Assembly: GCF_000718555.1 (NCBI RefSeq)
Contig: NZ_JOAN01000034.1
Span: forward strand, 1-32,755
DNA from: Micromonospora chokoriensis
GTDB lineage: Bacteria > Actinomycetota > Actinomycetes > Mycobacteriales > Micromonosporaceae
Direction of reading: 5' to 3'
DNA: 32,755 nucleotides
The notes under the pieces were generated by a model. The model did not search any database and was not told the DNA's origin. It saw only the letters and a list, made by a program, of their open reading frames with translations. The translations under genes and the position numbers were made by a program. This document shows, one piece after another, positions 1 to 32,755 of this stretch. How positions within the stretch are numbered: the stretch's first letter is position 1; the number at the start of each line of letters is the position of its first letter.

Positions 1-445
1 CGAGCCTGGCGCCCGTTCTCAGCCCGTTTGTCCGGCCTCCCCCGTGCAGAGAGAAAGTTACGCGGACAGCCCAGCGAAGGCAAATCAGGGTTCATCACTC
101 GTTCCGACGACGATTACGCAACCGCCCCCGGCCTGCCCAAGCCCGCACGGTTCATCTGGCGCCCGGCCCCGTGGGCCAGCTCGAACACCTGGGGGCCATG
201 CCTGCCGGCACCGTCCCCGCCCAGCGCAACGACACCGCAGCCCGCGCGCCTGTAGCCGCCGCACCCGTCGCCACGGCGCCGTTGGCGCGCGTCCCGGTCA
301 ACCGCATCAGGCGTACCTCTAGATTCATCCCCCCATTGCCCGCGTACCGCCGCCCACCCGCTCCCCACAGATCCCGGATGTCACCGCCGGCTGCGGTCAC
401 CACACCCCTGTTGCCGAGCGTCGTCATCCGGCGACATCGCGCCGC
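1..445. other. No recognisable gene
   Basis: This left edge holds GC-rich sequence with several open frames on both strands, but none gives a translation with recognisable motifs, a convincing ribosome binding site or a family-like length. It lies downstream of the minus-strand PARG-like gene. I see no clear terminator hairpin with a T-tract. It could be a decayed gene or spacer DNA. Confidence 0.5.
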
Positions 446-1282
446 TCACCCACGCTCGCTCGGCACCGCCGAATCCGCAGCGGAATCCGGAAAGCGTTCT
501 ACGAACGTGCGGTACACCGGTGTTCCCGGCAGGTTGTCGTGGATGGCGAACACCACGTGGTCGAAGCGATCGACCTCCCGCAGCGCGTAGGCGAAGGCGT
601 TGGCGACCGTAGCGGGATCATTGCGGAACACGCCGCATCCCCACGCGCCCAACACCAACGTCCGATGGCCGTGCGCTGCCGCGACCTCCAGCACCCGGCG
701 AGCACGCTGGGCCAGCACCGCCGGCACGTCCGCGACATGTTCGGGCTGGTTGCGGAGGATCTCGCCCAGGTTCGGCGCCGCAGCGGTCAGGAACGACGTG
801 GTGTACGGCTGGTCGAGCAGATCACCCTTGTCGTCCCGGAACACCGGCACGTACGGGGAGAAGATGACTCGGTCGCTGTACCGCAGGTCCCGCTGTGCGC
901 GGTGGAACGCATAGAACTCCGGGGCGGCAAGGAGACACGGGTACAGCGCCGAGGAACGGGCGATGCTCTCCTCCTGCGCCTTCGCCCCGCCCAAGAACCC
1001 ACCGCCCGGGTTCTTCGCCGAGGCGAACACCAGACAGGCCGTTCCGGGCGCCAGCCGACGGGCCGCCTGCAACGTCGACTCGTACGTCACCTCCACCCTG
1101 CCTCCACCGGGCTCCGCGTTACCCAGCGCGGGCACCTCGTCCGGCAGGTGGAGACGAGTGCTCGCGACTGCAGCCCGTACCAGCTCGCCAATGCCGACCT
1201 CGTGACCCGCGCTATTGCGATAGCGACCCGAATCGGCGATTGCGACCGTCTGCCGGGCAATCTCGCGAAGACGGCCGCTCAT
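446..1282 (-). CDS. Microbial-type PARG (TIGR02452 family)
   Basis: This 278-residue cytoplasmic protein matches the bacterial poly(ADP-ribose) glycohydrolase family, a macro-domain-like fold that removes ADP-ribose from modified targets. The family signature GGG-x6-8-QEE is present: GGG at residues 93-95 and Q103-E104-E105, where the paired glutamates are the expected catalytic site. The preceding 'FASAKNPGGGFLGG' context and the later 'LGAWGCGVFRNDP' glycine-rich loop are also typical. The length fits the full family. I chose the ATG at 1282 because the conserved N-terminal 'REIARQT' segment begins straight after it, although the ribosome binding site is weak. No ADP-ribosyltransferase or other obvious partner lies nearby. 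The function is a family inference; the substrate (protein, DNA or RNA) cannot be told from sequence. Confidence 0.9.
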   Translation of the reverse strand: MSGRLREIARQTVAIADSGRYRNSAGHEVGIGELVRAAVASTRLHLPDEVPALGNAEPGGGRVEVTYESTLQAARRLAPGTACLVFASAKNPGGGFLGGAKAQEESIARSSALYPCLLAAPEFYAFHRAQRDLRYSDRVIFSPYVPVFRDDKGDLLDQPYTTSFLTAAAPNLGEILRNQPEHVADVPAVLAQRARRVLEVAAAHGHRTLVLGAWGCGVFRNDPATVANAFAYALREVDRFDHVVFAIHDNLPGTPVYRTFVERFPDSAADSAVPSERG

Positions 1283-1468
1283 CCGGCGTACCCGTCTGCG
1301 CTACGACCCTCGTTCACCATGACGAGCAAGCTAGGCAGTCCCGCCCCGACGGGCAACCGGGTTAGTGGTCGGCGGTCAGTTGAGAGGGTTGTCGGCAGAG
1401 AAGTGCCTGCTGATCCAGGTACTGACAGGACCTCCCAGTGCGGTTCGGGCCGACGTAGCGCCGAGGAC

Positions 1469-1715
1469 GTGGACAGAACCGAGATCCGTGCCGTCCTGAC
1501 CACCAGGCGGGCCCAAGGTCACCTCTGAGCGGGCCGGACTGCCCGACTACGGCGGCAAGCGGCGGGTGGCCGGGCTACGCCGTGAGGAAGTCGCGCTGCT
1601 CGCCGGCGTCTCCGACAGCCCGACGAGGCAGTGCGGGCCTGCCTGTTCGAACTCGCCCGCACCGCGGACACCACACCCGGCGTCGCCCGGACCCGCCGCC
1701 CGACCCGCCACGTAC
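1469..1715 (+). pseudogene. Decayed MmyB-like XRE regulator
   Basis: Three pieces of one helix-turn-helix regulator can be read in different frames. The first begins at a GTG at 1469 with VDRTEIRAVLTTRRAQ, the usual opening of this family. The frame then breaks near 1515 and continues as KVTSERAGLPDYGG and VAGLRREEVALLAGVS, the family's DNA-binding helix-turn-helix. After 'GVS' the sequence jumps to DEAVRACLFELART, a motif that normally lies several tens of residues further on, so an internal deletion is also likely. The MmyB ligand-binding half is missing altogether. The gene is certainly non-functional. The parent would have been a transcription factor of the XRE family with a C-terminal PAS-like MmyB domain. 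Confidence 0.85.
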
Positions 1716-1719
1716 GGGG

Positions 1720-2064
1720 TCAGCTCCCCCGTAGCTGCCGACGCAGATCGGCGTGTCGGGCCGCATCCACGACGATCAGCCCGATGATCAGCGGTATCAG
1801 CAGCACGAGCGGGGACGGCGGTGCCAGGGAGGTCGCGAGGGCGGAATGTGCTCCACAGGAATCTCGATTCCGACGTTCTCCCGGGTGATGTCTCCGGATC
1901 CGGCCCACCGCGCACCCCGGTGTCGAGCCCGTCGAGCGCGGCGAATCCCCAGCCGGCAGCGACGGCCTGGTCGACGTTCGCTTCACGGCGATAGCCAGGG
2001 CGGCATCGATGGAGCAGACAAGCGACCAGGTCCACTGAGCTCCGTGGAGTCGGCAACGGATCAT
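1720..2064 (-). other. Possible membrane-protein fragment
   Basis: One frame ends with a hydrophobic stretch (LVLLIPLIIGLIVVDAA) followed by the basic tail RHADLRRQLRGS and a stop at 1720. This looks like a C-terminal transmembrane segment with a cytoplasmic tail. The upstream part of the same frame is not protein-like, while a neighbouring frame reads AVAAGWGFAALDGLDTG more plausibly, so this may be a frameshifted remnant. I do not recognise the family, and it may be chance. Confidence 0.2.
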
Positions 2065-2068
2065 GTGC

Positions 2069-2240
2069 TACGGTAACCGAGTTGCAGTTTTGATTTCCGT
2101 AGACGTCTTCCAGCGCCTGATGGGGTATCTGAAACCCATCCAGGCGCTTTTCGTTTTTCGTGTCGTTTCGACGCGGGTGATCAACGCGGCGGCGTAGGGG
2201 TCCGCACAGTGCGGTCTCTAACAGCCTGCGAGGAGCAGAC
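2069..2240 (+). promoter_or_regulatory. cspA promoter and long leader
   Basis: TACGGT at 2069-2074 is a good actinomycete -10 hexamer preceded by TG one base earlier (an extended -10 look), although no strong -35 is visible. Transcription from it would give a leader of about 160 nt ahead of the cold-shock ATG at 2241, and long structured leaders are typical of cold-shock genes. The ribosome binding site is GAGGAG about six bases before the ATG. The leader contains the stem-loop listed separately. Confidence 0.45.
2113..2158 (+). terminator. Attenuator-like hairpin in cspA leader
   Basis: The arms 2113-2124 (GCGCCTGATGGG) and 2135-2147 (CCCATCCAGGCGC) pair over 12 bp with a single bulged base and a 10-nt loop. 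They are followed immediately by TTTTCGTTTTT, the layout of an intrinsic terminator. It sits about 80 nt before the cold-shock start codon, so it may be either an attenuator inside the leader or the terminator of an upstream transcript. Pairing is seen directly; the regulatory role is inferred. Confidence 0.6.
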
Positions 2241-2444
2241 ATGACTACAGGTACCGTGAAGTGGTTCAACGCCGACAAGGGCTTCGGCTTCATCAGCCCG
2301 GACGACGGCGGCGCCGACGTCTTCGCCCACTTCTCCGCGATCTCGGCGAGCGGCTTCCGCAGCCTCGACGAGAATCAGAAGGTGGAGTTCGACATCACCC
2401 AGGGCCAGAAGGGCCCGCAGGCGGAGAACATCCGCCCGCTCTGA
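2241..2444 (+). CDS. cspA: Cold-shock protein (CspA family)
   Basis: This is a complete 67-residue single-domain cold-shock protein. It opens with [18 protein letters not shown], carrying the RNP1 motif KGFGFIS, and follows with the RNP2 motif VFAHF. These aromatic and basic residues line the surface of the five-stranded OB-fold barrel that binds single-stranded RNA or DNA. Such proteins act as RNA chaperones in the cytoplasm, melting secondary structure at low temperature or during normal growth. Length and sequence match the common actinomycete paralogues almost throughout. The gene is monocistronic: it has its own leader with a hairpin and a strong terminator 12 bp after the stop codon. 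Whether this copy is cold-induced cannot be told from sequence. Confidence 0.97.
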
Positions 2445-2455
2445 TCGACACTCTG

Positions 2456-2493
2456 CGAACGGCGGCCCGACTGATTCAGCGGGCCGCCGTTCG
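2456..2493 (+). terminator. cspA terminator
   Basis: A perfect 14-bp inverted repeat (2456-2469 with 2480-2493; CGAACGGCGGCCCG and its complement) encloses a 10-nt loop just after the cold-shock stop codon. It is followed by GCGTTTCAT, a weak T-tract as is common in high-GC actinomycetes. It could act on both strands. Confidence 0.85.
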
Positions 2494-2721
2494 GCGTTTC
2501 ATACGCCCACCACGGCACCCCGAAATCGTCTGACCGGTAGAAGTCCGGCCATCTCGGTGTAGCGAGTGGGTGGCGCAAACGAGCGCCGCAGCGCCGACAC
2601 TGCCTGTGCCGAGATGGATCGGCTAGCGCCGGCCTGGTCGCGATAGTCTGGTCCATCCCACGGATGTCGCTGGTGACCACCGCGACGCGGCCGCCGAGGC
2701 GAAAGGTGTCCAGGACCGTCG

Positions 2722-3546
2722 CTACAGGCCCAGGCTGCGCAGGGTTGGCACGGTCTGACCCACCCAGGCGAGGGCGGCGTCTTCGCGGGCGCCCTGGGTG
2801 CGTTGTGCGCCGGCCAGGAACCACAGGAAGTAGGTGGTGTAGCCGGGCGCGCTGACCACGGTGTGGTAGCCCTCGGGCATCATCTGCATCACATGGTCGC
2901 GGATGGTGACGTTCTCCTCGTACCCGTCGTCGGTGTAGACCCGGCTGATACCGAAGCCGTCCGTCGGGTTGACGCGGTAGTAGTACATCTCCTCGTGTGC
3001 GGCCTCCGCGGGCAGGTCGTCGACCCGGTGCCGGTGTGGCGGGTAGGTGCTCCAGTTGCCCGAGGGCGTGTAGGTCTCCCCGACGATGAGCCGGCGGGCG
3101 GGCAGGGCCGGTTGGGCGATCTCGGTGAGGATCTGGTGGTAGGTACGGCCGAAGTTGGCGGCTCCCCAGCGGCCGGTCGCGACCTGCTCCGGCAGGATGA
3201 CATAGGGGTCGGTCGCCAGCTCGCTGGGAGCGCTGGGCAGCGCGATCTCCACGTCGGTGACGGCCTCGACGCTGATCGAGGAGCCGGCCGGGAGGTAGAC
3301 GGAGTACGGTTTGCCGGAGAACACGTCCGGACGACTGCCGACCTGCGGAAAATGGTGGCCGGCAACGGTGAAGTTGGCCGTGCCGCCGAGGATGACGGCC
3401 AGGATCTCCCGGTCACCGGACTCGCCGGTCCAGGACTCGCCGGCCGAGAGCCGCAGCAAGGTGAAGTCCAGCAGCCGGCAGGGATTGACGGGCAGCGTGT
3501 TCCGGCCGTCGGCGGCGGGAATGGTGCAGTGGTAGCGGTAGTCCAT
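2722..3546 (-). CDS. iolB: IolB/KduI-family uronate isomerase
   Basis: This 274-residue protein is a bicupin of the KduI/IolB family and is closest in motif to IolB, 5-deoxy-glucuronate isomerase. The C-terminal cupin carries the metal-binding residues H171 and H173 (in YPPHRH), a glutamate of the HEEMYYY segment (185-186) and H228 (in EGYHTV), with the family blocks GETYTPSGNWSTYPP and YTDDGY. Start: the ATG at 3546 has AAAGGTG just upstream; a longer frame exists but lacks family sequence. It is the last gene of an operon with a GH88 unsaturated glucuronyl hydrolase and an ABC sugar importer, and there are no other inositol genes. I therefore infer it isomerises the 4-deoxy-5-keto-uronate released from unsaturated sugars, the KduI reaction, rather than an inositol intermediate. 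That substrate shift is inference; family membership is clear. Confidence 0.85.
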   Translation of the reverse strand: MDYRYHCTIPAADGRNTLPVNPCRLLDFTLLRLSAGESWTGESGDREILAVILGGTANFTVAGHHFPQVGSRPDVFSGKPYSVYLPAGSSISVEAVTDVEIALPSAPSELATDPYVILPEQVATGRWGAANFGRTYHQILTEIAQPALPARRLIVGETYTPSGNWSTYPPHRHRVDDLPAEAAHEEMYYYRVNPTDGFGISRVYTDDGYEENVTIRDHVMQMMPEGYHTVVSAPGYTTYFLWFLAGAQRTQGAREDAALAWVGQTVPTLRSLGL

Positions 3547-3590
3547 GGTCACCTTTCGGGATGCGGGGCGGTGCGGGTCGGTCGCGGTGT

Positions 3591-4775
3591 TTACCAGGGG
3601 CTGGTCCAGCCGGGGATCGTGGCGCGGGTGAGGGCTTCCAGGTAGAAGTAGTCGCCCCACAGGGTTCCCTCGTCGACGCCGACGCTCTTGGGTTTGTCGT
3701 AGACGCCGTGCAGGATCAGCGCGTTCGAGCCCGGATGGCCGCCGGTGGAGTAGTGGTCGATGAGCGAGCGCAGGATCTCGGCGGCGGCTGTCCGGTACCT
3801 GTCGGCACTGGCCGGGTCGGTGAGGTTGTCCGCGAGTTCGCGCAGGCCACAGACGGCGATGGCCGCGGCCGAGCTGTCCCGCTCCTCGCCGCTGCCGTCG
3901 CCGAACTCCAGGTCCCAGTACGCGACGTGGTCGGTTGGCAGGTCAGCGAGGAAACGGTCGGCGCAGGTCCTCGCGGCGGCAAGCAGCGCGGGGTCACCGA
4001 TGTGCCGGTGGTTGAGGCTGAACCCGTAGATGCCCCATGCCTGCCCGCGGGCCCAGCAGGAGTGGTCCGCGTGGCCCTGTTCGGTTTCGCCGCGCAGTGG
4101 CACACCGCTGTCCGGGTCCCAGTAGAACGTGTGGAAGGTGGTGCCGTCCGGGCGCAGGATGTGCTGGCGCAGTTGCGCGGTGTGCCGGCGTGCCGCGGCC
4201 GCGTAGCGGTCGTCGCCGGTGGTCTGGCTGGCCCAGAAGAGCAGCGGCGTGTTCATGAGGCTGTCGATGATCGTGCGACCGCGTTGGCGTGGGTCGTTCA
4301 GATCGCCCCAGGCCTGGATGATTCCGGCGGGTTCGAGGACGCGCGTCATCAGGTGGTCGGCGGCGGCGAGGGCCGCGTCTCGGGCCTGCCTGTCACCGGT
4401 ACGACGGGCCGGCGTGACGCAGGAGAGGGTGTAGAGGAACCCGAGGTCATGCGTGTCCAGGTCGATGCCGCGGGCCATCCGGGCCGCGAAGCTGTCCACG
4501 TGGGACTGTGCGGCCCGCAGGTGGCGGTCGTCGCCGGTCAGGTCGTGGGCCAGCCAGAGCTGGCCGGGCCAGAAGCTGGTGGTCCAGCCGACGTTGGCGC
4601 CCTCGGGTTGGCCGGCGCTCGGTGGCCGGAGCGGGTAGCGGTTGGCGTCGGTGGTATCCGCGGGGTACCGGTCGCCGAAGGTGGCGATGTTCGCGTCGAC
4701 GGTGCGTATCGCGGCGGCCACCGCGGCCGCCGTGGCCTCTGCGTCGGAGCTGGGACGGACGTCGGTCGCCGTCAT
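3591..4775 (-). CDS. GH88 unsaturated glucuronyl hydrolase
   Basis: This 394-residue enzyme belongs to glycoside hydrolase family 88 (related to GH105). It removes the 4,5-unsaturated uronic acid from the end of oligosaccharides made by polysaccharide lyases, by hydrating the double bond. Family blocks appear in order: NVGWTTSFWPGQLWLA, HDLGFLYT, DSLMNTPLLFWAS, WARGQAWGIYGF, RDSSAAAIA and DEGTLWGDYFYLEAL. D110 (in HDLGF) and D171 (in IIDSLMN) match the two catalytic aspartates known in GH88. There is no signal peptide, so it should act in the cytoplasm on imported oligosaccharides. The ATG at 4775 is preceded by GAGGGAGAA. It lies 44 bp before iolB and 84 bp after the DUF624 gene. The native polymer (glycosaminoglycan, xanthan-type or pectin) is undetermined. 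Confidence 0.93.
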   Translation of the reverse strand: MTATDVRPSSDAEATAAAVAAAIRTVDANIATFGDRYPADTTDANRYPLRPPSAGQPEGANVGWTTSFWPGQLWLAHDLTGDDRHLRAAQSHVDSFAARMARGIDLDTHDLGFLYTLSCVTPARRTGDRQARDAALAAADHLMTRVLEPAGIIQAWGDLNDPRQRGRTIIDSLMNTPLLFWASQTTGDDRYAAAARRHTAQLRQHILRPDGTTFHTFYWDPDSGVPLRGETEQGHADHSCWARGQAWGIYGFSLNHRHIGDPALLAAARTCADRFLADLPTDHVAYWDLEFGDGSGEERDSSAAAIAVCGLRELADNLTDPASADRYRTAAAEILRSLIDHYSTGGHPGSNALILHGVYDKPKSVGVDEGTLWGDYFYLEALTRATIPGWTSPW

Positions 4776-4859
4776 GGATGCTGTTCTCCCTCGTGGGTCC
4801 GGTCCGGTGCCGGGCCGGTGTGTCATCGGGGTCCCGGCTCGGTGGCCGGAACGTGGTGG

Positions 4860-5537
4860 TCAGGTGAGCTGGGGTGCGGTCGTCGGTGGGTCGAGGGCGG
4901 CTCGCAGGGTGAAGCGGCTGTTGGCCCAGACGACGTAGAGCAGCGGCGCGGCAGCGAGGCCGAGCGTGATCGCGGGGCGGGCCGCGAGGATCTGGGCGAG
5001 CAGCGCGAGCACGAGCAGAGACACGGCGGTGAGGTACCAGCGGCGCACCGCCAGAAACACGCAGGCGCGGGCCACCTCACGCAACCGCGCGGTGGGTCGA
5101 TCGGCGAGGGTCACCAACCCGAGCAGCGTGGTCGCGACGGTGAGAACGATCAGGGTCGCCAGCACCGGCAGGGCGAGTGCCCCGACCCGGTGGCCCCACG
5201 CGGCGCGGACGTCGACGGCGAGCACGACCAGGACCGCCATGGCTGCCGCCGTCCAGAGCGTCGCCGGCCGGGCGGTGGCCCGCCAGGCACGGCAGTAGGT
5301 GCGCAACACGCCGCCGGTGTCGCCGGCGGAGTAGGCGGACATGACCGCGAAGACCGCACAGAGCCCTGGCGCGCAGAGCGGGGCGGTCAGCGCGTACAGC
5401 GGCCAGGAGCGCGCCGCGTCGGTGGTGAACGCGAGCGTCACCAGTGGCAGGCAACCGAGCACCAGCAGCAGGTTGCTGACGAGCGCGACGTAGAACCCGT
5501 CGAAGACAGCCGTGATGGTGTCGTGGCGCGAACGCAT
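4860..5537 (-). CDS. DUF624 (YesL-like) membrane protein
   Basis: This 225-residue integral membrane protein has about five or six hydrophobic segments. The first two are near residues 17-40 and 48-70, and later ones centre on MAVLVVLAVDV, LPVLATLIVLTVATTLLGLV and VSLLVLALLAQILAA. The N-terminal layout and the short soluble loop with a Y/C-rich 'FRxYxRxF'-like stretch (VLRTYCRAW) match DUF624, the family of Bacillus YesL. These genes commonly sit directly beside ABC sugar permeases in pectin and other plant-polysaccharide operons, and their biochemical role is unknown. The start ATG at 5537 follows the permease stop by 4 bp with a close GAGG, so translation is probably coupled. Membership rests on topology plus context. 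Confidence 0.75.
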   Translation of the reverse strand: MRSRHDTITAVFDGFYVALVSNLLLVLGCLPLVTLAFTTDAARSWPLYALTAPLCAPGLCAVFAVMSAYSAGDTGGVLRTYCRAWRATARPATLWTAAAMAVLVVLAVDVRAAWGHRVGALALPVLATLIVLTVATTLLGLVTLADRPTARLREVARACVFLAVRRWYLTAVSLLVLALLAQILAARPAITLGLAAAPLLYVVWANSRFTLRAALDPPTTAPQLT

Positions 5538-5541
5538 GGCC

Positions 5542-6438
5542 TCAACCCTTCAGTCCGGTCGAGGCGACGCCCTCGATGAAGTAGCGCTGGCCGAGCAGGA
5601 AGATGACCGCGACCGGCAGCACAGACAGCACCGAGCCCGTCATGATCAGCGCGTACTCGGCGTTGTACTGGGAGATGAAGGTGTTCAGCCCCAACTGGAT
5701 GGTGCGCAGTTCCGGACTGCGCAGGTAGATCAGTGGGCCGAGGTAGTCGTTCCAGGTGGTCGTGAACATCAGCAGGGCCAGGCTGGCAAGCGCTGGCCGG
5801 GACAGCGGCAGCATGATCCGTCGGTAGATGCCGTACTCGCTGAGCCCGTCGACCCGCGCTGCTTCGCTGAGCTCCTCGGGGATCGTCTCGTAGAACTGCT
5901 TCATCAGGAACACGCCGATCGCGCCGAACGCCTGTATCGCGACGATCGACCACAGCGTGTTCGACAACTGCAACTTCGACATGAGGATGAACTGCGGGAT
6001 CATGTACGACTGCCAGGGCACCGCGATCGTCCCGACGTACGCCAGGAAGAGCGCGTTGCGGCCGGGAAAGCGGACGCGGGCGAAGCCGTAGGCCGCGAAG
6101 CTGCCGGTGAACACCTGCAGGAAGGTGACGATCACCGACAGCAGCAGGGTGTTCCCCAACCACGTCGTCATGTCCGAGCGCTGCCAGATGTCGAGGTAGT
6201 TTCGCCACACCACGGGGTCGGGGAGCCAGGTGATCGGGATGGTGAAGACGTCGTTGTTGGTCTTCAACGACGCCACCACCATCCAGAAGAACGGCAGCAG
6301 CAGCCCGGCTGCCGCGAGCACGAGAGCGGCGTACCCGACGAGCCGGCCGGCCCGAGACCTGACACGTCGGGCAGAGGTTCCGTGGTTGCCGGGCACGGCG
6401 ATGGCCGGGACGGGCGTGGAGAGGTCGGTCGCGGTCAT
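5542..6438 (-). CDS. ABC sugar permease (MalG/CUT1-like)
   Basis: This 298-residue inner-membrane permease has the fold and motifs of the CUT1 (carbohydrate uptake type 1) MalG-type subunits. It has six predicted membrane helices, the first at about residues 38-60 (GYAALVLAAAGLLLPFFWMV). The cytoplasmic EAA loop reads EELSEAARVDGLSEYGIYRRIMLP and contacts the ATPase. The start at 6438 makes a TGATG stop-start overlap with the upstream permease. No cognate ATPase is encoded nearby, which is usual in actinomycetes, where a shared MsiK-type ATPase energises many CUT1 importers. It should import the oligosaccharide delivered by the lipoprotein encoded two genes upstream. Confidence 0.95.
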   Translation of the reverse strand: MTATDLSTPVPAIAVPGNHGTSARRVRSRAGRLVGYAALVLAAAGLLLPFFWMVVASLKTNNDVFTIPITWLPDPVVWRNYLDIWQRSDMTTWLGNTLLLSVIVTFLQVFTGSFAAYGFARVRFPGRNALFLAYVGTIAVPWQSYMIPQFILMSKLQLSNTLWSIVAIQAFGAIGVFLMKQFYETIPEELSEAARVDGLSEYGIYRRIMLPLSRPALASLALLMFTTTWNDYLGPLIYLRSPELRTIQLGLNTFISQYNAEYALIMTGSVLSVLPVAVIFLLGQRYFIEGVASTGLKG

Positions 6439-7343
6439 CAGCTGTTCCTCCGCTTGTTGACCATGAACTGGATGACCGTGATGCCGAAGCAGATGGCGAA
6501 CAGGACGATGGAGACCGCCGAGGCGTAGCCGAACTGGTTCTCCTCGAAGCCCTTCTGGTAGATGTACTGCGAGAGCACCAGTGTCGACTGGCCCGGCCCG
6601 CCGCCGGTCATCACGAGGATGAGGTCGAAGACCTTGAAACTTTCGATGGTGAGCAGCACGGTGACGAAGAAGGTGGTGTGCCGCAGGCCGGGGAGGGTCA
6701 CGTGCACGAACCGCTGCCACGGTGCGGCGCCGTCGGTCTCGGCCGCCTCGTAGAGCTGGGCCGGGATGGTCTGCAGGCCGGCCAGGAACAGCAGCATGTA
6801 GTAGCCCATGTACCGCCAGGTGCCGACGATGATGACCGCCGGCATCGACCAGGTCGCCGACGCGGTCCAGCCCGGCGGATTGTCCACGCCGACGGCGCCG
6901 AGGAGAGCGTTGATCGGGCCGTACTCGGGGCTGAACAGCTGGTTCCAGACGACCGCGATCGCCACGATCGAGGTGATGTAGGGGAAGAAGGCGACGGTAC
7001 GGAAGAACCGTACGCCGCGCAGTTTGCGGTTGAGCAGCAGCGCCAGCCCGAGTGCTGCCGCGAGGGTCAGCGGGATGTGGAAGACGGCGTAGTAGACGGT
7101 GTTGCGCAGTGCGGTCCAGAAGCTCGCGTCGTCCCACATCCGCCGGAAGTTGGCGGTGCCGGTCCAGTCGGCCACCCCGAAGACGTTCCAGTTGGTGAAC
7201 GCCACGTAGAACAGCACGACGACGGGTAGGAGGGTGAGCACGGCGAAGCCGACGAAGTTGGGGAGGATGAACGACCAGCCGGCGACCGTGTTGCGCGACA
7301 CCAGCCGCCGGTTCCTGGGTCTCGTGCGCGGCAATGTTGCCAT
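6438..7343 (-). CDS. ABC sugar permease (MalF/CUT1-like)
   Basis: This 301-residue partner permease carries an arginine-rich cytoplasmic N-terminus, six hydrophobic segments beginning at about residue 22 (WSFILPNFVGFAVLTLLPVV), and the EAA loop YEAAETDGAAPWQRFVHVTLP near residue 205. FNW-like and TGGGP motifs (MTGGGPGQST) are typical of MalF-type CUT1 subunits. Its ATG at 7343 has GGAGA seven bases upstream. It shares its stop codon bases with the start of the second permease. It lies 74 bp after the binding-protein gene, with a large stem-loop in the gap. It should form a heterodimer with the downstream permease. Confidence 0.95.
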   Translation of the reverse strand: MATLPRTRPRNRRLVSRNTVAGWSFILPNFVGFAVLTLLPVVVLFYVAFTNWNVFGVADWTGTANFRRMWDDASFWTALRNTVYYAVFHIPLTLAAALGLALLLNRKLRGVRFFRTVAFFPYITSIVAIAVVWNQLFSPEYGPINALLGAVGVDNPPGWTASATWSMPAVIIVGTWRYMGYYMLLFLAGLQTIPAQLYEAAETDGAAPWQRFVHVTLPGLRHTTFFVTVLLTIESFKVFDLILVMTGGGPGQSTLVLSQYIYQKGFEENQFGYASAVSIVLFAICFGITVIQFMVNKRRNS

Positions 7344-7369
7344 AGGGAGTCTCCGGAAGCGTTCGGCAT

Positions 7370-7414
7370 GGTGGCGGGACCGGCGTGCGGCTCAGGCGCG
7401 CCGGTCCCGCCACC
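7370..7414 (-). promoter_or_regulatory. Intercistronic stem-loop after SBP gene
   Basis: The arms 7370-7385 and 7399-7414 are perfect complements over 16 bp (GGTGGCGGGACCGGCG) around a 13-nt loop. The hairpin begins three bases after the binding-protein stop codon and lies within the 74-bp gap before the first permease. No T-tract follows on the minus strand. This suggests an RNA-stabilising or partial-termination element that keeps binding protein above permease level, as known for malE-malF type operons. Pairing is seen; the role is inferred. Confidence 0.75.
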
Positions 7415-7417
7415 AGC

Positions 7418-8722
7418 TCACTGGTTGAGAACTTCGTTCTTGGCGCGGGCCTGCGCCTTGCTCAGCTCCGCGTCGACGCCCTTGCTGTCGGAGAGGATCG
7501 CCGAATGCGTCTCGTTGAGCAGGTTTTGCAGGCCGGCGGTGTGCTTCGACACCGGGTTCTCCGGCTTGATGGTGTGCTTGGCGTAGGCGAACTTCGACAG
7601 GTCGTCCTGCGGTACGCCGTCCAGCCCGAACAGGCTCGCGGTGACCGCGTCGCTGACCTGGGCCGGGGTGATGCCGATCCCGGCCAGCGCCTTGCCGGCA
7701 TCCGGGCCGGCCGCGTACTTGAGGAAGGCCTTGGCCGCGGCGGTCTTGGACTTGCTGATCTTCGGGTTGATCCCCAAGCCGGTTGGGTCGCCGAAGGTGA
7801 CCGGCGTGGCGGAGGTGCCGGTGGTGGACTTGTCGAACTGCGGCGCCGGTGCGATCCCCCACTGGAACGTGTCGGCGTCACCGCTCTTGCGCTGGTTGAG
7901 CAGCGTGGCCACGTACCAGGTGCCCATCAACAGCATCGCCGACTGCTGCTTGCCGAACTGGGCCTGGTAGGTGAGCTTGTTGGTCTTCGCGGTGCCGAAG
8001 GTCGGCTGCGCGCCGGCCGCCTGCAGGTCCAGTGACCGCTCGTAGTACGGCTTCAGGTAGCCGAAGTCCCCGGAGAGCAGGTCCGCGTTGGGGGTCTGGG
8101 CGAGCGCGAATCCCTGCACTGTCGACTGGAAGGTGTGCTGGTACGCGCCGGTCGCGTTCGAGCCGGCCCCCTTGAGCCCGGTGTGCAGTCGCTTCGCCGC
8201 GTCGGTGTAGTCGTCCCAGGTCCAGCTGCCGTCCGGCGGCGTCACCTTCGCCTTCGCGAACAGGTCCTTGTTGTAGAACAACACCCACGAGTCCTGCCGG
8301 TAAGGCACGGCGTACGCCTTGCCGTCCACCTGGTACGGCGCCAGCGCCGGGCCCGAGCCGAGACCGGAGGTGGTGTCGGAGACGTCGAGCAGCTGGCCAC
8401 CGCTCTGGTACGTGTAGAAGTTCTTGAGGTTCTTCATCACGTACACGTCCGGGGCGGTGCCGGCGGCCAGGTCCGTGATCATCTGGGTGTCGTAGTCGTT
8501 GCCTGGGGCGTACTCCTTGAGCTCCACCGTCACGTTCGGGTGGGTCGCCTTGAAGCCGTCGGCGAGCGTCTTGAACTCGGGCGTGGACGACAGGCTCCAG
8601 CCGGCCAGAGTGATCGTCACCGGGGCGTTGGGGTCGACTGGCTCGTCTCCGCCGCCGCAACCAGCGAGAACAAGCGTCAGGGCCGTCGCGGCGCTGATGA
8701 CGGCCGGTATCGCACGCTTCAT
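7418..8722 (-). CDS. Sugar-binding lipoprotein of ABC importer
   Basis: This 434-residue extracellular solute-binding protein of the family 1 (MalE/CUT1) type has a lipoprotein signal peptide: a basic start MKR, a hydrophobic core, and the lipobox LAGC with the lipidated cysteine at residue 22, followed by a flexible GGGDEP linker. The mature part has typical SBP blocks, such as FKATHPNVTVELKEY, the DVYVMKNLK strand, YAVPYRQDSWVLFYNKDLF and PPDGSWTWDDYTDAAKRL. The ATG at 8722 is preceded by AAGGAG. It would capture the oligosaccharide on the outer face of the membrane and deliver it to the two downstream permeases. The ligand is not determinable from sequence; the operon points to a uronic-acid-containing oligosaccharide. 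Confidence 0.96.
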   Translation of the reverse strand: MKRAIPAVISAATALTLVLAGCGGGDEPVDPNAPVTITLAGWSLSSTPEFKTLADGFKATHPNVTVELKEYAPGNDYDTQMITDLAAGTAPDVYVMKNLKNFYTYQSGGQLLDVSDTTSGLGSGPALAPYQVDGKAYAVPYRQDSWVLFYNKDLFAKAKVTPPDGSWTWDDYTDAAKRLHTGLKGAGSNATGAYQHTFQSTVQGFALAQTPNADLLSGDFGYLKPYYERSLDLQAAGAQPTFGTAKTNKLTYQAQFGKQQSAMLLMGTWYVATLLNQRKSGDADTFQWGIAPAPQFDKSTTGTSATPVTFGDPTGLGINPKISKSKTAAAKAFLKYAAGPDAGKALAGIGITPAQVSDAVTASLFGLDGVPQDDLSKFAYAKHTIKPENPVSKHTAGLQNLLNETHSAILSDSKGVDAELSKAQARAKNEVLNQ

Positions 8723-8763
8723 CCCTTTCTCCTTAGGTCAGGGGCCCAGACGGGCCCGCACTG

Positions 8764-10752
8764 CTACCAGGCCACCCGGGTGGGCCCGGCCTGCTCCGTG
8801 TCCAGACGGGTCGACGTGCTGATCCCGTCGGGCCAGTCGACTGCCAGGTGGAGGCCTTCGGCGTCCTCGTCGGCCGCGACCTGGCATGCCCGCCCGGCCG
8901 GGGCTGCCGGCACTGCGGACAGCTCGATGACGGCGGTGACCCAGGCGCCCGGCCGAACGGGGTGGTCCAGCCAGGGCACGACCAGCCCGCCGGCCAGCGG
9001 CCCGCCGTGCGCAACGGCGGTGGCGCCTGCCGTTCCGCCGCCGTGAACGCTCTCGAGCCTGCTGGTCCGGCCGGCCCCGGTCACGACCGCCACCCGGTCG
9101 CCGAAGGTCGCCGTCGCGTCCCCGGGAACGGCCCAGCCGCCGATCCGTAGCCGCAGCGCAGCCGCCTCGACGCCGTCGGCGAGGCCGTCGACGCGGGTCA
9201 GACGCAGCTCCCAGGGGCCGCGGACCAGCGAGAACACCGTGAGGTGCCCGGCCGGTCGGGACCGGCCCCGGCGACCGCCGCCGTGATCGCGCTGACCCGG
9301 ATCCGGGTCAACCCAGTGGACGAGGGCACGTGATCCGGCCACACCCACGCCGTCGGTGTCGGCGTGGACGGTCAGCAGGTACAGGCCGGCGCGGTGGGTG
9401 ACCCGGCCCGCGTCGTCGACGAGAGTGACGGACTGGTCGAGCGGACTGGCCCAGCCGCTGTCGTCGAGGACCGGGGTGGTGGCGGTGGAGTAGCCCAGTC
9501 GGGCATAGAGCGGGGAGTCTGAGACGGTGGCACCCTCGACGGCGTTGTCGGTGCCGTGGTTGACGACGCGGACGATGCCGTCGGCACGGGTGCCGGAGAC
9601 CAGCCAGCCGGGTGCGCGTATCGCCCGCAGCGTGTCCCGCTCCTGCACCGGCAGCGGCTCCTCGGGAGTCGTCCACACCGGATGGTCGGCGGGTAGCGCG
9701 ATGCCGAGCAGTCCCTTGCTGGCCCAGTACGGCGAGCCCGGTCCGGAGTACGACTGCGCCAGACGCGGCCACGGCCCGTGCCAGCCGAGGGTGAGCAGGC
9801 CGCGTTCGTCAAAGGCGTCGTTGGCGACGAAGTGCCGCACGATGCTGGTGGCCGCGCGGCGCAGCTGGCCGAGGCTGACCGAGGGCACGCCGGCGATGGC
9901 GCCGACCCAGAACGGCGCCGCCGCGGCGAAGCGGTAGGTCAGGCTTCGTCCCTGGATCAACGGTGATCCGTCGGCGCCCACGAGCGCTACAGCGTCGCTC
10001 AGGAAGCGGTCGAGGCCGGCCAGGTCCCGTTCGCGGCGCTGCTCGGCCAGGTCCGCAGCGCCGGCCATCCGGGCCCACAGCGTCGGGTACAGGTGCAGGG
10101 CCCAGCCCACGTAGTGGTCGTAGGCGCGGTGCGGCCCGTCGGCCATCCAGCCGTCCCCGCGGGCGAAACCGTCGTGTGTGGCCAGGTCCTCGGCCATCTC
10201 GTCGAGCGAGTGCGGCCCGCCCACCGACCGCAGGAACGTCTGTACGACCAGCCGGAACCAGACCCAGTTGATCCTTGGGTACGTGTCGTCGCCGACCGCC
10301 GGGCGCAGATAGTCCACTACCCGCTCTCGCACCGCGGACGGCAACCGGTCCCAGATCCACGGGCGGGTCAGGTCCAGAACCAGTGCGATGGAGGCGGCCT
10401 CCACCTTCGCCTGGGGGTGCTCGTCCAGGCGCACCCAACGCTCCGGAGACCGCGGGTCGGTGCCGGCGGCGATGCCGCTCGCGTACCGGTCCACGAGCTC
10501 GTCCACGCCCACTCCCTGGGCACCCGCGATGCGGAAGCCGGCCAGCAGGAAGGTGCGAGCGAACCCCTCCAGGCCGTCGACGGCACGCCCGTAGCCGCCC
10601 TCCGGCCCGGGAAAGGTGACGAGGGCGTGGCCGGGCGACGCGAACGGCCGGGTGGCGGCGAGCATCCGGTCGGCGAGGGCCAACCAGTCATCCCGGTGCC
10701 AGGTCGCGGCGGAGGCAACCGGTGCCAGCCGGCCAGCCGGCCCGAACGTCAT
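8764..10752 (-). CDS. DUF2264 polysaccharide-processing enzyme
   Basis: This 662-residue protein matches the DUF2264 family. The N-terminal two thirds is helical with the blocks DGLEGFARTFLLAGFR, INWVWFRLVVQTFL, DGWMADGPHRAYDHYVGWALH and LGWHGPWPRLAQSYSGPGSPYW, consistent with an alpha/alpha barrel like those of heparinase-type and related glycan enzymes. The C-terminal third is beta-rich. There is no signal peptide, so it should act in the cytoplasm. DUF2264 genes recur in uronic-acid and pectin utilisation clusters, and some members are reported as beta-glucuronidase-type hydrolases; I recall this link but cannot verify it here. I chose the ATG at 10752 because the longer frame runs across the operon's promoter. 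It is the first operon gene, 41 bp ahead of the binding protein. Exact reaction: glycan cleavage, unspecified. Confidence 0.82.
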   Translation of the reverse strand: MTFGPAGRLAPVASAATWHRDDWLALADRMLAATRPFASPGHALVTFPGPEGGYGRAVDGLEGFARTFLLAGFRIAGAQGVGVDELVDRYASGIAAGTDPRSPERWVRLDEHPQAKVEAASIALVLDLTRPWIWDRLPSAVRERVVDYLRPAVGDDTYPRINWVWFRLVVQTFLRSVGGPHSLDEMAEDLATHDGFARGDGWMADGPHRAYDHYVGWALHLYPTLWARMAGAADLAEQRRERDLAGLDRFLSDAVALVGADGSPLIQGRSLTYRFAAAAPFWVGAIAGVPSVSLGQLRRAATSIVRHFVANDAFDERGLLTLGWHGPWPRLAQSYSGPGSPYWASKGLLGIALPADHPVWTTPEEPLPVQERDTLRAIRAPGWLVSGTRADGIVRVVNHGTDNAVEGATVSDSPLYARLGYSTATTPVLDDSGWASPLDQSVTLVDDAGRVTHRAGLYLLTVHADTDGVGVAGSRALVHWVDPDPGQRDHGGGRRGRSRPAGHLTVFSLVRGPWELRLTRVDGLADGVEAAALRLRIGGWAVPGDATATFGDRVAVVTGAGRTSRLESVHGGGTAGATAVAHGGPLAGGLVVPWLDHPVRPGAWVTAVIELSAVPAAPAGRACQVAADEDAEGLHLAVDWPDGISTSTRLDTEQAGPTRVAW

Positions 10753-10845
10753 CCGAGGTCCTGTCGCATCGAGCCGTCTCCGTGGAAGGTGGCGAGCGGG
10801 GCGGTGCCCATGAATGTGACGTACAGACATCCGTCGGGTTTCCGA

Positions 10846-10874
10846 AGTAAAACGCTCACAACAGAGCAAGTCAA
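10846..10874 (-). promoter_or_regulatory. Promoter of the uronate operon
   Basis: Read on the minus strand, TTGACT (10869-10874) and TTTACT (10846-10851) are separated by exactly 17 bp, a near-consensus vegetative promoter. Transcription should begin near 10839 and give a leader of about 87 nt before the DUF2264 ATG. The operator-like box ACGCTCACAA lies inside the spacer, an ideal position for repression by steric block. Confidence 0.7.
10852..10861. repeat. Operator-like box 1
   Basis: ACGCTCACAA lies between the -35 and -10 of the leftward promoter. It matches box 2 at nine of ten positions (ACGNTCACAA), and the two copies are exactly 100 bp apart. I infer it is a binding site for the divergent DeoR-LacI regulator. 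Confidence 0.5.
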
Positions 10875-10929
10875 TGCCGTTCTCAAACCGATGTGGACAC
10901 AGCCGATCAAGAGCGCGCACAACGCCGCC

Positions 10930-10956
10930 TTGATGCTCCAACCGCTCTGATACGAT
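10930..10956 (+). promoter_or_regulatory. Likely promoter of the regulator gene
   Basis: TTGATG at 10930-10935 and TACGAT at 10951-10956 form a candidate promoter with a short 15-bp spacer. The -10 hexamer itself is a good actinomycete match. It overlaps operator-like box 2, which would give autoregulation. The leader would be about 160 nt. Confidence 0.4.
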
Positions 10957-10961
10957 CACAA
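10952..10961. repeat. Operator-like box 2
   Basis: ACGATCACAA overlaps the rightward -10 hexamer and is the partner of box 1. It is embedded in the short palindrome CGATCACAATCG (10953-10964), the kind of symmetric core a dimeric helix-turn-helix protein could use. Confidence 0.5.
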
Positions 10962-10964
10962 TCG

Positions 10965-11126
10965 TTCATAGCCGCTCGCCGCCGGCAGGCACGGCTCGGC
11001 GACGGATGGGGAGATCAGCCGACCCGGCTCGCGATCGACGTCACCGCGCTCGACCCGGCCGGCGAACTCGTCCGTACCCTGCAAGAGCTCTCGCCGCACG
11101 AAGCGTTCCCCGGAGGTCCCCCATGA
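10965..11126 (+). other. Coding-like relic before the regulator
   Basis: From about 10965 the sequence reads as strongly codon-biased protein-like sequence (for example RLAIDVTALDPAGELVRTL) ending in a TGA at 11124-11126, which overlaps the regulator ATG as ATGA. No start codon for this frame lies downstream of the likely promoter; the only ATG, at 10893, is upstream of it. It may be the 3' end of a lost gene that was once coupled to the regulator. I do not recognise it. Confidence 0.3.
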
Positions 11127-12262
11127 CCAAGGACAGTCCTGTCGTCGCCACGGCGGAGGGCTCCCGAGGGCCGCTTCAGGTCGCCCGCCGCCAGCAACTA
11201 TTGGCGGCCCTGCAACGGGACGGCTCGATGCGCGTCTCTGACCTGTCCCACGTGCTGGGCGCCGCGCCGGTCACCATCCGGCGCGACATCGCGGAGCTGG
11301 CCGCCGAGGGGTTGGTTCGCCGCGTCCACGGTGGGGTTGCCCTGATCCTGCCGGACGACGCGCCGGCAGCAGACGAGGCACCTGTCGCCGGCCTGGACCC
11401 GCTGGTCGGGCGGGCCCTCGGCATGCTCGTGCCCTCATTGGACTACTACTGGCCGGACGTGGCTCGCGGCGTCGAGGGAGCGGCCCGCGAGCTCGACATG
11501 CGCGTGGTTCTGCGCGGCTCCTCCTACGACACCGAGGACGACCAGCCGCAACTGGCCCGCCTCGTGGAGCGGATGGGCGTCGACGCGCTCATCATCGCGC
11601 CGAGCATGGACACACCGAGCGCCGAGCGCACCATCGAATGGCTCGACCAGGTCGGCGTCCCGGTCGTCCTGCTGGAACGCACCGCGACGGTGGGCAGCCA
11701 CCACGCGGTCATGGAGTCGGTGGTCACCGACCACGCGCTCGGTGCGGCCATGGCGGTACGCCACCTCACCTCGCTCGGACACCGCAAGGTCGGCCTGGTG
11801 CTCGACGCCAACAGCCCCACCAGCCAGCACGTACGACGCGGCTGGCTCGACGCCACGACCGAGTGCGGCCTCGACTCGGACGCGACGGTCGTGGCCGTGG
11901 TGCCCGACGCGCGGTCACCGGAGCGGGACACCGTACTCAACGACGTCCTCGACCGGTGCCGGGCGACCGGGACGACGGCGCTGCTGGTGCACGCCGACGC
12001 CGAGGCCATCGCGCTGGTGCAGCACTGCGAGGAGCGGCATCTCTCCGTTCCCGGCGATCTCTCCATCGTGGCGTACGACGACGAGGTCGCCGGGCTCTTC
12101 AGCCCGCCGCTGACCGCGGTCCGACCGCCGCGACGCTCGATCGGACGGGCCGCGGTGCGTCTCGTCGCCGACCGGCTCGTCGACCCCGAGCGCCCCACCC
12201 ACCGGATCGTCATCAGCCCGTCACTGCGGGTCCGGGGATCGACCGCGCCGCCACCCGCGTAG
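11123..12262 (+). CDS. DeoR-LacI hybrid transcription regulator
   Basis: This 379-residue regulator has an N-terminal DeoR-type winged helix (about residues 18-72: ARRQQLLAALQRDGSMRVSD, then VTIRRDIAELAAEGLVRRVHGG) fused to a LacI-like periplasmic-binding-protein domain (about residues 90-375, with HRKVGLVLD, LSIVAYDDE and LTAVRPP blocks). Such hybrids are common in actinomycete sugar clusters and normally act as repressors released by the sugar. The ATG at 11123 has GGAGGT five to six bases upstream. It is transcribed divergently from the uronate operon, and paired boxes lie on both promoters, so control of the operon and of itself is likely. The inducer is probably an unsaturated uronide or its breakdown product (inference). 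Confidence 0.9.
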   Translation: MTKDSPVVATAEGSRGPLQVARRQQLLAALQRDGSMRVSDLSHVLGAAPVTIRRDIAELAAEGLVRRVHGGVALILPDDAPAADEAPVAGLDPLVGRALGMLVPSLDYYWPDVARGVEGAARELDMRVVLRGSSYDTEDDQPQLARLVERMGVDALIIAPSMDTPSAERTIEWLDQVGVPVVLLERTATVGSHHAVMESVVTDHALGAAMAVRHLTSLGHRKVGLVLDANSPTSQHVRRGWLDATTECGLDSDATVVAVVPDARSPERDTVLNDVLDRCRATGTTALLVHADAEAIALVQHCEERHLSVPGDLSIVAYDDEVAGLFSPPLTAVRPPRRSIGRAAVRLVADRLVDPERPTHRIVISPSLRVRGSTAPPPA

Positions 12263-12739
12263 CTGCTCTTCCGTCTGCGAAGTCGGATGGGCGCTGGGCG
12301 TGATGGTCGCACGATGACCCGGAGACGTGGTGACGCGCACCCCGACGCAATGTGCTTCGTGCAGGTCACCGAGAGTCCGAACATGGGCGTCGAGGTGTCG
12401 ACTGGTCGGGCGTGGATTGGGGTTGCGGCCACGTACACCAGTAACCAGGCCCGCAGCTCGGCGTCGTGCCGCTCGGTGGCATCCAGGTCGTCGAGACTGG
12501 ACGACCAACCCATGCTGTAGGCCACCACCAGCGAAGGCCTCGACACCGACCGACTGTCGTTCACCACCGCAGCCACCATCCACCCGCACAGCGAACAACC
12601 GACCTCGTCCCTTGTCGACGACGCCATCACTCTCATCCCGGAACCGGGCCGACGACCTGCGGGAATGCTTAACTTCCTCGCGTTGGGCATAATGGCCGTG
12701 CCCCGGCCTCGGGCGAGGACGTGAGAGAGCGAGGAAGTC
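12263..12739. other. Gap between regulator and seven-gene operon
   Basis: About 480 bp with no gene I can support. A minus-strand frame reads a few protein-like pieces (LDATERHDAELRAWLLVYVA and FGLSVTCTKHIASG) but runs on through the flanking genes and has no plausible start or family match, so it is either a relic or chance. The last 80 bp hold the promoter of the next operon. Confidence 0.45.
12672..12738 (+). promoter_or_regulatory. Promoter region and inverted repeat
   Basis: CATAAT at 12688-12693 is a good -10 hexamer about 47 bp before the first ATG of the seven-gene operon; the -35 is unclear. A perfect 10-bp inverted repeat flanks it: ACTTCCTCGC at 12672-12681 and GCGAGGAAGT at 12729-12738. 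The second arm contains the ribosome binding site (GAGGAAG). The repeat could be a split operator for looping or a chance match; the left arm lies upstream of the likely transcription start, so it would not fold in the mRNA. Confidence 0.45.
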
Positions 12740-13783
12740 ATGCGATCGCCGACGGTGATCATCGACCTTTCGCCCGTCGTCCGCGACCAGAATCTCAACG
12801 ACTGGGGTTTAGTCGAGAAGATCGTTCGCGCCTGGCGCGCACAGCGCGACAACAACGCCACCTTCTACGGGGTCGCCGATAACAGTCTGTGGCACTGCCT
12901 CGACGAAGTGGGCAAGCGAGCATTGAGCGACTGGAAGAAGCGCAAGATCGCCCGTTCGGTACCGTTCGCCGACCCCGATATCATCGAGTTGGCCGAGCAG
13001 CACCCCCACGCGGTCGTCATCACCAGGGACCTCTACCGCGACCTGCGGCGTGATCACCCGTGGCTTCAGGGATCCGACAGATTTTTCAGCCCGGTCTACA
13101 CGGACGGAAAGGTCAGCTTCGAGCAACTGGTGATGGCGCCGATCGACGAGTCTGAAATGTCCATGCGTGTCGAGGCTGGTGGGCTCAAACCGAGAGGCCT
13201 AGCCTCGCCCGAGGCCCGACAGGTGCTGGATAGCGAGTGGGCTTGCGTCAACCCTGGGTGCGTCTGGGGCGGGCTGCCCGTGATCGACAAAGACCCTTAC
13301 TACCGCGACGGTGTCGTGCGGTGTCCTGACTGCGGCGAGCCGGTCAATCGTGTCGGAGCCATCGGCCACACCCGAGGGGTCGTCGTCTTCCTCGGCACCG
13401 AGGAGATTGATCGCTTCGCCGTTGCCGAAGGGCGAACGATTGTCGTCGGGCGCGCGAGAGGTGAGGACCGATATTGCGTACGGGACGTGCTGGAAGCGGC
13501 TCAATTCGCCCTCGTGAGCCGCGATCACCTCGCGGTATCCAACGTCAACGGCGATCTCTTCGTCGAGGATCTCGGCTCAAAGAACGGCACCAAGTTGAGT
13601 CACGACGGAACGACGACCGCACTTGAGCCAAGCGTGCGGCAGAGAGTCCTTCAGGGCGCCCGAATCAGTCTCGCGAAGGGTGCGCTTCAGATTCGGCGGT
13701 CCGGGCGCAAGCGGGTTCGCGCTCGTTGGGATCCTGATCTTGCGACGCCACCATGGGCAAACCCGAACAGAGAACACGCTTAG
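12740..13783 (+). CDS. NYN/PIN-like nuclease-zinc ribbon-FHA protein
   Basis: This 347-residue protein appears to have three parts. Residues 1-120 resemble a PIN/NYN-type ribonuclease: the strand VIIDLSPVV with D9, FYGVADNS with D47, ADPDIIELA with D78 and D80, and AVVITRDLYRD with D97 and D101, a spacing close to Zc3h12a-like NYN enzymes. Residues 169-199 hold four cysteines (C169, C174, C195, C198), a zinc ribbon. Residues about 213-320 are a forkhead-associated (FHA) domain with the phosphothreonine-binding signature G237-R238, S260-R261-x-H263 and N282-G283 (DLGSKNGT). FHA and zinc ribbon are clear; nuclease activity is an inference. As first gene of the operon it is probably the phospho-dependent effector read out from the kinase encoded downstream. 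Confidence 0.8.
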   Translation: MRSPTVIIDLSPVVRDQNLNDWGLVEKIVRAWRAQRDNNATFYGVADNSLWHCLDEVGKRALSDWKKRKIARSVPFADPDIIELAEQHPHAVVITRDLYRDLRRDHPWLQGSDRFFSPVYTDGKVSFEQLVMAPIDESEMSMRVEAGGLKPRGLASPEARQVLDSEWACVNPGCVWGGLPVIDKDPYYRDGVVRCPDCGEPVNRVGAIGHTRGVVVFLGTEEIDRFAVAEGRTIVVGRARGEDRYCVRDVLEAAQFALVSRDHLAVSNVNGDLFVEDLGSKNGTKLSHDGTTTALEPSVRQRVLQGARISLAKGALQIRRSGRKRVRARWDPDLATPPWANPNREHA

Positions 13784-13797
13784 GGCAAGGAACACTT

Positions 13798-14469
13798 ATG
13801 TCTCTACTCGACAGCCTCACACCCGCTGCGGCGAGGACGCTGCCAGTCATCCTGCTGCTCGACACGAGTGGCAGCATGCAGGAGGATAGCAAGATCGATG
13901 TTCTCAATGACGCCGTCACCGAGATGATTGACGAACTCGCGGAAGCTGATGCTGGCCATGGCTACATCACTCTCAGCATCGTGACCTTCGGCGGCAGCAG
14001 TGCCAAGGTGCTGGTCGAGCACACGCCGGTGGGCGAGGTCGAGTTCAGCTCCCTTACCGCTCGGGGAAAGACACCGCTCGGTGATGGCTTCCGGCTCGCC
14101 CGGGCGATTATCGAGGACAGAGACGCTCTGCCTTCGCGGGCCTACCGACCCACCATCGCCCTCGTCTCAGACGGCCTCCCTACTGACAGGAACTGGGAGG
14201 AGGAACTCGACGCGCTCCTGGCAAGCGAACGTGGGCAGAAGTGCACCAAGTTCGCGCTGGCGGTCGGAGCCGACGCAGATCGGGACATGCTGGCGCGCTT
14301 CAGCGGCAGCCAACCCCACACGACCGACCGCGCTGGCGAGATCCGCAAGTTCCTCCAGTTCGTCACAAACACGGTCACCAATGTCACCCTGACCGCCCTC
14401 GACTCGGTGCAGGACGATGCTGACACTGCCGCATCAATCGTGCGGCTCCAGGGCGACGATGCGTTCTGA
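13798..14469 (+). CDS. TerY-like vWA protein
   Basis: This 223-residue cytoplasmic protein is a stand-alone von Willebrand factor A domain of the TerY type. The metal-ion-dependent adhesion site is complete: D22-T-S24-G-S26 (DTSGS), the threonine of GKTPLGDG and the aspartate of VSDGLPTD. Such domains bind partner proteins through a divalent metal ion and, in TerY-type systems, are encoded next to a protein kinase and often a PP2C phosphatase. Here a kinase follows immediately, overlapping by 11 bp, and no phosphatase gene is seen. The start at 13798 has AAGGA six bases upstream and lies 14 bp after the FHA gene. It probably acts as the scaffold that brings kinase and client together. Confidence 0.92.
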   Translation: MSLLDSLTPAAARTLPVILLLDTSGSMQEDSKIDVLNDAVTEMIDELAEADAGHGYITLSIVTFGGSSAKVLVEHTPVGEVEFSSLTARGKTPLGDGFRLARAIIEDRDALPSRAYRPTIALVSDGLPTDRNWEEELDALLASERGQKCTKFALAVGADADRDMLARFSGSQPHTTDRAGEIRKFLQFVTNTVTNVTLTALDSVQDDADTAASIVRLQGDDAF

Positions 14470-15781
14470 CGCCACGCTTGTTACCGACGACGCCGGGGTC
14501 AACTTCACTCTCGGCCCTCTGATCGCCAAAGGTGGGCAGGGGGCGGTCTACCGGGTCGAGGGTTACCCCGAAGTGGCCATCAAGCTGCTCGAACGACCGG
14601 AGGACCTCGAACGGATCAAGAGCGTACGCCGGTTGCCGCTCGACGGCCTTCCCGTGGCCGCACCCGTAACACTGATCCAGGGCCGCCGCTCGGGGTACAC
14701 AATGCGCCTCGCCAGCGACATGCGACCGTTGCGGGAGCCGTACCTGCCAAGCGATTTCGGCCCCCGTGAGACGACCCCGAGGTGGTACTCGGAGACAGGC
14801 GGCCTCCGACGCCGGCTAGCGATCGCGGCTAACACCGCAGATGTAATCGCGAAGCTCCACGGACTTGGCCTGACCTACGTCGACCTCAACCCCAACAACG
14901 TCATGGTCTCCGTCGACCTCACCCGAGACGTGACGTGGTTGATCGACTGCGACAACCTGACGTCGATGTCCAAGCCGAAGTGGGATGTCCTCGGCTTCCG
15001 CGGATATGCCGCACCCGAACGTAAGCGCAAGGCACCACCGTCCACGCTCGCCGACGCCTACATCCTCGGCGTTCACGTGTTCCGCATGCTCGTTCTGCGG
15101 CACCCGCTGGAGGGCGCTATGGCTGACGCACTCGATGGCAACGAGGCACGCGAACGGATGGACCGCGGCGACCTGCCCTACGTCGCAGACCGCGACGACG
15201 ACTCCAACAGGCTGGCGCGCGGAACATTCGGGTGGGGCATCTTCGACCTCGTGCTCAGCAAGCAAGTGCAGAGACTTTGCCGTCAAACATTCTCCGAGGG
15301 ACGCCTCGACCCCACGAAGCGCCCCGGCTCCGCACGCTGGCGCGAAGTCCTGTTCGCCGCATTGAACAATGTCATCGACTGCCCGGCGCCTTGCGGCTGG
15401 TCGTACTTCCGGACTGTCAAGGCCTGTCCGAGTTGCGGGACCCCCAGCGGTGCCGTCGCCCTGCTGTCCGTCTATGGCGGCGACTTCGAGCAGCCGCTCT
15501 CCGAACGCGACACCTTCGTCGTTTCACAAAGCATCGACACCGCCGTCCTTCCCCGGCACCTCTGGGGGAGGTTCGACCAGCACGACGCCGTCGTCACCCT
15601 TCAGCCGACGAGTCGAGGGCTCGAGATAAAGCCTCAACACGACGTCACGCTCACCGACAAGTCCGGCAAGGTCACCCAGCGGGTGCGCCTCCCCGCTCCC
15701 GGACGTGTTGTGCGGCTCAAGCTGGAAGCACCTGGCCGACCAGCGCGGATGCTGGCGCTCCGGACCATGGCTGCGTCGTGA
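14459..15781 (+). CDS. Divergent protein kinase with zinc ribbon
   Basis: This 440-residue protein is a Ser/Thr-kinase-like enzyme. The glycine-rich loop AKGGQGAVYRV (23-33) and the lysine K42 (VAIK) are normal. The catalytic loop is YVDLNPNNV, with D142 and N147 kept but HRD changed to YVD and the usual lysine changed to asparagine. The DFG position reads IDCDN (D163, D165). These changes match the kinases paired with TerY-type vWA proteins rather than the classical Pkn family, and activity is plausible. A zinc ribbon (CPAPC...CPSCG) lies at about 307-332, followed by a beta-rich tail. It has no membrane segment. The ATG lies inside the vWA gene, and its TGA overlaps the helicase GTG. Autophosphorylation or a partner's threonine may be the FHA ligand. 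Confidence 0.87.
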   Translation: MRSDATLVTDDAGVNFTLGPLIAKGGQGAVYRVEGYPEVAIKLLERPEDLERIKSVRRLPLDGLPVAAPVTLIQGRRSGYTMRLASDMRPLREPYLPSDFGPRETTPRWYSETGGLRRRLAIAANTADVIAKLHGLGLTYVDLNPNNVMVSVDLTRDVTWLIDCDNLTSMSKPKWDVLGFRGYAAPERKRKAPPSTLADAYILGVHVFRMLVLRHPLEGAMADALDGNEARERMDRGDLPYVADRDDDSNRLARGTFGWGIFDLVLSKQVQRLCRQTFSEGRLDPTKRPGSARWREVLFAALNNVIDCPAPCGWSYFRTVKACPSCGTPSGAVALLSVYGGDFEQPLSERDTFVVSQSIDTAVLPRHLWGRFDQHDAVVTLQPTSRGLEIKPQHDVTLTDKSGKVTQRVRLPAPGRVVRLKLEAPGRPARMLALRTMAAS

Positions 15782-18700
15782 AACTCCTCGGCTTTCCCTG
15801 CAGCGCGGATCGCACCATTCGGCTCAGCTCGCGAGAAAGCGTCGGCGGTGCGGCTGGCCAGCGGGTTCGCTTGTCCTTCTCCGGCTCAGGAGTCCTGCTG
15901 ACAGCAGACGGGACCTCATGGATGTGCGACCCGCCCGAGCCGGACGACCTGGAGTGGCTGCAGACCGTAGCGTCCGCGGGTACCTATGTCGTCGAGCTCC
16001 TCCAACCGGGCACCGACGTGGTCCTTCGCGTCCTCACTTTCGACGGCATCCAGCACTGGACCGAGCCACGGGAAATCGGGGTCGACGACCTGATCGTCGA
16101 GACTGCTCAGAGGACCAACCGATCGCTGAAACGCTCCACTGACGTCATCGACTGGCTGACGGAGACGATCTGCCTCGCCGGCCCCGAACCGATGGCCGTC
16201 GTAGTAGCGTCCTCCGGGACCCACGACGACAAGAACGGAGCGTTCCGGCTCGTCGGCGCCGGGATCGCGATGGATGTCAAACTTCTTGACGAGCGGCTCG
16301 TCGCCTCCCGAATCGTTCGCTACCGGCCACGGGCCGAACGTCGGCTCCTGCTGGTGCGGGGAGAGATCCGGTTCAGTGACATCTCGCGCACGGCGCCGCT
16401 CTCCTACATGCAGCAGCAGGAGTTGCGCCAGCTCGCCGAAGAGAACAACGCCTATCTGGCGATCTGGGACGAGTACAACCAACTCGAGCTAAACGCGGCT
16501 GCGGCCGCCGCGCGGGATATCGGCTGGGCGCCCTATGACCGAGTGTCCCGTCGGGCCGACGGCAGTTGGGAGTTCGAGTTGCGTACGCATCTGCGATCGG
16601 ATGCCCTACGTGACCGGATTGGTTCGGAGACCGTCGGGCTCGAAGCCGGTGCCAAAGTCGCCTTTGACGAGACCGTGGACACCGGACGCTCATCCACGAC
16701 CAAAGTGATCATCGGGCTGGGCCGCGTAACCCGACAGGGAACGATCGTCATTACTCCATCCGCAGACGACGGCGACGTCGCGCTTCCCCAGAGCGGGCAC
16801 GTGGCGGGCGCGTTCACACTCGACAAGGTCCGGATCGACCGCCGGAACAGGGCTCGAGAGGCGATAACCGATGGCACGACCGTGCCGGTGCGGCAGCTGG
16901 CGACGATCCTTGGCGACAAGCCTCCCATCCCGGTCGGCCGTCGTCGCCTGCATCCCCCAATGTCCGCACGGGTTCGCGAAGTCCTCGGCGGTCAGCCAAC
17001 GCCAGCACAGCTACAAGCCATCGACATGGCAATCAACTCGCCGGACGTCGCCCTGATCCAGGGCCCTCCTGGCACGGGCAAGACCCGCGTCATCGCCGCG
17101 ATCCAAGCGAGACTCGCGGAGATCAACCGCGGCGAGTCCGCCCTAGCTCGTCGCGTCCTGCTCACGAGCTACCAGCACGACGCGGTCGCGAACCTCGTCC
17201 AAGCCGCGGACGACGGGACCCTACCTCCCGTAAAACTTGGGCGGCAGGACGGCCGAGAGGACCAATCGCACCTTGCTGCGTGGACACACGACCTCATCAA
17301 ACGGCTCGAGCGCAGACATGCCACGTCCCACTCCGGCGACATCCTCCGCGCTCAGCGCGAGCTCGCGGACCGGACCGACTACTACCTCAATGTCAATCCG
17401 AACGTCACCGAGACTGTCGAACTTCTCGGCTGGATCGAACGACATGTCGACCTCGTGGACGCTGGGATCGCCGTCGATGCCGGCAGAGCGGCACGCCGAC
17501 TCACCTACGAGCTTGGCGCCGCCGGCGCACGGGTGCACCAGGAGCGGATCCTTGCCCTCGCCAGGAGACTGCGGACCACCGCTGCCGGGTACGAGGATGA
17601 CGGTGCAGACACTGCTCGTGCCGCCTTCACGACGCAGTCGTTCCACGACACCCTCGACGGCGAGCAACGCAGGAACCTCGAGGCCGCCGCACGCGGGGAC
17701 CTGAGCATCGACGAAGCGATCAAGTCCATGGCAGCCATCCGCGACAGTGTCATCGACCGCGTGCTGGACAGCCGCGCCAGGGCTGGCTTCGTCTCACGAT
17801 TCCCCGAGGTGGACGCGATTCTTCAGCGCGCCCGCAACGAAGCACAGCGACAGGTTGACCTGCAAGTCACCTCGGTCGATCGGGTCGTTGCCGGGTTTCG
17901 GGACGTCGTCGAACGCCAACCCGCGGCCGTCCATGACTCGATCATGGCCCACACGCGCGCGCTCGCCGCAACCTGCCAGCAGTCCGTCTCCGGCTCGATG
18001 CGCGACGTGCAATCAGTCCCCTTCGACACAGTCATCGTCGACGAGGCAGCTCGCGCCAACCCGCTCGATCTGATGATCCCACTCGCTCTGGCCAGTGGCC
18101 GTGCGATTCTGGTCGGCGACCATCGTCAGCTGCCTCAACTGCTGGACGAGACGATCGCGCCGAAGATCTCAGCCCGTCACGACTCAGTCGTCGTGAGGAA
18201 TGTACTGAGCCGGTCGTTGTTCGAGCGCCTATTCACCAAGCTGCAGGATGCAGAACGCCGGGACGGGCAGAAGCGGGTCATAACCCTCGACCGTCAATAC
18301 CGCATGCACCCAGTGCTCGGCACGTTCATCAACCAGCAGTTCTACGCCCCGTACGGAGAGCACGTCACGAACGGATTCTCCGACGAGGCACGGTTCGCGC
18401 ACGGGCTCACGAGGTACTCAGGGGCAGCGTGCGGATGGCTCGACGTACCACCGGAGTCAGGCCCCGAGGTCAGGGCTGGGAGCAGCTTCAGCCGGCCTGC
18501 CGAGGCGACTGTCATCGTGAACGAGCTCAAGGACGCGCTCGAAGAGAACCACGACCTCACCTTCGGGGTCGTGACGTTCTATAAGGGGCAGGCGGCAGCG
18601 ATCTGGCGGGAGATGCGCGAAGCCGGACTCGCAGACAGGGACGAGACACTGAACTCCTCGTACCCCGCGCTGTGGTCCTCGCGCGGACTGCCCCGCGTCA

Positions 18701-18978
18701 GAATCGGGACCGTCGACGCGTTCCAGGGCCGCGAGTTCGATGTCGTGTTCCTCTCCACGACGAGATCCAGGCGATCAGGATCGCGGCAGAGACCGCAATT
18801 CGGCTTCCTCGTCCTGCCGAACCGTCTGTGCGTCGCGATGAGCCGCCAGCGCAGGCTTCTCGTCGCTGTCGGCGACTCCAGCATGTACAGCACAGATGAG
18901 GCACGCGAGGCTCTACCCGCACTCCACGCGTTCTTCGAGCTGACGGGGGGAGAACATGGCCTCCGCCGACGTCCGTGA
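15778..18978 (+). CDS. Upf1/Dna2-like SF1 helicase
   Basis: This 1066-residue protein carries a complete superfamily 1B helicase core in its C-terminal 640 residues. Walker A is QGPPGTGKT (about 428), motif Ia LLTSYQHDAV, motif II VIVDEAA (about 752), motif III LVGDHRQLPQ (about 778), motif IV RQYRMHP, motif V TVDAFQGREFD (about 978) and motif VI VAMSRQR (about 1020). A roughly 200-residue helical insertion separates Ia and II. The N-terminal 420 residues are unrecognised and contain beta-rich segments that may bind partners or nucleic acid. GTG at 15778 overlaps the kinase TGA (GTGA), and no better start is seen. It should move along DNA or RNA using ATP; as in Upf1 and Dna2 either is possible. 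Confidence 0.93.
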   Translation: MKLLGFPCSADRTIRLSSRESVGGAAGQRVRLSFSGSGVLLTADGTSWMCDPPEPDDLEWLQTVASAGTYVVELLQPGTDVVLRVLTFDGIQHWTEPREIGVDDLIVETAQRTNRSLKRSTDVIDWLTETICLAGPEPMAVVVASSGTHDDKNGAFRLVGAGIAMDVKLLDERLVASRIVRYRPRAERRLLLVRGEIRFSDISRTAPLSYMQQQELRQLAEENNAYLAIWDEYNQLELNAAAAAARDIGWAPYDRVSRRADGSWEFELRTHLRSDALRDRIGSETVGLEAGAKVAFDETVDTGRSSTTKVIIGLGRVTRQGTIVITPSADDGDVALPQSGHVAGAFTLDKVRIDRRNRAREAITDGTTVPVRQLATILGDKPPIPVGRRRLHPPMSARVREVLGGQPTPAQLQAIDMAINSPDVALIQGPPGTGKTRVIAAIQARLAEINRGESALARRVLLTSYQHDAVANLVQAADDGTLPPVKLGRQDGREDQSHLAAWTHDLIKRLERRHATSHSGDILRAQRELADRTDYYLNVNPNVTETVELLGWIERHVDLVDAGIAVDAGRAARRLTYELGAAGARVHQERILALARRLRTTAAGYEDDGADTARAAFTTQSFHDTLDGEQRRNLEAAARGDLSIDEAIKSMAAIRDSVIDRVLDSRARAGFVSRFPEVDAILQRARNEAQRQVDLQVTSVDRVVAGFRDVVERQPAAVHDSIMAHTRALAATCQQSVSGSMRDVQSVPFDTVIVDEAARANPLDLMIPLALASGRAILVGDHRQLPQLLDETIAPKISARHDSVVVRNVLSRSLFERLFTKLQDAERRDGQKRVITLDRQYRMHPVLGTFINQQFYAPYGEHVTNGFSDEARFAHGLTRYSGAACGWLDVPPESGPEVRAGSSFSRPAEATVIVNELKDALEENHDLTFGVVTFYKGQAAAIWREMREAGLADRDETLNSSYPALWSSRGLPRVRIGTVDAFQGREFDVVFLSTTRSRRSGSRQRPQFGFLVLPNRLCVAMSRQRRLLVAVGDSSMYSTDEAREALPALHAFFELTGGEHGLRRRP

Positions 18979-20182
18979 ACTGCCCGTCTACACCCTGTCG
19001 GAGCTCTCTCGTTGGGTCCGCTCGACAAGGCACACAGTCCTCACCCCCGCAGCCCGCTGGCGTGTCGTCGTTGAGCAACTCACACCGATCTCCAGCGATA
19101 TCCTGCTCGAAACCGTCCTCGAGCTTCGCATGGCAGGTGAGACGTCCAGCGAACGTATCAGCGACCTGTTGCAGATCCCTGTCGACCTCGTCCAGCACCT
19201 GCAGGCTCGGATCACGACCGACAAGCTCAAGTATTCGGGCGATGGACAGATTCGCACGGGGAAGTCATCCGTCACCTGGGTCTATCGCGATCTCGCGACT
19301 GGGGAACTCTGGCCGGAATCCGCAACTGACGCCCCACAGAAGAATGTGCGTTATGAGCGAACGTTTGCAGGAACACACGAGGCTGGTACCGCTGGCCGCC
19401 CAGAGTTGATTCACTGCGTGGTGCTCGACCACGAGGGGACCGAGCCGAGACAGCCAACCAGTATCGAGCTTGCGCGGTTTAGCAGCGCTTCCAGGGACCC
19501 CAACCGCCGAACGGTGCTCGTGAGCGACGCGGAGCGATGCCTGGTCATGAGCCCGCTGATGCGTACAAGCTCAGGCCTCGCCGTGATGACGTCGCTCGGT
19601 ACCCCGCATGTCGGACTCACCCAGGCCCTGGGCAGGTTCTCGGCCCACAACCAGCAGGCGCGGCGCTGGCTCCAGGGCGTCCCGGCGACGGGCCAGCCGG
19701 TTCGGCGGCGACGAACACCGCTGGTCGCGGCGATTGATGAGCTTCGTGACTCGCTCACGGAGTGGCGGGACAGTCATCATGATAGGGATCACCTCATCAG
19801 CCGAGCAGAGCTTGCGTTGCGCCGGGCCTGCGACCAGCGTTGGTACACGGCGCACCGCGACTCGTTCGAGACCTCGACCGATGAGGCGAATAGGGACCAA
19901 CTAATCGAGAAACTGGGCCTATCGAGAGAACGCGCGAATACCCTCATGCGCGCCGAAATTGGCAGCGTCGAGGAGGCGGTCCTCAAACTCGTCAGCGACC
20001 CAGCCTTCATCGAGATCGACGCAGAGTGGCTCCGCGCGTTAGCGGACGTTACCGCGAAATGGGTGGAGGCGACCCGACACAGCGTGCAGATTTCTCTCGA
20101 GCAGCTCGCCCAAGACGTCATCGATCTCTGCGCGCAACTGCAGAACAGCCAGGAGGTAGCCGATGTCGGCCAAACCGAATAA
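18956..20182 (+). CDS. Unrecognised protein of the seven-gene system
   Basis: I do not recognise this 408-residue protein. It has no signal peptide, membrane segment or cysteine cluster. Residues about 45-95 (DILLETVLELRMAGETSSER, then DLLQIPVDLVQHLQ) resemble a helical DNA-binding or winged-helix segment, and residues 305-350 (LIEKLGLSRERANTLMRAE) form another helix-rich segment. The middle contains alternating strand-like sequence. The gene is well supported: codon usage is like its neighbours, GGGGGGAGAAC lies before the ATG at 18956, and it overlaps the helicase by 23 bp and the next gene by 20 bp. Position between helicase and McrB-like ATPase suggests an adaptor or target-recognition subunit; this is only context. 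Confidence 0.85.
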   Translation: MASADVRELPVYTLSELSRWVRSTRHTVLTPAARWRVVVEQLTPISSDILLETVLELRMAGETSSERISDLLQIPVDLVQHLQARITTDKLKYSGDGQIRTGKSSVTWVYRDLATGELWPESATDAPQKNVRYERTFAGTHEAGTAGRPELIHCVVLDHEGTEPRQPTSIELARFSSASRDPNRRTVLVSDAERCLVMSPLMRTSSGLAVMTSLGTPHVGLTQALGRFSAHNQQARRWLQGVPATGQPVRRRRTPLVAAIDELRDSLTEWRDSHHDRDHLISRAELALRRACDQRWYTAHRDSFETSTDEANRDQLIEKLGLSRERANTLMRAEIGSVEEAVLKLVSDPAFIEIDAEWLRALADVTAKWVEATRHSVQISLEQLAQDVIDLCAQLQNSQEVADVGQTE

Positions 20183-22457
20183 GAACCGCGCAGCCGACGA
20201 CAAGGCGAAACTCGACGACATCGAGCGCGGCCTCGCCGCCGCCGAGGCGCCACCTGCCGATCTGCTGGCCGAGGCCGAGGCTGAGGGGATCGCCCTGAAC
20301 GACGAGTCGCTCAACGCGACGCGCCTGCGAAACGTGTGGCTTTCGGTCAGAAACAACGAGGCCGCATGGAAGAAGGCGCGCACCCTCGCAGAGCTGTCCC
20401 AGAGGGCAGCCGACGAGTCTCGCGCGGAGCTCGCCAAACGAGAGAAGGCGCTGACCGAGCGCGAAGAACTCGCTGCCGCGATGGACGCCGATCTCGCGCA
20501 GAAGGAAGCAGAACTCGAGAGGGCTCGCCTTGCCGCGCGGGAAGGCTTTGCCGACGAGCAGCGCGGCGTGCTTGACAACCTCAGGAGGAAGCACGCGGAC
20601 CTGCTGGAGCAGATCTCGGCGCTCGAGGAACGGGCTAACACCGAGGCTCAGAAGATTCTCGCGGAAGCGCGGACTCAAGCACGCCAGATTCGGGAGGAGG
20701 CGCAGCATGCGTTCCATGATCAGGTCGATGCTCTGTCGAGAGAACGTGCAGGCCTGTACTCCAGAGAGAGCGCGCTCGCCGAGCGCGAGACAAGGCTGAA
20801 GGCCGACCTAGAGTTGGCCGAGGCGAAGCAGGCGATGCTGGGGCAGCAGTTCCAGGTCCGACTGGGTATGGAAGTCGCGTCCGTTCAGGAGGAACGCGAC
20901 AGCGCCCAGGCCCGTTACGAGCTTGAACGTGCGAGACGTGAAGCGCTCGAACGGGAGCGCGCGGAGCTTCGAGCGGTACTCGCCCGCTACGGCGGCGACC
21001 CGCGAACCGCCAACGCACGCATCGACGAACTCGTCGAGCATAACCAGAGGCTGCTCGACGAGCTCTCCCGCCGCCCACCAGCCAACGAGATCGACGAAGT
21101 GCGCTCGCGCGCCGCCCGCGCCGAGGAAGCGCAGGCGGAGGCGGAAGCGCTCCGGCGCGAACGCGACCAACTCGACCGGCAGCTTCGCTATCAACTCATC
21201 AACGTCGGAGAGCTCGAGGTCTTGAGGGATCAGCGCGATGCGCTCACGGCCCAGAACGAGACGCTGCGGCAGTCGATCAAGCAACAGCGCGCGGAGTGGG
21301 AGGAACTCCAGTCGAAAGTCGGCGCCAATGACCCGTTCCCGGCGTGCTCGTCGTACGACCGTCACCAGGATCTGCAGGAAGCGCGGTACCTACGCCAACC
21401 AGAGTCCCTCGCCGCACTTGCGGACGACCTTCGGCACCAGATGGCACACTCGGCCGACTTCTACTTCACGGAGTCAGACGTCCGCCTGTTCCTCGCCGGT
21501 CTTGCCTCGAACAGGCTCCACCTGCTGCAGGGAATCTCCGGAACCGGGAAGACAAGCCTGCCGCGCGAGTTCTTCAAGGCTCTGAGCGGTGGAGACGACG
21601 CCGTCGAAATCGTCGAAGTCCAAGCGGGTTGGCGGGACAAGGACGACCTCTTCGGGTACTACAACGCCTTTGAGAAGCGTTTCGCGGAGAGCGAGTTCAC
21701 CAAGGCGCTCTACCGTGCGCTCCTTCCAGCCAACGCCGACCGCCCTATGGTGATCGTCCTCGACGAGATGAACCTCGCGCATCCCGAGCAGTACTTCGGA
21801 ACGATGCTCTCGGTCCTGGAGAACTCGATCGGTCAGGCAGGGTACATCGACCTCCTGACCAGCCCTCTGGACAGCCTGCCACGAGAGTTCGACGGCAACC
21901 GACTCCCGCTGCCGCCAAACGTCTGGTTCGTTGGGACCGCCAACCACGACGAGACGACCGTGGCGTTCGCCGACAAGACCTACGACCGAGCGCACGTCCA
22001 GGAGTTGCCGTCGCGTCACCAGCCTTTCCGGGCCTTGAGCCGACCCGAGACCGACCCTGTTTCCTTCGACGCTCTCATCGACCTGTTCGACGACGCCGCA
22101 AACACGCATGAAGACGCGGTGGGCCAGGCGAAGACCCTCTTGGACGACAGCCTCCGAAAGCTCTTCGCCACGTTCGGAGTCGGGTGGGGCAACCGTCTCG
22201 TGCGGCAACTCGACCTTTTCCTGCCCGTCGTTGTCGCTGCCGGCGGCACGCCTACCGAAGCACTCGACCACGTGGTGGCCACCAAGCTGGTGCGGAAGCT
22301 GGAGGACCGCTTCGGCGTCCAGCCCGACAACCTCGACAGCCTGGCGGATCGCATTGATCAAGCCTGGGGCAGTTTCGACAGAACGAACACTCCGACCAAG
22401 ACGATCGAGAAGATCAGAAAGGAAGCCGGACGGCTTCGAGTTGGATTCGGCTCATGA
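20163..22457 (+). CDS. Coiled-coil McrB-like AAA+ ATPase
   Basis: This 764-residue protein has two parts. Residues about 40-400 are a long, highly charged coiled coil rich in E, R, A and L (for example ADESRAELAKREKALTEREE). Residues about 430-764 are an AAA+ domain of the McrB type: Walker A GISGTGKT (about 457), Walker B VIVLDEMNLAHPEQYFG (about 530), with the EMNLA and PEQYFG blocks typical of McrB, and the GTANHDE sensor (about 592). McrB hexamers hydrolyse GTP or ATP to move DNA to the McrC nuclease; this protein lacks the usual McrB DNA-binding head, and the coiled coil replaces it. A perfect AGGAGG precedes the ATG at 20163. The DUF2357 partner overlaps its stop by 4 bp (ATGA), so stoichiometric expression is likely. 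Confidence 0.93.
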   Translation: MSAKPNKNRAADDKAKLDDIERGLAAAEAPPADLLAEAEAEGIALNDESLNATRLRNVWLSVRNNEAAWKKARTLAELSQRAADESRAELAKREKALTEREELAAAMDADLAQKEAELERARLAAREGFADEQRGVLDNLRRKHADLLEQISALEERANTEAQKILAEARTQARQIREEAQHAFHDQVDALSRERAGLYSRESALAERETRLKADLELAEAKQAMLGQQFQVRLGMEVASVQEERDSAQARYELERARREALERERAELRAVLARYGGDPRTANARIDELVEHNQRLLDELSRRPPANEIDEVRSRAARAEEAQAEAEALRRERDQLDRQLRYQLINVGELEVLRDQRDALTAQNETLRQSIKQQRAEWEELQSKVGANDPFPACSSYDRHQDLQEARYLRQPESLAALADDLRHQMAHSADFYFTESDVRLFLAGLASNRLHLLQGISGTGKTSLPREFFKALSGGDDAVEIVEVQAGWRDKDDLFGYYNAFEKRFAESEFTKALYRALLPANADRPMVIVLDEMNLAHPEQYFGTMLSVLENSIGQAGYIDLLTSPLDSLPREFDGNRLPLPPNVWFVGTANHDETTVAFADKTYDRAHVQELPSRHQPFRALSRPETDPVSFDALIDLFDDAANTHEDAVGQAKTLLDDSLRKLFATFGVGWGNRLVRQLDLFLPVVVAAGGTPTEALDHVVATKLVRKLEDRFGVQPDNLDSLADRIDQAWGSFDRTNTPTKTIEKIRKEAGRLRVGFGS

Positions 22458-24526
22458 CAAGAGCTGTCGACCGCGTCTCTGGTGCCCTCAGCCTTCCCGT
22501 AGGAGGTTGGACAGGAAGGTGGTATGACGACGGCCACCATGTCCTCGACACCGCATCCGCAGCTGCCGGTGCCCATACCCGGGACGACATCACATCCGAC
22601 GATCTCGATGCGCTGGCGACGCTGGAGAAGCCGTTGACGGACGCCTGCGCGTCAGGCATGTGGACTCGGTTAGCGTCGTGCCAGTTGCTCGCCAGCCACG
22701 ACGACGAGACCCTCCAACTGCAGCAACGCGAGCAGGTGCTGAAGCAGCACATCGGCTCGATCGCGCGCGTGTGCAGTCGGTTCATCACACGCCTTGGCGA
22801 ACGGGTGGAACTCCTGCCTGTCGCACGCGTAAAACGCCCCGCTCGCCGGGCGATAGATCGGCTGGCCGGGCACACCGAGGACTGGGCGGCTCGCACCCTG
22901 GCCGGACCGATCCCGCGCCGAGCACTGGCTGTCACACGGATCGAAGACGCCGACCTGTATGAGAACCGAATGGTCGTTGAGTTGATCCACCCGATCCTCG
23001 ACGGCGACCTCCGCAGCCGGATCAACCTTCTTCGCCGTCTGAAGCAGGACCTCGCAGACCTCGAACGCGCTCGGCACGAAGGTACGCGCCTGCGGCTGGA
23101 CCGCCTCTACGGGTTCTGGGGCGCCGAGGCGATCAACGCGAGTAACGCCACCGGTCAGGCGACACAGACGTTGCGTGCGCTGGAGGAACTGCTCACCCGA
23201 GTCCAGACCCTACGAGGCAGCGAACTCGCGACCCTCCTCCGCGGGCGACGCACTGGGCAGCGCTCGCTCAGGCGGACCAATGTCACGGACAACGACCGGC
23301 ACTACCACGCGGCGGGGATCGTGTGGCGAGAGTACGAGCGCCCAGAAACCAAACGCGAGTCGACCGACGCCCGCCACAAACGGCTTGGCGCCCGTCACCG
23401 CATCTTCGACGACTACGTCATGGGCCTCATCGCCCGTTCGCTCGACAACCTCGCATGCGTTCCCACCCCCGACCAGATACCTCTGCCCGATCAGCCCGCC
23501 TCACTCGACGGCCCTTGGGGACCGGTGATCGTTCACCGCGAGCACACCGGCGTGACCATCGTCGAGTCTGCCGGTGTCCGTACGCGGTTCGTTCCGCTGC
23601 TCGACCTTCTGTCCCCTGATGCTGATGAGTCTGAGGTTCGCGAGCGCTGGGGGAGTCTGCCAAGCACCAGCGAGGGCCAGACGGTTGTCGTCTACCTCGC
23701 GTCATCGGAGCATGTCCGGGGCGTCGTACCTGATCTCTCGCTTCCGGCACTCTCCAGCGGACCCGACGGACAGCACGGGCGCTCGGCGGTCGTCGGCGTC
23801 CCCGTCTCTCCCCTCGAGACCACCAGCCTCGAGCGAGTTGCACGAGCGGTCTCGATCGCCGCCCTGGAGCCTGCCCTCGCCGCCTACCCGACCGACATCC
23901 GTGTACGTCGCGGAAAGCTGCCCCGCCGGTTGGTCGATCACCTCTGGGGATCCAAGATCGCCCAAGATGGCCTACCACCACTTCTTGATCGCCCGGACGT
24001 GGATCACATCAGATTGCGCCGGCCACTCACAGCCATCGAACAGAGCAGGCTGGAGGGTGTTCTCGATGCCCTGCAGCAGCGGACGACAGCCAGGAGGGGT
24101 TGGGAACGAGACATCGCGACGGAGATCACGCAGCTTCGTGAAGCTCTTGAGGCAGCGGCGAAGCAGGTGCGGCGCCTTCTGCGCTGCCCTGGCTGCGGCG
24201 TAGCTGCTGGTCCGGAGCAAGTAACCCGATCGAGCGACATCCTTTCGATCACCTGTCGAAGCTGCAACTTCAGGTGGGGACACGAGAGGTGTGGCATCTG
24301 CCAGGCGCGGATAGCGATCCTTGAACCCACCCACGACCTGCCAAGTCCAGAAGTCAGTGGCATCGGGTGGGTCGAACGCATCTTCGGACGTGACGCACTC
24401 GCGTCTCCATGCTGGGCCCGAACCGTTCCAAAGCGGTACGTCTGCCCGTCATGCGGTGCATGCCCGATCAGCGATCATTCAGAAGGTAAGGCGTGTTCCC
24501 GATGCCATGGCGCCAAAGGCACCTGA
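22454..24526 (+). CDS. DUF2357-like protein with Cys-rich C-terminus
   Basis: This 690-residue protein is the probable partner of the McrB-like ATPase. Residues about 95-190, with GERVELLPVARVKRPARRA and EDADLYENRMVVELIHPIL, match the DUF2357 type found with McrB-like ATPases in restriction-like systems, where an N-terminal interaction domain is often followed by a nuclease. I do not see a clear PD-(D/E)xK nuclease motif here. The middle is unrecognised. The C-terminus is packed with zinc-binding pairs: CPGC, CRSC, CGIC, CPSC and CSRC from about residue 578 on, suggesting two or more zinc ribbons for nucleic-acid or protein binding. The start at 22454 overlaps the previous stop as ATGA. Family assignment by motif is moderate; the zinc ribbons are certain. 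Confidence 0.82.
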   Translation: MTRAVDRVSGALSLPVGGWTGRWYDDGHHVLDTASAAAGAHTRDDITSDDLDALATLEKPLTDACASGMWTRLASCQLLASHDDETLQLQQREQVLKQHIGSIARVCSRFITRLGERVELLPVARVKRPARRAIDRLAGHTEDWAARTLAGPIPRRALAVTRIEDADLYENRMVVELIHPILDGDLRSRINLLRRLKQDLADLERARHEGTRLRLDRLYGFWGAEAINASNATGQATQTLRALEELLTRVQTLRGSELATLLRGRRTGQRSLRRTNVTDNDRHYHAAGIVWREYERPETKRESTDARHKRLGARHRIFDDYVMGLIARSLDNLACVPTPDQIPLPDQPASLDGPWGPVIVHREHTGVTIVESAGVRTRFVPLLDLLSPDADESEVRERWGSLPSTSEGQTVVVYLASSEHVRGVVPDLSLPALSSGPDGQHGRSAVVGVPVSPLETTSLERVARAVSIAALEPALAAYPTDIRVRRGKLPRRLVDHLWGSKIAQDGLPPLLDRPDVDHIRLRRPLTAIEQSRLEGVLDALQQRTTARRGWERDIATEITQLREALEAAAKQVRRLLRCPGCGVAAGPEQVTRSSDILSITCRSCNFRWGHERCGICQARIAILEPTHDLPSPEVSGIGWVERIFGRDALASPCWARTVPKRYVCPSCGACPISDHSEGKACSRCHGAKGT

Positions 24527-24657
24527 ACCCCCAGGACCCCGGCGTTGTTCCGTGTTTGGCTCCGTCCTGAAACGCCATGACTGGGAGTTGCCTAGCGGAC
24601 GAGCACCGGGAGTCGGCGTTCACGCCGCAGGCACGTGACCGGAGCCCGTATCACTGT

Positions 24658-26289
24658 TCAGCCCTGAAGATCGCGCCGCTGGTAGCCCATGACACCGGCC
24701 ACGCACAGGGCGACGCCCAGCGTGGCCATGATCAGCGTGCTGGTCCAGTCAACCGCGGTGAGTGGGACCGGCGCCAGGTGGGCGAACGGAGAGAGTTCGC
24801 GAACCCCGGCGGGTGCGCCGACGCTATCGGCGATCACCAGGAGCAGAAACCCGCCGGTCGCGGGCAATGATCCAGCAAAGGCCGCCGCCCGCGGCGCCCA
24901 GCCGGCGGCGAGGATGGCCGCGCCGAGACTGAGCAGCACGACCGGCAGCGTGTTCCAGGCCCCACCCAATGCCGCCAGCCAGCTGAGATCACCTCCGGTC
25001 GCGGTGATGCCCGCCCAGACGGCGAACCCGGCGACACTCACCAAGGCGATCGCGCCTCCAGCCGTCGCGGCGATCTCAGCGGCGAGCAGCCGGATCCGGG
25101 TGACCGGTTGAGCGGTCAGCAGCGTGAGATTGCGGCTGTTCTCAGCGGCGACGAGAGCGGACACGCGGACCGCCGCGAACCCGCCGACAGGCAATGCCAG
25201 CAGCGCGAACAGGGTCGCGGCGAACCCCTCGACCGCACCGAGCGCGGTGAACCCGGCTCGCGCCGCCTCCTCGGCGAGGGCCGGATTGTCGGCCAGGAAC
25301 TCGGTGACCGACACCGTGGTGAAGCCGATGAGCAGGTAGTAGGCGCCGATGCCCACAGCCCAGCCGGTGAGGGGCCGCAGCATGCGCCGCACCGCGAACG
25401 CTCCCACGCCGGACAGAAGCATCAGCCGTGGGCGGCGACCAGCAACGACCGCGATCAGGCCGCCACGGACATCACGGCGGCCGGCAGCGACAACCGCGAT
25501 GACGGCCAGCAGCACGGCCGCGGCCAGCAGAACCAGCAGCGGCAGGATCCGGTTGCGCGCGTACGGTTCGCTGAGAGCAAGCAGCCCAAACGGTGACAGC
25601 CAGCGCAACCACCCAAGTCCGGTGAGGCCATCGCCGACCATGCGCATCAGCAGGGCGGTACCGAGCACTGCCACGGCGGTTCCGGTCGCGGCCGCCCGGG
25701 TTGGGAACACCTGCGCGGCCAGCCCGGCGACGGCGACGAAGAACAACCCGAGCACACCGACACCGGCGCCGTGCACGGCGGCGCCGGCCGTGTCCGTACC
25801 GGCCAGCAGCAACACCACGGCCACGGCGACGCCCGCGGCGGCCGGGACGATCACGACGGCGGCCAGATGGCGGGCCACCACCTCTCGCAGCGGTGCCCGC
25901 CCCGCCAGCAGCACGTCCCACCGGCCGGCGTCCTCCTCACCCCGGGTGATGCGGGTGGTGGCCAGGATCGCCCAGGCAGCGAGCAGGACAGCGAGAAAGG
26001 TGCCGAGCCGCCACACCGTGAATCCGCCAGCCTGATCGAGCGCGATCGGTTCGCCGAACAGGGTCCGGATGGCGGGGTTGGCGGCGAGCGCGGCAATGCT
26101 GCCAGCGGCGGCGGGATCCGCCATGACACTGGTGTACGTGCTCGCGACGAGCGCCGGCAGGGCAGCGACGAGCACCAGCACGATCAGGCCGCTGCGGCGT
26201 AGCTGGCGTACTGCCAGCCTGGTAACGGCTCTCCCAGGGCTGGCCGGCACGCTGAATCCGATGGCCGACGGGACGGTCCTGGTGATCAT
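24658..26289 (-). CDS. ABC exporter permease (ABC-2 type)
   Basis: This 543-residue membrane protein has about twelve hydrophobic segments in two similar halves, beginning with LIVLVLVAALPALVA near residue 35. The layout matches the large fused permeases of actinomycete exporters that pair with an ATP-binding protein and often carry drugs or antibiotics. A 'RITRGEEDAGRWDVLLAGR' loop follows the second helix, a segment common in these permeases. The start at 26289 overlaps the ATPase stop by 4 bp. It converges with the seven-gene operon, whose last stop is 131 bp away. The exported compound is unknown. Confidence 0.9.
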   Translation of the reverse strand: MITRTVPSAIGFSVPASPGRAVTRLAVRQLRRSGLIVLVLVAALPALVASTYTSVMADPAAAGSIAALAANPAIRTLFGEPIALDQAGGFTVWRLGTFLAVLLAAWAILATTRITRGEEDAGRWDVLLAGRAPLREVVARHLAAVVIVPAAAGVAVAVVLLLAGTDTAGAAVHGAGVGVLGLFFVAVAGLAAQVFPTRAAATGTAVAVLGTALLMRMVGDGLTGLGWLRWLSPFGLLALSEPYARNRILPLLVLLAAAVLLAVIAVVAAGRRDVRGGLIAVVAGRRPRLMLLSGVGAFAVRRMLRPLTGWAVGIGAYYLLIGFTTVSVTEFLADNPALAEEAARAGFTALGAVEGFAATLFALLALPVGGFAAVRVSALVAAENSRNLTLLTAQPVTRIRLLAAEIAATAGGAIALVSVAGFAVWAGITATGGDLSWLAALGGAWNTLPVVLLSLGAAILAAGWAPRAAAFAGSLPATGGFLLLVIADSVGAPAGVRELSPFAHLAPVPLTAVDWTSTLIMATLGVALCVAGVMGYQRRDLQG

Positions 26290-27185
26290 CGGGTGCTCTC
26301 GGCGGCGCCGTAGTAGTCGAGGAAGATCTCTTCGAGGTTCGGTTCGCGGATTGCCAACGCGGTGACCTCGGCGGCGGCGAGCGCCCGCAACGCCGGTGCC
26401 GGCGGCCCGATGAGCGAGAACCGTAGCCGCCCGGGGCTGACCTGCTCGACCGTCTCGACGCCAGGGACCAGATCAAGACCTGGCGGGGGTACGCCGATGT
26501 ACGACACGGTCACCTCGGCGCGATGCAGACCCCTCAGCTGTTCGATGGTGGCGATCTCGACGAGTCGGCCGGCCCGCAGGATCGCGACACGGTCACAGAT
26601 CGCCTCGACCTCGGCCAGTTGGTGCGAGCTGAGGAACACCGTCTGCCCTCGGTCACGAGCTTCGGCGACAGCGAGTCGGAACTCGCGCTCCATCAGCGGA
26701 TCGAGGCCGCTGGTCGGCTCGTCCAGCACCAGCAACGGCGCCCGGGTCGCGAACGCCGCGACGAGCGCGACCTTCTGCCGGTTCCCCGTCGAGTAGGCAC
26801 GGGCCGGCTTGCTGGTATCCAGCGTGAATCGTTGCACCAGTTCATCGCGGTACGCCAGATCGACGCCCGGCCCGGTACACGCCTGCAGGTGCAGGATCTC
26901 CGCGCCGGTCAACTGCGGCCACAACGCCACATCTGCCGGCACGTACGCCAGCGACCGATGCGCTCGGGCGACATCCGCCGCGTCGCTGTCGAACACCCAG
27001 GCACGCCCCGCCGTGGGGCGGACCTGCCCCAGCAGCAGGCGGATGGTGGTGGACTTACCGGCGCCGTTGGGGCCGAGAAACCCGAACACCTCACCAGCCG
27101 GCACTTCGAGGCACAGGTCGTCGAGAGCGGTGATCCGGCCGTAGCGCTTGGTCAGATTGATAGCACGCAACGCGAGATCGTTCAT
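26286..27185 (-). CDS. ABC exporter ATP-binding protein
   Basis: This 299-residue cytoplasmic ATPase energises the permease encoded next. It has Walker A GPNGAGKS, Walker B LLVLDEPTSGLDP and the H-loop FLSSHQLAEVE. The signature motif reads STGNRQK rather than LSGGQ, a variant common in the DrrA-like exporters of actinomycetes. The C-terminal 80 residues (REPNLEEIFLDYYG) are also typical of that group. I chose the ATG at 27185 because the family start MNDLALRAINLTKRYG lies there; the longer frame adds unrelated sequence. GAGG lies upstream. With the permease it forms a two-gene operon. Confidence 0.95.
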   Translation of the reverse strand: MNDLALRAINLTKRYGRITALDDLCLEVPAGEVFGFLGPNGAGKSTTIRLLLGQVRPTAGRAWVFDSDAADVARAHRSLAYVPADVALWPQLTGAEILHLQACTGPGVDLAYRDELVQRFTLDTSKPARAYSTGNRQKVALVAAFATRAPLLVLDEPTSGLDPLMEREFRLAVAEARDRGQTVFLSSHQLAEVEAICDRVAILRAGRLVEIATIEQLRGLHRAEVTVSYIGVPPPGLDLVPGVETVEQVSPGRLRFSLIGPPAPALRALAAAEVTALAIREPNLEEIFLDYYGAAESTR

Positions 27186-27499
27186 GGCGGAAGTCCTCAC
27201 CAGCCGACACGGATATGACCGCCGACCAGACTTCCCGGCACACCAGATCCCACCGTACTCCCGCATTCACCCGGCAGGAAGCCGTCACGCAGACACTCAG
27301 GACCGTGCGGGGCGCTCAACGTTGATCCTGGGACCCGCTGCTTCTCCAACCGCGCAGTCCGCTCGATCGGCCTCACGATCGCCCGGAGGCGGCGACATGC
27401 CGACCCCTCTCGCAGCTCGCCATCCCCGCAACACAAGCCCGGGAGCCTGCCGATCCACCGCACGTGCGAAGCTCCAGTCAGGCAAGGGCGGCTGGAGTA
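27186..27499. other. Intergenic region upstream of ABC operon
   Basis: About 310 bp with no gene recognised. It should contain the promoter of the leftward ABC operon. Two CGATCG palindromes lie at 27364-27369 and 27376-27381, six bases apart, but they are about 180 bp from the ATPase start and may be chance. I see no clear terminator for the deaminase gene. Confidence 0.45.
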
Positions 27500-27964
27500 C
27501 TAGATGTCCAGGTTCAGGACCGCGGCGTTGACCGCCAGCACATCACCGCTGAGATCCGGTATCTCGACGACCTCGACACCCGCCTGCCGCAGCAGTTGCA
27601 CTCCAACGCACCGGACGAAGAGGGGCGGTTCCCGCAGGGCGAGCACCACCCGGGAGATACCCGAGCTGACAATCATTTCGGTGCACGTGACGGGGTAGGA
27701 CCGCCGGCTGCTGCACGGTTCCATCGAGGTGTACAGCGTGCTGCCCGTGGGCACCGGCCCGATTGGCCCGAGCTTCGTCAGGGCGACCTGCTCTGCATGG
27801 GCTGCCGGGGAGTCCTCCCGGGAGTACCCGGTGGCGAGTTCACGGCCGGACGGGTCGACGAGAACCGCGCCCACCGCGTACGCGTTCATGGTCGGGGGGC
27901 ATCGTCGGGATAGCTCGACTGCCTTTTGTAACCATCGGCGGTCCTGTTCCTGCTGCTTGGACAT
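27500..27964 (-). CDS. Cytidine/deoxycytidylate deaminase-like protein
   Basis: This 154-residue protein is a zinc-dependent deaminase of the RibD/dCMP-deaminase type. The site is complete: H56-A-E58 (HAE, with E58 as proton shuttle) and C84 and C94 (EPCSSRRSYPVTC), the second pair spaced by nine residues as in the family members that have a long PC-x8-C variant. An alpha-beta-alpha core with TGYSRED, TLYTSMEPC and VVLALREPP follows. The substrate is unknown; riboflavin-pathway and nucleotide-related substrates are both known for this fold. The ATG at 27964 has GGGAGG upstream. A relic of an oxygenase gene ends 37 bp ahead, so the two may once have been one transcript. Confidence 0.88.
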   Translation of the reverse strand: MSKQQEQDRRWLQKAVELSRRCPPTMNAYAVGAVLVDPSGRELATGYSREDSPAAHAEQVALTKLGPIGPVPTGSTLYTSMEPCSSRRSYPVTCTEMIVSSGISRVVLALREPPLFVRCVGVQLLRQAGVEVVEIPDLSGDVLAVNAAVLNLDI

Positions 27965-28001
27965 GCGCTGCCTGTCCTCCCGTGCGGTGGCCGACCGATG
28001 A

Positions 28002-28222
28002 TCAGGCGAGATCCAGCCGCTTGATGCGGTACATCGTGCGTTCGAACAACGCGTCCGCGGTAAGGGTCGGGTAACGAGGTGGAGAGGTCTCCCACTCTGG
28101 CAGGTGCATCGGGCTGAGGATCGTCCACGGGGTTGGGTGACAGAACTGCACGATGGAAACCGGCCGCCGCTCTGTCCCGCCTCCGCCACGACACGGTGTA
28201 CCGCCGCTTTGGCGCGAAGCCG
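28002..28222 (-). pseudogene. Fragment of an IPNS-like 2OG-Fe(II) oxygenase
   Basis: The minus strand shows the last third of a non-haem iron, 2-oxoglutarate-dependent oxygenase like isopenicillin N synthase. AKAAVHRVVAEAG carries the iron-ligand histidine of the usual 'STVHRVV' motif, and after a frameshift near 28180 it continues GGTERRPVSIVQF, then PWTILSPMHLPEWE, PRYPTLTADALFERTMYR and a stop at 28002. An in-frame stop lies just upstream, at 28214-28222, and nothing of the N-terminal two thirds is left. The product would have no active site, so it is a pseudogene. The parent would be an oxidase of a small-molecule pathway. Confidence 0.7.
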
Positions 28223-28415
28223 CTAGCCTCGGCGACGCCGTGACGCCAGGTCTGCGGCCGCGGCCTGCCAGTTCGGATAGCCGAACGTAAATCCAGCATC
28301 AGAGAGCCGCCCCGGGGTGACCCGCCGGCTCTTCAGTAGCAGTTCGGTGTCCGAACGCATCGCGAACGCGCCGACCTCAGCCATCAACCTGGTGGCCGGC
28401 AGGCCAACCGGTCGC
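28223..28415 (-). pseudogene. C-terminal fragment of TIGR01777-type epimerase
   Basis: The minus strand, ending at a stop at 28223, reads VGLPATRLMAEVGAFAMRSD, then ELLLKSRRVTPGRLSDAGF and TFGYPNWQAAAADL. This is the characteristic end (DUF1731) of the NAD-dependent epimerase/dehydratase family TIGR01777: the lysine/arginine-rich helix and 'P-x-L-x-x-A-G-F-x-F' strand. About 55-60 residues remain, without the Rossmann fold. The fragment adjoins the oxygenase relic on one side and the SARP relic, on the other strand, on the other. Confidence 0.7.
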
Positions 28416-28429
28416 GGCCACCGGCTGCA

Positions 28430-28690
28430 GCAGTGGCCTTGCCGCGGCCTCGAGCCGGATGACGCTCGAGCTCGAACGCGGCAACCACGTCGCTGTCCTG
28501 CCCGACCTGGCCGCGCTGGCGCAGGCGTACCCCCTGCGGGACTGGCTGCACGGCGAGCTGGCATTCGCGCTGTGCCGCAACGGACGCGTGACCGCCGCGC
28601 CCTCGAGGCGCTCGACCGGGCGCACCGGATGCTCGTCGAGCAGTTCGGACTCGGACTCAGCCAAGAACTCCGGCTGTGTGCCAGCAGGTC
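28430..28690 (+). pseudogene. Fragment of AfsR/SARP BTAD regulator
   Basis: The plus strand carries part of a bacterial transcriptional activator domain, the tetratricopeptide-like half of AfsR/SARP regulators: LELERGNHVAVLPDLAALAQ followed by YPLRDWLHGELAFALCRNGR, then a frameshift after the RVTAA segment (near 28598) and LEALDRAHRMLVEQFGL and LSQELRL. The DNA-binding winged helix that should precede it is missing, as is any ATPase. It is a dead remnant. Its presence, with the oxygenase and epimerase relics, suggests a decayed secondary-metabolite locus. Confidence 0.75.
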
Positions 28691-28867
28691 CCCACCGAGT
28701 CGCGGCAGCTCCAGTCGGTCCGCTCGCTCCTCGCCCGACGGGTCCGCGGTGCCCACGCCGACGGCGTTGGCGGCAAGACAGCGCGCGGATGACCTGACGA
28801 TGCGGCCGCGATGCGGCGACGCCGAAGGATCACCCCGACGACATGCAGCACGGTTGAGGAGGACAGG

Positions 28868-29359
28868 ATGAAGGTAGGGAAGGTCCGGAAGCATCGCCTG
28901 GTGCGGACGCTGATCGCCCTAGTGGCGTTCATGGGACTCGGCGTGGTCACCGCGGCAGTACCGGCGTCGTCGGCGCTGGCCGCGTGTTCGGGCGCCAGCT
29001 GTCACAACGTCAATCCCAACGGCCAGTGCAGCGGCACCCGGTACGGCTGGACCGGCGGCGGCTACGACAGCGGACTCGGCATCGTCGTCGTGAAGTCGTC
29101 CGGCTGCAGAGCGGCCTGGGCACGCCTGCAGAACGACCAGTACCTCCGCTACAACGGTGGGACGTTCACCGTGCGCATCGAGCGCCGGGTGTGGTCGTCC
29201 TACGGCTACTGGTACGCCGGCAGCCTCAGCAAGCAGTTCCCCTCCACCAACGGCGGGGTCTGGACCAACATGCTCGAGGATCTCGACTCCTGGGACGAGC
29301 ACCAGGCATGCTTCAACTTCATGGGCGGCGCCTGGACCTGTACCCCCTGGATCAGCTGA
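28868..29359 (+). CDS. Secreted DUF2690-like protein
   Basis: This 163-residue protein has a Sec signal peptide: a basic N-terminus (MKVGKVRKHRLVR), the hydrophobic core TLIALVAFMGLGVVTAAV and a likely cleavage site after ASSALA (residue 37). The mature part, CSGASCHNVNPNGQC with SGCRAAWARLQ, resembles DUF2690, small secreted cysteine-rich domains of actinomycetes. About five cysteines (CSGASC, QC, GC, AC, TC) could make disulfides. Function is unknown. GAGGAGGACAG precedes the ATG at 28868. A strong terminator lies just after the stop, so it is probably monocistronic. Confidence 0.83.
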   Translation: MKVGKVRKHRLVRTLIALVAFMGLGVVTAAVPASSALAACSGASCHNVNPNGQCSGTRYGWTGGGYDSGLGIVVVKSSGCRAAWARLQNDQYLRYNGGTFTVRIERRVWSSYGYWYAGSLSKQFPSTNGGVWTNMLEDLDSWDEHQACFNFMGGAWTCTPWIS

Positions 29360-29373
29360 TCAGCAGGCGGACG

Positions 29374-29408
29374 TCAGGGTCCCCCGGCGGCGGCGCGGGG
29401 GGCCCTGA
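29374..29408 (+). terminator. Terminator after DUF2690-like gene
   Basis: TCAGGGTCCCCC (29374-29385) pairs with GGGGGGCCCTGA (29397-29408) over 12 bp with one G-T pair and an 11-nt loop, 15 bp after the stop codon at 29359. There is no T-tract, as is common for high-GC terminators. Confidence 0.75.
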
Positions 29409-29733
29409 GATCCGTCATCCGCCGGCGCGGTAGGAACGGCCACCATCATCGAGGCGTCGCATGCGCGCTGACGTCGCCATGGCCGGGCGCTCCCGACTGA
29501 CGACCGGGACCTTCGTGGCTGAACTCTTCGGGCCGTGGCCCCTACATCGCCAGGCGGCGCATGCCGCTGATCGGGCTCCTCGACGCCGTAACCGCTTGGG
29601 GCACGCGGATCGGCCTGCAGCAGCGAGCGACCGATCTCGATACAGCGATCGACAAGAGCTTCACGATCACCGCGCCGATGGACGAACAGCCGATCCGATA
29701 GCGCTGTCATCGGATTCCCGCGCCAGGCCTCGA
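29409..29733. other. Possible short relic, otherwise no gene
   Basis: About 325 bp. The best candidate is a plus-strand frame from an ATG at 29561 to a TAG at 29701 (46 residues, for example LLDAVTAWGTRIGLQQRATD), open upstream to about 29520. It reads like the end of a protein but has no good ribosome binding site or recognised family. I would call it a relic or chance. Confidence 0.35.
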
Positions 29734-30078
29734 TCAGGTTGGGCTTCCGGCTCGGCTTGCTTCCAGGCCCTCGGCGCGGCGGGTGGGGTTAGCCGCGATG
29801 TCATCCCAATCGGGGCCGTGCAGCCAGAGGCTCTGCGCAGCTTCTCTCAGCAGCGCCGGCTCATCGGGACACTGCAGAAGGTCCAGCCGATAGGCCAGGT
29901 TCCGTACCCAGACCGGCAAGAGGCCGTCGACCACCTGTGGGCACAGCTCGCGCAGCATGGCGAGGATCGATTCCGCATCAGCGAAGGTGAGTTCCTCGAT
30001 GAAGTAGCGATCGTCGTGATCAGAGCTGCATCGCGGCGGATCCCGCAGCCGCATTCGGTCGATTGGGGAACCGCTCAC
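29734..30078 (-). CDS. Small hypothetical protein
   Basis: This 114-residue protein is acidic and helical, with DRYFIEELTFADAESILAML, ELCPQVVDGLLPVWVRNLAY and AAQSLWLHGPDWDDIAA blocks that look like a conserved protein rather than a shadow frame. No cysteine pairs, signal or membrane segments are visible. Codon usage is typical of the genome. The GTG at 30078 is the longest start, but the conserved-looking part begins near residue 22, and the ATG nine codons in (30054) is an alternative; neither has a strong ribosome binding site. I do not recognise the family. It stands alone, between a terminator-bounded gene and a VOC gene on the other strand. Confidence 0.6.
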   Translation of the reverse strand: MSGSPIDRMRLRDPPRCSSDHDDRYFIEELTFADAESILAMLRELCPQVVDGLLPVWVRNLAYRLDLLQCPDEPALLREAAQSLWLHGPDWDDIAANPTRRAEGLEASRAGSPT

Positions 30079-30228
30079 GATCGCCGCGCCTAGTCAGCGG
30101 CTGATCAGCGTGCTCGATCAACGTGTTGTGCGTTAGGTTACGTCGTTCAGTGTCGAGCGCGCCGTCGTGCTGGTCGTCGTATCGGTGCGGTCGCCTAGCA
30201 CCCGCTGGCTTGGACCACAGGAGGCGAC

Positions 30229-30621
30229 ATGTCCGACGACATCAGGCTCAGCGCGGTCACCCTGGACTGCCCGGACGCCGTCGGCTTGGCGGAGTTCTAC
30301 GCCAGCATCACCGGCGGAACCCTGACACATGCCGGGGACGGCTGGGCATGCGTGCTGAGCCCGGCCGGGCGGATCAACTTCCAGACTGTGCCCGGATACA
30401 TCCCACCCACCTGGCCCGACCCCACCTCTTCGATCATGATGCATCTCGACTTCATGGTCGTGGACCGAGACGCCGCCGAGGCCCGCGTGCTTGCTGCCGG
30501 AGCAACAAAGTACGACTTCCAGCCCAACAGCGAACAGTGTTACGTCTACGCCGACCCGGCTGGCCACCCGTTCTGCCTGACCACCTGGGAGGCCACGGCT
30601 ACACCAATTCAGCTCGGCTGA
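30229..30621 (+). CDS. VOC (glyoxalase-like) family protein
   Basis: This 130-residue protein has the paired beta-alpha-beta-beta-beta layout of the vicinal oxygen chelate superfamily. The opening DIRLSAVTLDCPDAVGLAEF and the closing block AGATKYDFQPNSEQCYVYAD with PAGHPFCLTTWE are typical of the single-domain VOC proteins found widely in actinomycetes. Metal ligands of glyoxalase I cannot all be placed, so it may be a binding or resistance-type protein rather than an enzyme. AGGAGG with seven bases to the ATG at 30229 fixes the start. It is probably monocistronic. Confidence 0.87.
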   Translation: MSDDIRLSAVTLDCPDAVGLAEFYASITGGTLTHAGDGWACVLSPAGRINFQTVPGYIPPTWPDPTSSIMMHLDFMVVDRDAAEARVLAAGATKYDFQPNSEQCYVYADPAGHPFCLTTWEATATPIQLG

Positions 30622-31013
30622 TCGAGCCGCGCAGACGAAGGCCACGGTGCTGCTCACAGGCGGAATACCACGCCCCGTACCAGCCCCAAGGTGCCCGCTC
30701 ATCGACATAAGCGGACGTCATCCGACTGGATAACCGGAAGCACCATGGCTGACATCTTCGGGTCCACCGAGGAGGTCACCACGACGGATACGCTGGTCAT
30801 GGCGTTGCGGGTGTGATCCGGCTCTGCTGACGGGACCAGCTACCGGTTCAGGATGGCAGGCATGACACCCCGGTCGGCAATGGCACGTCTGCCGATGTGA
30901 CGCGAGGCGACCCGGTGCCCCTCTTTATGCCTCCAACTACCGCCAGGCCGGGCAAGGCAACGAGAATCAGCGGTGGGCAGCGAACCGTACGCCGCCTACC
31001 GCTGACTCCCGAA
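30622..31013. other. No convincing gene
   Basis: About 390 bp between the VOC gene and the IS element. A 23-codon frame at 30745-30816 (MADIFGSTEEVTTTDTLVMA...) has GGAAG upstream and a stop at 30814, but matches nothing I know and is probably a relic or chance. No terminator is obvious. Confidence 0.4.
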
Positions 31014-31028
31014 CTAGGTGTTCTGCCC
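31014..31028. repeat. Left IR end of IS481 element with CTAG
   Basis: CTAGGTGTTCTGCCC: the terminal inverted repeat of the element together with one copy of the CTAG target site. It is the perfect complement of the right end at 32001-32015. Confidence 0.9.
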
Positions 31029-31904
31029 AGAGAGGTTGAGGACGCGGCTGGCGGGTGGGCCGCCGAGTGCGGTGTGATGGCGGTGGTGATTGTAGGCGTG
31101 GAACCAGGCGGGTAGGGCCGCTCGTCGGGCGGTTTCAGATCGGTTGGGCTTGGCGTAGGCCCATTCGTCGGTCATGGTCCGGTGGAAACGCTCGACCTTG
31201 CCGTTTGTCTGTGGCCGGTAGGGGCGGGTCTTCTTGACGGTGACACCGAGCTGGGTGCAGGTGTCGTGCCAGAGCCGGGACTTGTAGCAGGAGCCGTTGT
31301 CGGTGAGGACGCGGCGGACGGTGCTGCCGGACGAGCGGAACCAGGCGTGGGCGCGTTGCCAGAACGCGGCAGCGGTGTCTTGACGTTCGTCAGGAAGGAT
31401 TTCGGTGTAGGCCAGCCTGGAGTGATCGTCGATCGCGGTGTGCAGGTAGGCGTAGCCGAGCCGGGCGCCGCCGTCGGGGATGTTGCCGAGCTTCTTGATG
31501 CCGATGTGGACCAGGTCGCCGGGATGGGGGTGTTCGTAGCGGCGGATCGGTTCTCGGGTAGCCCGGTCGAGATGGGCCAGGCGGGCGACGCCCGCGCGGC
31601 GCAGGATCGCGTGGCAGGTTGAGGCGCCGACCCGGGCGGGTCCCCAACGCCGGCTCGTTCGTAGATGCAGCACCTGGCGTTCCACCTGGGGGCGGGTGCG
31701 GTTCGGGCTGTGGTGCGGCCGGCTGGAGCGGTCTTTCATTCCCGCAGCGCCTTCGACGCGGTAGCGCTCGGACCAGCGTTTCGCTGTCGTCGGGCTGACC
31801 TGCAACCGTTCCGCGGCCCGGCGCAGCGGCCACTCGTCATCGACGACGTAGCGGGCCAGACGCAGTCTGCCGCGTTCGGTCAGGGGTGCACTAGCGTGGG
31901 GCAC
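31014..31904 (-). CDS. IS481-family transposase (probably inactive)
   Basis: This 296-residue DDE integrase-fold transposase has an N-terminal helix-turn-helix (AAERLQVSPTTAKRWSERY, about 31-49) and a catalytic core. Family motifs are KKLGNIPDGG, DDHSRLAY, VLTDNGSCY with D202 and NGKVERFHRTM with E238. In close family members KKLG is preceded by H-V/I-D; here the first triad residue is glycine (VHIGIKKLG, G135), so D is replaced, one base change away. The segment after IPDGG also lacks about 15-20 residues found in relatives. It is therefore probably catalytically dead. The GTG at 31904 is preceded by GGGAGGT. The final TAG is completed by the CTAG target duplication at 31014-31017. Confidence 0.85.
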   Translation of the reverse strand: MPHASAPLTERGRLRLARYVVDDEWPLRRAAERLQVSPTTAKRWSERYRVEGAAGMKDRSSRPHHSPNRTRPQVERQVLHLRTSRRWGPARVGASTCHAILRRAGVARLAHLDRATREPIRRYEHPHPGDLVHIGIKKLGNIPDGGARLGYAYLHTAIDDHSRLAYTEILPDERQDTAAAFWQRAHAWFRSSGSTVRRVLTDNGSCYKSRLWHDTCTQLGVTVKKTRPYRPQTNGKVERFHRTMTDEWAYAKPNRSETARRAALPAWFHAYNHHRHHTALGGPPASRVLNLSGQNT

Positions 31905-32011
31905 GAGGACCTCCCGGGTGATGCGGAACCTTCGACAAGCTCCACCTCACCCGGAGCTCCTCACCCATTTCAAGATCTACGCCCTGTCACCAACGTCCAT
32001 GGGCAGAACAC
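31018..32011. mobile_element. IS481-family insertion sequence
   Basis: This 994-bp element begins GTGTTCTGCCC and ends GGGCAGAACAC, with CTAG on both sides (31014-31017 and 32012-32015), the target recognised by IS481-type elements. Removing it restores a simple ...GAACTAGTTG... target. One gene, the transposase, fills most of it. The inner parts of the repeats diverge. The ends are intact while the transposase has lost a catalytic residue, so it could be moved only by a related active copy elsewhere. Confidence 0.9.
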
Positions 32012-32015
32012 CTAG
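32001..32015. repeat. Right IR end of IS481 element with CTAG
   Basis: GGGCAGAACACCTAG, perfect complement of the left end. The second CTAG copy (32012-32015) lies 46 bp before the start codon of the GNAT gene. Confidence 0.9.
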
Positions 32016-32061
32016 TTGTACAGGCGGGCGAGGGCCGCACCCGGTCGAAATGAGGTGCTTG

Positions 32062-32661
32062 ATGACCCCGAAGCCCGCCAGGCTGCGCGGCATGGACGTT
32101 CGTCTTGAGCCTTGGTCGGAATCCGCGCTCGACCTCCTGCGCCGGATCAACACTCCGCAGATGCGTCGACACGTCGGCGGTCCCGAGCCGGAGGAACAAC
32201 TGCTTGCCCGGCACCGCCGATACCTTGCCATGCCGGCAGCTGGCCGCGGCTGCATGTTCGCCGTACTGCTCGGCGACGAGATGGTCGGCAGCATCGCATA
32301 CCACCAGCGTGACTGGCAGGGCCAGCAGATCTACGAGACCGGCTGGAACGTCCTAGCGCCCTACCAGGGCCGAGGCATTGCCTCCGCAGCCGGTACCGCC
32401 CTAATCACCATCGTCCGCGAGGCTGCCCGCCACCCCGACGCGCCCCACAGCCTGCACGCGTTCCCCTCAATCGAGAACGCCCCCTCCAACGCACTCTGCC
32501 ACCGCCTTGGCTTCACTCTCCTCGGCCCTTGCAATTTTGAGTACCCGCCGGGCAGCGGCTCCCTTATGCGCAGCAACGACTGGCGCATCGACCTCGCCAA
32601 CTCCGGCCGGACTGCCGTCACGCCGCAGCGCGACCGCGTGCGACTTCGACACAGTCCCTAG
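32062..32661 (+). CDS. GNAT-family acetyltransferase
   Basis: This 199-residue protein is a RimJ/RimL-type GNAT N-acetyltransferase. The acetyl-CoA-binding motif A appears as APYQGRGIASAAGTALI (about residues 105-121, Q/R-x-x-G-x-G/A) after the strand ETGWNVL, and SNALCHRLGFTLLG is the typical motif B end. It transfers acetyl groups from acetyl-CoA to an amine; substrate unknown, possibly a small molecule or antibiotic. The ATG at 32062 has GAGG six bases before it; an ATG at 32050 is less well placed. The IS481 element ends 46 bp upstream, so the gene's original promoter was probably displaced. Confidence 0.9.
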   Translation: MTPKPARLRGMDVRLEPWSESALDLLRRINTPQMRRHVGGPEPEEQLLARHRRYLAMPAAGRGCMFAVLLGDEMVGSIAYHQRDWQGQQIYETGWNVLAPYQGRGIASAAGTALITIVREAARHPDAPHSLHAFPSIENAPSNALCHRLGFTLLGPCNFEYPPGSGSLMRSNDWRIDLANSGRTAVTPQRDRVRLRHSP

Positions 32662-32725
32662 TAGCGCTTTGTTAGGTCGGCGTGTCGTGGGGTCATCGGG
32701 GCGGTCTGAGTAGTTCGATGTTGCG

Positions 32726-32755
32726 GTGACCCCTGACGAGCTTTCGGTTGTGCGG
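32726..32755 (+). CDS. Possible IS701-like transposase start (partial)
   Basis: GTG at 32726 opens a frame reading VTPDELSVVR to the window edge. This resembles the beginning of actinomycete IS701-type transposases, which open VTPxELxxVRxxL. The preceding GCGCTTTGTTAGGTC near 32664 could be the element's terminal repeat. Only ten codons are visible, so this is a lead. Confidence 0.3.
   Translation, partial: MTPDELSVVR

What the first reader, a model, noticed from the sequence alone, without database searches (positions are those of the whole stretch)
12740..24526. Seven-gene kinase/vWA/FHA-helicase-McrB system: candidate undescribed anti-phage system
Seen: seven co-directional genes with almost no spacing (gaps of 14 bp and overlaps of 11, 4, 23, 20 and 4 bp) encode a NYN/PIN-like-Zn ribbon-FHA protein, a vWA protein, a TerY-type kinase, an SF1 helicase, an unknown protein, a coiled-coil McrB-type ATPase and a DUF2357-like protein. 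Known: TerY-type vWA and kinase genes form conflict-associated triads with PP2C; McrB/McrC-type pairs cut DNA; FHA domains read phosphothreonine. Inference: infection activates the kinase, phosphorylated proteins recruit the FHA-nuclease, and helicase plus McrB-type pair attack or sense invader DNA. I do not recognise this exact seven-gene set, and the missing PP2C suggests FHA reading has replaced reset by a phosphatase.
Basis: partly seen in the sequence, partly recalled or inferred. Interest (0 to 1): 0.95.

Follow-up and report, generated by a model that had tools for sequence, protein, structure and literature searches.

The report
CoCoNuT with phospho-guided RNA cutter
This bacterial seven-gene cluster is a variant of a known, predicted RNA-targeting defence system (Type II CoCoNuT) in which the usual RNA-cutting subunit shows no conserved active-site motif and an extra protein, predicted to be an RNA cutter joined to a reader of phosphate tags, has been added, so that a kinase would likely decide when and where RNA is cut.

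Summary
The seven genes are real, tightly packed, and keep their order in four other loci as far as each reaches. Six are not an unknown set: they match vWA, kinase, UPF1-like helicase, CnuE, NxD McrB and DUF2357 genes of Type II CoCoNuTs (PMC11090510). The new part is gene A, modelled as a Regnase-type NYN nuclease, Cys4 ribbon and FHA domain, with key residues invariant in 32 of 32 aligned relatives. A-bearing loci form one clade. Their CnuE shares only its N-terminal half with other CnuE, and its C-terminal part has no conserved HEPN R(x4-6)H motif, which 9 of 10 loci without A have. Function is inferred; nothing was tested at the bench. Verdict: new variant of a known kind.

The parts
12740..13783 (+). 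Gene A: NYN nuclease (residues 1-131, 12740-13132), Cys4 ribbon (C169/C174/C195/C198, 13244-13333), FHA (208-324, 13361-13711)
   Evidence: Pfam FHA; 73 relatives; 32-row alignment with D9, D47, D78, D97, four Cys, G237 R238 S260 R261 H263 N282 invariant; model pLDDT 85.4; fold matches
13798..14469 (+). Gene B: TerY-like vWA protein
   Evidence: PF13519 2.3e-10; PADLOC TerY 0.001; DTSGS; BLAST to vWA of L010-L014 at 5e-56 to 5e-36
14459..15781 (+). Gene C: Ser/Thr kinase with C-terminal CxxC ribbon; clade-wide Thr in DNLTS at 14960-14962 (T182 of the long frame from 14417)
   Evidence: PF00069; motifs; alignment with 12 others; T182
15778..18978 (+). Gene D: UPF1-like SF1 helicase (CnuH)
   Evidence: AAA_11/AAA_12, TIGR00376, MkoA; BLAST to CnuH of L010-L014 at 3e-155 to 4e-42; tree
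18956..20182 (+). Gene E: CnuE-like; wHTH (19088-19249) in the conserved N-terminal half; C-terminal helical bundle (19712-20167) without a conserved R(x4-6)H
20163..22457 (+). Gene F: long N-terminal part, then NxD McrB-type NTPase (CnuB); Walker A from 21531, NHD at 21942-21950
   Evidence: AAA_5; PDC-M26A; motifs; N594 and D596 invariant in 8 rows; BLAST to CnuB of L010-L014 at 2e-114 to 1e-58
22454..24526 (+). Gene G: DUF2357-type McrC homologue with C-terminal CxxC pairs (CnuC)
   Evidence: alignment and BLAST to proteins annotated DUF2357
12276..24616 (.). Accessory block: homology to same-genus relatives stops at both edges
   Evidence: 6 of 6 fetched relatives end at 12262-12275; 2 of 2 restart at 24617/24634; GC3 0.73-0.79 inside against 0.82-0.86 for u1, u2, d1, d2

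Best explanation
The seven genes form a conserved operon whose last six products match Type II CoCoNuT proteins, and whose first product, predicted to be a Regnase-type NYN ribonuclease fused to an FHA phosphothreonine reader, likely takes over the cutting step from CnuE, which here shows no conserved HEPN active-site motif. Proposed working (inferred): the NxD McrB ring with the DUF2357 partner, and the UPF1-like helicase with the CnuE scaffold, assemble on foreign or aberrant RNA. The vWA-linked kinase then fires and phosphorylates threonines in the complex, in its own activation segment or in the helicase. The FHA domain docks gene A there and its NYN domain cuts the RNA that the helicase exposes. 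Shown: gene order, motifs, predicted folds, a single clade, and the co-occurrence of A with a CnuE lacking the motif. Inferred: nuclease activity, the phosphosite, the partner, the RNA target, and defence.
Against: Gain of A and change of CnuE fall in one clade, so this is a single event. The C-terminal part of E has no detectable profile match to the HEPN part of other CnuE (only residues 7-243 align), so the shared column depends on a weak alignment, and E may carry a different, unrecognised activity. 27 of 56 E-family rows have some R(x4-6)H somewhere in their last 150 residues, among them L015 (RAHNSH), and the window's near relatives P0075 and P0076 have one close to the column. One locus without A (L010) lacks the motif at the column. 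T182 was picked from nine Thr positions that passed the filter, and 72 of 89 kinase relatives not matched to an A contig also have it. Only 13 of 57 E hits and 31 of 120 kinase hits share a contig length with an A hit; Pseudonocardia hierapolitana, Rhodococcus sp. IEGM 1351 and Agromyces humi show kinase and E but no A, so A may be absent or different there. CnuH may carry an RNase-like RTL domain (published; not tested here).
Confidence: 0.52

Rival explanations
1. A replaces the PP2C phosphatase as reader or off-switch of the kinase circuit; the nuclease of the system is elsewhere (RTL of CnuH, or E).
For: PP2C is absent from the window and from the fetched stretches of the 4 other A loci, and present in 4 plasmid loci without A.
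Against: PP2C is also absent from 6 loci without A: L014, L054, L055, L056, L093, L094. A lies before vWA, not between vWA and kinase where PP2C lies. A has invariant nuclease-type aspartates.
Confidence: 0.17
2. A is a DNA-acting nuclease and the set is a Type IV-like DNA restriction system: the McrB/McrC pair recognises DNA and A or G cuts it.
For: McrB/McrC family core; the CoCoNuT authors allow that some domains could bind ssDNA.
Against: The authors report that CnuC of Type II lack the PD-(D/E)xK motif; NYN neighbours named (Regnase, ZC3H12C, KHNYN, PRORP) are ribonucleases; the UPF1-like class acts on RNA and ssDNA.
Confidence: 0.12
3. The operon is not a phage-defence system but an RNA quality-control or stress system (ribosome or transcript rescue).
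For: UPF1-like helicase; SmpB-like domain published for CnuH; a Pfam scan of 10 neighbouring proteins showed no named defence family.
Against: Patchy presence: A in 1 of 396 phylum genomes, the window's own; accessory block between conserved chromosomal genes; related loci lie on plasmids, one about 10 kb from an annotated zorA.
Confidence: 0.19

Closest known systems
Type II CoCoNuT with TerY-P (Bell et al. 2024, PMC11090510)
   Same: vWA, kinase with zinc ribbon, UPF1-like helicase, wHTH-CnuE, NxD McrB, DUF2357 CnuC in the same order
   Different: no PP2C; CnuE without a conserved HEPN R(x4-6)H; extra NYN-ribbon-FHA gene at the 5' end. The terms FHA and NYN have 0 occurrences in the main text and the one 'forkhead-associated' concerns EssC; supplements not seen
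Human SMG1-UPF1-Regnase-1 mRNA decay (PMC7145602)
   Same: NYN-fold RNase, UPF1-type helicase, kinase, phosphothreonine as the likely link
   Different: in Regnase-1 the RNase domain itself binds pT28 of UPF1; here a separate FHA domain would read; SMG1 is a PIKK, the window's kinase a PF00069 kinase; analogy, not descent
Mokosh (MkoA, MkoB)
   Same: D matches PADLOC MkoA at 1.5e-88 and the kinase matches MkoA weakly; CnuE of L011 matches MkoB weakly, 0.00022
   Different: kinase and helicase are separate genes; none of the window's seven proteins matches MkoB; McrB-type pair, vWA and FHA-NYN are added
PADLOC candidate PDC-M26
   Same: gene F matches PDC-M26A, 7.8e-32
   Different: none of the seven proteins matches another PDC-M26 component

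Membership tests
Type II CoCoNuT | NxD (not NxxD) McrB-type NTPase | tested here: met
   NHDE at 594, N594/D596 invariant in 8 rows; definition
Type II CoCoNuT | NTPase fused to a long coiled coil | tested here: inconclusive
   about 450 residues precede Walker A, with weak SMC-type matches; no coiled-coil predictor was run
Type II CoCoNuT | linked UPF1-like SF1 helicase (CnuH) | tested here: met
   TIGR00376 1.9e-38; BLAST 3e-155 to 4e-42 with the helicases of L010-L014
Type II CoCoNuT | CnuE N-terminal wHTH part after the helicase gene | tested here: met
   profile match over residues 7-243, probability 98.6, E 1.2e-15; wHTH rows at 45-98
Type II CoCoNuT | CnuE C-terminal HEPN domain | tested here: inconclusive
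Type II CoCoNuT | HEPN RxxxxH motif ('conserved in most cases') | tested here: not met
   absent near the column in window, L015, L017, L018; present in 9 of 10 loci without A; no conserved R-H pair in the E family
Type II CoCoNuT | CnuC: DUF2357 with inactivated PD-(D/E)xK and zinc ribbon | tested here: inconclusive
   homology to DUF2357 proteins and CxxC pairs; the nuclease fold was not modelled here
Type II CoCoNuT | CnuB falls in the published Type II clade | not tested
   the published tree was not rebuilt; only a local tree of 11 CnuB
TerY-P triad | vWA + PP2C + kinase | tested here: not met
   PP2C_2 at 4 places of the genome, none on the window's contig; no tblastn match in the window
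Mokosh type I | kinase-helicase MkoA with MkoB (recalled) | tested here: not met
   kinase and helicase are separate genes, no MkoB match
NYN (Regnase-type) RNase | NYN/PIN-like fold with conserved acidic residues | tested here: met
NYN (Regnase-type) RNase | RNase activity | not testable with these tools
   needs enzymology
FHA domain | fold and conserved phosphopeptide-binding residues | tested here: met

The most novel reading that the evidence does not exclude
A bacterial immune system that works like phospho-UPF1 mRNA decay: a kinase tags a UPF1-like helicase (or itself) on invader RNA, and a dedicated phosphothreonine-reading, Regnase-like RNase is recruited to cut it. It would be convergent with SMG1-UPF1-Regnase-1/SMG6 and would have evolved by swapping the HEPN effector of a CoCoNuT for a phospho-guided one.
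Probability: 0.3. Interest if true: 0.9.

Novelty: new variant of a known kind. Interest (0 to 1): 0.73.

Why it matters
TerY-P-type kinases sit in many conflict systems, but what their phosphorylation does is open (as far as I know). Here a phospho-reader is encoded in the operon and fused to a predicted nuclease, so substrate and output of the kinase become directly testable: find what the FHA domain binds. If right, it shows how a CoCoNuT changes its effector, and gives bacteria a counterpart of phosphorylation-guided, UPF1-linked RNA decay.

Tried and rejected
FHA-for-PP2C replacement: rejected as the main reading after PP2C proved missing in loci without A. RWYTAH in E as a HEPN motif: rejected, not conserved in L015/L017/L018 or across the E family. 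A in plasmid, phage and viral collections: no match. More A loci in genome samples: only the window's own in 396 phylum genomes; the kinase search in 397 genomes of the order gave 3 others, none with A. A weak DUF2357-like match in G188 was not followed. Of 266 plasmid records matching F, only the best five were opened; two phage records with a partial F match were not opened. Foldseek on E gave nothing at E <= 0.001. Conserved Thr as FHA target: nine positions passed the filter (B 38 and 212, C 173 and 182, D 343, E 53, G 20, 267 and 377); I favour C 182 (activation segment) and D 343 (helicase), neither proved. Contig sharing was judged by equal contig length typed; clusters show only their longest contig, so it is indirect. 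Papers: PMC11090510 read in sections 7 and 9 and by passages, supplements not opened; PMC7145602 abstract and one section; PMC4132714 abstract; PMC7159879 passages; the rest listings only. That the A-bearing form is not in print rests on searches and find-, within that library only.

Full report
Observation. The window is placed at G000:C34:1-32755 of a 6.97 Mb genome. Its nearest named relatives by protein are in Micromonospora (kinase 96%, E 86%), Dactylosporangium and Catellatospora, so the host is most likely a Micromonosporaceae, probably Micromonospora (inference).

What the core is. Gene F matched 266 plasmid records; the five best that I opened (Deinococcus, Pseudanabaena, Rhodoferax, Polaromonas, Nostoc) have vWA, PP2C (4 of 5), kinase, helicase, unknown, AAA and DUF2357-type genes in this order. 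This is the Type II CoCoNuT with TerY-P of Bell et al.. BLAST of the window's B, C, D, F and G against these five loci gives matches throughout (weakest G against L014, 3e-9). F has the NxD motif that marks this branch. E matches other CnuE by profile over residues 7-243 (probability 98.6). So B to G are a CoCoNuT core with vWA and kinase, not an unknown set.

PP2C. It lies in the operon in L010-L013. It is on no locus contig of L054-L056, L093 and L094 and nowhere on the L014 plasmid, and tblastn finds none in the window or the fetched stretches of L014-L018, L054-L056, L093, L094. Its loss is wider than the gain of A, so A is not simply a stand-in for the phosphatase.

How it may work. Kinase motifs and the start of the vWA MIDAS are intact. 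Nine positions are Thr in all A loci that reach them and in at most one of 8 others (L093 and L094 were fetched later). Two are attractive for FHA docking: T182 in the kinase activation segment (5 of 5 against 0 of 8) and T343 of the helicase (5 of 5 against 1 of 8). Of 120 listed kinase relatives, all 31 whose contig length equals that of an A hit have Thr at 182, but so do 72 of the 89 others. The human parallel is close: Regnase-1, a NYN RNase, binds UPF1 phosphorylated at T28 by SMG1 and cuts RNA unwound by UPF1 (PMC7145602); SMG5-SMG7 and SMG6 carry 14-3-3-like phospho-readers, though SMG6 binds UPF1 mostly without phosphate (PMC4132714, abstract). I take this as analogy. PIN-FHA combinations are mentioned among vWA-MoxR conflict effectors (PMC7159879, passage), so the domain pairing itself is not unheard of.

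Mobility and rarity. LacI-side homology to 6 of 6 fetched same-genus relatives ends at 12262-12275, and ABC-side homology restarts at 24617 and 24634 in 2 of 2 (of 40 other genus genomes, 9 and 3 had long matches of 78% identity or more to the two sides). In G581 the two sides lie about 270 kb apart. GC3 inside is 0.73-0.79. A was found in 1 of 396 phylum genomes, the window's own, and not in plasmid, phage or viral collections.

Open points. Only 13 of 57 E hits and 31 of 120 kinase hits share a contig length with an A hit. Three named genomes have kinase and E but no listed A. Whether A is always present in the clade is therefore unsettled.

Verdict. Ordinary in its core, new in its effector: a Type II-like CoCoNuT variant with a phospho-reading NYN nuclease. 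One feature of canonical Type II, the HEPN motif, is tested and not met, so I call it a derived variant and not a standard member.

Noticed in passing
   Followed up: partly
L010 11385-12848: Deinococcus CnuE beside a PP2C lacks R(x4-6)H at the column where the other nine loci without A have it.
   Followed up: no
window 446-1282: Microbial-type PARG (PF10021, 2e-48) near the contig start.
   Followed up: no
window 31014-31904: IS481-type integrase-core transposase about 6.5 kb after the operon.
   Followed up: no
window 27500-27967: Cytidine-deaminase-fold protein (PF00383; also Inv-AAD, PF18785, over the cut-off).
   Followed up: no
L013 27825-29224: Annotated zorA (Zorya) some 10 kb after the Polaromonas plasmid CoCoNuT.
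   Followed up: no
L012 and L013, upstream of vWA: A sigma-54-interacting regulator gene precedes both operons; the CoCoNuT paper describes RtcR-like regulators near such loci.
   Followed up: no
P0170/P0098, P0208/P0124, P0184/P0127: Pseudonocardia, Rhodococcus and Agromyces hold the A-clade kinase and E, but no A was listed from their contigs.
   Followed up: partly
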